A stretch of DNA of 60,682 bases. It comes from Akkermansia muciniphila. GTDB taxonomy: Bacteria; Verrucomicrobiota; Verrucomicrobiia; Limisphaerales; F1-80-MAGS106. Shown piece after piece: positions 1 through 60,682 of the stretch. The notes beneath the pieces were generated by a model. The model made no database searches and was not told the origin of the DNA. It saw nothing but the letters and a program-made list of their open reading frames with translations. A program made the position numbers and the translations under genes. Positions within the stretch are counted from its first letter, which is position 1; every line of letters begins with the position of its first letter. The stretch spans positions 1 through 60,682 of the forward strand of contig CAMBEJ010000011.1 in the NCBI GenBank assembly GCA_945865375.1. The letters are read 5' to 3'.

Positions 1-558
1 GAGCGATTTAAAAGTGTTCTGGTGGATGGATGTGGGGAAGCCTTGCTGACCATGGCCGCTTACATCGACTTGAACCCGGTGCGAGCTGGATTGACCCAGG
101 ACCCAAAGGATTATCGTTGGTGCGGCTACGGCGAAGCGGTGGCTGGCATGCGGATCGCCAAGGAAGGATTCAAGTCTTTTATGAATGCGCGGGATGGAGT
201 CGATGATTCGCTCACGGAGGCAATGGCAACGTATCGAGTCTGGCTTTTTGGACAGGGAGAGCAGAATGAGGGCCTCGATGAGCAGGGCCGGCCCGTGCGC
301 CGTGGGATCGATCCCGAGCGCGTGCGGGAGGTCATCGCCGCCAAGGGCAAGCTTCGGATTCACGATTATGCGCGGTGTCGGGTGCGTTACTTCGTGGAGG
401 GCGCGGTTTTCGGCACGCGAGAGTTTGTGGAGGAGATTTTCCAAACCTATCGCCAACGCTTCAGCTCGAATCGGGAAAGCGGAGCTCGATCCGTGCGAGG
501 TTTGGACGGGCTCGCCATGTTCGTTCTGAGAGATCCGCGGAAGTCGGGCTTCGGGTAG
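1..558 (+). CDS. Y1 (REP-associated, IS200-like) transposase, 3' part
   Basis: The reading frame is open from the window edge, so the 5' end is missing. About 185 codons remain. The motif YIDLNPVRAGL near the start of the visible part, followed by a WCGYGEA segment, is characteristic of the C-terminal half of the Y1 transposase domain in REP-associated tyrosine transposases (RAYTs). These are single-stranded DNA nucleases that move or maintain REP palindromes. The catalytic HUH motif and Tyr would lie upstream and cannot be checked. The tail of about 100 residues is rich in Arg and Glu and may bind DNA. Half of an R1 repeat starts 102 bp after the stop codon, the usual geometry of a RAYT beside its repeat. 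Family assignment is good; the link to R1 is inference. Confidence 0.8.
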   Translation, partial: ERFKSVLVDGCGEALLTMAAYIDLNPVRAGLTQDPKDYRWCGYGEAVAGMRIAKEGFKSFMNARDGVDDSLTEAMATYRVWLFGQGEQNEGLDEQGRPVRRGIDPERVREVIAAKGKLRIHDYARCRVRYFVEGAVFGTREFVEEIFQTYRQRFSSNRESGARSVRGLDGLAMFVLRDPRKSGFG

Positions 559-660
559 AGTGGGCCTGACATGCCCTGTATTGCCATCAGCAACCCAAAA
601 AAAACAGACTCAAGGATCCCACATGTCCTGGCCACTCTCCGCACGGCCCGTGATGGATTA

Positions 661-748
661 TGCCGAGGATTACGATTACGATTACGATTAGGAAAAATGG
701 AGGAATGGGGTTGCGCGTCCAGATCACGATTTCAACCGGTTTTACTGA
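661..748. repeat. R1 repeat, half copy (R1a)
   Basis: This carries three GATTAC hexamers and then about 65 bp ending in GTTTTACTGA. It matches the reverse complement of the left part of the full element at 27213-27402 with only a few changes. The other half of the element is absent. Confidence 0.85.
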
Positions 749-911
749 GGTCTGAGATCAGGAAAATCGGGGATGCGTCCTGCCAAGCTGGGCCTCCGCG
801 CCGGTTTCAAGACGGCTTGATTGCATGACAGTCGGGTCCTCGAACCGCAGCCCGTTAGAATCGGGCAATCGTGCGCTTGGGTCAGCCCTGCCGGCGACTC
901 ATCAGTCATGA
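749..911. other. intergenic, nothing recognised
   Basis: This stretch separates the half R1 repeat from the stop codon of lptB. I see no gene, clear hairpin terminator or further repeat in it. Confidence 0.5.
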
Positions 912-1655
912 CTACAGGTTGAAATCCGGGCCGAGATAGATCTGCCTTGCTCGGGAGTCGTTCACAAGGAATTCGGCGGAACCTTCGCAGAGGACGTGAC
1001 CCTTGTGGATCAGGTAGGCGCGGTCCACCAGCTTGAGGGTTTCACGAACGTTATGATCGGTGATGAGCAGGCCGAGACCTCTGTCGCGGAGTCGGCGGGC
1101 GATTTTTTGCACCTCATAGACGGCGATCGGGTCAATGCCGCTGAATGGTTCATCGAGCAGGAGGAGCTTGGGGCTCGTGACGAGGGCCCGCGTGATTTCG
1201 AGTCGGCGCTTTTCACCTCCGCTGAGTTGGTAAGCGAAGCTTTTGGAAAGCGCGGAGAGATCGAGTTCCTGAAGGAGAGAATTCAGTCGGACAAAGCGTT
1301 CCTGGCGATTGATGTCGAGGGTTTCGAGGATCGCGAGGATGTTTTGTTCGACCGTCAGCTTTCGGAAGACGGAGGGTTCCTGGGTGAGGTAGCCGATGCC
1401 GATGCGAGCACGTTGGTGCATGGCGAGGCCTGTGATATTCTGCCCGAGGAAATTGACAGAGCCTTCGTCAGGTCTTACCAGCCCCACGACCATGTTAAAG
1501 GTGGTGGTTTTGCCCGCGCCGTTCGGGCCAAGCAGACCGACAATTTCGCCCGGTTTCACATCGATGGACACGCCCCCCACGACCGTGCGCTGGCGGTAGG
1601 ACTTGAAGAGTTTAGTCGTGCTGAGCAGATCGTTTTCCGAAGTTCGGGTGGTCAT
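912..1655 (-). CDS. lptB: LPS export ABC transporter ATP-binding protein LptB
   Basis: A 247-residue ABC ATPase that would power extraction of lipopolysaccharide from the inner membrane with LptFG. Visible motifs are Walker A GPNGAGKT (residues 43-50), the Q-loop Gln at 92, the signature LSGGE (144-148), Walker B LLLLDEP (164-170) and a switch His in LLITDH. LSGGEKRRLEI and the SGIDP segment after Walker B are typical of LptB rather than of amino-acid importers. The length matches the family. It lies 34 bp downstream of an LptA/OstA-like gene and after kdsA on the same strand, an order known from many Gram-negative genomes and consistent with one LPS operon. Confidence 0.93.
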   Translation of the reverse strand: MTTRTSENDLLSTTKLFKSYRQRTVVGGVSIDVKPGEIVGLLGPNGAGKTTTFNMVVGLVRPDEGSVNFLGQNITGLAMHQRARIGIGYLTQEPSVFRKLTVEQNILAILETLDINRQERFVRLNSLLQELDLSALSKSFAYQLSGGEKRRLEITRALVTSPKLLLLDEPFSGIDPIAVYEVQKIARRLRDRGLGLLITDHNVRETLKLVDRAYLIHKGHVLCEGSAEFLVNDSRARQIYLGPDFNL

Positions 1656-1689
1656 GCGTCGAGTGAGGGAATGGCGGCCTCTGTTGGCT

Positions 1690-3726
1690 TCAGGGGATGC
1701 GCCGGGGCTTCACTTCAGGCGCTGTGAAGACGCCACCTGGAAGGAGGATGTCCACAGCGCCTTCATTTGTCAGCTTGTCTTCTTTGAGATCCAGGATGAG
1801 AACGGCATTTTTGGCACCCCGGATATCACCTTTCGAGGCGGTGTTCACCGTGGGCGATCCCGTGAGCTTAAGCATCTCCGACTGGGCGTCGTAAACGAGT
1901 AGATCCCCTGCGGCGCGTGAGCTGTTTTGGACAAGCGTGACGTTTTCGACGGCCTGGATCATGGTGATTTGGTTTGCCGGCGAGGAGACTTTGAGCTCCA
2001 GTTTTTGGCACGAGAGCTTCCAGGGCGCGGCGGAGCTGGCGATGCTGGAAAAGTAATTGAGCTTTCGAGGTGTCGTCGTCGGGGATGGAGTGGGGGTGTC
2101 CGGGGCTGGGGGTTTGGTTTCGAAGTGCTCAAGGATCACATTGCCGAAGGCTTCCACATTTTCGATTTGGTTATCATTTGGATTGAGTTGAAAATGAAGC
2201 TTGGAGCATTCCATCCGCCATTCTGGATTGATGATTTGAACTCCACCCTCAAAGTCCGCATTCCCGGGGCGAATGGCGTAGCGGTCGGAGACAATTTCCA
2301 CATGATCAGCGCCGAATCCGAACCGTTGAGCTGGGCGCGGCTTGGTCTTTGTTTGGGGGTTGATGTCGGTGGAGCTTTGAAAAACAATCCTGGCTGACGC
2401 GTTATTGCTGGCCTGGAAAGTTTTTTGATCCGTGTGGATCCAAATCACTTCGGCTTTGCCGGAGTAGAGTTTCGTGCTCCATTCGGTGGTGTCTCGTAGC
2501 TGGATTTGGTTGGCGTTGGCTCCTTTGAGCCAGTAGTTGAGGTGTTGACCCTTGGCGCTGATGGTTTGGTCGCGTTCCCTCATCCGGATGCTGACGTTCC
2601 CGCTTCCTTCGAGCTTCTGGAGCGAGTTATGGGTGGGCTCGATGTCGCCGCGCAGACTGTTGCAGTCGAGATGCAGCCGATCGCCTTGAGTGGCGGAGAC
2701 GGTGTTGGTGAGGTGAATGAACCCTGGCTCAAAAGTTCCCTCGCCGAACCTGAATTCAAGGGGGGATAGAGCGCGCTGTGCCCGGGCGCCATTTGTTGAA
2801 TTGCTGGGCAAAAAGGCTTTATCCAGAGCCTCCATTGGATCGTTCAATTGAGCGAACCCATTTCCAAACGCTTCGAACCGATTGAGACGCGGGTGCAGCG
2901 TGAGGGTGTCGGCATGGCCCGCCGCCGCAGGCAGAGACCAACGGGGCTGTTGGGTGATTTCGATCACATCGTTTTTCGGGTCAGTTCCAAATTTGTAGAC
3001 TCCTTGTTCACCCTGAATTCTATTGGTCTGGTTGTTTGCGACCACTTCCACGAGGAGATTGGTGTGGGCGTAGATCGCCTCGAGCCGGTTGGTTTCGGTC
3101 ATCAACACTGCCGAGAGCCTCTCGGTCTGCAAGGTGAGCCCGATCTTATCCGTGAGCAACACCGAGTGCTGGTAGAGGGCGATCCGGGTTTTTGATGAAA
3201 ATTCGAATTGTTTGGAAGTGACCCAATAGCGTGAGGGCTCGGGCGGAGAGATGTCAGAAGGTGACGCGTGGGCATTTGTGAACGGGAGTCTTGCAGGGAT
3301 CTTGATAACGCTCCGCACAGCGTTGGAGATAAAAATACTGGTGTTGGTCTGCGCCAAAAGAAAACCAGTTCCCTCGAGAGATATCTCATCGGAGCCGAGG
3401 TCGAGTTTGACGCCTTTGTCTGAGTAGATGCTTTGTGAGGAGTTGTGGATGGAGCATTCTGGGGCGCGGATGAGGAGATTTGTGAGCCGCGTTGAGTGGG
3501 TGTAAACGAACCCCATCCACACCAGACCTTTGAGATGGGAAAATTCCTTGGACCGCTGAGCTTCCTCGACGCTTAGCAAAGATTCGAGCCTGTTTTGCCG
3601 GTCGAATTTTGGGATCTTGACGCCTTTACCGCTCAGTCCTTCCAGAATTTGGGCGTGAATGGGAAATGAGAAACAGGCGGCTATCAGCCAGGCAACGAGG
3701 AATGCCGGAGGAACAGCAATTCTCAT
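1690..3726 (-). CDS. LptA/OstA-like LPS transport periplasmic protein (long form)
   Basis: A 678-residue exported protein. The start is the ATG giving MRIAVPPAFLVAW, which begins a clear signal peptide ending near FPIHAQ; longer readings have no signal. The body is rich in beta strands of the OstA/LptA type, with recurring units such as 'DHVEIVSDRYAIRPGNADFE' and later 'LELKVSSPANQITMIQAVEN', each describing a strand-turn-strand jelly-roll repeat. LptA is normally about 180 residues, so this is a multi-repeat version, perhaps spanning the periplasm by itself. It sits between kdsA and lptB, which supports a role in LPS export. The start codon lies inside a sequence resembling an R4 repeat end. 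The family call is good; the exact role (LptA or LptC-like) is uncertain. Confidence 0.75.
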   Translation of the reverse strand: MRIAVPPAFLVAWLIAACFSFPIHAQILEGLSGKGVKIPKFDRQNRLESLLSVEEAQRSKEFSHLKGLVWMGFVYTHSTRLTNLLIRAPECSIHNSSQSIYSDKGVKLDLGSDEISLEGTGFLLAQTNTSIFISNAVRSVIKIPARLPFTNAHASPSDISPPEPSRYWVTSKQFEFSSKTRIALYQHSVLLTDKIGLTLQTERLSAVLMTETNRLEAIYAHTNLLVEVVANNQTNRIQGEQGVYKFGTDPKNDVIEITQQPRWSLPAAAGHADTLTLHPRLNRFEAFGNGFAQLNDPMEALDKAFLPSNSTNGARAQRALSPLEFRFGEGTFEPGFIHLTNTVSATQGDRLHLDCNSLRGDIEPTHNSLQKLEGSGNVSIRMRERDQTISAKGQHLNYWLKGANANQIQLRDTTEWSTKLYSGKAEVIWIHTDQKTFQASNNASARIVFQSSTDINPQTKTKPRPAQRFGFGADHVEIVSDRYAIRPGNADFEGGVQIINPEWRMECSKLHFQLNPNDNQIENVEAFGNVILEHFETKPPAPDTPTPSPTTTPRKLNYFSSIASSAAPWKLSCQKLELKVSSPANQITMIQAVENVTLVQNSSRAAGDLLVYDAQSEMLKLTGSPTVNTASKGDIRGAKNAVLILDLKEDKLTNEGAVDILLPGGVFTAPEVKPRRIP

Positions 3727-3827
3727 TTTAAAAAATGTGGGGCAAGCCTCCGATCTGCCGGTTCGTGGAGTGTCCCACTCCAAGCGGGGACAGAGGCCCT
3801 CGCGACTGGCAGACCTGGAGTTTGAGA

Positions 3828-4658
3828 TCATCGCTTTGCTGTTCTGATGAGCCGATGGATTTGGACGGCTTCCGACATCAGACTCTTCATCTTGGCCAAC
3901 GGGATCATGTTAGGCCCGTCGCTGAGCGCGTTGTCGGGGTCGGGATGGGTTTCGATGAACAGTCCGTCGGCACCGGCTGCGATCGCAGCACGGGCAAGCA
4001 CCGGGGCGAACTGCCGTTCGCCTGAAGACTTGTCCCCGGCTCCACCGGGAAGCTGTACTGAGTGGGTGGCGTCGAAGACCACTGGGAAACCGAACTCGCG
4101 CATGAGGGAGATGGAGCGCATATCCGCCACGAGATTTTGGTAGCCGAATGTGGTTCCGCGTTCGGTGAGAAGAAGGCGTGACTGACCCCCTCTTTCCCCC
4201 GCTTTCCTCGCAACCTGTCCCATTTCAGAGGGGGAGAGGAACTGTCCTTTTTTGATGTTCACGATTCTTCCCGTGGCGGCGGCAGCCAAAACGAGGTCTG
4301 TTTGACGGCACAACAACGCCGGGATTTGGAGGATGTCAACGACCTGGGCGACACGGGCGCACTGCTCCTCGGTATGCACATCGGTGAGCACGGCAACGTC
4401 CAGGGATTCCTTGACCTGGCGCAGGATTGCCAAGCCACGTTCGATGCCTGGCCCGCGGTAGGACTTTGGCGACGTGCGGTTGGCCTTGTCAAAACTGGCC
4501 TTGAACACAAACGGGATGCCGAGTGAGGCGCAGAGATTTTTCAAGGAGCGACCGATGCGCAAGCAGAGCCCGGCATCCTCGATCACGCAAGGGCCTGCGA
4601 TGAGGAAAAGCTGCTTCCGTGATGAAAGCGACAACCACAGGCTGTTTGTTGAGGTCAT
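3828..4658 (-). CDS. kdsA: 3-deoxy-8-phosphooctulonate synthase (KDO-8-phosphate synthase)
   Basis: KdsA condenses phosphoenolpyruvate with arabinose 5-phosphate to make KDO 8-phosphate, the committed step to the LPS inner core. The N-terminal [12 protein letters not shown], the [11 protein letters not shown] segment, LTDVHT, and the C-terminal [13 protein letters not shown] are all diagnostic. The protein is 276 residues from the ATG at 4658, which leaves 10 bp after the stop codon of the SNF2 gene. An upstream TTG at 4721 would add 21 residues and overlap that gene, and looks less likely. The downstream LptA-like and lptB genes continue the LPS theme. Confidence 0.94.
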
Positions 4659-4668
4659 GGGGCGGGGA

Positions 4669-7600
4669 TCAGTCTTCGGAGAAGAGGTATTCGAGATCGG
4701 ATCCAGTGAGATTCCTGGCAAAGCCTTCTTCGCCGAGCACGTCGCTGATGGCTTGCGCTTTGCGCTGTTGGAGCTCCCAGATTTTTTCCTCGACGGTGCC
4801 GGGGGCGATCAGGCGGTAGGCGTTGACGGTCTGCGTTTGGCCGATGCGATGGGAACGATCGATAGCTTGGGCCTCGACGGCGGGGTTCCACCAGGGATCG
4901 TAGAGGATGACGTAACTGGCTGTGGTGAGGTTGAGTCCGGTGCCGGCTGCGCGGAGGCTCAAAAGGAAGACGGCAGCGTTCGGATCTTCCTGGAAGGCAT
5001 TGACGGTTTCCTGTCTGTTCTTGGTTTCACCGGTGAGGATGTGCGTGGGGATCTGGCGCGCTTTGCATTCGTTTTCGAGGAGGTTGAGCATTTGCACGAA
5101 CTGGCTGAAGAGGAGAACCTTTTGGCCTTCGGCGATGAGCGGTTCGAGGAGTTCAAAAAGAGTCTCGGTTTTGCCTGACTGCGAGTCGTTGCCGACGAGC
5201 TGGGGGTGGCAGCAGATTTGGCGCAGCCTCGTGAGGGCTGCCAGGACATGGAGTTTGCTTTTTTGAATGCCTTTTTCCGCGACCGCTTTCATAACCTGCT
5301 CGCGGCTTCGGCGGAGTTCGGCGAGGTAGAGTTTCCGCTGGTCTTCTCCGAGATCGCAGTCGCGTCGTTGTTCGATGCGGTCGGGCAGATCCTTGGCAAC
5401 CTGTTGTTTGAGCCGACGCATGAGGATGGGCCGGAGTTTTGAAGCTAATGTTCGACGCGCGATGCGTTGGTCGAGCTGTGCTTCCTCGCCTCGCGACTCA
5501 TATTTGTCGCTGAACTCAGATTGATTACCGAGGTAGCCTGGCTGGATAAAGTCCACGATGCTCCAGAGGTCTAGCATCCGGTTTTCCAGGGGTGTGCCTG
5601 TGAGGGCGAGGCGGTGATCAGCCTTGAGTTGTTTGACAGACTGAGTGATTTGGGCATCTGGGTTTTTGATGAACTGAGCTTCGTCGAGGATGACTGCGGC
5701 GAAGGAGAATTTTTGAAGCGCTTCAAGGTCGCGTCGGAGGAGGGCGTAATTTGTGACGATGATATCGTGCTGGGGAATCTGTTTTCGGAGGTTGTGTCGC
5801 GCGGCCCCGCTTTCGAGGATCAGGACTTTCAAGTGTGGGGTGAACCGATTTGATTCGCGTTGCCAGTTGTGAAGGACCGACGCCGGGCAGATGACCAGCA
5901 CAGGACGGGGATTGAGCCCGCTTTGTTCGCGCATCCACGCGATCCAGGCGAGTGTTTGAAGGGTTTTTCCGAGGCCCATGTCATCGGCCAGAACGCCACC
6001 CAGGTTGATGCGGCTGAGGTGGCAGAGGAAGTTGAATCCCTCTTTTTGGTAAGGACGGAGCTCAGCCTGGACCGAGTCCGGTGTTTTGATTTCGGGGATG
6101 CCGGAAAAGTTCACTAGTTTTTGCCGGAGCAAAGCAACCTGGCCTTTGTTTGAAAATCGATTCAAGGACTCCTCATCCATGTGAGACGCGTGGGCCATGG
6201 AGACCTTTTGAGGGTCGTTACAAAGGAGCTCGATGCCCAGGTCGGCGAGGGTTTCCTTTGCGTCATGCACGGCATCCCGGTCTAGTTCGATCCAGCCGCT
6301 GTCTGGCAGTTTGACGAACCGACCTGTCGCCGTTTGGAGCCTGGCGAGGTCAGCGGGGCTGAGTTTCATCCCCTCCTGTTCCCACTCCGCGGAGACGGAG
6401 AGCCAGTCGATGCCGCTGCCGTGCAGGACAATTTTTGGGCGCAATTGGCGTGGGTTGAGGAAAAGTCTGTGGAAGGAAGGGTTGCCGAGATAAAGAGCTT
6501 CCTTAGGCTTGTCTGGCCAGGTCAGCGCGAGGCTGTTGAGAAAGTTTTCATTGGCGTCGCCGACCCATAGTCCTGGTTCCGGAGTGAACCAATCGAGGCG
6601 GCGAAGCCAATGCGTGGCGGCCTCGAGGCGGGGGTCCTCGAGGATCTCGGGCTTCCCGTCGGCTGCGAGTTTTGATTCCGTTTTCTGCCATTCATGGCCA
6701 TTCCACTGCCACATGAGGTCTTGTTTGTCGTCTTTGGCCAGGAGACGCAGGTGGACAGTGTCCTCGTTGAGCTGAAAAACGAACTGTGGCAGAGCGCTGC
6801 GAACCGTGCAGAGCTTGTCCCAGTCTCCTCCCATGGATCCCTTTGTTTTCCGAAGGTGTGTGAGCAGTCTGTGGCTGATTCTGCGCACGGAGATGGAAGG
6901 CTTTTGGTTCCAGAACTCCAGCAATTCGGTTGGCGGCATGGAGGGAAGGATGTGAAAGCTGGGCTCCTTGAGCAGGAGAGTCGGGGTTCCGGCGAAGAGT
7001 TTGACGTCGCCCAGGCCGACATGCTGACCATCGGGAAGCTCAAGCCCATGGGACAAGCATAGATCGTTCTGGTTGGATTGCAGCGAGGGAACCCACCGGG
7101 CAATCTGTCCTCCGAAAGTCAGCGTGCGATGGCTGTCACTCGCGCGCAGGCGGTTGGTTTGGCCCCAGCGAGCGAGCCATTCCAGCAGCTCGCGGCCGTT
7201 GAGGACCAGTTCATCGCGTTTATCGGTGGGTGTGTAAAGCTCACCCAGCCACTGGATGAACTGCCAGTCGGCGTGTGAGAAAAGCTCTTGTTCGTGGGTG
7301 GAACGGCTTGAGATCTCCACGATTTCACCGATGGCCCGCTGCTTTTCACCGGTTCTGGGCTTGGAGATGATCACGCGGACCAGGAGGTTGTGGAGGTGCG
7401 GGGTTTGGTCGAGGGCAGTCACCTGGCAAAGCACCTGGACGGAGGCGCGAGGAGCGTCGAGGTGGGTTGGAGTGGGGGGCATGAGCCAAGCTTCCAACAG
7501 GTCCGCCGCAGAATTCTCCTTTTCGGCTTCTTCGACCGCTGCGAAGCGTTCGAAATTGGCGTAGGCAACCAATTCGGTGGGGAGGGGTCTGTTGATTTTT

Positions 7601-7929
7601 AAAAAGAGAAGCGCCGTTTCTTCAAGTCGCGCCCTGCCTTTGGCACCCATCAGGCGGGGCCACCAATCGGTGCTCGAGAAGTCTTTGCGAGAGAGAGAGA
7701 TCTTTTCGAAGTAATCCTCGAGAAGGAGCCAAGCTCGCTGGGAATCGGCACAGTTCGCGAACAACTGAAGAATTTCCGTTCGTTCGCTTATTGAAGCTTT
7801 TGAGTCGGCGAGCTCTCGGCGCAGGTCGGCGAGGGCTCCGTAGGTTTTATCGAGCACGCCATGGTGGGCATCGTATTTTGTGCTCGTGAGGCGTGGGGTT
7901 CGACCGTTTTTGTTGGCTGCTCTAGACAT
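4669..7929 (-). CDS. SNF2/Rad54-family helicase-like ATPase
   Basis: A 1086-residue Swi2/Snf2 ATPase, a double-stranded DNA translocase. The N-terminal roughly 600 residues are a group-specific region without a motif I recognise. The ATPase core starts near residue 630 ([12 protein letters not shown]), with Walker A DDMGLGKT near 650, Walker B DEAQ near 750, and TGTPLENR shortly after. The second lobe ends with the motif HRIGQ near 1025. Its stop lies just before kdsA, so it may head the kdsA-lptB run, although its function is unrelated to LPS. Its targets are unknown; similar proteins occur widely in Verrucomicrobiota, and defence functions are known for some SNF2 proteins, but no defence neighbour is present here. 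Confidence 0.9.
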
Positions 7930-8046
7930 TGAAAGTGGGGACTGAAAGAACTGATTGATGATAACTCGGATTTGGGAGTGCTTGAGAACTTGTTCGAGGC
8001 TGGTCCGGGCTGAGGCCCGAGCCTCAGGGGCACCGCACCGTCGGGT

Positions 8047-9285
8047 TCAGACTTTTCCGATCCATTTTCGATCTTCCCAAATGGCTTTGATGGAGACCCA
8101 GTTGCGGGGGTCTATCACATGTTTGGCGGCCTGGATGAAATTTCCCTTTTTCAAACTTTGATAGGCGTCACTGGCATTGATGGCCACGTGTTGGAGGATG
8201 CTGGGATCACGATAACAATCAATCATGCATCGCGTGCAACCATCGCGTATGAGTTTGGATTGATCGAATTCATAGATATTACACATGGGCGTTTCCCAGA
8301 AATGGCATCGGTAAAGGTCCAAGTTCCAGTCCAGATAGAAATACTTATGGCCGCCGAGGCAAACGAAGCGCTCGGGTTGTCCTTTCAGGTGCCGCTGCAT
8401 CTCGGTGAGGGACTCGGTTGGATTAACCACAGGGAAGCCGCTGCGGCGCTTCATTTCTTTGATTTTTTCGAACACGCCGATGAGTTCCTCGGTGGAATAA
8501 TTGACGAGATTGGAATCGCTAAAGCTCAGGTAGCTGGACTTGAGGTTGGTAAGGGGATAGCTGAATGTGCAGCTGTTAAAACCAAGTTCCTCGAGGAAGG
8601 GGGGCAATTTTTCGTAATCATCGATGAGTTTGCTGGCGGTCACGCTGGCGGTTGTCTGAATCCCGAGGTCAGCAAAGCTGGCATTGGCTTTCTTGATTTT
8701 ACGGCAGACATCGGGCAGCCCTCTGTTTTTTTCATGGCGCACGATGTCATGGGAGTCGATGGACATGATGACGCTGCTGAGGCCATCGTTTGCGAGAGAT
8801 CGCATGTTCTGATCCGTCCAGAGAGAGCCGTTGGTACAGATCATGGGGTGGATTCCGCGTTCAGCCGCGTATCGCACCATCGGTCCGAGATCTTTGTGGA
8901 CGAGGGGTTCACCCCCGACGAACAGGATGTAGCCGATATGGTTTTTCAAGGCGATGTCGATCACATCCCTGGCTTCCTTGAGGGAGACGCTGTGCCGTCG
9001 TTTTGGATCGAACTTATCGACTGCAAAGCCACAGAAGTCACATTTTGCGTTGCAAACGTTGGTGATGGCGAACTGGAGGTAGCCTGGGCCTCCATTCGCG
9101 AGAACACTGGTTGCGAGTTTGAAGAGCCCTTGTTTGGGGCGCTTCACAGGGGGTTGGGAAACGCTGGTGGTGGGACCAGCGGGCAACGTTCCGGGCAGCA
9201 TGTCTAAGGTCGTTCGAGTCATTCTATAATCTCCAGCATACTGTAAGTCTCGGAGGACGGAGGCAATCATTTCTTTTTCAAACAT
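8047..9285 (-). CDS. radical SAM/SPASM-type protein
   Basis: A 412-residue radical S-adenosylmethionine enzyme. The CxxxCxxC iron-sulfur motif is C78-NAK-C82-DF-C85, followed by GGEP (FVGGEPLVH), the SAM-binding signature. The C-terminal third has further cysteines (C-HFWETPM-C, then CTRCMIDC) that fit an auxiliary SPASM-like cluster. The general layout resembles the HpnH/MoaA-like group, but no hopanoid or molybdopterin gene is adjacent, so I give no substrate. It is divergently oriented to msrP with 57 bp between the two starts. Confidence 0.8.
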   Translation of the reverse strand: MFEKEMIASVLRDLQYAGDYRMTRTTLDMLPGTLPAGPTTSVSQPPVKRPKQGLFKLATSVLANGGPGYLQFAITNVCNAKCDFCGFAVDKFDPKRRHSVSLKEARDVIDIALKNHIGYILFVGGEPLVHKDLGPMVRYAAERGIHPMICTNGSLWTDQNMRSLANDGLSSVIMSIDSHDIVRHEKNRGLPDVCRKIKKANASFADLGIQTTASVTASKLIDDYEKLPPFLEELGFNSCTFSYPLTNLKSSYLSFSDSNLVNYSTEELIGVFEKIKEMKRRSGFPVVNPTESLTEMQRHLKGQPERFVCLGGHKYFYLDWNLDLYRCHFWETPMCNIYEFDQSKLIRDGCTRCMIDCYRDPSILQHVAINASDAYQSLKKGNFIQAAKHVIDPRNWVSIKAIWEDRKWIGKV

Positions 9286-9342
9286 CCGCTCGCGTCAGAT
9301 TTTTGGTGGAATTTTTGTTGGGAGTGGGGCAGGTTGGGGGAC

Positions 9343-10320
9343 ATGTCCAATATTTTAATCCGCCCTCCCTGGTCGTTGCCTGAGAGGGACGTGACAGCGG
9401 AGGGGGTTTTCGTTCGGCGTAGAGAGTTTTTGAGGGCTCTCGGGATTGCTGGGGCGGGGCTTGCCGTGCCTGGTATGAATCGGGTGGTGGCTGCCGGGAC
9501 CACTCCGGCTGGAGTTGCGGCGTCCACTTCGAACGCCCCGCAGCGGAAGTATCCCGCCCTGCGGAACCCCAAGTTCAACCCTGGGTGGGCATTGACCGAC
9601 GAGGAGGTTGCCGCGCATTACAACAATTTCTATGAATTCTCCCTCGTCAAGCACCAGGTGCATCGGATGGTGGGCAAATTTGTGATCAACCCCTGGAAGA
9701 TCGAGATTGCCGGTCTGGTTGAGAAGCCTTTTGTGCTCGATGCGCATGAGTTGATTCAAGAGATGCCTTTGGAGGAGCGGGTGTATCGGTTCCGTTGCGT
9801 GGAAGCGTGGTCGATGGTAGTGCCGTGGACCGGTTTTCCACTCAGCAAGTTGATCGAGAAAGCAAAGCCCCGGTCTGAGGCAAAGTTTGTTCGGTTTGAA
9901 AGCTTCAATAAACCCGACGAGGCGCCCGGGATGAAGGGATCGAACTATCCGTTCCCTTATTTTGAGGGGCTTCGGATGGACGAGGCGATGCATCCTTTAA
10001 CCTTGGTTGCGACAGGAATTTACGGCAAACCGATGCCGAAGCAGCATGGAGCTCCAGTTCGCTTGATCGTGCCGTGGAAATACGGTTATAAGAGCATTAA
10101 ATCGGTCGTGAAGCTGGAGTTTGTCGCGGACCAACCTAAGACGTTCTGGGAGGTAATGGGTCCCAATGAGTATCCGTTTGAATCGAATGTGAACCCTGCG
10201 GTGCCGCATCCGAGGTGGTTGCAATCCACGGAGAGGGTCATTGACACGGGAGACCGGATTCGAACCCTGCCGTTTAACGGCTACGGAGATCAGGTGGCGA
10301 AGCTGTACGGAAAAAGTTAG
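9343..10320 (+). CDS. msrP: protein-methionine-sulfoxide reductase catalytic subunit MsrP (YedY)
   Basis: A molybdenum enzyme that repairs oxidised methionines in periplasmic proteins. The twin-arginine signal RRREFLRALG is followed by a hydrophobic stretch (GIAGAGLAVPG), so export by Tat is expected. The Mo-ligand Cys is in YRFRCVEAWSM (about residue 152), and VPWKYGYKSIKSV near the C-terminus is a family hallmark. The length of 325 residues equals that of known MsrP. I use the ATG at 9343, preceded by a G-rich stretch, rather than the TTG at 9334. The haem-binding partner MsrQ is not next to it. The NAD(P)HX repair gene starts 6 bp after its stop, so the two are probably cotranscribed. Confidence 0.93.
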   Translation: MSNILIRPPWSLPERDVTAEGVFVRRREFLRALGIAGAGLAVPGMNRVVAAGTTPAGVAASTSNAPQRKYPALRNPKFNPGWALTDEEVAAHYNNFYEFSLVKHQVHRMVGKFVINPWKIEIAGLVEKPFVLDAHELIQEMPLEERVYRFRCVEAWSMVVPWTGFPLSKLIEKAKPRSEAKFVRFESFNKPDEAPGMKGSNYPFPYFEGLRMDEAMHPLTLVATGIYGKPMPKQHGAPVRLIVPWKYGYKSIKSVVKLEFVADQPKTFWEVMGPNEYPFESNVNPAVPHPRWLQSTERVIDTGDRIRTLPFNGYGDQVAKLYGKS

Positions 10321-10326
10321 CTCCCT

Positions 10327-11742
10327 ATGCCACGAACCGTTTTGAGTGTGGCCCAGACGCGGCGTTGGGAGGAGGCTTCGTGGCAAGCGGGGAGGGATGC
10401 GCGTCAGGTCGTTGCGGAGGTGGGACGGTTAATTGCGGGCCGCGTGATGGAGATGACGCGACCCAGGGCGAGGGTGATGGTGCTATGCGGCAAGGGCAAT
10501 AATGGCGAAGATGCCGCGCAAGTGGGATCCCGGCTTGAAGGCCGAGTTGTGGATGTGATTCGGGTTCTCGATCCAGCGAGGGGATTGGAATCGATGAAGG
10601 CAGGCTTAGCTCATGCCCCGGATTTGGTCGTGGACGGGCTGTTTGGGATTGGGTTGGATCGTGCCTTGGACCCCGCTTGGACGGAAGTGATCCACACGCT
10701 GAACGCGGCAAAGAGGCCTGTTTTGTCCGTGGATGTGCCGTCCGGTTTGAACGCGGATACGGGGTTGCCACAGCCTGTTGCAGTGAAAGCGCGATGGACT
10801 TTCGCGGTGGGGGCATTGAAACAAGGGTTGCTGGCGGCCTCTGCCGCGGCGTCTGTAGGGCACTTGGAGCTTTTGGCTGAGATTGGGTTGGTGGAATGCG
10901 CGGAGGCTGGGGAACTGGAGGCGGTTTTACCGAGTGACTATTTGGGGTTTCCACCCCCGCGAAGCGAGTCTGAGCACAAAGGTGATTTTGGGCATCTAGC
11001 AATTCTGGCGGGCAGCTTGGGATACCACGGCGCAGCGGTGTTGGCAGCCCGTGGGGCGGCACGGGCGAGGCCCGGTTTGACGAGCTTGTTCACATCGCCA
11101 GAGACCTACGCGCCGGTGGCCTCGAACCTTGTTGGGACGATGGTGGCTCCATGGCGGGCTAGTTTCCTCGATCATGCCAGATACAGCGCCATCCTTGTTG
11201 GGCCAGGCCTGGCCGCCGTGAGCGGGCTCGAGATCGCCAGGGAAGCTCTTTCGGATGCTTGGCGTGAAGCGGATTTACCGGTGATCGTGGATGCGAGCGC
11301 GCTCGACTGGTTGCAGCCCCAAAGTGTGATGAGCGAAGCCGTGCGGGTGATCACGCCTCACAGCGGGGAGGCGGCGCGTATGTTGGGGGTCGATGTCAGC
11401 GAGGTCAATGGGGACAGACCCGGGGCAGTTCGCGCGTTATCGAGGCGATATGGCGATACTTGGGTGGTGCTGAAGGGCAGTCGGACGCTGATTGGTCGCG
11501 GGAAGGGTGTGATACGGGTCAACCTTTCGGGTAACCCCGGCATGGCTCAAGGAGGGAGTGGGGATGTTTTGGCAGGCTACCTGGGCGGTCTGCTGGCCCA
11601 ATCCGCCCTGGTGCAGGATCCGCTTCAGACCCTTGCCTATGCCGTTTGGATGCACGGGAGGACGGCGGATTACCTTGAGTCGCAATCCTCCCATTGGGTT
11701 GTGGAAGAGCTCGCGGAGAATCTTGGAGCGACGCGGTTTTGA
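10327..11742 (+). CDS. nnr: bifunctional NAD(P)H-hydrate epimerase / ADP-dependent NAD(P)H-hydrate dehydratase
   Basis: A 471-residue fusion that repairs hydrated NAD(P)H. The N-terminal YjeF_N epimerase domain (about 1-200) has CGKGNNGEDA and DGLFGIGLDR, then SVDVPSGLNADTG. The C-terminal YjeF carbohydrate-kinase-like dehydratase domain (about 220-471) has the nucleotide-binding motif NPGMAQGGSGDVLAG near residue 402. Both halves look intact. It follows msrP with 6 bp between them. Confidence 0.93.
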   Translation: MPRTVLSVAQTRRWEEASWQAGRDARQVVAEVGRLIAGRVMEMTRPRARVMVLCGKGNNGEDAAQVGSRLEGRVVDVIRVLDPARGLESMKAGLAHAPDLVVDGLFGIGLDRALDPAWTEVIHTLNAAKRPVLSVDVPSGLNADTGLPQPVAVKARWTFAVGALKQGLLAASAAASVGHLELLAEIGLVECAEAGELEAVLPSDYLGFPPPRSESEHKGDFGHLAILAGSLGYHGAAVLAARGAARARPGLTSLFTSPETYAPVASNLVGTMVAPWRASFLDHARYSAILVGPGLAAVSGLEIAREALSDAWREADLPVIVDASALDWLQPQSVMSEAVRVITPHSGEAARMLGVDVSEVNGDRPGAVRALSRRYGDTWVVLKGSRTLIGRGKGVIRVNLSGNPGMAQGGSGDVLAGYLGGLLAQSALVQDPLQTLAYAVWMHGRTADYLESQSSHWVVEELAENLGATRF

Positions 11743-11811
11743 CTCACTGACCCCAGACAGCTCGCGAGCCATTCTTCCCGGCTTGGCAACGAGGTGTGGC
11801 AGCTCAAGCGG

Positions 11812-12285
11812 CTATCGCGCCGTTGCCGCTGGGGCTGGCGGCGTGTGTTTGATCAACTTATTGGCCCACGTGATGAAGTGCTTCATGTTGGAGCGGTCTT
11901 CGTGTCCGCCGTCGTGCTGGCGCCAGGCGAGTTCACCGTCGAGCATGCTCGTGTTGACGGGAGGCATCGTGGCGACGCGATAGTCGTCATTGTCGCCGAT
12001 GTCACGCGTGCCGAGCAGGCGGAAGACAGGCCCGGCGGCGACGGTTGCCATGTAGCTGCCTTGCTGATCGAGCCATTTGGCGTCGCCACGGGCTGGGATG
12101 CCGTAGCTGATGAAGGTGGGGCGCGGGGCGCACAACGCAATCAACTGGTGCGCATCCACTGGCAGATCACCGGCATTCTTACTGCCGAAGGCAGATTCAG
12201 CGGTGCCGTATTTCAGGAAGTTGCCCGCCATCCAATGGTACTCGCCGGAACCGGTCAGATGCAGCTGGAGATCCATTCGACAGGA
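11812..12285 (-). pseudogene. CE15-type (glucuronoyl methylesterase-like) hydrolase, C-terminal fragment
   Basis: Only about 155 C-terminal residues remain. The segment GEYHWMAGNFLKYG, followed by LPVDAHQLIALCAPRPTF and WRQHDGGHED, matches the C-terminal end of family CE15 / acetylxylan-esterase-like hydrolases of Verrucomicrobiota and Planctomycetes. The catalytic Ser region is missing. The 5' end is an abrupt junction with a cmr5 fragment at about 12285, in a different frame, so the piece cannot be expressed as an enzyme. Confidence 0.8.
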
Positions 12286-12376
12286 TCATGGCGGGTAGTT
12301 TTGAAACAGTGGTCTTGCTGGTCTTGCAGGCGACGTTCATTGCATTGGCCGCCCGGATTTGTTCGAGGCTTTGCAT
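12286..12376 (-). pseudogene. Cmr5-like (type III-B CRISPR) N-terminal fragment
   Basis: The first 35 codons read MQSLEQIRAANAM..., then SKTTVSKLPAMILSNG, which is the N-terminal signature of Cmr5, the small subunit of the type III-B Cmr effector complex. The match stops where the esterase fragment begins; the sequence around AATGGA may be the recombination joint. Normal Cmr5 is about 130 residues, so this is a remnant. A Cmr4-like scrap lies about 350 bp upstream on the same strand, in the usual cmr4-cmr5 order. Confidence 0.62.
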
Positions 12377-12381
12377 AGTGT

Positions 12382-12474
12382 TTACCAAAGGGTTTTGAGA
12401 TTGGGATAGCGGGGGATAATTCGAGCCGGCTCCTGCTCCAGCCAAAACAACACGCAAGTATCGAGCAGGATCAT
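12382..12474 (-). pseudogene. VapC-type PIN toxin, 30-residue N-terminal fragment
   Basis: The ATG overlaps the stop codon of the upstream antitoxin (ATGA), as in an intact vapBC pair. It reads MILLDTCVLFWLEQEPAR, the first strand of a PIN domain with its catalytic Asp (D5), then ends at TAA after 30 residues, where a PIN protein should have about 130. The rest was lost where the cmr5 fragment begins. Confidence 0.72.
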
Positions 12475-12719
12475 CGGTGCTCCTCGGGCCATTCGTCTCC
12501 CGTAGCGGGTGCGGTGGGATCAAAGTCCGTAGCAACCCAGAGCGGCTTGAGATCCGGGTGCGGCTTCAAGCGTTCAAATGTAGGTGGGGGGGCCTTCAGT
12601 TCCGCCACCGGTTTGCCGTCGCGGCAGATGAGGACGATCTCGCCCCGTTCCTCGACGGCTGCCAGGAGCATCGGAAAGCGAGACGTGGCTTCAAGAATGT
12701 TTACTGTGGTCGTAGTGGC
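12471..12719 (-). pseudogene. Phd/YefM-type antitoxin with lost start codon
   Basis: The frame carries TVNILEATSRFP, MLLAAVEERGEIVLICRDGKPVAEL and ends in DEWPEEHR. This is a typical prevent-host-death antitoxin that would bind its own operator and neutralise a VapC toxin. No start codon is left at the expected place: the frame opens directly after a TAA at 12720-12722 and begins with Ala-Thr-Thr. The first ATG (12671) would remove the first DNA-binding strand. It overlaps the VapC fragment by 4 bp. It is either dead or produces a shortened protein of 66 residues. Confidence 0.68.
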
Positions 12720-12720
12720 T

Positions 12721-12834
12721 TAAGATTGCCGGGATGCGGGCTGTGCGCAAGGATCGGCAAGCAGCACCGTGCAGTATCCCAGTCCCGTGGAGCGGGGTGC
12801 AGGTGAACAGGTAGAGGATTCGGGTCTTACTCAT
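12721..12834 (-). pseudogene. Cmr4-like (type III-B CRISPR) N-terminal fragment
   Basis: An ATG opens MSKTRILYLFTCTPLHGTG, close to the conserved N-terminus of Cmr4, the backbone Cas7-group subunit (usual form LYLFTRTPLHVGAG). The similarity fades within about 25 residues and the frame runs into the decayed antitoxin. Normal Cmr4 is about 300 residues. Its order relative to the cmr5 scrap supports the reading, but the short length keeps it tentative. Confidence 0.5.
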
Positions 12835-12925
12835 GGTGTGTTTATCGTTATCACGGAGTTTAAAGTCGGTTCAGCGGCCGGCGAAGGATGTTGGATCTGC
12901 CGGGTTCAAAAGAAAGCGAGTCTCC

Positions 12926-13042
12926 TCATCGGACAAAGTTTGAGTTGGTAGCCTCGCTCGCGAACCAGGCGGCAGCGGCCCTGTGCCAAGCGTGGTCACG
13001 GTTCAGCTAGGCGAACAAGAGGTTGGTGTCAAGAGCGGTCAT
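12926..13042 (-). pseudogene. PIN-domain toxin fragment with in-frame amber stop
   Basis: The ATG overlaps the stop of the preceding toxin remnant (ATGA). It reads MTALDTNLLFA, a TAG at 13007-13009, then LNRDHAWHRAAAAWFASEA. Conventional PIN proteins have Trp at the stop position (FAWLNRDH), so TGG has become TAG. The frame ends after 38 codons. Both the nonsense change and the truncation indicate a dead toxin. Confidence 0.65.
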
Positions 13043-13465
13043 TTTCGGCGACTCCCTTGGTGGCGGGGCACATAGTCTGCTTCATTGGCGAGCAGCCGCC
13101 ATTCGTCGTCGTCGTCGAGCGTGAAAACCGGGGAACTTGGATGCATCTCTGACATGCGAACCAGGCACGCGTCCGCGAGGGACATCGGAACGTTTCTGTA
13201 GCGGCGCACCAACCGCAACACTGGGCGCTGCTCATGCGCCAATTGGAATGGAATTTGAATGACCCCAAGCTCCAGAAAGCAGCCGATCTTTCCATGGCTC
13301 GCTCGGCATAACCGAGCAAGAAACAGGCTTCCGTCAGCACTGGCTCGCAAGTGAGGAATCTTGGCGGGAGCACTTTGAATTGTTCGACCACCCAGTCATG
13401 GTGCTGGTCATTCGAGTGAAGGAAGGCCACGAGAGGCCACTATCGAGAATGACCCCGTCAGTCAC
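13039..13465 (-). pseudogene. PIN-domain toxin gene with two frameshifts
   Basis: Three frames have to be joined. The GTG at 13465 starts VTDGVILDSG; near 13434 the frame changes to VAFLHSNDQHHDWVVEQF up to EACFLLGYAE; near 13315 it changes again to KIGCFLELGVIQIPFQLAHE and ends MSLADACLVRMSE, VFTLDDDDEW. Joined, they give a PIN ribonuclease of about 140 residues with its acidic residues in the expected places. The start overlaps the end of the upstream ribbon-helix-helix antitoxin by 8 bp. Confidence 0.75.
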
Positions 13466-13703
13466 GGCCGAATCCCTCCATGTGCTTTGGGTTTGTGGCC
13501 AGATCGCGTGGTCCCCCTGTGACGATTCCACAGGCTTCTTTCATGACGTCGTAGGCCGAAAGTTTAATCCGCTTCCTCTGCTCGACCAGGTTCGCTTCGA
13601 TGGCCTCCCGCACCACCGCCGATTTCGAAACACCCCTCTTTCCGGCGACGGCTTCCAATTCCAGATCGAGTTTTTCCGGGATTTTGCAGGTGATAGTCGT
13701 CAA
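13458..13703 (-). CDS. ribbon-helix-helix antitoxin (CopG-like)
   Basis: An 81-residue protein starting MTTITCKIPEKLDLELEAVA from a TTG at 13703, followed by KSAVVREAIEANL. That strand-helix-helix pattern is typical of RHH repressors paired with PIN toxins. Longer in-frame readings upstream are unlike the family. The reading frame is intact although its toxin downstream has two frameshifts, so it may persist as an orphan repressor or cross-antitoxin. Confidence 0.75.
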   Translation of the reverse strand: MTTITCKIPEKLDLELEAVAGKRGVSKSAVVREAIEANLVEQRKRIKLSAYDVMKEACGIVTGGPRDLATNPKHMEGFGRD

Positions 13704-14105
13704 GTGGGAGTGGAGTAATACCGAATCTCGAACAAAGCAATACCGTGATCGCAGTCGCCTGCTCCCATTTTCGCGCACTCCCGTGTCGCTGAGAAGGCCG
13801 CAACCGTAGTCCATTCGTCAACACTACCGGCAAGGATTCTGGGACTAACCGACTACCAGCGGAACAGAAATGCCAGACGTGCGCCGGGCGGTGCTGGCGA
13901 GGAATTCTCAGGGACAAACCATTTGTTGGAGAAAGAACTCGAACGGGGCGAGGCAAGGGAGGTTGGAGTTTCCGACGGATCGACCAGTCGGGCATTATCA
14001 CTGCATTTCTCGCATAGTTCCTGGATACTTTGTCTGTCCCTTTGGGGGGGCCACAAATTCCTGTCGGCCTTCCGCCGTATCGGCCGCAACGCCATGCCCG
14101 CTCAG
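13704..14105. other. intergenic, nothing recognised
   Basis: About 400 bp between the RHH antitoxin start and the stop of the acyltransferase gene. Short open frames exist on both strands but none shows a recognisable domain or convincing start. It presumably contains the antitoxin promoter. Confidence 0.4.
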
Positions 14106-15413
14106 TCAGAGCCGGAGATAGATTTTCTTCCGATGGAGGAACCAGCAGAGAAGCACCCCGAAACCGAGCCCTGTGCAGGCGATCAACAGGTCTCCAGCGC
14201 CCTTGGCGACATGCGTTTCGAATGCCATCCGAACATCACCACCCACCACTCGTTCTGCTAGTTTTCGAAACCCGATCACGTTGTTGGCGACGTAAACGGT
14301 GATCGAATTCATCCCGATCCAGACAAAAGGCTGGCACCAGCCTCGCCACTTCATGACCTCCACAGCCCAATAAAAAGTGCCTAGCAGAATCGCGCTGAAG
14401 CCGCCTGCCACGAGGACGAACGACGATGTCCACAGTTTTTTAACTACGGGAAACTGCCCTCCCCAGGCAAAGCCCAAGAGGACTCCTCCAAGGCCAAAGG
14501 AGAGCAAGTAAACAAGCTTTCGACGGTCGCAAAACGTCGTGTTTCGAAGCAACATACCCGCGAAGATCCCCAACAAACAGGTGCCGATCGCCGGGATCGT
14601 GCTGAGGAGCCCCTCAGGATCGTAGTAGTTGTCATAGCGCTTTCCTGGTAAATATTTGAAGTCGGTGTGATTGGAGAGATTCAATCCCTTTTCAAACTTG
14701 CCTTGAACCCTTTCAGTGGTGCTGTCGAACATCTTGTTGGCCGCCGCCCAAGCAGGGCCGTCCTTGATGATCGAGGGGTTGCTATCCGCTTTGAAGAGCG
14801 AGGCCGAAGCCGCATCACCCGCGTCGGCAGCGAGCTTCGCCAGCGCCGTGTTGTCGAGCGGGATGTTTCGGATGGGCACAAACGTCATCATCGCCCAATA
14901 TCCCGTCAGCAAACCAACACACACCGCAACACGCACACGTGGGCCAAAAAAAAGGAACACGAGCCCGGCCCCCATGTAGGCCAGACCGATTCGCTGCAAC
15001 ACACCCAAAACCCGGATGTTGGGCCACTCGGCGCTGAAGCCTCCCGAGTAAAAAAGACCGAACAGGATCAAAAGAAATCCCCGGCGGATCACCCGCCACG
15101 CCGCGCCCGCGCGCCCGTGGAGCTCGGTTTCCTTGGTCAGAGACCAGACTGACGACACCCCTGCGATGAAAACAAACAGCGGAAAAATCAGGTCGTAAAA
15201 GTGGAACCCCGCCCACTCCACATGCGTCAACTGAGCGGCGACGAACTTCGTGACGGCGTTATCGCTCATCCGATCCAACCCCTTGACCAAGCCCTCCGCG
15301 CCGATGATCCAAAACATGTCAAAACCGCGCAGCGCATCGAGCGAGAGCAAGCGCGAGCTGGAAGCACCGGAGGTCGGTGTCGAGGACGGAGAGGGAGTGG
15401 CACTCATGTTCAT
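14106..15413 (-). CDS. DUF5009/heparan-alpha-glucosaminide N-acetyltransferase-like membrane protein
   Basis: A 435-residue multi-spanning inner-membrane protein. After a Ser/Thr/Pro-rich N-terminus comes SRLLSLDALRGFDMFWII, the hallmark of the NagX/HGSNAT acyltransferase group. Next is an HVEWAGFHFYDLIFPLFVFI segment, whose His and Asp line the proposed active site. About ten hydrophobic segments follow, including YLLSFGLGGVLLGFAWGG. It may acetylate amino sugars with acetyl-CoA across the membrane, but the substrate is unknown. Its start lies 5 bp after the stop of the TPR-redoxin gene, so the two are probably one transcription unit. Confidence 0.8.
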   Translation of the reverse strand: MNMSATPSPSSTPTSGASSSRLLSLDALRGFDMFWIIGAEGLVKGLDRMSDNAVTKFVAAQLTHVEWAGFHFYDLIFPLFVFIAGVSSVWSLTKETELHGRAGAAWRVIRRGFLLILFGLFYSGGFSAEWPNIRVLGVLQRIGLAYMGAGLVFLFFGPRVRVAVCVGLLTGYWAMMTFVPIRNIPLDNTALAKLAADAGDAASASLFKADSNPSIIKDGPAWAAANKMFDSTTERVQGKFEKGLNLSNHTDFKYLPGKRYDNYYDPEGLLSTIPAIGTCLLGIFAGMLLRNTTFCDRRKLVYLLSFGLGGVLLGFAWGGQFPVVKKLWTSSFVLVAGGFSAILLGTFYWAVEVMKWRGWCQPFVWIGMNSITVYVANNVIGFRKLAERVVGGDVRMAFETHVAKGAGDLLIACTGLGFGVLLCWFLHRKKIYLRL

Positions 15414-15418
15414 TAGGG

Positions 15419-17929
15419 CTAGCTTTTAGTGGCTGACGGCGCGACAAGCTGTTCTGCTCCCTTGCCAGAAGGAGCCGGCAGCTTTTTCTTTCTCACCGTT
15501 GCCAGATCCGCCTTCGAAGGAAGGCCGATCAGCCGCTTGGATTCCGCGAGGAGAAACTTCGTGTCCGTGAACGGCTCAAAACTGATATCCTGCCAGCGTA
15601 CCAGGCCCTGGCCGTCGATCAGGAACGTACCATGCAGAGGCATGTTCTCGAAGTCGTCGAAGGCTCGGAATCTCTTGAACACCTCGAGCGATTCATCCGA
15701 AAGGAGTGGGAATGGGAAACCATCCTCACTTTTGCTTTTCGCGAAAGTCTTTTTCAGTCCCTCAACCGAATCGGTGCTGATGGCGACGATTGAGATCCCG
15801 GCGTCCCCGAAGTCTTTGGCAGCCGGGCCGAAGGCATTGAGCTGTTGGAGGCAATGGGAGCAGCCGTAGCCCAAATAGAACAGCACCACGACGGGTTTCC
15901 CGCGATGCTTGCTGAGTGAAATGTGATTTCCCTTCGCGTCGGGGAGGGTCCAGTCCGGTGCCGACGTCGGTTGCCAGCGGAACGGACCCAGGGAGTCCAG
16001 GGCGGGCCTTTGTCCCACGTCCGTGGCCTGCGGCGCGGGCGTCCGCCAGTCGGCTGGCCATTGCAGAGACTTTGCCAACCCAGCGAGATGTTGCAAGACC
16101 GGCAAATCCAGATCAGCTCCACCGGCGACCCCGCGTAATGGCTCGAACGCTTTCGCCGCTTCATTGGTCTTACCGAGACGCCAGAGGATGTCGATGTAGC
16201 TCGCCAGCGGCTGGACTTGGTTGGTTGCGCTTTTGAACGCTTCCAAGGCGTAGCGCTCGGCGTTCTCGTTGTCCCCGGTGCGGAGGTGGATCCGTGCGAG
16301 TTGCTCCTTTGGAAGGTCCTTGACGGACTCGAGCATGTCCTTGGTGACTTCCTTCTTCGCAGCTAGGTTCGCATACACTTTCAGCTCGTCGATGGCCTGC
16401 TCGGTGTTCTTGATGCGGCTGGCGTGGGAACGCAGAGCTTCCGTCATGGATGTGGCCAGGGTGTCGTCGGTGAGCTTGTCCTTGCGCGCCTTTTCGTCGG
16501 CTTCGTCGGCGGCGTTCCGGCGCTGTTCTCGCTGGACTTTCAACACCTCTGTCAACGCGGCAACCTGCGCGGCGCCTTTCTTCAAATCGCCCTTCTCGAA
16601 GTAGGCGGTCCCAAGAACGACCAGGCGACGCACTTGTTCGTCGGGGATATCCGTCGGCTCCAGATACACCGTTTCCGACAGCGCGATGGTTTGGTCCCAT
16701 AGTTCATAGCGGTTGAGCAGGCTGATCAAGCTCGTCCGGCCATGCCTCGCACTGCTGGTTCGGCGATGATAGGCTTGGACATTGTTGGTGGAGATGTCGT
16801 TGGTGGGGCTGAGGTAGGCGGTGAGCGTGTTGTGTTTCGGATGGCGCGGCAGCTCGACCATGTTCTTCGCCAAGTCGATGCCTTCACGCACCCGGCCCAG
16901 GGAGCTCAGGTTTCGTATCAGCCATTCATTGTTATGGGCGTAATTATGGATCTCATCCGGGAGAACGCGGTCGCGCATCATGTGCGCGTGGTCCACCCGA
17001 GCCGAAGCCTCCTGTTGCCAAGCTGCGTCGGCAAAACGATTCAGCCGAGAGTAGATGTGCCCCGGCATGTGCCACATGTGAGCGATGCCTGCGGTTCCCT
17101 GGCCGCAGAGCGCGGCGGAGTTGAGCGCTCGCCGTGCCTTTTCCTCATCCCATAGATGGATCCGGTAGTGATGCACCGGGTGCATCGGATCGACTGCGAG
17201 CACATCGTTGGCCAGAGTATCCACCGCGCTGTGGCTGGTGATGCTCAAGCCCCTCCCCTGGTTGTCCCAGATCTTCCAGACAAGGAAGGCCTTGGCTTCA
17301 ATGTCCTCAGGAAACTCCTCGATGATCTGCTCAAGGCTGCGCACGAAAGCCCGATGCCGATCGGTGTCCGACTGGGCAACCTTTTCAGCAGGGCCTGCGG
17401 CGGGCGCAGTGGTTGCGCCTTTTTCAAGTTTCTTCTCCGCTTTCTTTTCGGAATTCTTGTCTTCAGGATAAAGCTTTGCCGTCGCTTCGATCCAAAGGTT
17501 TTCGCGCCCACTCAGGCCGTTGGTCAAGAGCGTGGCCCGTCCGACGAACTCCCGGGCGCGTTTTGGATTGTTCACGTTCGCCATGGCCATGCCCCAGTAG
17601 GCCATCGCGCAGTTCGTATCCAGAGCCGCGACCTGCCGGAATGATCGTTCGGCCTCAAAATACCAGAACCCGTGCAAGTGCCCGATGCCTTGATGAAAGA
17701 ACTTTTGCGCCGAGGGAACTTTGGTGGTGATCGGGAAGTGAATCTTCGGCATGCCTTCCATGAGGTAGGCGCCCTGACGGGGCCCTTGATTGAATGCATC
17801 GCCATGCAAGGAGTGCCCCGCCGCAGCGGTTTCAGCTTCAGATTTGTCTTCCGGATGATCCGCCGAAGCCGGCACAGCGACACCGACAGCAACGCAGAGG
17901 AAGAGGAGACCGAGATGTCGAGGGTTCAT
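15419..17929 (-). CDS. TPR-rich protein with C-terminal redoxin (AhpC/TSA-like) domain
   Basis: An 836-residue exported protein with an N-terminal signal (LGLLFLCVAVGVAVPASA). The middle (about 50-620) is alpha-helical and TPR-like, with FHQGIGHLHGFWYFEAERSF and an AMAYWGMAMAN motif seen in a large family of secreted TPR proteins. The last about 180 residues are a thioredoxin-fold peroxiredoxin-like domain: PDWTLPDAKGNHISL, VVLFYLGYGCSHCLQQLNAF and AISTDS. Its active site is GCSHC, a CxxC pair, pointing to thiol-disulfide chemistry rather than a classic one-Cys peroxidase. It is followed closely by the membrane acyltransferase. Confidence 0.82.
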   Translation of the reverse strand: MNPRHLGLLFLCVAVGVAVPASADHPEDKSEAETAAAGHSLHGDAFNQGPRQGAYLMEGMPKIHFPITTKVPSAQKFFHQGIGHLHGFWYFEAERSFRQVAALDTNCAMAYWGMAMANVNNPKRAREFVGRATLLTNGLSGRENLWIEATAKLYPEDKNSEKKAEKKLEKGATTAPAAGPAEKVAQSDTDRHRAFVRSLEQIIEEFPEDIEAKAFLVWKIWDNQGRGLSITSHSAVDTLANDVLAVDPMHPVHHYRIHLWDEEKARRALNSAALCGQGTAGIAHMWHMPGHIYSRLNRFADAAWQQEASARVDHAHMMRDRVLPDEIHNYAHNNEWLIRNLSSLGRVREGIDLAKNMVELPRHPKHNTLTAYLSPTNDISTNNVQAYHRRTSSARHGRTSLISLLNRYELWDQTIALSETVYLEPTDIPDEQVRRLVVLGTAYFEKGDLKKGAAQVAALTEVLKVQREQRRNAADEADEKARKDKLTDDTLATSMTEALRSHASRIKNTEQAIDELKVYANLAAKKEVTKDMLESVKDLPKEQLARIHLRTGDNENAERYALEAFKSATNQVQPLASYIDILWRLGKTNEAAKAFEPLRGVAGGADLDLPVLQHLAGLAKSLQWPADWRTPAPQATDVGQRPALDSLGPFRWQPTSAPDWTLPDAKGNHISLSKHRGKPVVVLFYLGYGCSHCLQQLNAFGPAAKDFGDAGISIVAISTDSVEGLKKTFAKSKSEDGFPFPLLSDESLEVFKRFRAFDDFENMPLHGTFLIDGQGLVRWQDISFEPFTDTKFLLAESKRLIGLPSKADLATVRKKKLPAPSGKGAEQLVAPSATKS

Positions 17930-18073
17930 GACGTCATTGAGGGCTGATCAAGGCAGTGCTTTTCTTGCTTTTTCACACCAGTCTGGACAGTACGTGTGGA
18001 GGGGCGAGGAGACAAGAAGAGAAAAATGCCTCACCCCAGCCATCGCCAATGCACGGCAACGAATCCCGTGCAA

Positions 18074-18204
18074 CCCGAAGTTGTCGGTAAAGTGACAGAG
18101 CCGTCTCGGCTCTGCCCGAAACAGCGGCGGGACGCCGCTGCCACTTTGGGAGCGTCCCATTGGGTTTGTCTCAGGTCCTGCTCCGCGACCGACGACTTCG
18201 GGAT
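18074..18204. repeat. R3 palindromic repeat, copy a
   Basis: A 131-bp element running from CCCGAAGTT to AACTTCGGGAT-like ends (CGACTTCGGGAT). It contains two internal palindromes, GAGCCGTCTCGGCTC and CAGCGGCGGGACGCCGCTG. The reverse complement is highly similar over its whole length to 31228-31359. It fills most of the 390-bp gap between the divergent TPR-redoxin and protease genes. Confidence 0.85.
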
Positions 18205-18319
18205 ACATCGCAACAGAATCGTGCGCCGAAGAAAGGACTGGACAGCACGAATCGCATCAACAAGTGTGCGGCGTTGTGGTGAGCCAAAACACCCCATCAA
18301 ACCAAAGGAAGAGATCGCT

Positions 18320-19315
18320 ATGAAACTGGATTCTGTTCGAGAGTTGAAGCAAGCGTTGTCGCAATCCGTCCTGGTCCACGTCGCGGCGGCGATCCGGGCC
18401 CGGACGACGTTTGGAGTCGTCAGCCAAGCGATGTCACATGTCAGCGTCACACCACGAAGTCTGGCCCTTGGCATCTCGCGGAAGGGAAAAGATTTTAGGC
18501 TCGCCGTGAGGTTGCAACATCGTGCCATGGAGAGCAGCCCTGTGATCGAATCCATCTGCAAGCGAGCCAAGGGCGAGGTGGATCTCCGGTACGTTGGCCG
18601 GGTGGTCAAGCTGGCCAAATCCTGGCATCAAAAGCGCAACCGTCCGCTTCGTATCGGCGGGTCGGTGGGGCACTTCACCCTCACCGCAGGAACGCTAGGG
18701 TGTTTTGTCCGCGCACGAACCGACGGCGTCCTGCACATTCTGTCGAACAATCATGTTTTGGCCGACGAGAACAAGGCCAAGGTAGGCGACTCGATTCTTC
18801 AGCCTGGCGCATTTGATGGAGGTCAGAATCCGAAGGACGTCATCGGTAAACTGGCGAGGTTCGAGACGGTGAAGCCGGTCGGGATCAATTTTGTGGATTG
18901 CGCCATGGCGTCGATCGAGGAGGGGATCCGATTCAACCTTCGAAAGTTGCAGGGTTTGGGAAACCTTGCGGGAGTAGGCCCGGCATTTCTTGACGCTGGG
19001 GCCAGGGTCGCCAAAGTAGGTCGTACCACGGGGCTGACGAATGGTCGCATCACGGCTTTCGAACTGGATAATGTGGTTGTGGGCTACGATGCCGGCAACT
19101 TGCGATTTGACAATCAAATCGAAATCGAAGGCGCGGACAACGGCCCCTTCAGCCAGGGCGGCGATAGTGGCTCGGTGATCGTCGACCAGGAGCTGAGGGC
19201 AGTGGCGTTGCTTTTTGCAGGAGGTGACCAGGGAGGCACCAATGGCCAGGGCCTGACTTATGCGAATCCCATGCAAACAGTCCTGGATTCGTTGGACATT
19301 GAATTGGCGTTCTAA
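18320..19315 (+). CDS. trypsin-like serine protease (S1-fold)
   Basis: A 331-residue protein whose ATG at 18320 follows the ribosome-binding-like AAAGGAAGAG. The catalytic triad is visible as H145 (LSNNHVLAD), D193 (NFVDCAMA) and S283 (QGGDSGS). An N-terminal region of about 110 residues precedes the protease fold. No signal peptide is evident, so it may act in the cytoplasm or leave by an unusual route. The N-terminal part (ALGISRKGKDFRLAVRLQHR) resembles the small protein encoded immediately downstream, suggesting a prodomain/partner relationship. Related proteins occur sporadically across bacteria; substrates are unknown. Confidence 0.82.
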   Translation: MKLDSVRELKQALSQSVLVHVAAAIRARTTFGVVSQAMSHVSVTPRSLALGISRKGKDFRLAVRLQHRAMESSPVIESICKRAKGEVDLRYVGRVVKLAKSWHQKRNRPLRIGGSVGHFTLTAGTLGCFVRARTDGVLHILSNNHVLADENKAKVGDSILQPGAFDGGQNPKDVIGKLARFETVKPVGINFVDCAMASIEEGIRFNLRKLQGLGNLAGVGPAFLDAGARVAKVGRTTGLTNGRITAFELDNVVVGYDAGNLRFDNQIEIEGADNGPFSQGGDSGSVIVDQELRAVALLFAGGDQGGTNGQGLTYANPMQTVLDSLDIELAF

Positions 19316-19343
19316 CAGTCCCTCAGGATCGCCACATCCAAAA

Positions 19344-19562
19344 ATGAAAATCAGTACTTTGGATGAAGCCAGGGCGGCCAAAGCCGAAGCCGCTAGTGTT
19401 TTTGCCTCCCTGGCTTCAGTCGTCGCCGTGGGCATCACGCGGATTGGAGACGGCTACGGGCTGAAAATCAACCTGCGCGAAGCATCCACAGTGGCCTTGC
19501 CGACCGAGGTGGACGGTGTACCGATACTAGTCGAAGTGGTTGGGCCTATCGAGAAACGATAA
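19344..19562 (+). CDS. small protein similar to the protease N-terminal region
   Basis: A 72-residue protein beginning 28 bp after the protease stop. Its core VAVGITRIGDGYGLKINLRE can be laid over protease residues 48-68, and it ends with PTEVDGVPILVEVVGPIEKR, which has a strand pattern seen at the N-terminus of other S1-like proteases. It may be a detached propeptide or inhibitor of the upstream enzyme. This is inference from sequence resemblance and adjacency. Confidence 0.6.
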   Translation: MKISTLDEARAAKAEAASVFASLASVVAVGITRIGDGYGLKINLREASTVALPTEVDGVPILVEVVGPIEKR

Positions 19563-19571
19563 CCCCTGAAC

Positions 19572-19692
19572 TCAGTAAAACGACCCTGTTTAGCCTGATG
19601 CACGAGCAACTCCTTTTCCCCGCTCGTAATCGTAATCGTAATCCTAATCCACCCTCCATTTTAAGGGCAACACCCAAGGATTACGATTACGA
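19572..19692. repeat. R1 repeat, truncated copy (R1b)
   Basis: Starts with TCAGTAAAAC and runs through the first CGTAAT arm, the loop (GGGCAACACCC) and part of the second arm. It is the inverted counterpart of 27292-27402 with about 90 percent identity by eye, and stops within the second arm. Confidence 0.88.
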
Positions 19693-19738
19693 GTCGATTC
19701 TTAATTTTCAAATCTCGATGAATTATCGCTCAGAATTT

Positions 19739-19836
19739 AAACCACAGAGACACAGAGACACAGAGAAGAACAGTCATTGAAACCGGACTTCTTTCCACCC
19801 ACTTTTTCCCCTCTGTGCCTCAGTGTCTCTGTGGTT
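19739..19836. repeat. inverted repeat with CACAGAGA motifs
   Basis: The left arm AACCACAGAGACACAGAG (with one more CACAGAGA unit) and the right arm CTCTGTGCCTCAGTGTCTCTGTGGTT face each other about 50 bp apart and could form a long hairpin. Similar CACAGAGA repeats are widespread in unrelated bacterial genomes. Confidence 0.75.
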
Positions 19837-20429
19837 CAAATTCCAAGTCTTTTTCGTTAGAGTTTAGGGTTCCACGGTTCACCGTTCACTTGTTAAAGAA
19901 AGATTTTTTGCCAATAGTTCTGTTGAAAGTTCCAAAGTTTCTGAAGGGGGGACGTTAACCGCTAATGAACACTAATCGACACTAATAAAACAGTGGGGAA
20001 ACAGCTTATCCAAGACTTGGTCCGGGGTCCGGCAGTTGGAAGCGGTGCGGAGAGTGGAACCACGATGGACACAGAGCGGCAAGGCGCAACCCAATTGACC
20101 CGCGAATCCCGCGAATGGACGCGAATCTGAATGTGGAAACGGGAAAGGTTGTTTTCATGAGCCTAAACTTTTTACATTGAGGCCGAGTTTTCATTCCACC
20201 GGTTCCAGAAAGAAAATCTGGGAATAGTTCTTCGCCAGATTCAGAAATCTTCGAGCGTCAGGCGACTTGATCGCGATGAGTGGCCGAAATCGGAGGGAAG
20301 CACGAACGAGGCATGTCATCATCCAACTTTGATATCTCAACGGGGGCTGGGGCGGTTGCTCAGTTGAATGACTGACCCGAGGCTCAGGCGAGGCTTGACC
20401 CACTGTTCATTTGACGTTCTATTCTGACA
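19837..20429. other. intergenic with repeat R8 copy, no gene called
   Basis: Contains the sequence at about 20098-20161 built on CGCGAATGGACGCGAATCTGAA and then GGAAACGGGAAAGGTTGTTTTC. This is repeated at 21592-21663. A 70-codon minus-strand frame at 20191-20403 has no recognisable domain and is not called. Confidence 0.6.
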
Positions 20430-21014
20430 GTGATCGCAGCAAAGCCCAAAGCAGGCAGCCGCAGCCAGGCAGATCGACGATGGACGTTCGAGGAGATGGT
20501 CGCCGAACTCGGGGAGAGCAACCTGCCCACGGAACTTTGGGATGGAGAACTCATCATGTCACCCGCGCCTTCCTTTTATCACCAAGAAGTCGTCGCTCGA
20601 TTTTACGAAGCGCTCTCGGGCTGGGTTCGGAAAAATCAATTGGGAAAGACGGGAATCTCTCCACTCGACATGGTTCTCACCAACACTCGCGCAACGCAGC
20701 CCGACGTGGTCTTCATCTCGAACGTACGCCTCGACATCGTCAAGACGCGGCTGATGGATGCGGCCGACCTGGTCGCCGAAGTCATTTCGCCCAACTCCCG
20801 CCGCCGCGACAGGATTGACAAGCGTGATCTGTACGAACAGCACGGCGTGAAAGAATATTGGCTCATTGACCCGGAAGCTCGCACAGTGGAAGTTCTGCAT
20901 CTCCTTCACGGTGAATTCCAACTCGTTGGATCCTGGCAGGCAGGCGAAAGCGCCGAATCACAATTGCTCAAAGGATTCCGCGTGAACGTGGCCGACCTTT
21001 TCGGTGTCGCTTGA
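20430..21014 (+). CDS. Uma2 family (DUF820) putative endonuclease
   Basis: A 194-residue protein from a GTG start. It has the Uma2 pattern of a restriction-endonuclease-like fold: ELWDGELIMSPAPSFYHQ near the N-terminus, ATQPDVVFISN with the metal-binding Asp, and LVAEVISPNSRRRDR followed by YEQHGVKEYWLIDP. The family is abundant in Cyanobacteria, Planctomycetes and Verrucomicrobiota, and its biological role is not settled. It stands alone, bordered by two copies of repeat R8. Confidence 0.85.
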   Translation: MIAAKPKAGSRSQADRRWTFEEMVAELGESNLPTELWDGELIMSPAPSFYHQEVVARFYEALSGWVRKNQLGKTGISPLDMVLTNTRATQPDVVFISNVRLDIVKTRLMDAADLVAEVISPNSRRRDRIDKRDLYEQHGVKEYWLIDPEARTVEVLHLLHGEFQLVGSWQAGESAESQLLKGFRVNVADLFGVA

Positions 21015-21741
21015 ACCGCCGAACTCAGGCCCGTCCCCCCGGTTTGATTGGCCTGTAACCGGGCCAAGGCCGCTTGGGCGTTCGATCGGTCTTTCCAGCT
21101 CCTTACGCTGGCTGTTCCAGATGTTTCGAACGCGACTGAACCATTCGCGCTCGATCACGCGCTCAGGTTCGTTGAAATGCAGCCGGAACCTGCGCCTGGC
21201 TCATGACTGAGGCGCCGAGCGCGAGAGCGTGAGGCTAGGTGCTGCTACCGATAATCTGACTGTCCCCGTGATTTTGATGGCCGGGATGATTCGCGGGCAC
21301 TCGCCTGAAAAGTTATGGAGATACGGGTCGAAACGAGGGATTAAACCCCGCCTCTCTCTACGAACCCGTGCATAGCTGCGGCAATTATAGCGGGGATGCG
21401 GCGAGACCTCGCCATTTTTGCTAAAGGAATACTGAACACTTGGTCGAGGAATGCACCGTTCTCACCGCTCCGGCACGCCCTGCCAGACTCAGTCGCCTTT
21501 GTCGTCGCTCCATGGTGCTTTCGACTCGCCCTCTTTTGGCGGCTCCCTCTTCCCGCCGTCGTCCTTGCTGTTCCAGTCGATGGAGCAGGGTGCCCGCGAA
21601 TGACGCGAATGGACGCGAATCTGAACTGGGAAACGGGGAGGCTTGTTTTCGAGGGATATCATGAGCACCCCAGGAGCGCTGGGCGCGTGGCAAGGGATTC
21701 TCTTGCCCTGGCGCTTCGGAAGAGTTTAATCTGCTGTGACC
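21015..21741. other. long intergenic region with repeat R8 copy
   Basis: About 725 bp before the Gfo/Idh gene. The part at 21592-21663 repeats 20098-20161 (CGCGAATGGACGCGAATCTGAA, GGAAACGGGGAGGCTTGTTTTC). Overlapping open frames near 21430-21660 in two frames on the plus strand and one on the minus strand look like the frame shadows of a repeat rather than genes. No promoter or RNA gene is recognised. Confidence 0.5.
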
Positions 21742-23118
21742 ATGAAAAAGCACCCATCGCACCGCATCAACCGCAGACAGTTTCTCCATCACACCAGCGC
21801 CGGCGTGGCGCTGTTCAACATTCTTCCCGGCTGTTTGTTGACTGGCGCGGAGGCCCTGTCCCCCAACGCGAAACTCAACGTGGCCGGAATAGGCATCGGC
21901 AGCCGAGGCGGGGCCGACGTGGGCGAAGTGGCGGGACTGGGTCATAACATCGTTGCGCTGTGCGATGTGGATGAAAGCTACGCGGCCAAGGAATTCGCCA
22001 AATACCCTGGCGCCAAACGATTCAAAGATTATCGGGTGATGCTCGACAAGATGGGGAAGGAAATCGACGCGGTGATCATCGGCACGCCAGACCACACCCA
22101 CGCGGTCATCTCGATGGAAGCCATGAGACGCGGCAAGCATGTCTACTGCGAGAAGCCGCTAGCTCACTCCGTCCATGAAGTTCGCGAACTCATGGCCGCA
22201 GCCACAAAATACAAGGTGGTCACTCAACTCGGCAATCAGGGGCATGCTAGCAATTCCATCCGTCGGGTCTGCGAATGGATCTGGGCCGGCGCCATTGGGC
22301 AGGTGCACACCATCCACGCGGGTTGCGACGCTTTCAAGAATGTGTATTGCCAGATTCCGAACCTGGCCAAATTGGAGGAGCAGACTGCGGTGCCCAAGGA
22401 TCTCGATTACGACCTTTGGATCGGGCCGGTCCCGTTTCGTCCCTACTCACCGCTCTGGGTGCCTTGGAACTGGCGCGGTTGGATGCCATTCGGCGGCGGC
22501 GTCATCGGCGATTGGATTTGTCACGTGGTCGATCCAGCGTTCTGGGCGCTGGATTTAGATGCGCCCTCCACGGTGGTGGCGGAGGTTACAGACTATGATC
22601 CGGTGAGGCACGGGATGACCTACCCTTCGGCGACCAAGATCACCTTCGAGTTTCCCGCCCGGAAGGCACGGGGTCCGGTCAAACTCGTCTGGCATGACGG
22701 AAACAGCGTGATTCCGAAGCCGAAGGACTTTTCTGACGACGAAAAGGTTCCCGGCACTGGGGCTATTTTGTTTGGCGACAAGGGAATGATTGTTCACGGC
22801 TCCCACGGCGGTGGCAATTGTCATCTGCTTCCGGAGAGCCTCATGGAGCAACACTCGGGTAAGAACGCGCCGCCGGAAAAAATCCAGCGGGTCAAAGGGC
22901 ACGCCTGGGATTGGATTGAGGCCATTCGCACGGGCCGTCCGTCCGGTTCGAATTTTGCTTATGGCGGCCCACTCACCCAGGTGGCTCTGCTCGGCCTCAT
23001 TGCCATTCGTTTTCCGGGTCAAACACTCCAATGGGACGACAAGGCGATGCAATTCACGAATAACAAGGACGCCAACGCCTCGCTTCGTACGGCTTATCGA
23101 TCCGGGTGGCAACTTTGA
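21742..23118 (+). CDS. Gfo/Idh/MocA family oxidoreductase, Tat-exported
   Basis: A 458-residue NAD(P)-dependent sugar oxidoreductase. The Tat-type leader INRRQFLHHTSAGVALF is followed by the Rossmann motif GIGIGSRGGADV. The family motif CEKPLAHS appears in GKHVYCEKPLAHSVHEV, with catalytic-type histidines in TPDHTHAV. The C-terminal half has LWIGPVPFRPYSP and a GGGVIGDWICHVVD motif common to the Verrucomicrobiota/Planctomycetes secreted subfamily. The start is the ATG at 21742, two codons after a GTG. Substrate unknown, likely a keto- or aldo-sugar in the periplasm. Confidence 0.9.
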   Translation: MKKHPSHRINRRQFLHHTSAGVALFNILPGCLLTGAEALSPNAKLNVAGIGIGSRGGADVGEVAGLGHNIVALCDVDESYAAKEFAKYPGAKRFKDYRVMLDKMGKEIDAVIIGTPDHTHAVISMEAMRRGKHVYCEKPLAHSVHEVRELMAAATKYKVVTQLGNQGHASNSIRRVCEWIWAGAIGQVHTIHAGCDAFKNVYCQIPNLAKLEEQTAVPKDLDYDLWIGPVPFRPYSPLWVPWNWRGWMPFGGGVIGDWICHVVDPAFWALDLDAPSTVVAEVTDYDPVRHGMTYPSATKITFEFPARKARGPVKLVWHDGNSVIPKPKDFSDDEKVPGTGAILFGDKGMIVHGSHGGGNCHLLPESLMEQHSGKNAPPEKIQRVKGHAWDWIEAIRTGRPSGSNFAYGGPLTQVALLGLIAIRFPGQTLQWDDKAMQFTNNKDANASLRTAYRSGWQL

Positions 23119-23231
23119 GGGAATTCACCCTCGCTCGACCGACCTGGCTCTGCGGTTCTTGATCAAACCCTCGTCTCGATGCACTCAACTAAAAGAGCTA
23201 AATAAGCCTTATGTTGAATTGTGAGATGTGA

Positions 23232-23255
23232 CCCCGCGCGGCGTGCCGCGCGGGG
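23232..23255. terminator. GC-rich hairpin downstream of the oxidoreductase
   Basis: A perfect inverted repeat, CCCCGCGCGGC-GT-GCCGCGCGGGG, lies 113 bp after the stop codon. It has no T-run, so it may act as a Rho-independent stop only weakly, or be a REP-like palindrome. Confidence 0.4.
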
Positions 23256-23366
23256 TGACTCAACCCTAATGTGCCCTTGAAAATAGCTTCTTGATCATCT
23301 TGCACAACCCTGCCACTGAACACGCGGTTGACTCCATGTCTGTTCTGACATAGTTTCCATCGCGCG

Positions 23367-23699
23367 ATGAACGGCAAGCCTTTGCGATGGCTTGATGGCG
23401 AAGTGAAGACACCTCCCATGAACGTGGAAGCCCGGAGGGAAATTGGCATGCTCTTGCGGGACTTGCAGGAAGGCGAGAACCTGGCTCCGCCCCACTCACG
23501 CCCGATGCCGATCATCGGACCTCGTTGCCACGAGTTGCGCGTCAACGATCGCAATAAAACCTGGCGCTTGATTTACCGAGTCGAACCGGACGCAGTAGTG
23601 ATTTTGGATGTGCTCGAGAAGAAGACGAAAAAAACGCCTGATGCAGTGATCCAGAATTGCCGGCGGCGCTTAAAACTTTACGAAGCAAGACGCCCATGA
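23367..23699 (+). CDS. HigB/RelE-like (Gp49 family) toxin
   Basis: A 110-residue protein with a RelE-fold ribonuclease pattern: LLRDLQEGENLAPPHSRPMP, GPRCHELRVNDRNKTWRLIY and VVILDVLEKKTKKTP. That order, with Arg/Lys residues around the predicted active site and the C-terminal helix, fits the phage-derived Gp49/HigB group that cleaves mRNA on the ribosome. The stop codon overlaps the antitoxin start (ATGA), and the toxin-first order is typical of higBA. The reading frame looks intact. Confidence 0.8.
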   Translation: MNGKPLRWLDGEVKTPPMNVEARREIGMLLRDLQEGENLAPPHSRPMPIIGPRCHELRVNDRNKTWRLIYRVEPDAVVILDVLEKKTKKTPDAVIQNCRRRLKLYEARRP

Positions 23700-23983
23700 A
23701 AAAGCTCAAGAACGGCTGGGTGGAGGGCTCGGTCCAGGACTTTCTGGAACTGTCCGATGCCGACATGGAATTCATCGAGACCCGCCGGGCGCTGGCCCGT
23801 CAAGTCCGCACCCTGCGACAAGAACGAGGCCTCACCCAGACGGCATTGGCCGCGCGTTTGAAAACCAGCCAATCGCGTGTGGCGAAAATGGAAGCGGCGG
23901 ATGCCACGGTGTCCATCGACCTGTTGCTTCAAACGCTGTTCCGTCTGGGCATGAATCGCCATCAACTGGCTAAGGCCCTTTGA
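23696..23983 (+). CDS. HigA-like XRE antitoxin
   Basis: A 95-residue protein. The C-terminal half is a helix-turn-helix of the XRE type (LRQERGLTQTALAARLKTSQ, then VAKMEAADATVSIDLLLQTL). The N-terminal part (FLELSDADMEFIETRRALA) matches antitoxins with that fold. It overlaps the toxin by 4 bp and should neutralise it and repress the operon. Together they are the only apparently intact toxin-first pair here. Confidence 0.85.
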   Translation: MKKLKNGWVEGSVQDFLELSDADMEFIETRRALARQVRTLRQERGLTQTALAARLKTSQSRVAKMEAADATVSIDLLLQTLFRLGMNRHQLAKAL

Positions 23984-24022
23984 AGCGGGCTCCGATCGCC
24001 CGCCAACCATGAGCCAGCCAGC

Positions 24023-24433
24023 ATGAGCGTCCCCTTGGAAAGTCACGCCGCGTTTGGCACCACGCATTGGAGCGTCGTGCTGCTGGCCGGCGAGACGACC
24101 TCCCCGGAATCGCAGCGGGCGCTGGAGCAGCTTTGCCGCGCTTATTGGTTCCCGTTGTATGCCTATTTGCGGCGGCGAGGTCATCCGAGTCACGATGCGC
24201 AAGATCTGGTTCAGGACTTTTTTGCGCACCTCATCGAGCGCCGGGCGTTACGGGAGGTGACGCCGGACCAGGGCCGGTTCCCTTCCTTTTTAAGCGTCTG
24301 CCTGAATAATTTTGTCGCCGATGCCGCGGACCGCGAGCGGGCGCAAAAGGGGGGCGGAGGCGGCGTCCAGTTGTCCTTGGATGCAGAACACGCCGACCAG
24401 CTCTACCAGCTTGAAGCCAGAAACCAGTTCTTA
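24023..24433 (+). pseudogene. ECF-type sigma factor, truncated at its C-terminus
   Basis: The frame starts MSVPLESHAAFGTTHWSVVLLAG, typical of a planctomycete/verrucomicrobial ECF sigma group. It then contains the region 2 pattern LYAYLRRRGHPSHDAQDLVQDFFAHL and LSVCLNNFVADAADRERAQKGG. After about 135 residues the family similarity stops and the frame passes into kinase DNA in the wrong frame, ending at 24490. Region 4, needed for -35 recognition, is missing. The adjacent kinase lacks its N-terminal half, which explains the loss as one internal deletion. Confidence 0.78.
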
Positions 24434-26132
24434 ATACATGCCACCGGAACAGGCATCGGGACGGCTGGATCAAGTCGGACCGCAGAGTGACGTGTATTCA
24501 CTGGGAGCGATCCTTTACCAGATGCTCACCGGCAAGCCGCCGTTTGCCGGCGCCACACCGATGGAGACCCTTCGCCAGGTGATGGAATCCGAGCCGGTTC
24601 GGCCATCGAAATCCAATCCGCAGACGCCACCAGACCTCGAGACGATTTGCTTGAAGTGTTTGGAGAAACGTCCCGAGCGGCGCTATCACTCAGCGCGGGA
24701 GCTGGCGGAAGAATTGGGCCGGTTCCTGAACCACGAACCGATCCTCGCCAGACCCGTGAGCGCCTGGCGCAAGGCATGGTCCTGGTTCACAAGGAACCCC
24801 TGGGCGCTCATCGGAGCGACAGCGATGGCCGGCATCGTCTTGCTCGGATTCGCCGACGGCCTCTGGGTGCGAGTCCAGTATCTGGAAGGGAAAACTTCTT
24901 CGCCGGGCGCTCAACTCGGTCCGGTCCCATTGGGACTCGAATTCTCCCTGTTCCCCTTGGAGCCAATCATGATCGGCGCATTGGTCCTATGCACCGCGGT
25001 GCCATTCGCGCGCTGGCTCGAAGGCCGACGCCGACAGCGAAACAAGCCCGTCAGCAATCTGCAACTGGCGCTCCTCGCCACATTCGGATTTTCGCTGATC
25101 GCCATCGGGTTGTGGTCGGACATGATGTTGATCCGGCTTCACGTGTGGGGGGAACCGCTTGGTCAGTTCCGATGGACCCTGCCCGCGGTCGTGGGAGCTT
25201 GCTTGGGCATGCCACTGGTTTTCAGCTGGGCAGGCGGCATTCTGATCTGGCAAGCCATCCGCCGGCAGCAGGCGAACTGGTCAGGCTCCGTCGTCGCCGA
25301 AGCAGAATGGCTGCCCCTGCAAGCTCTCCGTTACAGCACAGTAGCCTTCATGGTAGTGACTTTCGTGAATTTGGCTTCGTTCGTGTTGGTCGCGTATCTC
25401 GGCTTGGCGACAGGTCTTTTCGACCGTGCACTGAGTGTGGTGGGCCGCTCAAGCGCCGGGGAAAACGTCCTGGTGACGTGTTTCGTCTTGATTGCCTATC
25501 CGGCTTCCTTCGCGTCTTGGGTATACGTGACGCGCAAGGTGTATCGACGGCCCCCGCTGGTGTCGGTTTTCCTGGGCGTGTTGTTCGTGGGTGTGGTGAT
25601 CGGATGGTTTTCGGCGCCGCCCTATTCCTCGCTGCCGGCGACATTCGTACTGACGGCGATGCTGGCAGGACTGGTGGGCGGATGGTTGCAGGTCAAGTGG
25701 GTCAAAATACGGAAAGATGAATCCCCAGAACCGGTGGCGCCACGGGTGCTCAATGACCTGTTTCAATGCGATCGCCGGGCGCTCACGATCACGCTCGCGG
25801 CGGTGGTCGTTGCGCTGGGGTTGCGCCTGCGTCTCTCTTTCGAGAAGCCAACTGGCCTCCCTGCCGTTGTGTTTCCGTTAGTGATCATCTGGAGCGTGCT
25901 TTCGCCAGCATTCTTCCTGGCGATGCGTAGCACAAACGGCAAACCGCGCGAGTTCTTCCAGTCGATGCTGGCGTTGGCCATCTTTAACTTCGTCGGTCCA
26001 TTCGCCGGAATGGCATTCATGTCAGGGTTCAAATCCCCTGAGATTCTCCAATGGCTCGCCGTCCATGTCGTCGGCCTTGCCGCCGGGTGTGCGTTGGTTT
26101 ACTTCGGCAAAAATCGCGTGAAGGTTCCCTGA
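24434..26132 (+). pseudogene. Ser/Thr protein kinase with transmembrane tail, N-terminal half deleted
   Basis: The first recognisable element is YMPPEQASG, the activation-segment end (APE motif) of Hanks-type kinases, followed by DVYSLGAILYQMLTGKPPF, LETICLKCLEKRPERRY and SARELAEELGRFL. The glycine loop, the VAIK lysine and the HRD catalytic loop are absent, so it cannot phosphorylate. About 430 C-terminal residues contain around ten hydrophobic segments, an integral-membrane tail. The Tyr codon before MPPEQ follows a TAA, so no N-terminal part of its own is left. In related genomes such kinases sit just downstream of the ECF sigma gene whose start survives here. Confidence 0.82.
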
Positions 26133-26170
26133 AAACCGCGCAACGCCCCCCGTCCCATAACGGGAGTGGA

Positions 26171-26257
26171 TTCACAAGTTTTCGCAGATGCAGCCACTGT
26201 GGGCGGGCTTCACTGAAGCCCGCTCCCCGGTTTCCGAGGCCACCGAAAACTTGTGAA
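26171..26257. repeat. R5 inverted-repeat element (87 bp)
   Basis: Perfect 14-bp inverted ends TTCACAAGTTTTCG and CGAAAACTTGTGAA enclose about 59 bp that contain a smaller palindrome (GTGGGCGGGCTTCA / TGAAGCCCGCTCC). It looks like a miniature palindromic element. No second copy was seen in the window. Confidence 0.65.
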
Positions 26258-26512
26258 TGCGTGGATCGAATCCTGGCACGACGCCTTGCTTTTGAAGTTG
26301 CTTCGCGGTTCAATGGTTTCATGAACTTTGTGCGAATCCTTGGAAGCAGGAACCGCCGGGGATTTCGTTTTCCCATCTGATCCGTGCCATCGACTGTGAA
26401 ATCGAAGCATTCAACACGTGTTTGGACGTCCTGAACCCTCGCCTGGCTGCTCGTCATCAAGACAGCCACGGGACTCGCCGCTCCCGCGGATGGCTTGGAG
26501 CGCCTGCGCTAG

Positions 26513-26958
26513 AATCATCCAGGGCTCTCGGTGGATCTGGGAGTGGGGCTTTGGGCGTGGCCAGTTCCGTGTGACGCCGACGGGGATGGCGACCTAGATT
26601 TGATTGTCTCGTGTCCGGATCACGCGTCAAATGGCGTTTACGTATTCGAAAATACGACTGGAGATACGGCGAAAGTCAAAATGCCAGTGGACGTCGGAAG
26701 TGGTGTGTCACCGATTGGGATGGGGATGGTAAATTCGACTTGTTGTTCAACTCGGCCAATGCGGACGTGCTGCTCCAGGTCGGCGAGCGCGACGGCCGCT
26801 GGGTTTTCAAAGAAGGCGGCACCCTCGCGAAACGAAACATCGACGGCCACGACGTCAGCCCCACCGTCGTGGATTTCAATGGGGACCAAATCCCCGATTT
26901 CCTCGGCGGCGCCGAGGATGGCAGGCTCTACTTCATGATGAACCCGAGGGGGAAGTAA
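26513..26958 (+). pseudogene. FG-GAP/VCBS repeat protein fragment, frameshifted
   Basis: Reading from about 26513 gives NHPGLSVDLGVGLWAWPVP, CDADGDGDLDLIVSCPD and VYVFENTTGD. After about 26700 the repeat pattern continues in another frame as VTDWDGDGKFDLLFNSANAD, VVDFNGDQIPDFLGGAEDG and ends LYFMMNPRGK. DGDGxxDL is the calcium-binding signature of FG-GAP propeller blades. The gene has lost its N-terminus and has at least one frameshift, so it is a remnant of a secreted propeller protein. Confidence 0.75.
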
Positions 26959-26961
26959 TAT

Positions 26962-27115
26962 CCATTGCAAACGATGGGCTGCGTTGATCAAGCAGGTTTA
27001 TGAAGCCGACCCCTTGAGCTGCCCCAAGTGCAGGGCGGAGATGAAGACCTGCCTTCATCGAGGGAAGACAGAAAGCCGTGGTGGAAAATATTTTGAAGCA
27101 CTGTGGCTTATGGAA
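26962..27115 (+). pseudogene. IS91-family transposase, C-terminal remnant
   Basis: RWAALIKQVYEADPLSCPKCRAEMK is a conserved C-terminal segment of IS91-type (Y2, rolling-circle) transposases, with the CPKC zinc-binding pair. After a frame change, AVVENILKHCGLWKEE follows, matching the usual end (VVEKILRHCGLW). Fewer than 60 residues of the protein remain. IS91-like elements may have brought accessory genes here. Confidence 0.65.
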
Positions 27116-27212
27116 AGAGGAATCCGATCGGGGCCTGCGGCCAATTTCAGATCTGAAATTTCAAATTTGAGATCGGGCGGCACGCCCTCGGTGCACACAG
27201 CAACATCAGAAG

Positions 27213-27402
27213 TCAGTAAAACCGGTTGAAATCGTGATCTGGGCGCGCAACCCCAATTCCTCCGTTTTTCCTAATCGTAATCGTAATCGTAATCGTAATC
27301 CTCGGGTGTTGCCCTTGAAACAGAGGGATGGATTACGATTACGATTAGGAGCAGGGAATTGGAGTTGCTCGAGCATCAGGCTAAACAGGGTCGTTTTACT
27401 GA
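27213..27402. repeat. R1 repeat, full-length copy (R1c)
   Basis: A 190-bp element with inverted ends TCAGTAAAAC (27213-27222) and GTTTTACTGA (27393-27402). Inside, an arm of CGTAAT hexamers reads CTAATCGTAATCGTAATC with five units. An opposite arm reads GGATTACGATTACGATTAG with three units. The arms flank a roughly 30-nt loop (CTCGGGTGTTGCCC and on), so the middle can fold into a hairpin. This is the reference for copies R1a and R1b. Confidence 0.9.
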
Positions 27403-27666
27403 GTTCAGAGCATGAGGCGAAACGTTGCCCACAGCTCTGGTTGCTCCCCTTTGTCTGCAAACACGGCAAAAGGTGGGAATTCCGCTCTGAATCGACCTTT
27501 CAACGTCGATCATGAGGGGCTCACCAAGGCGTCAAACTCCGTTTCTCATCGATTATCCAGCGTTCATTCTTGATCCAATCCATCTCCAAGATCTATCCTC
27601 GACAGGCTGCGAAAGGAAAGTCCTATCAATTTATCGTTTCGCATGGCAACGATCACGAGGCACTAG
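27403..27666. other. intergenic, nothing recognised
   Basis: About 260 bp between R1c and the antitoxin remnant. The last part probably held the lost start of the antitoxin gene. No other feature is visible. Confidence 0.35.
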
Positions 27667-27894
27667 GCCAAGACACATTTGTCGCGCTACCTTGCCGAGG
27701 TGGAGAAGGGAAAGGAGTACATCATTGCACGAGGGAAGAACCCGGTCGCAATGCTCGTCCCCATGAAGGCTGCGAAAAAGAAACCGCGACCGAAGGTGGG
27801 TGAAACCTGTGAAACCCTCGATCCGCCCTTTGCAATTCCGGACTCCGCGTTTGCGCCCCTGACAACAGAGGAACTTGCGGAGTGTGGTTTGTGA
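27667..27894 (+). pseudogene. Phd/VapB-type antitoxin, N-terminally truncated
   Basis: The frame opens after a TAG with AKTHLSRYLAEVEKG and continues IIARGKNPVAMLVPMKAAKK, ending DSAFAPLTTEELAECGL. This is a Phd-like antitoxin missing the first about ten residues that normally carry the start. The only start within the frame is a TTG at 27679. It is followed at once by the toxin frame. It may still be translated from TTG, but the missing N-terminal strand would probably impair operator binding. Confidence 0.65.
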
Positions 27895-28277
27895 AACTGT
27901 TGCTCGACACGTGCGCCTTTCTTTGGCTGGCGTTGCCGCAGGGAAAGTTGTCCCCCATGGCGACAAGCATGCTCGACGATCCCGCCAACTCCCTTTTCAT
28001 CAGTGACGCGAACATCTAGGAAATTTCACTGAAACATGCTGCTGGCAAACTGCCCCTGCCCGACCAGCCTCGCAAGTGCCTTCCACGCAGACTGGCATTC
28101 TTCCAAGTCCAGCCCCTTCCTCTGACGCACGATGCTTTTTTTCGCAGCAGCGAACTGCCGCGCTTCCACAACGATCCGTTCGACCGCCTTCTCGCGACGC
28201 ACGCAATCGAAGAGGGCATGACCGTCCTTTCGGCTGATCCGCCGCTCTCGATGCTAGGTGCTTCGCGAGTGTGGTGA
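27891..28277 (+). pseudogene. VapC PIN-domain toxin with in-frame amber stop
   Basis: From the GTG overlapping the antitoxin stop, the frame reads MKLLLDTCAFLWLALPQGKL and continues in one frame for 128 codons to TGA at 28277. It is interrupted only by a TAG at 28017-28019 in the phrase SDANI-stop-EIS. PIN toxins carry Trp there (ISWEIS-like), so TGG became TAG. Catalytic D6 and the C-terminal HNDPFDRLLATHAIEEGM are otherwise preserved. A single point mutation inactivated the toxin, so decay is recent. Confidence 0.8.
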
Positions 28278-28291
28278 TCACAAAGGAAAAC

Positions 28292-28421
28292 AGCAGTTCT
28301 CATTTTGACTCCTGACCGCCTGAAGGCGGAACTCCAAACCCCGAACTGGCCGTCCAAAGGAGTTCGGAGTTCCGGCTTTAGCCAGTTCTTCGTGCCACAA
28401 GTTGCCAAAATGAGAACTGCT
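28292..28421. repeat. R4 inverted-repeat element, copy a (130 bp)
   Basis: Perfect 16-bp inverted ends AGCAGTTCTCATTTTG (28292-28307) and CAAAATGAGAACTGCT (28406-28421). The inside includes CCGCCTGAAGGCGGAACTCC and GAGTTCCGGCTTTAGCC. The direct repeat CAAAGGAA lies at 28281-28288 and 28422-28429, as expected of an 8-bp target duplication (the left one 3 bp away from the end). Confidence 0.85.
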
Positions 28422-28476
28422 CAAAGGAACGGCAGCTCGCTTGACGCTGAACAAACCGAAAGAGTAAGGTCATGCC

Positions 28477-29022
28477 GTGTCAATACTGACGATTGAACTC
28501 CCGCAACACCAGACGCAGACGGCACTTAACTTGCGCCGCTGGGCCGAAGTTTCGGACGATTCGGAACTGGCCAGGTTCGAGGGTCGTGTTGAAACCGATC
28601 GTCATGGTCACACGGTTATGAGTCCGCCTCCCGCCCCAAATCACGGCAGCTTGCAAGCCGCTGTGGCTTCGCTCCTCGACCGCCACATGAAAACTGGCCG
28701 GGTCCTGACCGAATGTCCGATCTCCACCGCCGACGGAGTGAAAGCGGCCGATGTGGCCTGGGCCTCACCGGATTGCATGCGGGATCTGGGCAGCCGCCTC
28801 TGCTTTCCAAAATCGCCGGAAATCTGTGTCGAAGTTCTTTCCCCAAGCAATAGTGACGCGGAAATCCAGGAAAAAATGGCGCGCTACTTTGACGCAGGCG
28901 CTCAAGAGGTATGGTGCTGCGGGGAGTTCGGGGCCATGAGCTTTTTTGGACCAGAAATCGCCGCGCCAATGCGAGCCTCCCGGCTTTGCCCACGGTTTCC
29001 CAAGGAGATTAAGCTGCGGTGA
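28477..29022 (+). CDS. Uma2 family (DUF820) putative endonuclease
   Basis: A 181-residue protein from GTG 28477, preceded by the purine-rich AGAGTAAGG. It has the Uma2 layout: FEGRVETDRHGHTVMSPPPA with NHGSLQ, the metal-site segment KAADVAWASPDC, and EICVEVLSPSNSDAEIQEKM with the catalytic Glu and later YFDAGAQEVWCCGEFG. A different member is at 20430-21014. The frame appears intact. Function of the family is unsettled. It lies directly after an R4 repeat. Confidence 0.82.
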   Translation: MSILTIELPQHQTQTALNLRRWAEVSDDSELARFEGRVETDRHGHTVMSPPPAPNHGSLQAAVASLLDRHMKTGRVLTECPISTADGVKAADVAWASPDCMRDLGSRLCFPKSPEICVEVLSPSNSDAEIQEKMARYFDAGAQEVWCCGEFGAMSFFGPEIAAPMRASRLCPRFPKEIKLR

Positions 29023-29306
29023 ATAGCGGCAAACCGCAAACAAGCCATTCCTTTCCAAACCCCTTTTGGTGAAAGTCGGCGGATCGGCGGTTTCGCACAC
29101 ATGAGCTTAACAATTTATCTGTGTGATCCGTGTAATCTGCGGTTAAAATTTCAATGGCTGGCTTTAAGTCCGTTGCTTTTCCAACCAACAAAACTCAGAA
29201 AGACGGCTCCGAGGATTTATCGCGACGCACCCGACGTCGGCATTTTTGCGAACTGCTGCGGTAACTGGGCTCTCGATTTCATCTGCGCCTCCATTGTTTC
29301 GAGGAA
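29023..29306. other. intergenic, degenerate repeat sequence
   Basis: Holds the phrase ATCTGTGTGATCCGTGTAAT followed by CTGCGGTTAAAATT (about 29117-29151), a type of dispersed sequence also echoed near 40617-40645. No gene is supported. Confidence 0.4.
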
Positions 29307-29549
29307 GGTGAAGTGTGAACCGTGGGAGACATTTCGAGACCGCCACGGGGATCGTGGGCGGGACTTGGTGCTGTTTCTGGGACGGAGAGTGTGCGGGCTA
29401 AAGTTGAAAGAACTGGCGCGGGAAGCAGGCTTGGCGGAATCGCCGGAGTGGCGATAGCTGTAAAGCGATATGAAGCCCTTCGCGACCGGGACCCCGTCGA
29501 ACAAGCGTGCTTCAGACAAGTGGTTGAATTGTTGAATGTTAAGATGTGA
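29307..29549 (+). pseudogene. RAYT-type Y1 transposase, C-terminal (DnaA-like) remnant
   Basis: The first frame gives KCEPWETFRDRHGDRGRDL, VLFLGRRVCGLKLKELAREA and the second, from about 29440, gives GGIAGVAIAVKRYEALRDRD with CFRQVVELLNVKM. Together they match the C-terminal DNA-binding tail of REP-associated transposases (usual form WEEFRDRHGDWGRDLALYLG, then AVKRF and an ending like LNVK). The Y1 catalytic part is missing and one frameshift is present. An inverted repeat follows 30 bp downstream. Confidence 0.7.
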
Positions 29550-29579
29550 CTACGATGCGCGCAGTCAAGCAGACCGTGA

Positions 29580-29660
29580 CGCAAATGGATAATACCGTCA
29601 GCCTCTTGCAAAGCTCCTCGGACAGACGAGTTCCACGAGCCCATATTGTCCAATTTGCGC
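29580..29660. repeat. inverted repeat downstream of RAYT remnant
   Basis: Left arm CGCAAATGGATAATACC and right arm CCATATTGTCCAATTTGCG are imperfect inverted repeats about 44 bp apart, with GCTCCTCGGACAGACGAG between them. It lies just after the RAYT remnant and ends 11 bp before the stop codon of the PIN toxin. It may be a REP-like palindrome or act as a transcription stop. Confidence 0.5.
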
Positions 29661-29670
29661 CGCGAACGGG

Positions 29671-30081
29671 TCAGGCCCGGGACCAGTCCTCCACAGCCAA
29701 GCCTTCAATGCGGTTGAAATGACGAGGATTGAGGGTAGCCAGGATCAAGCCGTGCGCCTTGGCAGTGGCGGCGATGAGAAAATCAAAATCGGAGGCTAAC
29801 ACGCCCTTCTTCCGACCAGCCGCTTTGATCTTGCTGAAAGTCATCGCCACGGTCGCGTCAACAGCCAGAGTCCGAACGCGGTCCCGGAGCAACCGTTCGT
29901 AAAGCGAGTTGAGTTTGGCGGATTGCTTCAATTGTAAACCGTAGAGCACCTCCGCCTCGCAGATGACCGAGATGGCGAGTGCTTCGTCACCAAGCTCACG
30001 CCAGCGCGCTTCCACGGATGTCAGTGGCTTTGGTTTGATGGGCTGGCAATAGACGGAAGTGTCGAGAAGGTGGGAGGGCAC
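29671..30081 (-). CDS. PIN-domain toxin (VapC-like), intact
   Basis: A 136-residue PIN ribonuclease. MPSHLLDTSVYCQPIKPKPL gives the first catalytic Asp (D7), ISVICEAEVLYGL the next acidic residue, and GVLASDFDFLIAATAKAHGL the C-terminal acidic pair. It ends in ATLNPRHFNRIEGLAVEDW, the common end of a VapC with the pattern of acting on tRNA or rRNA. The frame is intact, unlike the four other PIN genes in this window. The antitoxin gene lies 82 bp upstream on the same strand. Confidence 0.88.
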   Translation of the reverse strand: MPSHLLDTSVYCQPIKPKPLTSVEARWRELGDEALAISVICEAEVLYGLQLKQSAKLNSLYERLLRDRVRTLAVDATVAMTFSKIKAAGRKKGVLASDFDFLIAATAKAHGLILATLNPRHFNRIEGLAVEDWSRA

Positions 30082-30163
30082 TGGTTAATTGTTGAATGCG
30101 AGTTGTCCCCTCTGACGTCGGGACTGTTGCCTTCGGACGGCCAGAAGGTGCGCGGGGGTCGCG

Positions 30164-30424
30164 TTAGTCGTCGAGTGGGTTCCGCCAGGTTTGTTTCTCG
30201 CGCGGCGGCAAGGCGAAGTGCTCGGCAATAAGGCCATGCTTCTTCTCGAATTCGGCACGATGATCCCAAACCGACACTTTCCTTGCCTTAGCCGCAGGAA
30301 TTGGCTCAATGGTCACCAGCGGCTTACCGCGCCGCGTCACCAGGATAGCCACGCCCTTGGCGGCCACTCGTTCGCAGATCTCTGAAAATTTCGTTTTTGC
30401 CTCAAAAATTCCAATTGCGTTCAT
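30164..30424 (-). CDS. Phd/YefM-type antitoxin
   Basis: An 86-residue protein, MNAIGIFEAKTKFSEICERVAAKG and ILVTRRGKPLVTIEPIP, which is the N-terminal Phd fold with the DNA-binding strand. The C-terminal tail (WDHRAEFEKKHGLIAEHFAL) would wrap the toxin. I use the ATG at 30424; another ATG lies two codons earlier. A CTAGT-N2-ACTAG inverted repeat starts 13 bp upstream and may be its operator. The 82-bp gap to the toxin is unusually wide for such a pair. Confidence 0.85.
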   Translation of the reverse strand: MNAIGIFEAKTKFSEICERVAAKGVAILVTRRGKPLVTIEPIPAAKARKVSVWDHRAEFEKKHGLIAEHFALPPREKQTWRNPLDD

Positions 30425-30436
30425 GCCCATAAACTA

Positions 30437-30448
30437 CTAGTCAACTAG
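30437..30448. promoter_or_regulatory. candidate antitoxin operator
   Basis: The inverted repeat CTAGTCAACTAG lies just upstream of the antitoxin ATG, in the place where Phd-type repressors bind. The assignment rests on position and symmetry only. Confidence 0.4.
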
Positions 30449-30696
30449 ATGAATACAATGAGAATAGTGGACGTTCGCAATCAATAGGAAATCTGGTTCT
30501 TGGAACGGGTTAGAGCGCGGGTTTATTGCGGCGAACTTCGTCAACGAAGCGCTGCGCAGCGAAGCGCGCCAATCCAACGGGTGCAACTCACGTTAGGAGG
30601 CCATTCAAATTAACCTGAACGTTTTGTCTGGTTCTTTTGGACCCCTGGCAGCGTTGCTCGTTCGTTACAGATCAATGGCGGCCATGCACCTGGTAG
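30449..30696. other. intergenic, nothing recognised
   Basis: About 250 bp upstream of the antitoxin operator. It contains short GC-rich palindromes (CTTCGTCAACGAAG near 30536) but no gene or repeat family member that I can name. Confidence 0.35.
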
Positions 30697-30758
30697 CCGC
30701 CGACGTGAGGAGGCGGATGCTGTCGCCAACTGCCCGCTCCGCCTCCTCACGTCGGCGG
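30697..30758. repeat. R6 hairpin repeat with 21-bp arms
   Basis: The arm CCGCCGACGTGAGGAGGCGG (plus A) at 30697-30717 is the exact reverse complement of 30738-30758, with a 20-bp loop. Such a strong stem could be a REP-like element; no second copy is in the window. Confidence 0.75.
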
Positions 30759-30792
30759 GTACGGGCCGGAGGTTCCTGGAAAGCATGGGCCC

Positions 30793-30887
30793 GCGGTGGG
30801 GTGTGCATCCCAGATGTTTCGTGCTCGCGTTTCCTACTCGTCATCGTCATCGTCATCGTCATCCCATGAACCGCCGATTCGACCACG
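30793..30887. repeat. R2 repeat, copy a (CGTCAT core)
   Basis: Shares CGTGCTCGCGTTTCCTAC on the left of a hexamer array and CATCCCATGAACCGCCGATT on its right with 53974-54068. The array here is TCGTCA (CGTCAT) units instead of CGTAAT. Confidence 0.85.
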
Positions 30888-31092
30888 AAAAGCTGGAGGG
30901 TTACCCTTTGACAATGCCCGTGGATCCGCTTTGGAAAGTGCCGCCGCCCTGGATGTGCTCGTGGCCAAAGGCCGATGTTCTGGGGAGGAAGTTCTGTCAG
31001 GAAAAGACCGCCTGTGGAGCGTCGTTTCGATGCGGGTCGCCTTGATAAAGGCCCACTCCGATTACCGGTTGCACGAGGGAAACCCGGGATAG

Positions 31093-31182
31093 GATTACGA
31101 TTACGATTACGATTACGATTACGATTACGATTACGATTACGATTACGATTACGATTACGATTACGATTACGATTACGATTAC
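31093..31182. repeat. (GATTAC)15 hexamer array
   Basis: Fifteen perfect GATTAC units in a row (90 nt). The right flank ends in AATCTGAGAGGCGCAC, like the reverse complement of the R2 left flank (AATCTGAGATGCGCAC), so this is an expanded R2 copy in inverted orientation. Perfect identity of units suggests recent slippage expansion. Confidence 0.92.
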
Positions 31183-31227
31183 GAGAAGATCCGGAAAAAT
31201 CTGAGAGGCGCACGTTTGCCAGCGGTG

Positions 31228-31359
31228 CATCCCGAAGTTCGGTGCGGAGGAGGATCTGAGACAAACCTGAGGTGGGCGGTGCCAAAAGTGGCTGCGGCGT
31301 CCCGCCGCTGTTCCGAGCAGAGCCGAGATGGCTCTACCAGCGCGTCAAATTCGGGATGC
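31228..31359. repeat. R3 palindromic repeat, copy b
   Basis: Starts CATCCCGAAGTT and ends AATTCGGGATG. Its reverse complement matches 18074-18204 including the palindromes CAGCGGCGGGACGCCGC and GAGCCATCTCGGCTC. It ends about 155 bp upstream of rpoN. Confidence 0.85.
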
Positions 31360-31514
31360 GTGCGCTGCTCGTCGTGCCTGCCGCCAATGATCAACCATTT
31401 CCCCCCAAGAAAGCGGTGTGGGTCCAATCGGAAGATCTTGGTATGATTCCTGGAAAAGCATCAAGTGTGCCATTTCTCACTTGAGCTCGGTATCCGGGGA
31501 TGTAGGATGCGGAG

Positions 31515-33014
31515 ATGTCACAAGGGTTGCATCTCTCGCAGCGCATGGCTATGTCGCAGATTCTTGCGCCGCAGCTGCAGCAATCTCTGGCGCTTCTCCA
31601 GGCGCCCACCTTGGAACTAAGGGCCATGGTGGAGCAAGAATTGCAAATGAACCCCGTGCTCGAAGATGTTTCCAGTACGGAGCTGAGCCAGCAAGAAAAG
31701 GACGATGGGGAGGGCGAAGAGCTTTCAGAAACGTTCGACCCGACAGAGCCGCCCCCGGATCTGGCTTCTGAACCCACGGTGGACAAGCCTTCTCCCGAAC
31801 AGGTGGATGATTGGCAGGCTGAGTTTGAGAGGTTGGCGCAGATAGACCAGGATTGGAGGGAGCACTTTTCCGAATCGGGGGCAACGACCCGTGCGAGTTC
31901 GGAGGACGAAGAGCGGAGGCAGTTCATGTTCGACAGTCTGACCGCAGCGACTTCGTTGCAGGCAGATTTGATGGAGCAATTGCACCTTTCCGATCTCTCG
32001 GCGGACAAGCGGTCCATCGCGGAAATGATCATCGGGAACATCGATGATTACGGGTACCTGAAAGCCAGTGTGGACGAGCTGTCGTTTTCGACGAACATTC
32101 CTACGGATCTGATCCTGGGGGTATTGAGGACGATTCAAACTTTCGATCCACCCGGGGTTGGAGCGCGAGATTTGCGGGAATGTTTGATGCTGCAGTTGGA
32201 GCGGGCGGAGCGGCGGGAGTGCTTGGAATACACGATCATTCGGGACTATTTTGATGCGCTTGGCCGTCGTCGTTTACCCGAAATGGCCAAAGCCCTGGGG
32301 AGAACACTTGGCGAGATCCAGCAGTCACTCGTAAGAATCGCGCACCTGGAGCCGCGGCCGGGACGAGAATTTCTTCCTGACAATCACTCCTATATTGTGC
32401 CCGAGGTGTTTGTTCAAAAGGAGGGGGAAGATTTTGTGGTGACCAATAACACGGAGCACCTGCCACATCTCAGAATCAGCAACGCCTACAAGGATCTGAT
32501 GGCGCAAGCCGGCAGCTCCAACGAGGTGAGGGAGTATATTCGAGAGAAGATCAAGGCAGGCAAGTTTCTCATCAAGAGCATCCACCAAAGGCAGCAAACG
32601 ATCCTGAACATTGCGAAGGAAATTGTGAATCGTCAGGGGGAGTTCATGGAAAATGGAGTGGCGTCCCTCAGGCCTATGACGATGGTCGAGGTTGCGATGG
32701 TCGTGGGGGTCCACGAAACCACTGTGAGTCGCGCGGTTTCAGGAAAGTATATTCAAACACCGCAAGGTATTTTCGAGATGAAATACTTTTTCACCTCGGG
32801 TATTCAAACTTCCACGGGGAGCACAGTGTCGAACGCCAGCGTGAAAGAGCTCATCGAGGGGTTTGTCAAATCGGAATCGCCACGGCACCCCTTGTCCGAC
32901 GAGGAGATCGTGAAGACACTTGAGGCCCAGGGAATCATGATTGCGCGGCGGACGGTGGCCAAATACAGGTCGGAACTAAACATCCTGCCGTCGCATCTTC
33001 GGAGGGCCTATTGA
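31515..33014 (+). CDS. rpoN: RNA polymerase sigma-54 factor
   Basis: A 499-residue sigma-54. Region I at the N-terminus is Gln- and Leu-rich (LSQRMAMSQILAPQLQQSLA). An acidic region II follows (about 55-120). The core-binding domain and the helix-turn-helix (MTMVEVAMVVGVHETTVSRA, about 393-412) come next. The RpoN box is ARRTVAKYRSELNILPS near residue 477, reading the -24 promoter element. Normal length, so intact. Expression of dependent genes needs enhancer-binding AAA+ proteins, none of which is encoded nearby. The gene is preceded by R2 and R3 repeats. Confidence 0.96.
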   Translation: MSQGLHLSQRMAMSQILAPQLQQSLALLQAPTLELRAMVEQELQMNPVLEDVSSTELSQQEKDDGEGEELSETFDPTEPPPDLASEPTVDKPSPEQVDDWQAEFERLAQIDQDWREHFSESGATTRASSEDEERRQFMFDSLTAATSLQADLMEQLHLSDLSADKRSIAEMIIGNIDDYGYLKASVDELSFSTNIPTDLILGVLRTIQTFDPPGVGARDLRECLMLQLERAERRECLEYTIIRDYFDALGRRRLPEMAKALGRTLGEIQQSLVRIAHLEPRPGREFLPDNHSYIVPEVFVQKEGEDFVVTNNTEHLPHLRISNAYKDLMAQAGSSNEVREYIREKIKAGKFLIKSIHQRQQTILNIAKEIVNRQGEFMENGVASLRPMTMVEVAMVVGVHETTVSRAVSGKYIQTPQGIFEMKYFFTSGIQTSTGSTVSNASVKELIEGFVKSESPRHPLSDEEIVKTLEAQGIMIARRTVAKYRSELNILPSHLRRAY

Positions 33015-33019
33015 TGAAA

Positions 33020-33808
33020 CTATTTTGAAGGCTCGGGGAGCCCTCCTCCCAGCTTTTTCATAATGACGTTTTGCATCAATGACGCCATGCTACCGTATTT
33101 GGAATAGCTCGCTGTCGGCTCAAAGAGGGGCTCTCCCGGCTTGGAAAGATCCACGTTTTTGAAGTCCAACCTGATTGATTGATCGGCTTCCTTGTGCTCA
33201 ATTCGGATGGGAAACTGTTTCAAGTCCGTGGCGTTCCAGACCAGGGCGTCCTGAATTTTTCCAGCGTCATCTTTGAACCTGTATTTGTTTTTGACACAGG
33301 GGTGGCCATCGATCGTTTCGTTGCCGACTGGGGTGATCACAGGTTGATCAGAAGCCGACTCTGGCACCGCCGAGGGTCCTGGCTTGGGCTGCGCGAGCAG
33401 GACGTAGGCTTCAAGGCCGGGGTAGACGACATACGTGGACTTCTTGTCCGGGCGGGCGATCATGACCATCTCCCCCAGGCCCATCGCTGCGACTTGGGCC
33501 TTCATCGAATCATCGATGCCCCCTCCTTTCACTTTGGCAAGGTCGAGTTCGAAACGGCTTTTGGACTCCAGAAACGCGAGCTTCCCAAACATTGTGAACG
33601 ATTTTTTTGAGGACGGATCCTTGCCGCTGACCTGAAGGTCGCAACTGAACCCCTGATGAGCTCCAAACAGTTTGGCGATAGGTCCGGTGATGGGGGTGCC
33701 GCCACCTGGAACTGGCGACGCGGCATCAGCGGCCCCAAATTGGGCAAGGGCCGAGCAGGTTGTCACCAGCGCGCCCAACGTGAGAAAAATACTTAGATTG
33801 AGTTTCAT
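33020..33808 (-). CDS. secreted DUF4412-like/lipoprotein-sorting-like protein
   Basis: A 262-residue exported protein starting MKLNLSIFLTLGALVTTCSA, a clear signal peptide. The mature part has GFSCDLQVSGKD, MFGKLAFLESKSRFELDLAK, MVMIARPDKKSTYVVYPGLE and IRLDFKNVDLSKPGEPLFE, which fits the LolA-like half-barrel of DUF4412 proteins. It may bind hydrophobic ligands in the periplasm; no precise role is known. It converges with rpoN, leaving 5 bp between the two stops. Confidence 0.65.
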   Translation of the reverse strand: MKLNLSIFLTLGALVTTCSALAQFGAADAASPVPGGGTPITGPIAKLFGAHQGFSCDLQVSGKDPSSKKSFTMFGKLAFLESKSRFELDLAKVKGGGIDDSMKAQVAAMGLGEMVMIARPDKKSTYVVYPGLEAYVLLAQPKPGPSAVPESASDQPVITPVGNETIDGHPCVKNKYRFKDDAGKIQDALVWNATDLKQFPIRIEHKEADQSIRLDFKNVDLSKPGEPLFEPTASYSKYGSMASLMQNVIMKKLGGGLPEPSK

Positions 33809-33890
33809 CTGTGGAAAAGAGGTCATCAAGGGATGTCAGTTTGAACCTGAGGCGGGCTGCAACGTCCCCAACTTTGTCTGAGCACTGTTT

Positions 33891-34715
33891 CTACTCGATG
33901 GTTTTGAGAGGGCGCACCCAAATGTTTCGGAACCGAACAGGATCGTTGTGGTCCTGCAGCTTGAGAGGTCCTTGAGCTCCATGAGGTTTGTATGACGCCA
34001 AGGTTTTATGACCCGATGTTCCGAGGATGGCGACATGGTTCTGGACTAAAATGCCGTTGTGAAAAACGGTGATGTACGCGGGTTGCTCCACTTTTCCATC
34101 TTTAAACCTTGGCGCTGTGAAGGCGATGTCATAGACCTGCCAATCACCTGGTTTACGTGAGGCATTTGCCAGAGGAGGCTGCTGTCCGTAGATTGAGGCA
34201 GCCTGGCCATCGGGGTAGGTTTTGTTCTCGTAAGAATCTAAAATCTGCAGCTCGTAAATTCCAAAGAAAAAGAGGCCGCTGTTGCCCCGTTCCTGACTGT
34301 CGCCCTTTGGCGGGGTGGGTGCTGCCCATTCAATATGCACCTGGCAGTCGCCGAACTCATCTCGAGTCCAGATATCGCCCCCATTCTCGGTGTTTTTCGG
34401 AGGAACCACCATGGTGCCGTCCTCCACCGTCCACCCCGAGGCGTTGCCTTTGCCGGTACGCCATTTGGAGAGATTCGTTCCATCAAAAAGGACGACGGCA
34501 TCTGAAGGCGCTTTGCCGGATTTCTTTTGAGTGCTGGGCGTGCCCGGCTTGACGACTGTCGGCTGCGACCGGTTGGGGTCGTGAACATGCCATTTGCCAC
34601 CTGGCAGCATGGGGGTGTCCGTGTATCCCAAGGCTGCCGCGTAGGCTGGGGCGGACGCCACCGAAAGGAATGCCGTGGCCAAAAAACAAAGAGTGGAATG
34701 ATGTTTGATCTTCAT
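33891..34715 (-). CDS. DUF1080 (3-keto-disaccharide hydrolase-like) secreted protein
   Basis: A 274-residue protein with signal peptide (MKIKHHSTLCFLATAFLSVA). The DUF1080 fold, a concanavalin-like sandwich, is shown by VVLFDGTNLSKWRTGKGNAS, WTVEDGTMVVPPKN and GNSGLFFFGIYELQILDSYE, ending in GPLKLQDHNDPVRFRNIWVR. Some members cleave 3-keto-disaccharides produced by Gfo/Idh-type oxidoreductases. A Tat-exported Gfo/Idh protein is encoded 11 kb away. It is divergent from the propeller gene at 34918. Confidence 0.9.
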   Translation of the reverse strand: MKIKHHSTLCFLATAFLSVASAPAYAAALGYTDTPMLPGGKWHVHDPNRSQPTVVKPGTPSTQKKSGKAPSDAVVLFDGTNLSKWRTGKGNASGWTVEDGTMVVPPKNTENGGDIWTRDEFGDCQVHIEWAAPTPPKGDSQERGNSGLFFFGIYELQILDSYENKTYPDGQAASIYGQQPPLANASRKPGDWQVYDIAFTAPRFKDGKVEQPAYITVFHNGILVQNHVAILGTSGHKTLASYKPHGAQGPLKLQDHNDPVRFRNIWVRPLKTIE

Positions 34716-34917
34716 GCTAGGACGGGAATCGGTTGTGTTGATAGGCAACCCTGGGCCTCGGAAGGCGCGGCTTGGCGCGAGCAAGCTCGAAGGCGCAGGG
34801 AACATTGAAACCACTACCAAAGAAGGCGTCGTAACGCAAGCAGAGGTTCTCAGCAGTTTTCATTGTCCCAGTTGAATCGGGCTTGAAGGTTTTCAATTTG
34901 CGACCGAGAGTAGGGGA

Positions 34918-36192
34918 ATGAAAGTTCATAAGTGGCTGTTTGCGATAGGATGCGTTGCGGGTTCCATCGTTCTCTCCGGTGAGTTGGGCGCGGTTGACTG
35001 GCCGGGTTGGCGCGGGGCTGATCGCACGGATGTGAACCGAGAAAAGGGTTTGATGAAGTCTTGGCCCGCAGGAGGACCCAAACAACTGTGGATGTATAAA
35101 AACGCGGGCAAGGGCTATTCCGGGCCTGCTGTGGTGAAGGGTGTGCTTTACACCCTAGGCTCCCGGGAGGACTATGAAATCCTGATCGCACTCGATGTCG
35201 CTACAGGCAAGGAGCTGTGGGTCTCGAATATCGGGAGCATTTTAGGGAACAAGTGGGGGGATGGCCCTCGAGGAACACCCGCCGTCGATGGGGATCGCGT
35301 TTATGCGATGGGGGGCAAGGGGGATCTTGTCTGCGTGCGGGCCAAGGATGGGGGCGCTGTGTGGAAAAAGTCCATGAAAGCGCTCGGAGGGAAGGAGCCT
35401 AATTGGGGATACTCAGAATCGGTCCTGGTGGATGGGCCAAGGGTTCTTTGCACCCCTGGGGGCGATGAAGGGGGCATTGTGGCGTTTGATAAATCTTCCG
35501 GCGACCTGCTTTGGCAGACCAAGGATTTTACGGATAGCGCCCATTATTCATCCATCATCGCGATCGATCACAACGGAATGCGCCAGTATGTGCAACTCAC
35601 CTCGAAGAGTGTCGTGGGCGTGTCTGCCCAGGATGGGAAGATCCTTTGGAAGTCCGATTGGCATGGCACGGTGGCGGTGATTCCGACGCCGATTTTTTCG
35701 GACGGGCATGTCTATGTGACTTCGGGTTATAGAGCGGGTTGCAAGCTTATCAAGGTGGGCAGCAACCATGAGGTCTCCACGGTCTATCAAGATAACAAGG
35801 TGATGGAGAACCATCACGGAGGCGTGGTTTATGTGAATGGCTTTCTCTACGGATACTCGGAAGTTCGGGGTGGGAGCTGGACCTGCCAGAACTTCAAAAC
35901 CGGTGAGGAAGTGTGGACTTCGAAGAATCTTGGCAAAGGTGCCGTGGCCTGTGTGGACGGGATGCTTTACTGTCTCGAGGAAGGCTCGGGCACGGTGGCT
36001 CTAGTGGAGGTTTCTTCCAAGGGTTGGAACGAGAGGAGCCGATTCAAACTCGATCCCCAGACTTCCATTCGCAGTCCCTCGGGGCGTATTTGGACACATC
36101 CAGTGGTTTCTGGCGGGAAGCTTTTCTTGCGCGATCAGGATCTTGTCTATTGCTACGACGTGCGCGCCACGCCTGCTGCTGAGTCTAATTAG
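34918..36192 (+). CDS. PQQ-like beta-propeller secreted protein
   Basis: A 424-residue exported protein (signal MKVHKWLFAIGCVAGSIVLS). After the mature start VDWPGWRGADRTDVNREKGL, a hallmark of this family in Planctomycetes and Verrucomicrobiota, come repeats such as ALDVATGKELWVSNIG, VRAKDGGAVWKKSM, AFDKSSGDLLWQTKDF and SAQDGKILWKSDW. These are the W-motifs of a PQQ-like eight-bladed propeller. It lacks an identifiable quinone-binding disulfide, so it is more likely a binding or scaffold protein than a dehydrogenase. Confidence 0.9.
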   Translation: MKVHKWLFAIGCVAGSIVLSGELGAVDWPGWRGADRTDVNREKGLMKSWPAGGPKQLWMYKNAGKGYSGPAVVKGVLYTLGSREDYEILIALDVATGKELWVSNIGSILGNKWGDGPRGTPAVDGDRVYAMGGKGDLVCVRAKDGGAVWKKSMKALGGKEPNWGYSESVLVDGPRVLCTPGGDEGGIVAFDKSSGDLLWQTKDFTDSAHYSSIIAIDHNGMRQYVQLTSKSVVGVSAQDGKILWKSDWHGTVAVIPTPIFSDGHVYVTSGYRAGCKLIKVGSNHEVSTVYQDNKVMENHHGGVVYVNGFLYGYSEVRGGSWTCQNFKTGEEVWTSKNLGKGAVACVDGMLYCLEEGSGTVALVEVSSKGWNERSRFKLDPQTSIRSPSGRIWTHPVVSGGKLFLRDQDLVYCYDVRATPAAESN

Positions 36193-36193
36193 A

Positions 36194-36745
36194 CTAGATC
36201 TGGTGCATCGCGAGAACGGGGGCAGAATGAGCTTGAATGATCCTCGCGGCGACGTCCCCCAATTTGTTGACAATAAGGTCATGATGAGATGACCCGTTCC
36301 AGGGGCTCTTTAATAAAAGCGAGGTGCATCCGAGGAGATGCGCGGCATGAGCATCCTGCCATTTGTCGCTCACCACGTAACAGCGCTCGAGATCCAGTTG
36401 CCACTTGAACGCCGCTTCTTGAAAGAGCCCGGTCTGAGGTTTGCGGCAGGGGCAGCTGTCTAATTCGTCGTGCGGACAAACCAGGATGTCGTCCAGCGGG
36501 AGATTCTTTCGCAGCAGCATGTGCATCATTTCAAGCTCCCGTCTCGATTGATAGCCTCGTGAAAGACCCGGTTGGTTCGTGGTGCCGATCAGGAGAAAAC
36601 CGGCTTGTTTCAAGTGGCTCAGAGGCTCGAGCGCTTCCTCGTTGATTTGAAAATCTTCAAAATTCAGCGGGCTGATCTGGTGCTGCCGTTCGGCCTTGGC
36701 GAGGTTCAGGATTCCGTCACGTTCGAAAAATATTGCTGAGCGCAT
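36194..36745 (-). CDS. HAD-IIIA phosphatase-like protein (GmhB-like) with altered nucleophile
   Basis: A 183-residue protein of the histidinol-phosphatase/heptose-bisphosphatase group. Motif I should read FLDRDGxxN; here it is FFERDGILN, so the Asp nucleophile is Glu (residue 8). The other motifs are present: GTTNQPG (motif II), CPCRKP (zinc or substrate loop), and SDKWQDAHAAHLLGC (motif IV). Glu is a poor replacement for the phosphoaspartate nucleophile, so hydrolysis may be lost or changed. It ends 2 bp after the stop of the convergent propeller gene. Alternatively it serves as a non-catalytic binder. Confidence 0.75.
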   Translation of the reverse strand: MRSAIFFERDGILNLAKAERQHQISPLNFEDFQINEEALEPLSHLKQAGFLLIGTTNQPGLSRGYQSRRELEMMHMLLRKNLPLDDILVCPHDELDSCPCRKPQTGLFQEAAFKWQLDLERCYVVSDKWQDAHAAHLLGCTSLLLKSPWNGSSHHDLIVNKLGDVAARIIQAHSAPVLAMHQI

Positions 36746-37347
36746 AGGAGCCTACTTAGCAGGAAGCTCGCCGCTTTTAATGACGAACCTGCAATGTCGA
36801 TGCAACGCTCATGGAGCGTTGTGACAAAAAAACACCTTCTCTTCACCGACGAACGAATTGAGGGACTCAAAATACGGCTTCTTAGAGCAGGAATTGAATG
36901 GCATAACCAATTGTTGTTAAATAGTTTGTTAAATATTTATAAAATCCCATCAACGACCTCGAGGAGGCCGTCAAGAGAAGGCGTCAAAAGATCCACGAAG
37001 CACCGATTTTCCCTGGAACCATTTTTCCATTGTGAGGATTCCCAGCCGACGCGCTCCGTTTTTGCATTCTTGCGCTTTCAGAAATGCGACAGCGACTCCT
37101 CAAGATTGGGAAAGAAAGCCGTGAAATTGGACAACGGTTCGACGCAGAGGATCAGTTCCGGGACATGGACGCCATGCCGCTCGGCGGCTCTGATACCTTG
37201 CGGCCCTGTATCCAAGGGACAATGTCTGGCGTTCTGAGGCTCGATGCTCGCGTTTGGGATCTCAGAGCCCTTAGGTTCGTGTGCCTCTTGATGCCGTCAG
37301 GAGGTTTTGATGCCGATTGAAATCGAGAGGCTCTCGATCCCGCTTCG
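36746..37347. other. intergenic 600 bp, no gene supported
   Basis: Contains an AT-rich patch around 36915-36955 (TTGTTAAATATTTATAAAAT). A plus-strand open frame at 36794-37237 lacks any domain and has poor codon character. I see no RNA gene or repeat family member. The AT-rich patch may mark a promoter for the HAD gene or an old insertion. Confidence 0.4.
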
Positions 37348-38403
37348 CTACTCCACCAGATCTGAAGCGGACCGGATACGGGATTCCATAAGTTTCAGGA
37401 TAGGCAACGCTCGCGCGATCGCATTTTGTTCGGTTTGGCCGTAAAACGCCTGCATCGAGACAGTGATGGCGGCCACGGCCTCCCCGTTTCTATCTCGCAA
37501 GGGCAGGGTGACGATGACGACGTCTTTCTCTTTTCCAAAATAAATGTGGTCATTGGACACGACGTCCTTCTCCGCGGCTCCCGCGATTTGTCCAAGATCC
37601 TTTTCATTGGCCGCCGCCACGACGTGCAGCTCAGGCTTGCTGGCGGTTCTTGCGTAGACTTTGAGTCCGCGCACGCGTGGATACCGACGCAAGGCTTCGC
37701 GGACCAAATTCTTCGCAAAAGGTTCCCTGGGTGTGTAGAGCAGGCTCGCATCTGTGAAGTAGCTGATGGAATCGGACTTGGTCCAAAAGCCCAGTTTGCC
37801 CTCGGTAAAGGAGTTGTCATTGATGGTGGGAATGACCTGTTTTCCATCGAGTTTGCAGCGGATTGTGTTGCCGACACACTGCACCGACAACTCATGCCAA
37901 TCCCCCTTCTTGATGGGCAATTCAGGCCCGACCGGCTGGGAACGAACACCGTCAACAAATTTGTAGAACCGGAGATTGTTACCCATGGCGCTGGCACGAA
38001 GGACGTAGTAATTGGTTTCGTCTCGGATCCGGAACGCCACCCCCGCCATTTGTTCGAGGACCCCCGACACGATTTTGAAACGTGTCGTGAACGTGAAATC
38101 TCCAAAAACCTCGTCATCCAGGATGCAGAGAGGGAAACGCTCGTCGGCAAGCTCTTTAGACAATTGCGCGAGCACGGGGCGTTTCGTGGCAGGTCTCGCA
38201 TTAGGCGTGATCGGAGGAAGGATGGGTGGAACCTCGTCAAGGATGACTTTCCATGCGGTCGGCCCGCCTGTCCCGGTGAGGGCGGCTCGGTAAGGTTTCG
38301 GGAGTTGTTGGACATCGTCCAACTTGAACTCGAGTTGCCGCTCGGCAGCTGGGAGCCACAGAGTCGAGACCGTGAGAAACAGGATCAAGCACCAACGCAT
38401 CAT
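37348..38403 (-). CDS. secreted concanavalin-like (DUF1080-type) protein with C-terminal extension
   Basis: A 351-residue exported protein (MMRWCLILFLTVSTLWLPAA signal). Middle segments FTTRFKIVSGVLEQMAGVAF, RIRDETNYYVLRASAMGNNL and KGDWHELSVQCVGNTIRCKL follow the laminin-G/concanavalin pattern of DUF1080 and GH16-like proteins. The last about 110 residues (LKVYARTASKPELHVVAAAN, VVIVTLPLRDRNGEAVAAIT) look like a small ligand-binding domain of the Cache/PAS type. It lies 37 bp after the vWA gene on the same strand. The combined function is not known. Confidence 0.65.
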   Translation of the reverse strand: MMRWCLILFLTVSTLWLPAAERQLEFKLDDVQQLPKPYRAALTGTGGPTAWKVILDEVPPILPPITPNARPATKRPVLAQLSKELADERFPLCILDDEVFGDFTFTTRFKIVSGVLEQMAGVAFRIRDETNYYVLRASAMGNNLRFYKFVDGVRSQPVGPELPIKKGDWHELSVQCVGNTIRCKLDGKQVIPTINDNSFTEGKLGFWTKSDSISYFTDASLLYTPREPFAKNLVREALRRYPRVRGLKVYARTASKPELHVVAAANEKDLGQIAGAAEKDVVSNDHIYFGKEKDVVIVTLPLRDRNGEAVAAITVSMQAFYGQTEQNAIARALPILKLMESRIRSASDLVE

Positions 38404-38440
38404 GGGAGCAACCCTACCAGAAGCTTCCAAGGGAACAAGC

Positions 38441-40555
38441 TTACTCGCTCGCGAGGGCTGGCTGGAGCGACATTCGACGGGCGAGGAAAGTTTCCAGGAC
38501 CAGCACCGCCAGCGCGGCGAGCAAGAACCAACGCCAGAGCCGTTGTTGTGACTCAAGACTCTGGGCATGAATCACCCGCCTCTGGGGTTCATTCTGCGGC
38601 CCTGCCTGTTTGATCGAGCCATCCACAACCTTGATTCCAAACTTTTCCAGATCCCCTTTTTCCATGGGTTTCGTTTTGCTCTCGTCGGGTGCGACGTTGA
38701 CCCCGACCCACCGGTTCTCGGGCTCGAATTTGTAGAAGCCGGGGACTTCTGTTTTCGTGTAGCTCTCTGCGGAACCAAGGAGATCGGTTCTCCCGTCAGG
38801 CCGTCGGACGGCTCTCGTCTGAACCGAGCCTGGATTGACTGGAGAGCCAATGTCAATCGGGCTGCCGATAATGGTTTGAGAAGGTTTGCTTGAGAGCACC
38901 CCTGCGGAATCCAGGAAGGCATACATCAGGGGAACGAACTTGGATGACAAAGCGAGCTGGCTGTCATCCGGTGTCCAGCTGGATGTCAGCAGGAAGAGTC
39001 GCCCGCGCTGAGTAGGCAGCTCCAGCAGTGCGGGGTTGTTATTCTCGAATCGCGCAATCACCCTCGCTCCCGCGAAGTTCGTCGGCTGCAAGACACGGTG
39101 CCTCCAGAAGTGGACTTTCGTAAAATCATTGAATCGCGAGTCGGACATGGGCTTAAAAAGAGGATGCGAAAAATCGATCTCCGCGAGCATTTGATAGGAT
39201 TTGGATCGATCCTCTCTCACATAGAAGGCGGATTGCTGGGTCAGTTGCGCGAGTTGAGGACCCGCTTGATCCGATAGCATGGCCGCAAAGGCGGTGGCTC
39301 CTGCGTCCAGAGACGAGGACAAATGTAGCAGGCCCGCCGGGTCCGCTGGAAGCGCGGCGATCACGGGGGATTTGGGCCAGTCAGACTGGACTCCCGCAGC
39401 GCCCGCTGTCGATTGGGAGGGGAACTGTCGCAGATTGACCGAAGGCACGGCATTGGTCTGAAAGACGCTTCCCAAATAGAATAGCAGTGTCGAAGAGGCT
39501 GTCTTATCGGCACCGCCGACGAATGTCACAAGTGTCTCCTCGATGGGTGTGGGCGCGAGATAAAAGGTGTTGTCAAACTCTGAGTTGTCCCCTGAGAGAT
39601 GGAGTTCAATGGGGTTTTTTGTGTTCGCCGTCGGCAGCATTGCCAACGGACGCGATTGGCCGGGTGGCACTGAAATGTCGGATGGGGTGCCAAGTGAACG
39701 CTTGTTGGGCGATGGCTCAATCCATTCTGTCTGAAAACGGTCGGTTTTGGTTTCCGACGAGTTGTGTCCACGTACCTTCACTCGCTTTTCACGGGCCACG
39801 CCCAGTTCCTGAGACACGATCGCAGTGAGAGACGCGTTGCCCTGATAGTCCGGCTTCAGAATCTTGATCGATACCCTCACGTCATCGGGCCACCGAGCGC
39901 CCCTGAGCTCTCCCAGACGGCTGCTTTCCTGGAAATCGGTGATCAACACGATCTCCTTTATGTGAGTTTGAGGGCCCGTCGAGCCGACGTCTCGCAGTTG
40001 GTGAGACGCCTGGATGAGCGCGGAGGCGGTCTCCGTCCTGTCCCACCCGGGGTGGATGGCTTGAAGCCGGTCGAGAGTTTTGGGGGCCCTTTGGGAAGGG
40101 ATCGACCGATTCCACTCGTCGAAGGTGATTAACGGAATGGGGACGCTATCGAAGGTATACACGGCTGCCGCGTCGCCTGCGGAGAGGTCGTTGAGGGTCT
40201 TCTGTACGGCGTCGATGGCGGCCGGCCACAAGCCGGGGCGGCGCATGCTGGCGCTGGTGTCAACCAGCACCACCACGTGTCTGGATGTGGCGGGCGATGA
40301 GATCGAGGGGAGGGGTTGGGTGAGGAAAGGCCGGGCGAATGCGCACGCCAGCAAGGCGATGGCGAGACAGCGGAGGGCCAGCAGAAGGAGATGTTCGAGC
40401 CTGCTTCGACGGGTGATTCGTGGAAATGAAGGTGCCAAAAACCGCGTGGCGCTGAAGAGAATTCGTTCCTTCGGATTGCGGCGGATGAGATGCCACCAAA
40501 GCGGCACGGCGATCGCCGCGGAAGCCAGCAGGAATAGTGGAGCCAGGAAGTTCAT
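38441..40555 (-). CDS. BatA/von Willebrand A domain membrane protein
   Basis: A 704-residue protein. The N-terminal BatA domain (MNFLAPLFLLASAAIAVPLW, WHLIRRNPKERILFSATRFL) has two membrane segments. The vWA domain (about 90-290) has the metal-ion MIDAS pattern DTSAS. Next comes a long periplasmic part (FDNTFYLAPTPIEETLVTFV and on) and a C-terminal membrane anchor (WFLLAALAVLVLETFLARRM). These proteins are common in Planctomycetes and Verrucomicrobiota, often next to MoxR ATPases and DUF58 proteins, which are not visible here. The C-terminal tail continues past the vWA as a chaperone or protease-inhibitor-like region. Confidence 0.82.
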   Translation of the reverse strand: MNFLAPLFLLASAAIAVPLWWHLIRRNPKERILFSATRFLAPSFPRITRRSRLEHLLLLALRCLAIALLACAFARPFLTQPLPSISSPATSRHVVVLVDTSASMRRPGLWPAAIDAVQKTLNDLSAGDAAAVYTFDSVPIPLITFDEWNRSIPSQRAPKTLDRLQAIHPGWDRTETASALIQASHQLRDVGSTGPQTHIKEIVLITDFQESSRLGELRGARWPDDVRVSIKILKPDYQGNASLTAIVSQELGVAREKRVKVRGHNSSETKTDRFQTEWIEPSPNKRSLGTPSDISVPPGQSRPLAMLPTANTKNPIELHLSGDNSEFDNTFYLAPTPIEETLVTFVGGADKTASSTLLFYLGSVFQTNAVPSVNLRQFPSQSTAGAAGVQSDWPKSPVIAALPADPAGLLHLSSSLDAGATAFAAMLSDQAGPQLAQLTQQSAFYVREDRSKSYQMLAEIDFSHPLFKPMSDSRFNDFTKVHFWRHRVLQPTNFAGARVIARFENNNPALLELPTQRGRLFLLTSSWTPDDSQLALSSKFVPLMYAFLDSAGVLSSKPSQTIIGSPIDIGSPVNPGSVQTRAVRRPDGRTDLLGSAESYTKTEVPGFYKFEPENRWVGVNVAPDESKTKPMEKGDLEKFGIKVVDGSIKQAGPQNEPQRRVIHAQSLESQQRLWRWFLLAALAVLVLETFLARRMSLQPALASE

Positions 40556-40560
40556 CCCAA

Positions 40561-40784
40561 TTTGGAAGTGGTCGCGGAATCGAAGTTAACCACGCCGTAA
40601 CCGTTTAATGATTGAAACACGGATTGCGCGGATAACACGGATGGGATCGGGCGGAGGGTTGATTGTCTCCGCTTGGGTTGAGTCACCCAACGGTGACTGT
40701 AAAAACACCCTTTAGTAAATAAATTCTTTTTTGCGCCTTGGCTCTTCGGTGTCTTTGCGTGAAGTCGCTGCTGCATCATGACGG
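40561..40784. other. intergenic with degenerate repeat
   Basis: Contains ACACGGATTGCGCGGATAAC and CACGGATGGG (about 40617-40645), a dispersed sequence type seen in degenerate form at 29117. No gene is supported. Confidence 0.4.
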
Positions 40785-41786
40785 CTAAGGGGTTAATGGA
40801 CCGAGATGTTTGAGCAGGAACGCCTCCATTTTTCTTTTAGCATAGGCGTTGACAGCCTGCGCGGCATCCATCGTGTGGGGCCACCCTTCCATCCGCCCGT
40901 ACTCATGGGGAACGTTCAGTGATTTCAATTTTGCCGAGAGCGAGTCGGCCTGATCTATGGGGACAATCTCATCTAAAGTTCCATGGAAAATGAGAGTGGG
41001 AGGAGCGCCTTGCTGCAGGTGAGCCATCGGGGAAGCTTGCCGGTAGAGCTCCGGCGCTTGTTCAAATGATTTGCCATCGAGCAGTTCTTTGACCAAGCCC
41101 GAAGCTATGGCAAAGGGGGTGGTCAGGTCCGCCGGGCCATAAAAGTTCACAACCGCTGAGACGCTGGACGACACCTCTGGATACCCGCCATTTCCTTCCA
41201 GCTCTTTGAGATCGGAACTGTAACCCACCATCATTGCGAGGTGTCCCCCTGCCGAGCCGCCGATCACCGCGATGTGCTGGGCGTCGATCCCCAACGATCC
41301 TGCTTGAGCGCGCATCCAGCGCACCGCGTTCTTGGCGTCTTGAACGCACGCGGGGAAGGGGGCCTCGGGCACAAGCCTATAGCTTATTGTCGCCACAACA
41401 TAGCCGAGCTTCGCGAAATGCGTGGTGTAGACCCGGTAGTCCTGCCGTCTGCCCCCCTTCCAACCTCCCCCATGGATGAAAATCAGCCCAGGAGCATTTT
41501 TTGGAGTTGGGACAGGCGAAAATAGATCGAGCAGCAGGGCGCGCTGGCCGACCTTCCCATATTCGATGTCCTTCCTTTCCACAACACCGGCTGGCAAGGG
41601 CGGGTTTAGATCCACAAGTTTGAGTTCTTTCAAGGCATAAGCGGCCATCATGGCGTGGGTGCTGGCATAACCTGCCGGTCGTGAACCATCGTTGATGGAC
41701 GGGCGCGCCAGGGCGATCTTGGCGGCCAAAAGGGCGCTCGCTGATAGCAGCACGAGGCCGCCAAGGACTTTTAGAACACGTTTCAT
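40785..41786 (-). CDS. secreted/membrane-anchored alpha/beta hydrolase (BD-FAE-like esterase)
   Basis: A 333-residue esterase with an N-terminal hydrophobic segment (MKRVLKVLGGLVLLSASALL). The oxyanion motif HGGGW, the nucleophile elbow GGSAGG (Ser), an Asp in TLDEIVP and a His near WPHTMDAA give the catalytic set of the hormone-sensitive-lipase/BD-FAE group. It would hydrolyse ester groups, perhaps on polysaccharides, in the periplasm. It is divergent from the FG-GAP gene. Confidence 0.85.
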   Translation of the reverse strand: MKRVLKVLGGLVLLSASALLAAKIALARPSINDGSRPAGYASTHAMMAAYALKELKLVDLNPPLPAGVVERKDIEYGKVGQRALLLDLFSPVPTPKNAPGLIFIHGGGWKGGRRQDYRVYTTHFAKLGYVVATISYRLVPEAPFPACVQDAKNAVRWMRAQAGSLGIDAQHIAVIGGSAGGHLAMMVGYSSDLKELEGNGGYPEVSSSVSAVVNFYGPADLTTPFAIASGLVKELLDGKSFEQAPELYRQASPMAHLQQGAPPTLIFHGTLDEIVPIDQADSLSAKLKSLNVPHEYGRMEGWPHTMDAAQAVNAYAKRKMEAFLLKHLGPLTP

Positions 41787-41905
41787 CGAGGTTTTAGGCT
41801 GCGGCAAAGAGTGGAGCCCCATGATTCAGAGGGTCAATCCTAAACGTTGAGTTTTCAGGCTGGTCGAAGTGATGCTGAGTGTGCTACAAATCACGAATTA
41901 ACCCT

Positions 41906-43087
41906 ATGACTCTTCTTCGAATTCTATTTTGCGCTACGGCGCTGAGCACCGCTTCCATCGCTGCCGAACCGAAAATCCCCGCTTTCGAAGCGGTCGAGGT
42001 CGATTCGAAAATTGAGATTGGCTATGGTGTTGCGGTTGCCGATGTAGACGGGGATGGGCGAAAAGACATCGTCTTGGCGGACAAGAGCGTCTTTGTCTGG
42101 TACCAAAATCCGACATGGAAAAAATTCATTCTAGCCGAAAAAGTAACACCGATCGATCATGTCTGCCTGGCGGCTGCGGACATTGATGGCGATGGCAAAG
42201 CCGAGATAGCCGTCGGTGCAGGTTGGAATCCGGGAGACACCGTCAACAGCGGCTCCGTGCATTTTCTGATTGCTCCGAAGGATCACCGGGAACTTTGGAC
42301 CCCCATCGCCCTCCCTCACGAGCCCACCGTACACAGGATGCGTTGGGTGCGTCATGGAACTGCGGGCTTTGTCCTGGTGGTTGTGCCCCTGCACGGACGG
42401 GGCAACCAGGCTGGTAAAGGCGAGGGTGTGAAGACGCTCGCCTACACCAAGCCATCGGATCCACGAACCCCTTGGAAGACCGAGGTGATCGATCGCTCTT
42501 TGCACATGACCCATAACTTCGACCCGATGCAGTGGGATTCAGATGTGGAGTCAGAGCTCTTGATTGCCTCCAAGGAAGGTCTTTTTGTATTGAACCGATC
42601 CGGTGCAGGCTGGGAAAAGCAAAGGCTTGGGGGCTTGGATGGGGTGGGCTCCGGCGAGGTGCGTGCGGGCAGACTCCCCAAAGGGGGCAAGTTCATCGCG
42701 ACTGTGGAACCGATGCACGGCAACTCCGTAGTCGTCTACACCCCCCCTAAAGCGAAGAGTCAGAGCGAATGGACGCGGCGAGTCGTGGACGACACTGTGG
42801 TGGACGGGCACGCCCTCGCGACGGGTGACCTGGCCAGGACTGGCAGCGACCAAATCGTCGTCGGCTGGCGTGCGATGAACCGTCCCGGAGTCAAGGTCGG
42901 CATCAGGCTCTATTCGCCGCTAAATCCGGAGGGCACTGAGTGGAAGACATCCTTGGTGGATGACAACGCCATGGCTTGCGAAGATTTGTGCCTAGCGGAT
43001 CTAAATAACGATGGACGTCTCGACATCGTGGCCGCTGGACGAGCGACCAAGAATGTGAAAATTTACTGGAATCAAGGAGTCAAATGA
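41906..43087 (+). CDS. FG-GAP/VCBS repeat secreted protein
   Basis: A 393-residue protein with signal peptide (MTLLRILFCATALSTASIAA). Repeats with the calcium signature DxDGDGxxDI are visible: VADVDGDGRKDIVLAD, AADIDGDGKAEIAVGAG, and at the end LADLNNDGRLDIVAAG. Intermediate blades are degenerate. These form an alpha-integrin-like propeller. It may bind sugars or act in adhesion. The ATG at 41906 is preceded by a few A/T bases but no strong Shine-Dalgarno. Confidence 0.85.
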   Translation: MTLLRILFCATALSTASIAAEPKIPAFEAVEVDSKIEIGYGVAVADVDGDGRKDIVLADKSVFVWYQNPTWKKFILAEKVTPIDHVCLAAADIDGDGKAEIAVGAGWNPGDTVNSGSVHFLIAPKDHRELWTPIALPHEPTVHRMRWVRHGTAGFVLVVVPLHGRGNQAGKGEGVKTLAYTKPSDPRTPWKTEVIDRSLHMTHNFDPMQWDSDVESELLIASKEGLFVLNRSGAGWEKQRLGGLDGVGSGEVRAGRLPKGGKFIATVEPMHGNSVVVYTPPKAKSQSEWTRRVVDDTVVDGHALATGDLARTGSDQIVVGWRAMNRPGVKVGIRLYSPLNPEGTEWKTSLVDDNAMACEDLCLADLNNDGRLDIVAAGRATKNVKIYWNQGVK

Positions 43088-43169
43088 GCTCCGTTCTCCC
43101 CGAACCCCGGGTCTCCGCATTCCTCACCTTGGGCCGTGAGGGAGGGCGCGGTTTCACCGGCGCAATCGA

Positions 43170-44591
43170 ATGGACAAAGAAAAGATAGTTGAGGCGAGCA
43201 CGCTCAGGATGCGCGCGGAGGGAATGGGCGAACCCACCATCGTCGCGTTTGCGGGGTCGCTCCGACGTTTTTTGAACGGGGACTCCGGCATGCTTCCCGA
43301 GGATCGCCTGGGGAGCCTGGGCAAGCTCCCTGGCTACTCGGAACTGGATGCGTTTGCGGACGCGGGGCTGGACCCTGGACTGTTGCGCCGGGTCGCTGTG
43401 ATCAAACTCAACGGAGGGCTCGGGACGAGCATGGGGTTGGAGCGTGCCAAGTCGCTCATCCGCGTCAAGGGAGATCTCACTTTTCTGGATATCACGGCCC
43501 GGCAGATCCTGCAACTGAGGGGGCAAACGGGAACCCACGAGCCTGCGTTTTTTCTGATGAACAGTTTCAGCACACAGCAGGACTCCCTGGACTATCTCCT
43601 CAAATACCCTGAGCTCGACGCTCGAGGGAGCTTGGATTTCTTGCAGAGCAGGGTTCCCAAATTGGATGCCGCCACCTTGTTACCCGTGGCGTTCCCGATC
43701 GATCCCTCGCTCGAGTGGTGCCCCCCTGGCCACGGCGATATTTATCCAACCTTACATTCCACCGGGCTCCTCGATCGGATGCTCGATCAAGGGATCAGGT
43801 ATCTCTTTGTCTCCAATTCGGATAACCTCGGGGCTTCCTTGGATCTGCGGATTGCCTCCTACTTTGCGAGCTCGGGTGACTCGTTCTTGATGGAGGTCAC
43901 GGCTCGGACGGACGCGGACCGAAAGGGAGGGCATTTGACACGGCGACGCAGCGATGGCCGGCTCGTTTTGAGGGAGACGGCACAGGTGCCCGAGTCCGAC
44001 GAGGCCGCATTTCAAAACATCACGAAACATGGCTACTTCAACACCAATAACCTTTGGATCCGCCTGGACCATCTCAAGGACTTGCTGGTTATGTCGAACG
44101 GGTACTTGCCTTTGCCTTTGATCCGGAATTTGAAGACAGTGGATCCAAAAGATGCCACGAGTTGTCCAGTGATCCAACTGGAGTCTGCGATGGGTGCGGC
44201 TATTGAATGTTTCGCGCGAAGCGGTGCCATCGTGGTTCCACGGACCCGGTTTGCTCCCGTGAAGACGACATCGGATCTGCTCCTGCTGCGTTCGGATGCC
44301 TATATTGTGGGGGATCGCAACGAGCTGGTTTTGCACGAGAAGCGGGCAGGGCGAGCTCCGGTGGTGAGCCTGGATCCGACCTATTACAAGGCATTGGACC
44401 AGTTCGAGGGTCTTTTTGCCAGGGGAGCGCCGTCGTTGCTTGAATGCGATCTATTGAGTGTCACGGGAGAGGTGGAATTCGACCAAGGAGTTGTTTGCAT
44501 AGGTTCCGTCGAGTTCATAAATTCGGCGTCTTCTGGAACCAGAGCGGTGGTTCGGGGTGTCTACAAAAACCAGGTCGTGAGGCTGCCGTGA
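43170..44591 (+). CDS. UTP--glucose-1-phosphate uridylyltransferase family (UDPGP type)
   Basis: A 473-residue enzyme of the eukaryote-like UDP-sugar pyrophosphorylase family, unlike bacterial GalU. The nucleotide-binding motif LNGGLGTSMG is at about 74-83 with the downstream KSLIRVKGDLTFLD. Also present are FLMNSFSTQQDS, CPPGHGDIYPTLHSTG and VSNSDNLGASLDLRI, which all fit UTP and glucose-1-P binding. It would make UDP-glucose for polysaccharide and LPS synthesis. It follows the FG-GAP gene and precedes rpmB. Confidence 0.88.
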   Translation: MDKEKIVEASTLRMRAEGMGEPTIVAFAGSLRRFLNGDSGMLPEDRLGSLGKLPGYSELDAFADAGLDPGLLRRVAVIKLNGGLGTSMGLERAKSLIRVKGDLTFLDITARQILQLRGQTGTHEPAFFLMNSFSTQQDSLDYLLKYPELDARGSLDFLQSRVPKLDAATLLPVAFPIDPSLEWCPPGHGDIYPTLHSTGLLDRMLDQGIRYLFVSNSDNLGASLDLRIASYFASSGDSFLMEVTARTDADRKGGHLTRRRSDGRLVLRETAQVPESDEAAFQNITKHGYFNTNNLWIRLDHLKDLLVMSNGYLPLPLIRNLKTVDPKDATSCPVIQLESAMGAAIECFARSGAIVVPRTRFAPVKTTSDLLLLRSDAYIVGDRNELVLHEKRAGRAPVVSLDPTYYKALDQFEGLFARGAPSLLECDLLSVTGEVEFDQGVVCIGSVEFINSASSGTRAVVRGVYKNQVVRLP

Positions 44592-44662
44592 ACAAAATAG
44601 CTTGCCACCAAGGGCTTGGATGATACCTTCTGCGCCCTTTAGGATTTGGAATAAAAGGGTTT

Positions 44663-44914
44663 ATGTCGAGAATCTGTGTATTAACCGGTACGGGATCTAT
44701 CAAAGGCAACCACATCTGGCGGAGTGGTAAGGCGAAGAAGAAGGGCGGGATCGGAACGCACGTGACAGCGATCACAAAGCGTCGGTTCCTCCCCAACTTG
44801 CAAAGAGTCAAAGCGGTCATCGATGGCGAGGTCCGTTTTGTGCGAGTCACGGCCAAGGCCATCAAGAAAGGCTTGGTCACCAAGGCACCTGTGCGCAACT
44901 GGAAAAAAGCCTGA
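44663..44914 (+). CDS. rpmB: 50S ribosomal protein L28
   Basis: An 83-residue basic protein. MSRICVLTGTGSIKGNHIWR, SGKAKKKGGIGTHVTAITKR, RFLPNLQRVKAVIDGE and VRVTAKAIKKGL are all L28 signatures. It is a structural protein of the large ribosomal subunit. The N-terminal CxxxG zinc-like cysteines seen in some L28s are reduced to one Cys. It is convergent with smpB, 12 bp apart. Confidence 0.96.
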   Translation: MSRICVLTGTGSIKGNHIWRSGKAKKKGGIGTHVTAITKRRFLPNLQRVKAVIDGEVRFVRVTAKAIKKGLVTKAPVRNWKKA

Positions 44915-44926
44915 GCTCTCGCAGGG

Positions 44927-45382
44927 TTACCGGGCTTTGACGAAATGCATCTGAGCCCGTTTGATTTCTCTGTCCGCGTCGCGCTCTTTTAAGTCTGCCC
45001 TGCGGTCCACGTCGTTCTTTCCTTTCCCGACCGCCAGGGCCACTTTGACTTTTCCGTTTTTCCAGTAAAAAGAGAGCGGGAAAAGAGCGTTCCCTTTGAT
45101 CGCCGTGGCTTCGTGGAGCTTGCGTATTTCTGATTTATTCAGGAGGAGACGTCGCGCAGCCTTGGGAGCGTGGTTTTGGCGATTGCCGAAGTTGTATTCG
45201 TCGATGTGGGCGTTATAGAGGAGGACTTGGCCGTTTTCGACGCGCGCGAAGGCGTCGCTGATCTGGCCTTTCCCTGCCCGCAAGGACTTGACCTCCGTCC
45301 CTTTCAGGACAATGCCCGCCTCAAAGGTGTCCAGGATCTGGTAATCCCGGCGGGCTTTGGCGTTCTTTAATATGTCCGACAC
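44927..45382 (-). CDS. smpB: SsrA-binding protein SmpB
   Basis: A 151-residue OB-fold protein that delivers tmRNA to stalled ribosomes. ILKNAKARRDYQILDTFEAG, VLKGTEVKSLRAGKGQISDA, and NHAPKAARRLLLNKSEIRKL with LSFYWKNGKVKVALAVGKGK are typical, ending in the basic tail (ADREIKRAQMHFVKAR). It starts 45 bp after the rpoZ stop, probably in the same transcript. Confidence 0.96.
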   Translation of the reverse strand: MSDILKNAKARRDYQILDTFEAGIVLKGTEVKSLRAGKGQISDAFARVENGQVLLYNAHIDEYNFGNRQNHAPKAARRLLLNKSEIRKLHEATAIKGNALFPLSFYWKNGKVKVALAVGKGKNDVDRRADLKERDADREIKRAQMHFVKAR

Positions 45383-45427
45383 GGGGCCCGTCAGGAAGGG
45401 TCAACACCGAAACCCTTCGTTTGGGAG

Positions 45428-45688
45428 TTAGGGGAAGAGGAACTTGTTTTCCGGTTTGGGAGGAGGCAGGTCCTTGGCGTTTTCGTCAACGATCCAGCCC
45501 AGTTTACCCTCCGCAATCTCCAGGAGCGCGATGTCCGCGGCTCCGAGACCGGCAGTGTCTGCAATGAGGGGACGGCTATGGGACCCCCCCCCACTAGTGA
45601 GCTGGCGGACTCGTTTCGAAACGATGTTCACCAACGTGTTTGGGCTCTTAACCTTCTCCAGTGCTCTTCTGCAATATTCGCTGTTCAA
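45428..45688 (-). CDS. rpoZ: DNA-directed RNA polymerase omega subunit
   Basis: An 86-residue protein, MNSEYCRRALEKVKSPNTLV and NIVSKRVRQLTSGGGSHSRP. This is the omega fold with its conserved RVRQL segment, in the form usual in Verrucomicrobiota. The start codon is TTG (45686-45688). A TATAAC box lies 3 bp upstream of it, so the mRNA may be almost leaderless. Confidence 0.9.
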   Translation of the reverse strand: MNSEYCRRALEKVKSPNTLVNIVSKRVRQLTSGGGSHSRPLIADTAGLGAADIALLEIAEGKLGWIVDENAKDLPPPKPENKFLFP

Positions 45689-45691
45689 AGT

Positions 45692-45697
45692 GTTATA
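45692..45697 (-). promoter_or_regulatory. candidate -10 box (TATAAC) for rpoZ
   Basis: The minus-strand sequence is AAAATATAACACT-TTG, with the TTG start codon 3 bp after TATAAC. No convincing -35 match was found, so the call is weak. Confidence 0.3.
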
Positions 45698-45881
45698 TTT
45701 TGCTCAGAGATCCAAGCAGACGCGGAGGTTAGCGGCCAAGCGCACGTTTGCAATGGAAATCTTGTTATCGTGCAGGGTCCTGGCTTCCCCTCGACATTTT
45801 GTTTTGTGACAAGCTTGATCTTTTTTGGCCAAGCCTCACATTACCCCGCTCGGTTAGGGTTATAGACAGTCAAGTTAAGTT

Positions 45882-47717
45882 ATGCAGCATATACGCAACA
45901 TCGCCATCATCGCCCACGTGGACCACGGCAAAACCACGCTGGTGGATTGTCTTTTGAAGCAATCCGGGACGTTCCGCGCCAACCAACATGAGTCGCAGGA
46001 AGAGCGGCTCATGGACTCGATGGATCTCGAGAAGGAAAAGGGGATCACGATCCGTGCGAAGAACGCCGCGTTCAAATATAAGAATTACCACATCAACATC
46101 GTGGACACGCCCGGGCACGCGGATTTCGGGGGCGAGGTGGAGCGGATCATGAACATGATCGACGGCGTGCTGCTGGTGGTGGATGCCACCGACGGCCCGC
46201 AGGCGCAGACTCGTTTCGTGTTGCGCAAGGCCTTGGAGGCCGGGGCCAAGCCGATCGTGGTCATCAACAAAATCGATCGAGATAACTCGACTCCGAAGAA
46301 GGTTTTGGACCTTGTTTTTGAACTGTTTATGTCGCTCAACGCGACGGACGAACAGTTGGACTTTCCGTTCATCTACTGCTCGGCAAAGGGAGGTTATGCG
46401 AAGGTTGAGCTGGAGCATGTGTCAGGGACCATGGAGCCCCTTTTTGACGCGATCGTGAAACACATCCCACCTCCGCGGGCCAAGGCCGGCGAGGGCTTTC
46501 AGCTGTTGGTGGCCAACCTGGATTACTCGGATTACCTGGGACGGATCGCCTTCGGCAAGATAGTTGAAGGCAAGGTGAAGCTGGGAGACCCAGCGATTTG
46601 TCGGCACGGCCACGGCAGGATCACCAAGGGCAAGATCACAGCGATATTCCACTTTGAAGGCATGAAGCGCATTGAGGTGAAGGAAGCCCATGCCGGGGAC
46701 ATTATCGGGGTAACGGGCTTTGAGGACGTGTTCATCGGGGAGACGATCTGCGATTCGGAACTGCGATCGGGACTGCCCTACATCCCGATTGATCCTCCAA
46801 CGATCCAGATGGAATTCGCGGTGAACGACGGGCCGCTGGCGGGCATGGACGGCAAGTTGGTGACGGCGCGGCATATCTGGGACCGTTTGGTGAAGGAAAC
46901 CCGCACCAATGTCGCGTTGCGCATTGCGCAGACCAGCGATCCAAAAATCTTCGCGGTCTCGGGCCGTGGCGAGATGCAGATCGCGATTTTGGTGGAACAG
47001 ATGCGGCGGGAAGGGCATGAAGTGCTGGTGTCCCGCCCCGAGGTGCTCTGGAAGAAGGATGCCCAGGGGAACTCGCTGGAGCCTATCGAGAAGCTGTTTG
47101 TGGAAGTGCCCAACGACTGTCTTGGGGTGGTGATGGAAAACCTCGCCAAACGCAAGGCCCAGATCACGCACATGAATCATGTGGCCAATACGGTGTCGGT
47201 AGAGGCGCTGGTGCCGATGCGGGGCTTGATCGGGTTCGAGACAGACCTGGTGAACACCACCCGTGGGATGGGAGTGATGAGCCATCTTTTCCATGAGTAT
47301 GGGGAGGACCGCGGGGAGATTGCGGCACGCAAGAACGGATCGCTCGTTTCAATGGACGGGGGTGAGGCTACGCCTTACGCGCTGAACATGGTGCAGGAGC
47401 GGGGACGGTTGATGATCGAGCCTGGCGACATGGTTTACGTGGGCATGATTGTCGGCGAGAACGCGCGCGAGAACGACATCCCTGTCAATCCTGTGAAAGA
47501 AAAGCGCCTGACAAACATGCGCTCGCAGGGCGACGGCAAGGGGATACAGCTCAACTCTCCTCTTAAGCTCAGCCTAGAACGGGCTTTGGAATACATCGAC
47601 GTGGACGAGTATGTGGAAGCTACTCCCAAGAATCTGCGACTCCGCAAAAAGGAGCTGGATGAAACCCGGCGCAAACGCACCGAGAAGTCCCGCGTGATCC
47701 GATTTGTGAGCGAGTAG
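45882..47717 (+). CDS. typA: translational GTPase TypA/BipA
   Basis: A 611-residue ribosome-binding GTPase. G1 is [10 protein letters not shown] (10-19), and [20 protein letters not shown] carries G3. NKIDRDN is G4. The central and C-terminal beta-barrel and EF-G-like domains have [40 protein letters not shown] and the TypA-specific VETTRGxG-type segment [20 protein letters not shown], ending in a basic tail ([15 protein letters not shown]). It helps ribosome assembly and stress adaptation. No clear Shine-Dalgarno precedes the ATG. Confidence 0.97.
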
Positions 47718-47826
47718 CGCCGGAGATGGCGCGAGGCACTACCAGGAGAGACCGTTCACTCATGAATCTGCCACGGCCAAGCCTGCGCCATCTTCGCTGG
47801 TTCATGGAATGTTTCACGGGCCGGCC

Positions 47827-48660
47827 CTAGTTTTTGAAACTGCTGCGTTCCTTGAGCCAATCGTAATCAGTTTTTGGCGAAGCGGGGAAGGTGCCTCCGG
47901 TGGCTCCCTTTACAGGCGGGCGGATAGTGCCCGTCGGGCCGCCTAGGGTCCATCGATGGGGCTCGGCATGCCCATCGCAATAGGAGAGGTTTGCGGCACT
48001 GTTGTGCGAGGAGGCAGGCAGATTTCCCCAAGTGTATTCCTCGAGGCGGTTCATGAAGAAGCCGTCGTTTATCGTGTCGGGATGTTCGTCCAAAAAAACA
48101 AAAATCGCAGTCGGATTTTGAACGTCGGTCTCTTTGAAAAACTGTCGGTAGAGAGGGTTAAATTGGTTCGTGAGTTCGCCTGGGTTCCCCACCAGCGAGT
48201 TGAGGGACATGCTGCGCAATCGAGGGCCGTTGTCGGCGCGGTCTTTGTCGGAGGGGCACTTGTAAATCGCAGTCGAATTGCCGAGGTAAGTGGAAAGTTT
48301 TCCGGAGGTCAGAAAAGTCGTGTTGGTATTTTCGGAGCTTGCCAGCCAGTCCTGAACGTTATTCACCCAGTTGTCACGACGGGCGATGGTTTCGACTCTC
48401 CCATGGTTGTTGACGTAGGTGTCCAGGTGGTCGTCGGTGTATTGGATCCAGGCGAGAGTGAGCTGCTTGACATTGTTCAAGCAGTGAATTCCTTGAGCCT
48501 TGGCTTTTGCCTTGCCGAGCGCGGGGAGGAGCATGCCCGCCAAGATGGCGATGATGGCGATGACCACCAGGAGCTCGATTAAAGTAAACGCGGATGACTC
48601 ACTTTGGGAGGGGACGATTCCCTGATTTGCATTCAGTGCGATACAAGGTAAAAAGTTCAT
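47827..48660 (-). CDS. type II secretion-like pseudopilin (H-X9-DG family)
   Basis: A 277-residue protein. The prepilin cleavage and methylation motif is [17 protein letters not shown], followed by a hydrophobic helix and [20 protein letters not shown]. The C-terminal [12 protein letters not shown] has the H-X9-DG signature of Verrucomicrobiota and Planctomycetes pseudopilins. It would be cleaved by a prepilin peptidase and form a periplasmic pilus-like fibre or surface coat; many copies per genome are usual. The ATG overlaps the stop of the isomerase gene (ATGA), so translation may be coupled. Confidence 0.9.
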
Positions 48661-49481
48661 ACGAGTGTATTGTAGGCGGTCAAGGTTTGTTTCGCCGCAC
48701 CCTCCCCATCACCATGGGATTGGGCTTCGGCGGACAAGTAACCCTGGTAACCGATTGCTTTTAGCGCCTCAATAATGGGTTTGAAGTCCATTTGCCCCCA
48801 GCCTGCAGCGCGCCGGTTGCTGTCCACAAAATGGATATGGCCCACGTGGCGACCCGCTTTCTTGATGGCTTCGGAGGTCGAGACTTCCTCGATGTTGGCG
48901 TGAAACAGGTCCACCAGGAGTCGAACGGCGTCGGTCTCCAAGGATTCAAGCAGGGCAACGCCTTGGTCGATCCGGTTTACGAGGTTTGTTTCGTAGCGGT
49001 TCAAGGGTTCGAAGAACAAGAGAGTTCCGCGAGCTGCGGCCTGGTTCCCCAGCTGATTCAGGGCATCACGCAGCCACTCGAACGCCTGTGGCTTTGAGAC
49101 CGATCCATCGAAGCGGCCCTGCATTGATCCGATGATCGCGGGAGCCCGATAATCGGCGGCGAGCTCGATCAATTCGCTAATGAAAGCGCGCGACTTGATT
49201 CTAATCGATGAGTCGGAGTGAGTGAGTGTGAGTTTGTGCAGCACCCAGCCGGCGCCGGTTCCGAGCGCGGCGAGTCGAAGTCCTGTTTCGTCAAGGATCT
49301 CGATCAGACCAAGATTTTTCAGAAAGCTGGCTGACGGCGCGAACACTTCGATCGCATCAAAGCCCAACGATTTCGCGAGGCGGGCGTTCCGGGGCAAATC
49401 GCCCCAAAACACGAACGGACCGCCGGCGGCTTCAGGAACCAGGGAGAGGGTGACGGAGGAACTGAACGAAGCGGCGGGCAT
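48657..49481 (-). CDS. sugar phosphate isomerase/epimerase-like TIM-barrel protein
   Basis: A 274-residue AP-endonuclease-2/xylose-isomerase-like TIM barrel. [48 protein letters not shown] and [19 protein letters not shown] carry Glu, Asp and His metal-ligand candidates. Families of this kind include hydroxypyruvate isomerase and 3-keto-hexose epimerases. The exact substrate is not clear. It overlaps the pseudopilin by 4 bp. Confidence 0.8.
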
Positions 49482-49560
49482 AGAGCATCCTGAGTTTTGT
49501 TTGGGGCAAGTTCGGTTCTGCTCTCAGCAGTTCCAATAAGCAATTCCAAGAATGAATCAC

Positions 49561-49890
49561 TCAATCAATGAACGAACAGACATATTCGCAAATACCCGAG
49601 GGCACTTCGATATCGAAACCTGATTTGGCCGAGACCTCAAAAAAGGAAGCTTCACGGTAGAAAGTGAGGTGGTCCTGGCCGTCGATTTTGACAGAGCACT
49701 GGCCGGCGGTAATCTCCATGCGCTCGGCTTTGTCCGTGCCGAAGTGGTATTTTCCGGGATAGATGAGGCCGAGGGTCTTCTTGGATCCGTTGCCGAGGAA
49801 GAGGCTATGGCTGATGACCTTGCCCTCGAAGTAGATGTTGGCCTTGGCGATCGCGGTGACGTTCTCGAATGTGGTTGCGACAGATGACAT
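49561..49890 (-). CDS. ppnP: pyrimidine/purine nucleoside phosphorylase PpnP (DUF1255)
   Basis: A 109-residue cupin-fold phosphorylase that breaks nucleosides with phosphate. From the ATG at 49890 it reads SSVATTFENVTAIAKANIYF and EGKVISHSLFLGNGSKKTLG, then IYPGKYHFGTDKAERMEITA. The FxxxxGxxIxxxxxxGxxxE cupin pattern and the ICEYVCSFID end match E. coli PpnP (YaiE), which has about 95 residues. Longer readings upstream are less likely. Confidence 0.9.
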   Translation of the reverse strand: MSSVATTFENVTAIAKANIYFEGKVISHSLFLGNGSKKTLGLIYPGKYHFGTDKAERMEITAGQCSVKIDGQDHLTFYREASFFEVSAKSGFDIEVPSGICEYVCSFID

Positions 49891-50009
49891 AGTGCAAAGG
49901 TGGAAGAGTCTCGGGTTGAGGCCAGGTTTGTCAAGGCGGCTGGCGCTCCCCCCAGCAGCACTCAAAGGCACTCGGCCGGCTTTGCAAGAACCATAATGGC
50001 CGTTTTTGA

Positions 50010-51281
50010 TCAGATGGCCGCGCCGGCATTTTCCATCAATGGGTCGCCATAGGGAAGATCTTCGGGGAGCGGCACGAAATCTCGAATCCAGCTCCAGAGT
50101 TGGCTGTAATCCTTGATCACGTCTCCGGAGAGACAGTCGGTGATCTGGTTGCCGGCTTCAGGATACCGCGCGATCACATCGCGGAAGGAGAACTTCGGAT
50201 CGTAGAAGGCGTAGACCAGCTTGCGCATGTTTTCGATGCCCTGGTGCAGGGTGGTCCCGTATGCGGCGAAGCGGGCGGGCGAAAGGTCGTTCGCGAGGAG
50301 ACCTTGATGGACGGTTTCAGCGGCCAATTGGCCGCTTTTCAGCGCGAGCAACACGCCGCTGCTGAAGACCGGATCGAGAAAGGCTAGGGCATCACCGAGC
50401 AGACACAGCCCCGGCGCGGAGCAGTAGCGCGAGTGGCGGGAGTATTCGCTGGTGATGAAGTAGTCCCCGGTGGATGCGCCCGTGGCAAGATGATCTTTTA
50501 TCCACTGGTTTTCCTGGACCTCGCGATGAAAAATTAGCCGCGGCTCCTTCATGCCGTCGCGCGTGAGGTATTTTCCCTCGGCAACAACGCCCACACTCAC
50601 CATATCGTTATGCTGCGGGATATGCCAGAACCACCCTTTGTCCTGCACATAAGCGACCGTTGTCGCGCCTTCGTCGATGTCCGGCTCGCGTTTTGAGCCT
50701 TTGTAATAGGTCCATACGGCAATTTTGTTGAGATAAGGGTCGCGCATCCGCCAACCGCGGCGGTTTGACGCGAAAGCTTCTTTGCCTGAGCAATCGAGCG
50801 TGATCGGTGCCTGGACCTCGTAGGTTATGCCAGACTTGTCCATCGCCTCGACACCCACCACGCTCTCGCCATCCATGAGCAACTTAGTCACAGTTGTCTC
50901 CTCACGAACCTCAGCGCCCTTTTCGCGGGCGTTATCGAGCATTATAAGGTCGAATTCCGAGCGCAGAACCTGCCAGGTCTGCGCCACGGTTTCGCGGTCA
51001 TATCGGTTAAAGAAATAAAAGGGCTGGGAGCGCCGCCCATCGGGATGCACAAACGAGACGCTGTATTTTTTTACGAAGTTCGACGCCTTCATTTTTGGGA
51101 TCATCCCGATGCGATAGAGCGGGGCGAAGGTGAAAGGGATGAGGGATTCGCCGATGTGGTAGCGCGGGAATCGCTCACGTTCGAGCACGAGCACGCGGTG
51201 CCCGTATTCGGCGAGGATCGCTGCGGCGCAGGAGCCGGCGGGTCCGCCGCCGATGAGGATCGCATCGTAATGTTGGGACAT
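50010..51281 (-). CDS. FAD-dependent oxidoreductase (halogenase/geranylgeranyl-reductase-like)
   Basis: A 423-residue flavoprotein. The GxGxxG motif is GGGPAG (11-16), with LVLERERFPRYHIGESLIP (32-50), where HIGES is a flavin-binding element of the halogenase family. GWFWHIP (216-222) fits the WxWxIP motif of flavin-dependent halogenases, and GLCLLGDALAFLDPVFSSGV is the second flavin-binding region. The Lys that forms hypohalous acid in true halogenases was not located, so a reductase or hydroxylase is equally likely. No obvious biosynthetic cluster surrounds it. Confidence 0.82.
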   Translation of the reverse strand: MSQHYDAILIGGGPAGSCAAAILAEYGHRVLVLERERFPRYHIGESLIPFTFAPLYRIGMIPKMKASNFVKKYSVSFVHPDGRRSQPFYFFNRYDRETVAQTWQVLRSEFDLIMLDNAREKGAEVREETTVTKLLMDGESVVGVEAMDKSGITYEVQAPITLDCSGKEAFASNRRGWRMRDPYLNKIAVWTYYKGSKREPDIDEGATTVAYVQDKGWFWHIPQHNDMVSVGVVAEGKYLTRDGMKEPRLIFHREVQENQWIKDHLATGASTGDYFITSEYSRHSRYCSAPGLCLLGDALAFLDPVFSSGVLLALKSGQLAAETVHQGLLANDLSPARFAAYGTTLHQGIENMRKLVYAFYDPKFSFRDVIARYPEAGNQITDCLSGDVIKDYSQLWSWIRDFVPLPEDLPYGDPLMENAGAAI

Positions 51282-51496
51282 GTTAATGTTGAGTTATGCC
51301 TTCGGGCGTGATCAATGTGCCGTCTTAATTCGATTTATCGTCATAACACTCACATCGACGAGGACGTCGCCGAGCCTTATGGACCCAGACCGTAATTGAC
51401 AACCAGCAATTTGCAATGGCATTGATCGCGAACTGCGATAGACGATTGTGAGGAGCCACCATTTAGATTTCGCAGCGGTCGGAACCATGGACTCTC
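51282..51496. other. intergenic, nothing recognised
   Basis: The upstream region of the flavoprotein gene. It should hold its promoter but no motif stands out. Confidence 0.35.
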
Positions 51497-51533
51497 GATG
51501 GGAAACGCGAGCACGAAGAGACCGAGATGCGCC
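51497..51533. repeat. R2 flank without hexamer array
   Basis: GGAAACGCGAGCACGAAGAG and ACCGAGATGCGC match the reverse complement of the R2 left flank (with AACGCGAGCACGAA and GAGATGCGCAC). There is no hexamer core beside it. It lies 5 bp before the R4 element's direct repeat. Confidence 0.6.
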
Positions 51534-51545
51534 GCGCCCCTGATC

Positions 51546-51838
51546 AGCAGTTCTCATTTTGCCTTCTGGCGGCACCAAGAACCGGCTAAAGCCCGGACTC
51601 GAAGGCCATGGAGAGGCGTGGTAGGGGTCCGACAGCTTCTCCCAATTGCTCCGAGAACAAAGCTGAAGAGCGGACACTGGCCCTAGGAGGTGGGGTGGGG
51701 ACGGCTCGTCCCCAGGTCCTCTCCGATAGGCAATCGAACTGGGGACGAGCCGTCCCCGCCCCGAAGAGTTTTGCACGACGGTTTGCAGGGTTTGGAGTCC
51801 CGCCTTCAGGCGGCCATGGGCCAAAATGAGAACTGGTG
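51546..51838. repeat. R4 inverted-repeat element, copy b (293 bp)
   Basis: The left end AGCAGTTCTCATTTTG and right end CAAAATGAGAACTG (51822-51835) match the R4 copy at 28292-28421. The direct repeat CCCTGATC lies at 51538-51545 and 51839-51846, directly beside the left end. The inside parts pair with the R4a copy in inverted order (GGCACCAAGAACCGGCTAAA; TTTGGAGTCCCGCCTTCAGG). The longer middle contains a nested palindrome at 51697-51757. Confidence 0.88.
51697..51757. repeat. nested palindrome inside R4b
   Basis: GGGGACGGCTCGTCCCCAG (51697-51715) and CTGGGGACGAGCCGTCCCC (51739-51757) are exact 19-bp inverted repeats. Each arm is nearly palindromic by itself (GGGGACG...CGTCCCC). The 23-bp loop is CTCCGATAGG-like. 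Confidence 0.85.
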
Positions 51839-51981
51839 CCCTGATCAGCAGCGCGTTTGACAACTGAACTCAGTGTGGTTACATCACGAGATGCGGACGA
51901 GTTGTGGAATGGAATTGTTGATGACGCCTGAGAAGCGAGTGCTGGGTGGGCAGAGGAGTTGAAGCCCTCCTGCTTCGTTTT

Positions 51982-53370
51982 ATGGACCTCGAACCCTTGG
52001 AGCCGCCTTTTGCGGCTGATTCACCGTCGGAAAGAACTTTGCCACCACGTTCGATGGACCACCGCGATCTCCGGCGCGATGATTTCTGGCGTCGTATCCC
52101 CGGCTATGCCGAAGTGGATGGCGGCGAGTTTCACACGCACGGTTTTCAGGCGCGGCACACGGTGACCAACGTCCGGCAGTTGCGTGAGACCGTGGGGAAT
52201 CTGGTGCCGGACTCGCTCTACGAGGATGTGGTGGGCGGCCTCAAGAACGCACCGATGGCGCTCCGTATTTCACCCTATTTGCTTAGTTTGATCAATTGGG
52301 AGGAGCCACACAGCGACCCCATCCGCACGCAGTTTCTGCCGCTGGCCTCGGAGCAGGTCCCGAATCATCCGGAGCTCCGCCTTGACTCGCTGCACGAGCA
52401 GAGGGATTCTGCGGTGCCTGGCTTGACGCATCGCTACCCTGATAAGGCGCTCTTCCTGCCGTTGGATTCGTGCCCGGTTTATTGCCGTTTCTGCACACGG
52501 AGCTATGCCATCGGCGGGGACACCGCGATCGTGGAGAAAGTGAAGCTCTCCGCCCGCATCCAGCGTTGGGATGACGCGTTCGCCTACATTGCGTCGAGGC
52601 CCGAGCTTGAGGACATCGTCATCAGCGGGGGTGACACCTACAATTTAAAAGCCGAACAAATCCAAATGATCGGGGAGCGGTTGTTGGGCCTGCCGAACAT
52701 TCGTCGCATTCGGTATGCGACGAAAGGCCTCGCGGTCTTGCCGCAGAAGATTTTGACCGACACGGACTGGGTGGACGCCCTGACGCGAGTGGCCGAGCTC
52801 GGTCGCAGACTTCATAAGGACGTGGTGATGCACACGCACTTCAATCACCCTAACGAAATCACGGGAACCACTCAGGACGCGATGGATCGTCTGACCGAAC
52901 GCGGCGTCACGGTTCGTTGCCAGACAGTGTTGCAGAGCGGCGTGAACGACGATCCGGCGACGATGCAGCGGCTCGTCCGGCGGCTGGGCTTCATCAACAT
53001 CCATCCCTATTACGTTTATTTCCACGACATGGTGCCTGGCGTCGAGGATTTGCGGACTTCGCTCGCGACCGGATTGAACATTGAGAAACATGTGCGGGGT
53101 CACACCGCCGGGTTCAACACGCCTTCCTTTGTGGTGGACACCATGGGCGGCGGGGGCAAGCGTGACGGACATTCCTACGAGCATTACAATCGGGAGACAG
53201 GCATCGCTGTGTTCACAAGCCCAAGCGTGAAGCCAGGCGCCCACTTTCTTTACTTCGACCCGCTGCGCACGCTGGATGAAGAACAGCAGCGCCGTTGGCA
53301 GGTCGCGAGCGAGCGGCACCGGATGATTGACGACGCGCTGGATTCAGCACGGCAGCCAACACGTCGGTGA
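51982..53370 (+). CDS. lysine 2,3-aminomutase family (KamA-like) radical SAM enzyme
   Basis: A 462-residue protein from the ATG at 51982 (a GTG at 51946 would add 12 residues). The [4Fe-4S]-SAM motif CPVYCRFCTRSY and the PLP-binding-type surroundings are typical of KamA. Others are DRIPHKYPDK-like GLTHRYPDKALFLPLDSC, DIVISGGDTYNL, VVMHTHFNHPNEI and the C-terminal HTAGFNTPSFVVDTMGGGGK with the PLP Lys candidate (SFVVDTMGGGGK). It could make beta-lysine from lysine or act on another amino acid. No beta-lysine acetyltransferase is adjacent. It precedes a DUF5069 gene by 91 bp. Confidence 0.88.
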   Translation: MDLEPLEPPFAADSPSERTLPPRSMDHRDLRRDDFWRRIPGYAEVDGGEFHTHGFQARHTVTNVRQLRETVGNLVPDSLYEDVVGGLKNAPMALRISPYLLSLINWEEPHSDPIRTQFLPLASEQVPNHPELRLDSLHEQRDSAVPGLTHRYPDKALFLPLDSCPVYCRFCTRSYAIGGDTAIVEKVKLSARIQRWDDAFAYIASRPELEDIVISGGDTYNLKAEQIQMIGERLLGLPNIRRIRYATKGLAVLPQKILTDTDWVDALTRVAELGRRLHKDVVMHTHFNHPNEITGTTQDAMDRLTERGVTVRCQTVLQSGVNDDPATMQRLVRRLGFINIHPYYVYFHDMVPGVEDLRTSLATGLNIEKHVRGHTAGFNTPSFVVDTMGGGGKRDGHSYEHYNRETGIAVFTSPSVKPGAHFLYFDPLRTLDEEQQRRWQVASERHRMIDDALDSARQPTRR

Positions 53371-53461
53371 GGCCTAATCGAGAATTATCTTTGAGGCTTG
53401 TGCAAACAGGCAGAGACCGTTTTTCACACAGCATCCGAACCCTTAATAGGCACCAAAAACC

Positions 53462-53926
53462 ATGGCTAAAACCACCCCCATCCCCGCCCCTGACCTCACT
53501 CAACGTCCACCCCGCAGCCCGCGCAGCCGTCTCGGCGGTTATGTGCTCCTGCCGCGCCTGCTCGACAAAGGCCGCGCCACTCTTGTGGGCAAGAATGGGG
53601 AGTATCACTACAACTGCCCTCTGGATCAACACATCCTCAAGTTTGCGGGTATCGACGCAAAGAAGCTGCTCGCGGAGCTGAAGAAAGGCAAAGGGGATGG
53701 CGAAATTCTCGACTGGGTCACGTCTCAATCAAAGCCCATCCGCAGCCCGTGGGAAATCCAGCAATGGAGCGACTATCACGACCGGCGCGGCCCTGACAGC
53801 GACGCGGAAACTCTGCAATTCTTCGTTGGATACACGAGCAAGCTTTCCCTGACCCGGGAGGACATCAAAACGTGGGCCGACCTTCTTGATCTGGATGACC
53901 ACGTGAGTTTTGGAGGGAAGGCCTGA
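53462..53926 (+). CDS. DUF5069 protein
   Basis: A 154-residue soluble protein, probably cytoplasmic. PDLTQRPPRSPRSRLGGYVL, LPRLLDKGRATLVGKNGEYH and YNCPLDQHILKFAGIDAKKL, then ILDWVTSQSKPIRSPWEI, define the DUF5069 family, of unknown function. The gene lies on the same strand as the KamA-like enzyme. Start ATG at 53462 follows a purine-poor stretch; length fits the family. Confidence 0.85.
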   Translation: MAKTTPIPAPDLTQRPPRSPRSRLGGYVLLPRLLDKGRATLVGKNGEYHYNCPLDQHILKFAGIDAKKLLAELKKGKGDGEILDWVTSQSKPIRSPWEIQQWSDYHDRRGPDSDAETLQFFVGYTSKLSLTREDIKTWADLLDLDDHVSFGGKA

Positions 53927-53973
53927 TCGACGCTGCACTGCGTATTCACCAACCGACAGCTTGCGGATGTCCT

Positions 53974-54068
53974 CCGATGGAGTGCGCATCTCAGATTGTT
54001 CGTGCTCGCGTTTCCTACGCGTAATCGTAATCGTAATCGTCATCCCATGAACCGCCGATTCAACCACA
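53974..54068. repeat. R2 repeat, copy b (CGTAAT core)
   Basis: Left flank CGCATCTCAGATTGTTCGTG, CTCGCGTTTCCTAC, then CGTAATCGTAATCGTAATCG and right flank TCATCCCATGAACCGCCGAT, TCAACCACAAATG. Same orientation as the copy at 30793-30887. Confidence 0.88.
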
Positions 54069-54246
54069 AATGTTGAGTGACCAAAAATGTTGAGTTGAGC
54101 GCGTTTTTTCAATGCCAGCGGCCTCCGTGTAAGGCTTTAACTCAACATTATTGGTCTTCTCGGACAATGGCAGTAGCGTCCAATGCTGAAACCGTTGCTT
54201 CCGAGCGATTGAGCCTTTTGGGAGGCCTGTTTTGGAAAGAAGTTTT
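54069..54246. promoter_or_regulatory. upstream region of HTH gene with ATGTTGAGT repeats
   Basis: ATGTTGAGT occurs twice in direct order (about 54069-54078 and 54087-54095), and AACTCAACATT (54139-54149) is the inverted form of AATGTTGAGTT (54086-54096). A short hairpin or operator for the HTH protein downstream is plausible. No -35/-10 pair is convincing. Confidence 0.4.
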
Positions 54247-54495
54247 ATGACAGAATGTTGGTTATCCCCAGACGAAATCGCAGCGCATCTCGGGGTTAAT
54301 TCGGACACGATCTGCAACCGGATCGATCGGAAGAGCATGCCCGCGCACAAGCTCGGGCGACTTTGGAAGTTCCTCGCGTCGGAGGTTGACGGATGGATCA
54401 AAGGGGGGTGGGCGGGCGACACGGCGAAGGAGTCCCACGCCCCAGAAGCAAAACAGCCAGGGAAACGTTCATCAAATCAAAACCCGACCAAATGA
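54247..54495 (+). CDS. excisionase-like helix-turn-helix protein
   Basis: An 82-residue DNA-binding protein from the ATG at 54247. WLSPDEIAAHLGVNSDTICN is the recognition helix-turn-helix, and RKSMPAHKLGRLWKFLASEV the wing, ending in DGWIKGG; this is the MerR-type excisionase fold common upstream of restriction and BREX-like operons. It is followed 17 bp later by a BrxE-like frame, so it is likely its regulator. Its frame is intact. Confidence 0.82.
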   Translation: MTECWLSPDEIAAHLGVNSDTICNRIDRKSMPAHKLGRLWKFLASEVDGWIKGGWAGDTAKESHAPEAKQPGKRSSNQNPTK

Positions 54496-54511
54496 GGACC
54501 GACCGACAAAA

Positions 54512-55066
54512 ATGAGCATTGACCTCAATCAGTTGATCAAACTGCGGCTGACTGTCGCGCGGTTTGGCGAAATGGATGGAGCAGGTTGGTGGAACACTCA
54601 AGGGATTCTGTGAAAAGCCGGACGGTCCGTTCTCGCCCGTGGCTTCCCGGCCACTCATTGGTTCGCCCAAGCAAGAATTGCTTGTGCTGTTGCTGCGGCT
54701 CGGTGCGCCGCCTTTTTTTCTCCACCGGGATGCCTCACCCTCTGGAATCTCCCAGCAGAGATTGAGGACTCAGTCTCACGACAATGGTCGGCGGTGTGCC
54801 GACATCCAAATGATTGGACCCCTTTTTTTGAGAGTTTGGCCACCCGTAACTCTGGCGACCTCTTGCATCACCTCAAGGAGCAGAACCTTATCGAAGCCAG
54901 CACTGTTCAGGCGATCATACCTCTGCGCCGTTCAGCCGAGGGCAAGGCCGTCGCTCTGCCGGGCACCGGACAAGCGACCCGAGACACAGTGATGCTTCTG
55001 GCGGCCGGGTTTTCCAAAGGGGAGAGACAGAATCTCGCGGTGCCATATATCAGATCAGAATCGTGA
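54512..55066 (+). pseudogene. BrxE-like (BREX type 6) protein with one in-frame TGA
   Basis: From the ATG at 54512 the frame reads MSIDLNQLIKLRLTVARFGE, MDGAGWWNTQGIL, then TGA (54611-54613), and continues open in the same frame: KAGRSVLARGFPATHWFAQA, PPGCLTLWNLPAEIEDSVSR, then RHPNDWTPFFESLATRNSGD up to YIRSES at the stop near 55066. The whole 184-codon product fits the BrxE family by RFGEMD, WWNT, RGFPATH and LTLWNLPAEIED motifs. The TGA lies where Gly (GGA) is expected. All other BREX genes are missing. It is read here as a pseudogene; stop-codon readthrough is an alternative. Confidence 0.7.
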
Positions 55067-55135
55067 CCACCGCACCGCCATCATCATTGAAGTATTCGAG
55101 GCGACTTGTCCGCAACGACAGAATCGCACGTTCGT

Positions 55136-55510
55136 TCACAGCGAATTGGGATGCGTCTGATTCGCCCTCCCGGATTGCATGGATTCGGCCAGGGTATCGT
55201 AGATTTCGAGGATAGTGCGGTTGGTGTCGTTGATGAACTTGTCCTCGTCATTACGCTTCACGATAGGGAAGGTGTCCATGATGTAGGCCTCGGCGGCGCG
55301 GGGCGTTGGGAACGCTTGGGGCAGGAAGGCGGGTTGCTGACGCCACGACGATTCGCGGATTGAGCCTTTCATCGCTGCACGGCGAAGCAACCTAGGCCGG
55401 TGATTCATCATTCTTCGTTCAAGGATGACGCGTTTGGTGCGGTAGCCGCCGTTGAACGTGGCTTCGTCCTTGCGCTTCACGATGGGGAAGGTGTTGAGGA
55501 TAACAGCCAT
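55136..55510 (-). pseudogene. DNA methyltransferase C-terminal tail, duplicated
   Basis: The 124-codon frame carries two versions of one tail: NTFPIVKRKDEATFNGGYRT with KRVILE, and DTFPIVKRNDEDKFINDTNR with TILEIYDTLAESMQSG. This TFPIVKRKDE...RTKRVILEIYD ending belongs to large adenine methyltransferases of restriction or BREX-like systems. No catalytic motif (NPPY) is left. It starts 26 bp downstream of the UvrD gene, where a complete methyltransferase may have stood before a deletion. Confidence 0.5.
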
Positions 55511-55536
55511 GCGTTGTGGCTAATGTGTGTTGGCGT

Positions 55537-57645
55537 TCATTTTTCGGATGCGAAGCGGCATACCAACAGAGAGCAGCGACCTCGCGTGGCTGCCACATAC
55601 AGCAAAGCGCGTTTTTGACGGAAGCGCTCGGACGTTTTGTCAACCGCATCCATTTCATCCAGCTTTCCGGCAAGGATGACGTGGTCGAACTCGAGTCCTT
55701 TGACGCGGTGAACAGTGGCCATGCGCAGACCAGGCACGCCCGAATCCTCGGGCTTCCCGGGCTCGATCTGGTGCACCGCCGGACATACGCGCTTAAGGTA
55801 CTTCTCGTATTCGTCCAGTTCTCGGTGGGTGCCCGCAACGACGCAAATCGTCTCAGGCCTCGCCTGTTCCTTCTCGATGAGGCGTCGGGCGTGTGCCGAG
55901 ATGGCCTCGGCGACGGCGGCCTCGTTCGGGTAGGTCTGGAGCACTGGAGGCTCCCCGTGCACCAACGAACGGACACCCTGATCATCATCGGCGCCAGCAT
56001 CCAAGTCATCGAAGGACAGCCCCTTCAGCAAACCGAGAGCCCAATTCTTCAGCTCTTCAGTCGTACGGTAGTTGATCCGGAGCTTTTTTCCACGTCCACG
56101 GATGTCGATGCCGCACCGGGCAAGTACCACCTGATGGCCGTAGATGCGTTGATGCGCGTCGCCGACCAAGAACAGATCGTTTTCAGTGGGCGGAACGAGG
56201 GCGCGGATCAGGCGGAATGCCTCATTACCGAAATCCTGAGACTCATCCACCAAGGCGGCACGGTACGGAAAAGAGATAGCTCTGGAGGCGATTAGGCGCG
56301 AAGCCGTCCGAAATGCATCGGCAGGTTCGCTGAGACCGCGTTCGTTGAGCAAAGCACGATATTCCTCAAACACCGGCCAGAGCTGTTTACGTTCCGGACG
56401 GCTGAGGCGATAAGATCGTCCGACTCGGGACACGGTCAGATAGGCGTCGCACGTTTCGATGCCGTGGGCCTGAATGACATTGTCCCATTCGCCGCGGATG
56501 AACTCCGCCGGAAAAGGCATGGGCTGAGCGGCAAGTTCCACAGCCTTTTTCCAAAGGTCATCCCGGGATGAATTCTCGTAGGTCAACTTGAGGTTGAACC
56601 CCTGCTTTTCCAAGAAGCGCCTCGACCAAGCGTCGAGGTTGACGACTTCAATGCGTTCCCATTCCTCCCGCGAACAAAGTTTTTTGAGATTGGATGCAAT
56701 GTCCGTCGCCAGATTCTTAGTGAAAGTGGTGAAAAGCACTTTTTGTCCGGGCGCACAGATGTTTTTGGCCAACCAAGCCGCGCGATGCATCGCAACCACG
56801 GTCTTGCCCGTGCCGGCGCTGCCCAAAACGCGGACAGGACCCGAGGCGCGCATCTCGACCAACCGACGTTGTGACGGGTGCAAAAAGACTCGCCACTGTT
56901 CCAGCGGAGCAGCGAGAAGTTTCTCCATTTCCGCAGCATCCGTGATGACAACGAAGTGGCGCTTGGTGCTGTCCCGATCCACGGCGGCGGCAAAATCCGA
57001 GGTGTCGATGGATGCCTGACGAACTATACAAAGTTCGGTGCGTGCTTCATCTGCCGAATACCCGGCGGCAAGCATAAAGGCGGCCTCGAAGGCCTCGCGA
57101 GGAAGGATTTTCTCCAAACGATCCAGATCATTTTCGTCTTTTATGTCGCGAACATGACTGAGTAAAGCGCTGGGGACGCCGAGTGAAATCAACTCCTCAT
57201 CAGAGAATGATTTGAATAAGGCCGGCGGTGATTTGATTTCGGGTTTTGGCGGCGCGGCGGGCGTTGCAGCCGCCATGGATTCGGCGGCGGCCTCCTGAGT
57301 CAAAACGACCTGCATGGTTCCCGTTCCAGGATGGACCGCGCAGGTTCTTCGCGTAGCCCATTGGTAAGCATCGTCATGCTTATCCACCCAAAGCAGGACA
57401 TACAAGTTGCCTTGCTCGGGCTTCAGGATGATACCCCGATAATCCTGATCAATGCGGACGGATCTCAAGTTATCATCCTTGGCCCCCTTGATTTTCTCGT
57501 AGTTGTGGGTGGCGGCAGCGGGATTGGCAGCGAAGTCGTCGAGGAAGTGGCGCGTCTTTTTTTGCTGCTTCTGAGGCAGACCGCTGAAGGCTGTGAGGAA
57601 GTCAGCCCCAAGCGCGAGTTTGATTTCATGAAAGGGGTTGCTCAT
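55537..57645 (-). CDS. RelE-like N-terminal domain fused to UvrD/Rep-type SF1 helicase
   Basis: A 702-residue protein. Residues 1-90 (FLTAFSGLPQKQQKKTRHFL, KGAKDDNLRSVRIDQDYRGI, LYVLLWVDKHDDAYQWA) have the RelE/ParE-toxin pattern. A hinge of about 100 residues rich in Ala and Pro follows. The helicase part begins near 260: Walker A GSAGTGKT (about 275), DESQDF Walker B (about 465), DAHQRIYGHQ, and motif VI RALLYVAATRGR near the end. An SF1A helicase fused to a toxin fold suggests sensing DNA or replication forks in phage defence. The ATG overlaps the stop of the DUF1998 helicase (ATGA), so the two are translationally linked. Confidence 0.85.
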   Translation of the reverse strand: MSNPFHEIKLALGADFLTAFSGLPQKQQKKTRHFLDDFAANPAAATHNYEKIKGAKDDNLRSVRIDQDYRGIILKPEQGNLYVLLWVDKHDDAYQWATRRTCAVHPGTGTMQVVLTQEAAAESMAAATPAAPPKPEIKSPPALFKSFSDEELISLGVPSALLSHVRDIKDENDLDRLEKILPREAFEAAFMLAAGYSADEARTELCIVRQASIDTSDFAAAVDRDSTKRHFVVITDAAEMEKLLAAPLEQWRVFLHPSQRRLVEMRASGPVRVLGSAGTGKTVVAMHRAAWLAKNICAPGQKVLFTTFTKNLATDIASNLKKLCSREEWERIEVVNLDAWSRRFLEKQGFNLKLTYENSSRDDLWKKAVELAAQPMPFPAEFIRGEWDNVIQAHGIETCDAYLTVSRVGRSYRLSRPERKQLWPVFEEYRALLNERGLSEPADAFRTASRLIASRAISFPYRAALVDESQDFGNEAFRLIRALVPPTENDLFLVGDAHQRIYGHQVVLARCGIDIRGRGKKLRINYRTTEELKNWALGLLKGLSFDDLDAGADDDQGVRSLVHGEPPVLQTYPNEAAVAEAISAHARRLIEKEQARPETICVVAGTHRELDEYEKYLKRVCPAVHQIEPGKPEDSGVPGLRMATVHRVKGLEFDHVILAGKLDEMDAVDKTSERFRQKRALLYVAATRGRCSLLVCRFASEK

Positions 57646-60600
57646 GTTTGTTGTGAGAGGATGGCGATGATCGTTGAAAGTTCTTGCGAACTCAGGCCGA
57701 CAGTGCCAAAGGCGAACACGCGCCACCCGGCCGCATCAAATATCTCCTGATCTGCCGCGAGTTCTGGGCCAAACACAGCAATTTTCCGGTCCGGCCAAGC
57801 CGCCTCGGCAGTAGCGGCCACTCGTCCATTCGCTTCGAGTTCGAATCCTATGACGGGCCATGCAAGCTTCTGTCGCAGCAATTGCTCAAGGAAAGAAGCG
57901 AGATTCGGATTTGCCAAATCGAAATCCGGCGGCACTTCGCCTGCGCTCCCGTCCTGCGGTTCTACCGTGGGCCGATCGGGTTCTCCGCCAGCCAGAAAGT
58001 GACGATAAGCATCCGTGATTCCGGAGAATGCTCCCGATCTACCTCCGCGGACGGTGACAATGTAAGCGTGGGGCAAAAACTGGAGTCGATTCATCAAGCG
58101 CAGGAATCCGCGCCAATGTCTGGGAAAGCCCGGCTCAAGAACCCTCTGGTCATCGTCGAAGCGCACCAACAGAAATACTCCGGACGCATCCCTTTCTTTC
58201 ACACTGGGATTCGTCGCCAAAGCCAGGGCTGCCACTTCGTCCGAACTGCATGACCCACCCAATCCATCACTCTGCTGCGCTTGCTCGAGAGTGGGTACTT
58301 CCGAGGAATCCTGAGAAAGCTTGCGCACTGCTTCGGCAGCGTTCGCGAGCGAGACGGGCTGCAACTGCCCCGCCAGTGTCAGGGTGTAAAGATATGACAA
58401 CTTTTCCCAGAATGGGCCGGTGGGACGCGTCAGAAACTCAAGAAACAAACTCCAACTGGTGCAGCTAGCGGCGCCTTGTGCGAGAACCAGCTCATCGCCT
58501 GCGAGGATTTGCCGCGCCATGTCGCTCCGGCGTTGGGCGTGGGTTTCGCCTGTAAAGGTACTGGGGATCTTGGCGGGGTCGTTTCGATACTGAATATCCT
58601 CCCAGGTAAAACTCCAAACCCAGAATTGGCCCGATCTTACTAGCGCCTGACGTTGCTGAACGTCGAGAGCGATGCGGTTGTGTCCGGAGGCCTCGTCGGC
58701 GTGAAATCTGAAGCCATCCAAGAACACGGCCACAGGACGGCACTGGTTGGGCCGCACCGGGTAGAGGACGAAATCTGGGATGGAGGGAACGTCCATACCC
58801 GGTCCGGCTGCGACGGTAATCTGAGGGGACACCTCCCAGGCAACATCAGCTCTTCGCCAAAGGAACCCAGGTTTGTTGCGTACAATCCTGCCCTGAAGCT
58901 GTGCGCCTGGGACAGTCCGCAAACTTTGAAGGAAGGATTTCTCGAGCGCGCTCTTGATGAGCGGATGGATGTCGATGTCAGAAACTCGGCTAACGGGCTC
59001 AAGTTGATCAGAATGCTGAAGAATCGTTTCCAGCAGGCGGATGGCTGTGGTGCGCGACAATCCCGCATGGTCTCGCGCGTGACGCGATTGGAGAATACAC
59101 CGATGACAGCCATCAGTGTCGTGGTCAGCTCGGGTAGCGCAAAGACACTCCTTGAGATGAACCAGGGCGCGGCGGAGGACTTCCAGAAAGACCTCCGGTT
59201 TTTGGGATAATTGCTTTAGGTAACCCGTGCCGCCGGGCACTTGGTCATAGAGCACCAAATACTTGCGGCGTTGATCCGTGCCGGGCTCGGTGCGTTCGTC
59301 AACACACCCCTTGAGGTGCTCGATGCTGCCGCGGAAATAAAGACGGAGGCCGAGATGCAAAGCCGCGACGAAGGAGGTCATGTCAGTATCCTCGTCGGTG
59401 CTGCTTGATGGCAACAACACGCGCAGCGCCTCGGAATGGAGTTCGCGGTAAAGGAACACCGCTTTGAGCGGTGCCGCGTCCTTGCCACGTTGGCGGCAGG
59501 AGAGATCGTGTTTCATTTCCTCGTCACCGTTACTGCTCTTGCGGCTCTGCACTTTTCCGCATTCTGGGCAGAGGAGAAAACCTGCGCTCGACAGATCCTT
59601 TCCTCCGAGCCGGAAGGACTCAATCTCCGGGCTGTCCTGTCCGAGGTTCACCACGCGGAAAGTAAGTTTGCCCAAGAACTCGAAGCCGAATGGGACACTG
59701 GCTCCACGAATCTGGTAAGCCTGTCGCTCGGCGTCCTCGGGAATCACAATAGACTCATGGCGATTGTAGAAAGCGGGTTCCCGTTGATCCTTATCGTCGT
59801 GACTCCGCGAGTTGCGGTCAAAGCTGGTAGAAACCACCTGACGAAGCCGCACGAGATCGCGCTTCAGAGAGGTGTCCGCCCAGTTTGGGCTTTCGCAGGC
59901 AGGGCACTCCGAGCGAGAGGGCACGGAATCGTCCACCAATGCCATATAGCTGCACGAATCGCAGAAGTGCCATTTCTGTAGCGTGTTTGCATTGACGGCC
60001 ACCTGGTCGATCTTTAGCCGTCGGCCTTCGACGTAAAAAAGACTGCCCGGCGCAAGTTCAGTAATGGCGGAAGCTGCCGGACGGACGTATTCGAAAGTGA
60101 TGGCTTGATATTTGCCCGCGTCCGACTTGGGCTGTTCGCGTCTTTTGAGGATCACACTGCGCAATTCTACTCCCTCTTCCGGAAAGGCGTAGTTGGGGAG
60201 GAGCCCTTCATCGGTGAAGAAGTTCAGTGTCAACTTGCCGTTGATCTGCTTCAGCATTTCGTGGATGCCGTCCCGACTTTGCTTGAGCTCGTCCAGCTCA
60301 CCATCAATGGCTTCGTCACGGGCAGTGGTTTCCCGATTCTTGCGAATGGCCCGGCCTACTTTCTGAAGTCGGTTGCGCAAGTCTTCGCGGTCTTCCGCTA
60401 GCCCGGAGAGCCCGGTGAGAATCTTGTGGGTCAAACCGCCATCGCCACTTCCATCTCCGCGCGCAAATCGCGCCAGCATCTGGCGTGATTCCTCGGTCAG
60501 CTCGTCCGGTTTGAATAGGACGAGGAACCCCGTAAGCAACGAATCCAGAATGGACTCGATGAATCTGAAATAGTCGTACGGAAAGCCGGACTTGCCTGCT

Positions 60601-60682
60601 GGGTTTCGGACAGCATCCAACACGCGATCTATCATGTGCGGTAGAATCGCTTTTGGGTTTGTCTGCTCGCTCCAGCGGTCGA
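57642..60682 (-). CDS. large helicase with DUF1998 and nuclease-like C-terminal domain (5' end outside window)
   Basis: The frame is open to the window edge; 1012 residues are visible and the helicase core is presumed to lie beyond it. Visible parts are a helical region with the NFFTDEGLLPNYAFPEEGVE segment (about 150), two zinc motifs (CDSCSYMALVDD with CPAC, and CPECGK with a later Cys), and the DUF1998 motif LCATRADHDTDGCHRC near residue 510. The last 450 residues include SIPDFVLYPVRPNQCRPVAV, LDGFRFHADE and an Asp/His/Gln/Arg pattern like Vsr or PD-(D/E)XK nucleases. DUF1998 helicases are parts of Druantia- and DISARM-like defence systems. It overlaps the UvrD gene by 4 bp. Confidence 0.82.
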   Translation of the reverse strand, partial: DRWSEQTNPKAILPHMIDRVLDAVRNPAGKSGFPYDYFRFIESILDSLLTGFLVLFKPDELTEESRQMLARFARGDGSGDGGLTHKILTGLSGLAEDREDLRNRLQKVGRAIRKNRETTARDEAIDGELDELKQSRDGIHEMLKQINGKLTLNFFTDEGLLPNYAFPEEGVELRSVILKRREQPKSDAGKYQAITFEYVRPAASAITELAPGSLFYVEGRRLKIDQVAVNANTLQKWHFCDSCSYMALVDDSVPSRSECPACESPNWADTSLKRDLVRLRQVVSTSFDRNSRSHDDKDQREPAFYNRHESIVIPEDAERQAYQIRGASVPFGFEFLGKLTFRVVNLGQDSPEIESFRLGGKDLSSAGFLLCPECGKVQSRKSSNGDEEMKHDLSCRQRGKDAAPLKAVFLYRELHSEALRVLLPSSSTDEDTDMTSFVAALHLGLRLYFRGSIEHLKGCVDERTEPGTDQRRKYLVLYDQVPGGTGYLKQLSQKPEVFLEVLRRALVHLKECLCATRADHDTDGCHRCILQSRHARDHAGLSRTTAIRLLETILQHSDQLEPVSRVSDIDIHPLIKSALEKSFLQSLRTVPGAQLQGRIVRNKPGFLWRRADVAWEVSPQITVAAGPGMDVPSIPDFVLYPVRPNQCRPVAVFLDGFRFHADEASGHNRIALDVQQRQALVRSGQFWVWSFTWEDIQYRNDPAKIPSTFTGETHAQRRSDMARQILAGDELVLAQGAASCTSWSLFLEFLTRPTGPFWEKLSYLYTLTLAGQLQPVSLANAAEAVRKLSQDSSEVPTLEQAQQSDGLGGSCSSDEVAALALATNPSVKERDASGVFLLVRFDDDQRVLEPGFPRHWRGFLRLMNRLQFLPHAYIVTVRGGRSGAFSGITDAYRHFLAGGEPDRPTVEPQDGSAGEVPPDFDLANPNLASFLEQLLRQKLAWPVIGFELEANGRVAATAEAAWPDRKIAVFGPELAADQEIFDAAGWRVFAFGTVGLSSQELSTIIAILSQQT

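Follow-up and report, generated by a model that had tools for sequence, protein, structure and literature searches.

Two overlapping helicase genes at a contig end

The stretch of DNA analyzed here (the window, 60682 nt) ends in two large, overlapping helicase genes, both on the minus strand. We designate their products ArmC and ArmD, following the assignment argued below. The relevant features, including the other part of armC elsewhere in the source genome, are:

57642–60682, minus strand: ArmC, YprA/DUF1998 SF2 helicase, C-terminal ca. 1012 aa, open at the contig end
59094–59366, minus strand: MZB (DUF1998) zinc-binding domain of ArmC (Pfam PF09369, E 1.1e-12)
58578–58967, minus strand: putative Vsr-like nuclease segment of ArmC, with a conserved E/D/DG/H/D/R signature
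57642–57645, minus strand: ATGA overlap of the armC stop and the armD start, from ORF reading
55537–57645, minus strand: ArmD, RelE-like domain plus UvrD/SF1 helicase, 702 aa from the ATG, carrying both Walker A K281 and Walker B D467
57292–57645, minus strand: predicted RelE-fold N-terminal domain of ArmD, from a structure model, with invariant R64, R70, H90 and Y94
55136–55510, minus strand: remains of a different N-6 DNA methylase gene (two degenerate tail-like repeats), judged to lie outside the system
G000:C1:107208-110343 (= L018:16609-19744), very end of contig C1: N-terminal 1045 aa of ArmC, matched within the source genome

ORF reading, Pfam and a RelE fold match bear out the original prediction of a DUF1998 helicase gene overlapping that of a RelE/UvrD fusion. 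The helicase part of ArmD is well supported in Pfam (UvrD N, 6e-26; UvrD C, 1e-13). Its N-terminus matches weakly there (Gp49, 4e-4, in relative L015), and the model of this domain (pLDDT 85.8) has its best PDB matches among the RelE, YoeB and YafQ toxins (TM up to 0.76 on the target), making a RelE-like fold clear at the level of predicted structure. A search for ArmD in phages found none. In ArmC, a Vsr/PD-(D/E)XK-like segment had also been proposed. Residues E9, D65, D84-G85, H89, D102 and R106 (numbering of the segment) are invariant across 21 relatives, but a PDB fold search and a profile search against solved structures returned no match, and the Vsr assignment therefore rests on the conserved motif together with the published assignment of this fold.

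The window is the whole of contig C11 from a MAG-like draft genome (93.6% complete, 266 contigs), a point absent from the original prediction, and the truncation of the helicase at position 60682 is thus an assembly effect. Extension past this position, as had been proposed, recovered the missing half of ArmC at the end of contig C1, preceded by additional genes and a remnant of ArmB; this half is 73% identical to ArmC from relative L015. From the matching single-copy halves of armC we infer that C1 and C11 are adjacent, with around 66 codons unseen between them; full-length ArmC in relatives has 2105–2147 aa.

Assignment to ARMADA type II and condition of the operon

ArmC and ArmD are 31–46% identical to products of four-gene operons of E. 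coli, Pseudanabaena and Microvirga plasmids, and there is a gene-by-gene match with four-gene operons from E. coli, Klebsiella, and cyanobacterial and alphaproteobacterial plasmids. These operons correspond to ARMADA type II (ArmA-ArmB-ArmC-ArmD), a named and experimentally tested anti-phage system (Bell et al. 2025 preprint, PMC12458937). Identity to known ArmC is 40–41% for the N-terminal half and 32–34% for the C-terminal half. A protein of about 2100 aa with a DEAD core, MZB and a Vsr-like C-terminus is present, in two halves on C1 and C11 and with the nuclease fold recognized by motif only, and is directly followed by a GajB-like UvrD helicase with an N-terminal RelE-like domain. Residues essential in the published proteins are kept in both ArmC (K110, D234) and ArmD (K266). 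The two genes are adjacent in all close relatives examined (L012–L016, L008 and others), so the expectation that they would be conserved as neighbors held. In G171, G388, G389 and G318, the four close relatives with loci that could be traced, complete ArmA and ArmB are found in the same operon. Gene order agrees with the strict A-B-C-D arrangement: ArmB remnant, cargo, ArmC and ArmD in the source genome, and A-B-cargo-C-D in relatives. The combination of the two helicases, which the original prediction did not recognize as a named system, is therefore ArmC-ArmD of ARMADA type II, named once the locus is extended.

The upstream half of the operon appears broken. In the source genome, the gene order is tmRNA, tyrosine-integrase-like gene, transposase, AbiEi-AbiEii, the C-terminal third of ArmB, cargo, armC and armD, with a scrap of an unrelated frame between AbiEii and the ArmB remnant. 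This remnant is an open frame of 439 aa, equivalent to positions 1178–1624 of E. coli ArmB, and is 81% identical to ArmB from L015 over the 212 aa shared. A full-length PglX-like ArmB with SAM and NPPW motifs occurs in relatives, whereas in the source genome both methyltransferase motifs are gone, the essential N971 and the partly needed G605 fall outside the remnant, and no further pieces of ArmB were found. Likewise, the BrxHII/RapA-like ArmA present upstream in relatives has no ortholog that we could find in the source genome, where the best SNF2 matches are partial and 26–36% identical. An SNF2 protein encoded in the window (4669–7929) was rejected as ArmA (23.7% identity over 228 aa, E 1e-6); it gives strong matches to DpdE, ZorD and DrmD models (E down to 3e-135), lies near genes for DAHP synthase and an ABC transporter, and is probably a general SNF2 protein.

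The methyltransferase tail noticed directly downstream of armD consists of two degenerate repeats that resemble such a tail, one of which matches the C-terminus of an N-6 DNA methylase (42% over 55 aa, E 1e-6). It is, however, the relic of another gene: the tails differ, and we rejected both its identification as ArmB and its origin by recombination of the ArmB tail. The island on C1 also contains a partial, apparently broken PglX-like methyltransferase fragment (L018:6958-8574; PADLOC PglXI, 2e-43).

Taken together, the region very probably represents the armC-armD (3′) half of an ARMADA II operon that was split by the assembly and is degraded in its AB part, and the site where the AB gene pair meets the CD pair serves as an exchangeable cargo slot. 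Because ArmA is missing and ArmB lacks its catalytic motifs, canonical activity has most likely been lost or is being lost, though ArmC and ArmD read intact. Neither ArmC nor ArmD evolves faster than in sister lineages, and therefore any loss was recent or the pair keeps some use. From these sequences, we read the operon as recently broken and as a degraded copy, not a complete member of the system.

The original prediction of a two-helicase defense module that lost its methyltransferase, or can act without one, holds as regards the defense module and the loss in this genome. As a stand-alone system the pair was rejected, since relatives carry ArmA and ArmB. It would be surprising if ArmC-ArmD formed a functional minimal system without them, possibly with the ArmB piece as a DNA-recognition subunit: the intact motifs, the ordinary evolutionary rate and the still open, conserved frame of the ArmB fragment would agree with it, but loss of any one of the four genes abolishes defense in E. 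coli, as reported in the preprint (PMC12458937), and both partners are retained in those close relatives whose loci were traceable. Genome G098 (L013:570-10660) likewise has ArmC-ArmD, directly preceded by AbiEi-AbiEii, and no ArmA or ArmB was found in it; there, the AbiE pair is only some 570 nt from the contig edge, so this absence carries little weight. Alternatively, the organism might possess an entire operon from which these parts were lost in assembly or binning, since ArmA and the N-terminus of ArmB could be unassembled in a 266-contig draft in which C1 and C11 both terminate within armC. We hold this to be improbable, because the truncation of ArmB is internal to C1, with the AbiE genes and the unrelated frame fragment directly upstream, and there is no second ArmB piece in the genome. 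A degraded ARMADA II operon thus remains our preferred reading.

Genes between ArmB and ArmC

The cargo of the source genome comprises, in this order, an AAA/DUF3696 ATPase (HEC-03B), a frameshifted PIN gene (HEC-03A), whose frameshift could be an error, and an RNA ligase. This trio is conserved (L018:13986-16603, L016:2189-4814), and the pairing of an RNA ligase with a PIN RNase points to a role in cleaving and repairing RNA. Upstream, the tmRNA gene precedes a GIY-YIG reading frame and then the tyrosine-integrase-like gene (L018:3110-4976; G000:C1:93709-95575), and the island bearing the ARMADA genes therefore appears to be integrated at ssrA. We did not find the far end of this island, and a search of the window for the 3′ end of tmRNA repeated as an att site gave matches of at most 14 nt.

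Extra genes occur at the ArmB|ArmC junction in nine of 19 loci, counting the source genome, and the other ten are empty; this is a small sample of convenience, in which other phyla are represented through plasmids and viral contigs only. The A|B and C|D junctions contain no cargo and are closed, or nearly so, wherever visible, the largest C|D gap being 156 nt (G171). In the complete relatives, cargo consists of a reverse transcriptase (DRT family) plus DUF6602, an AAA-PIN-RNA ligase set plus an AbiE-like pair (the latter assigned from reading the sequence, without a database match), Gabija plus an AlbA/Schlafen gene (G171), and two GmrSD enzymes. A Haematobacter plasmid carries an M78-peptidase-like gene, and further loci, contigs from viral collections among them, carry a TmtA-like gene plus DUF932, a gene of unknown function plus AlbA/Schlafen, or an unknown 284-aa gene. 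Several of these match families of embedded defense candidates: HEC-03A/B in the source genome and L016, and HEC-06 and HEC-05 in G318.

Cargo changes rapidly relative to the core. The ArmDs from the window and from L015 are sisters, yet the cargo of the two operons is wholly different. On the ArmD tree, cargo state needs six changes, at least three of them forced by strong branches, and in a shuffle test it was unclustered, as expected for rapid turnover. The alphaproteobacterial operons from Haematobacter and Martelella share around 91% DNA identity, but one of them has an additional gene between the stop of ArmB and the start of ArmC; beyond this inserted gene, the 91% identity resumes exactly at the ArmC ATG. 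Additionally, the G171 slot contains a 25-codon copy of the start of ArmC between Gabija and AlbA, and in the L108 slot about 36 codons from the end of ArmB are repeated between two cargo genes. To judge by their sequence, these duplicated core ends look like scars of repeated insertion via recombination in the flanking core genes. In E. coli, 521 of 5426 genomes matched an ArmB-ArmC junction query, with no insert among the 40 matches listed.

The ArmB genes of the operons in L045 and L083 (ca. 91% identical) are strongly diverged in their middle to late part (L083:5897-8005), suggesting that a target-recognition region adjoining the cargo slot has been exchanged. Also, in a Cylindrospermopsis plasmid (L081:8438-25111) the order of the ARMADA genes is C-D-A-B, in keeping with AB and CD being two units that can be separated.

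We put at even odds the wider proposal that ARMADA II operons have evolved an interior port between co-translated AB and CD units, through which whole second defense systems are swapped by recombination in the ends of the core genes, combining a conserved DNA-targeting core with a replaceable effector under shared expression. The genes in question could instead be ordinary defense-island clutter without any special site, given that defense genes cluster generally, that the sample is small and that inserts also flank the operon, such as AbiE upstream of the ArmB remnant. This explanation is unlikely, as all inserts within the operon lie at the same one of its three junctions, insertion is precise at the ArmC start codon and core-gene ends are duplicated in two slots.

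The outcome is a known system in a degraded copy, with the cargo slot as the new element. The helicase pair was already known from ARMADA II, and the question of its apparent novelty is closed by assignment to a named system; the embedding of defense genes was already known for Hma. The main text on ARMADA II gives a strict gene order, and we found no mention there of inserts between ArmB and ArmC (PMC12458937); nor did we find a description of ARMADA II as a cargo host, or of a slot with exchange scars, in the main texts of the openly accessible literature. The slot offers a simple route to new defense modules, any gene between ArmB and ArmC being a candidate; it shows HEC-type modules from Hma in a different host operon, and through its duplicated core-gene ends the mechanism of exchange becomes accessible to testing.

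Possible mechanism and relation to known systems

The intact system needs the ArmA SNF2 helicase, the PglX-like methyltransferase ArmB, the ArmC helicase with its Vsr-like nuclease and the RelE-UvrD helicase ArmD. ArmB would mark or recognize self DNA, while ArmA and ArmC would load onto unmarked phage DNA; by analogy with DruE, which loads on and cuts single-stranded replication intermediates (PMC13192584), ArmC would then unwind and cut the phage DNA, with ArmD assisting on DNA or RNA ends. Other defense modules enter the AB/CD junction, apparently by recombination at core-gene ends. Protection by ARMADA II in E. coli, the only species in which activity has been demonstrated, is reported as direct, non-abortive and requiring all four genes (PMC12458937).

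The locus shares with ARMADA type II the ArmC with DEAD helicase, MZB and Vsr-like C-terminus, the RelE-UvrD ArmD, the gene order, the overlapping C-D junction and the catalytic residues; it differs in that no ArmA was found in the source genome, ArmB is cut to its C-terminal third and foreign genes occupy the ArmB|ArmC junction. The best PADLOC matches of ArmC are DruE models, and DruE of Druantia type III (DruH-DruE) is a related YprA-family helicase with MZB. Here, however, there is no DruH, the nuclease is Vsr-like and not PLD, and a RelE-UvrD partner is conserved; none of the Druantia partners (DruA-D, DruH, DruM/F/G) occurs among the annotated neighbors. DISARM class 1 has in common with the full operon a DUF1998 module, an SNF2 helicase and a PglX-like methylase, but instead of separate drmA and drmB with a PLD drmC, helicase and DUF1998/MZB are fused here in one protein, no PLD match was found among the neighbors scanned, and ArmD is present.

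RelE-UvrD fusions 31–33% identical to ArmD also adjoin BPTD_3080-family restriction enzymes (L047:9010-17070, which additionally has a methyltransferase, and L085:6724-16052). These loci lack ArmC, and the fusion is thus common to another restriction-like system. Finally, defense genes embedded in host operons were published for Hma (Payne et al. 2024 preprint, as cited in PMC12988326). Those candidates resemble the cargo described here in being defense modules within a host defense operon, and HEC families are common to both, whereas the host in our case is ARMADA II and not Hma.
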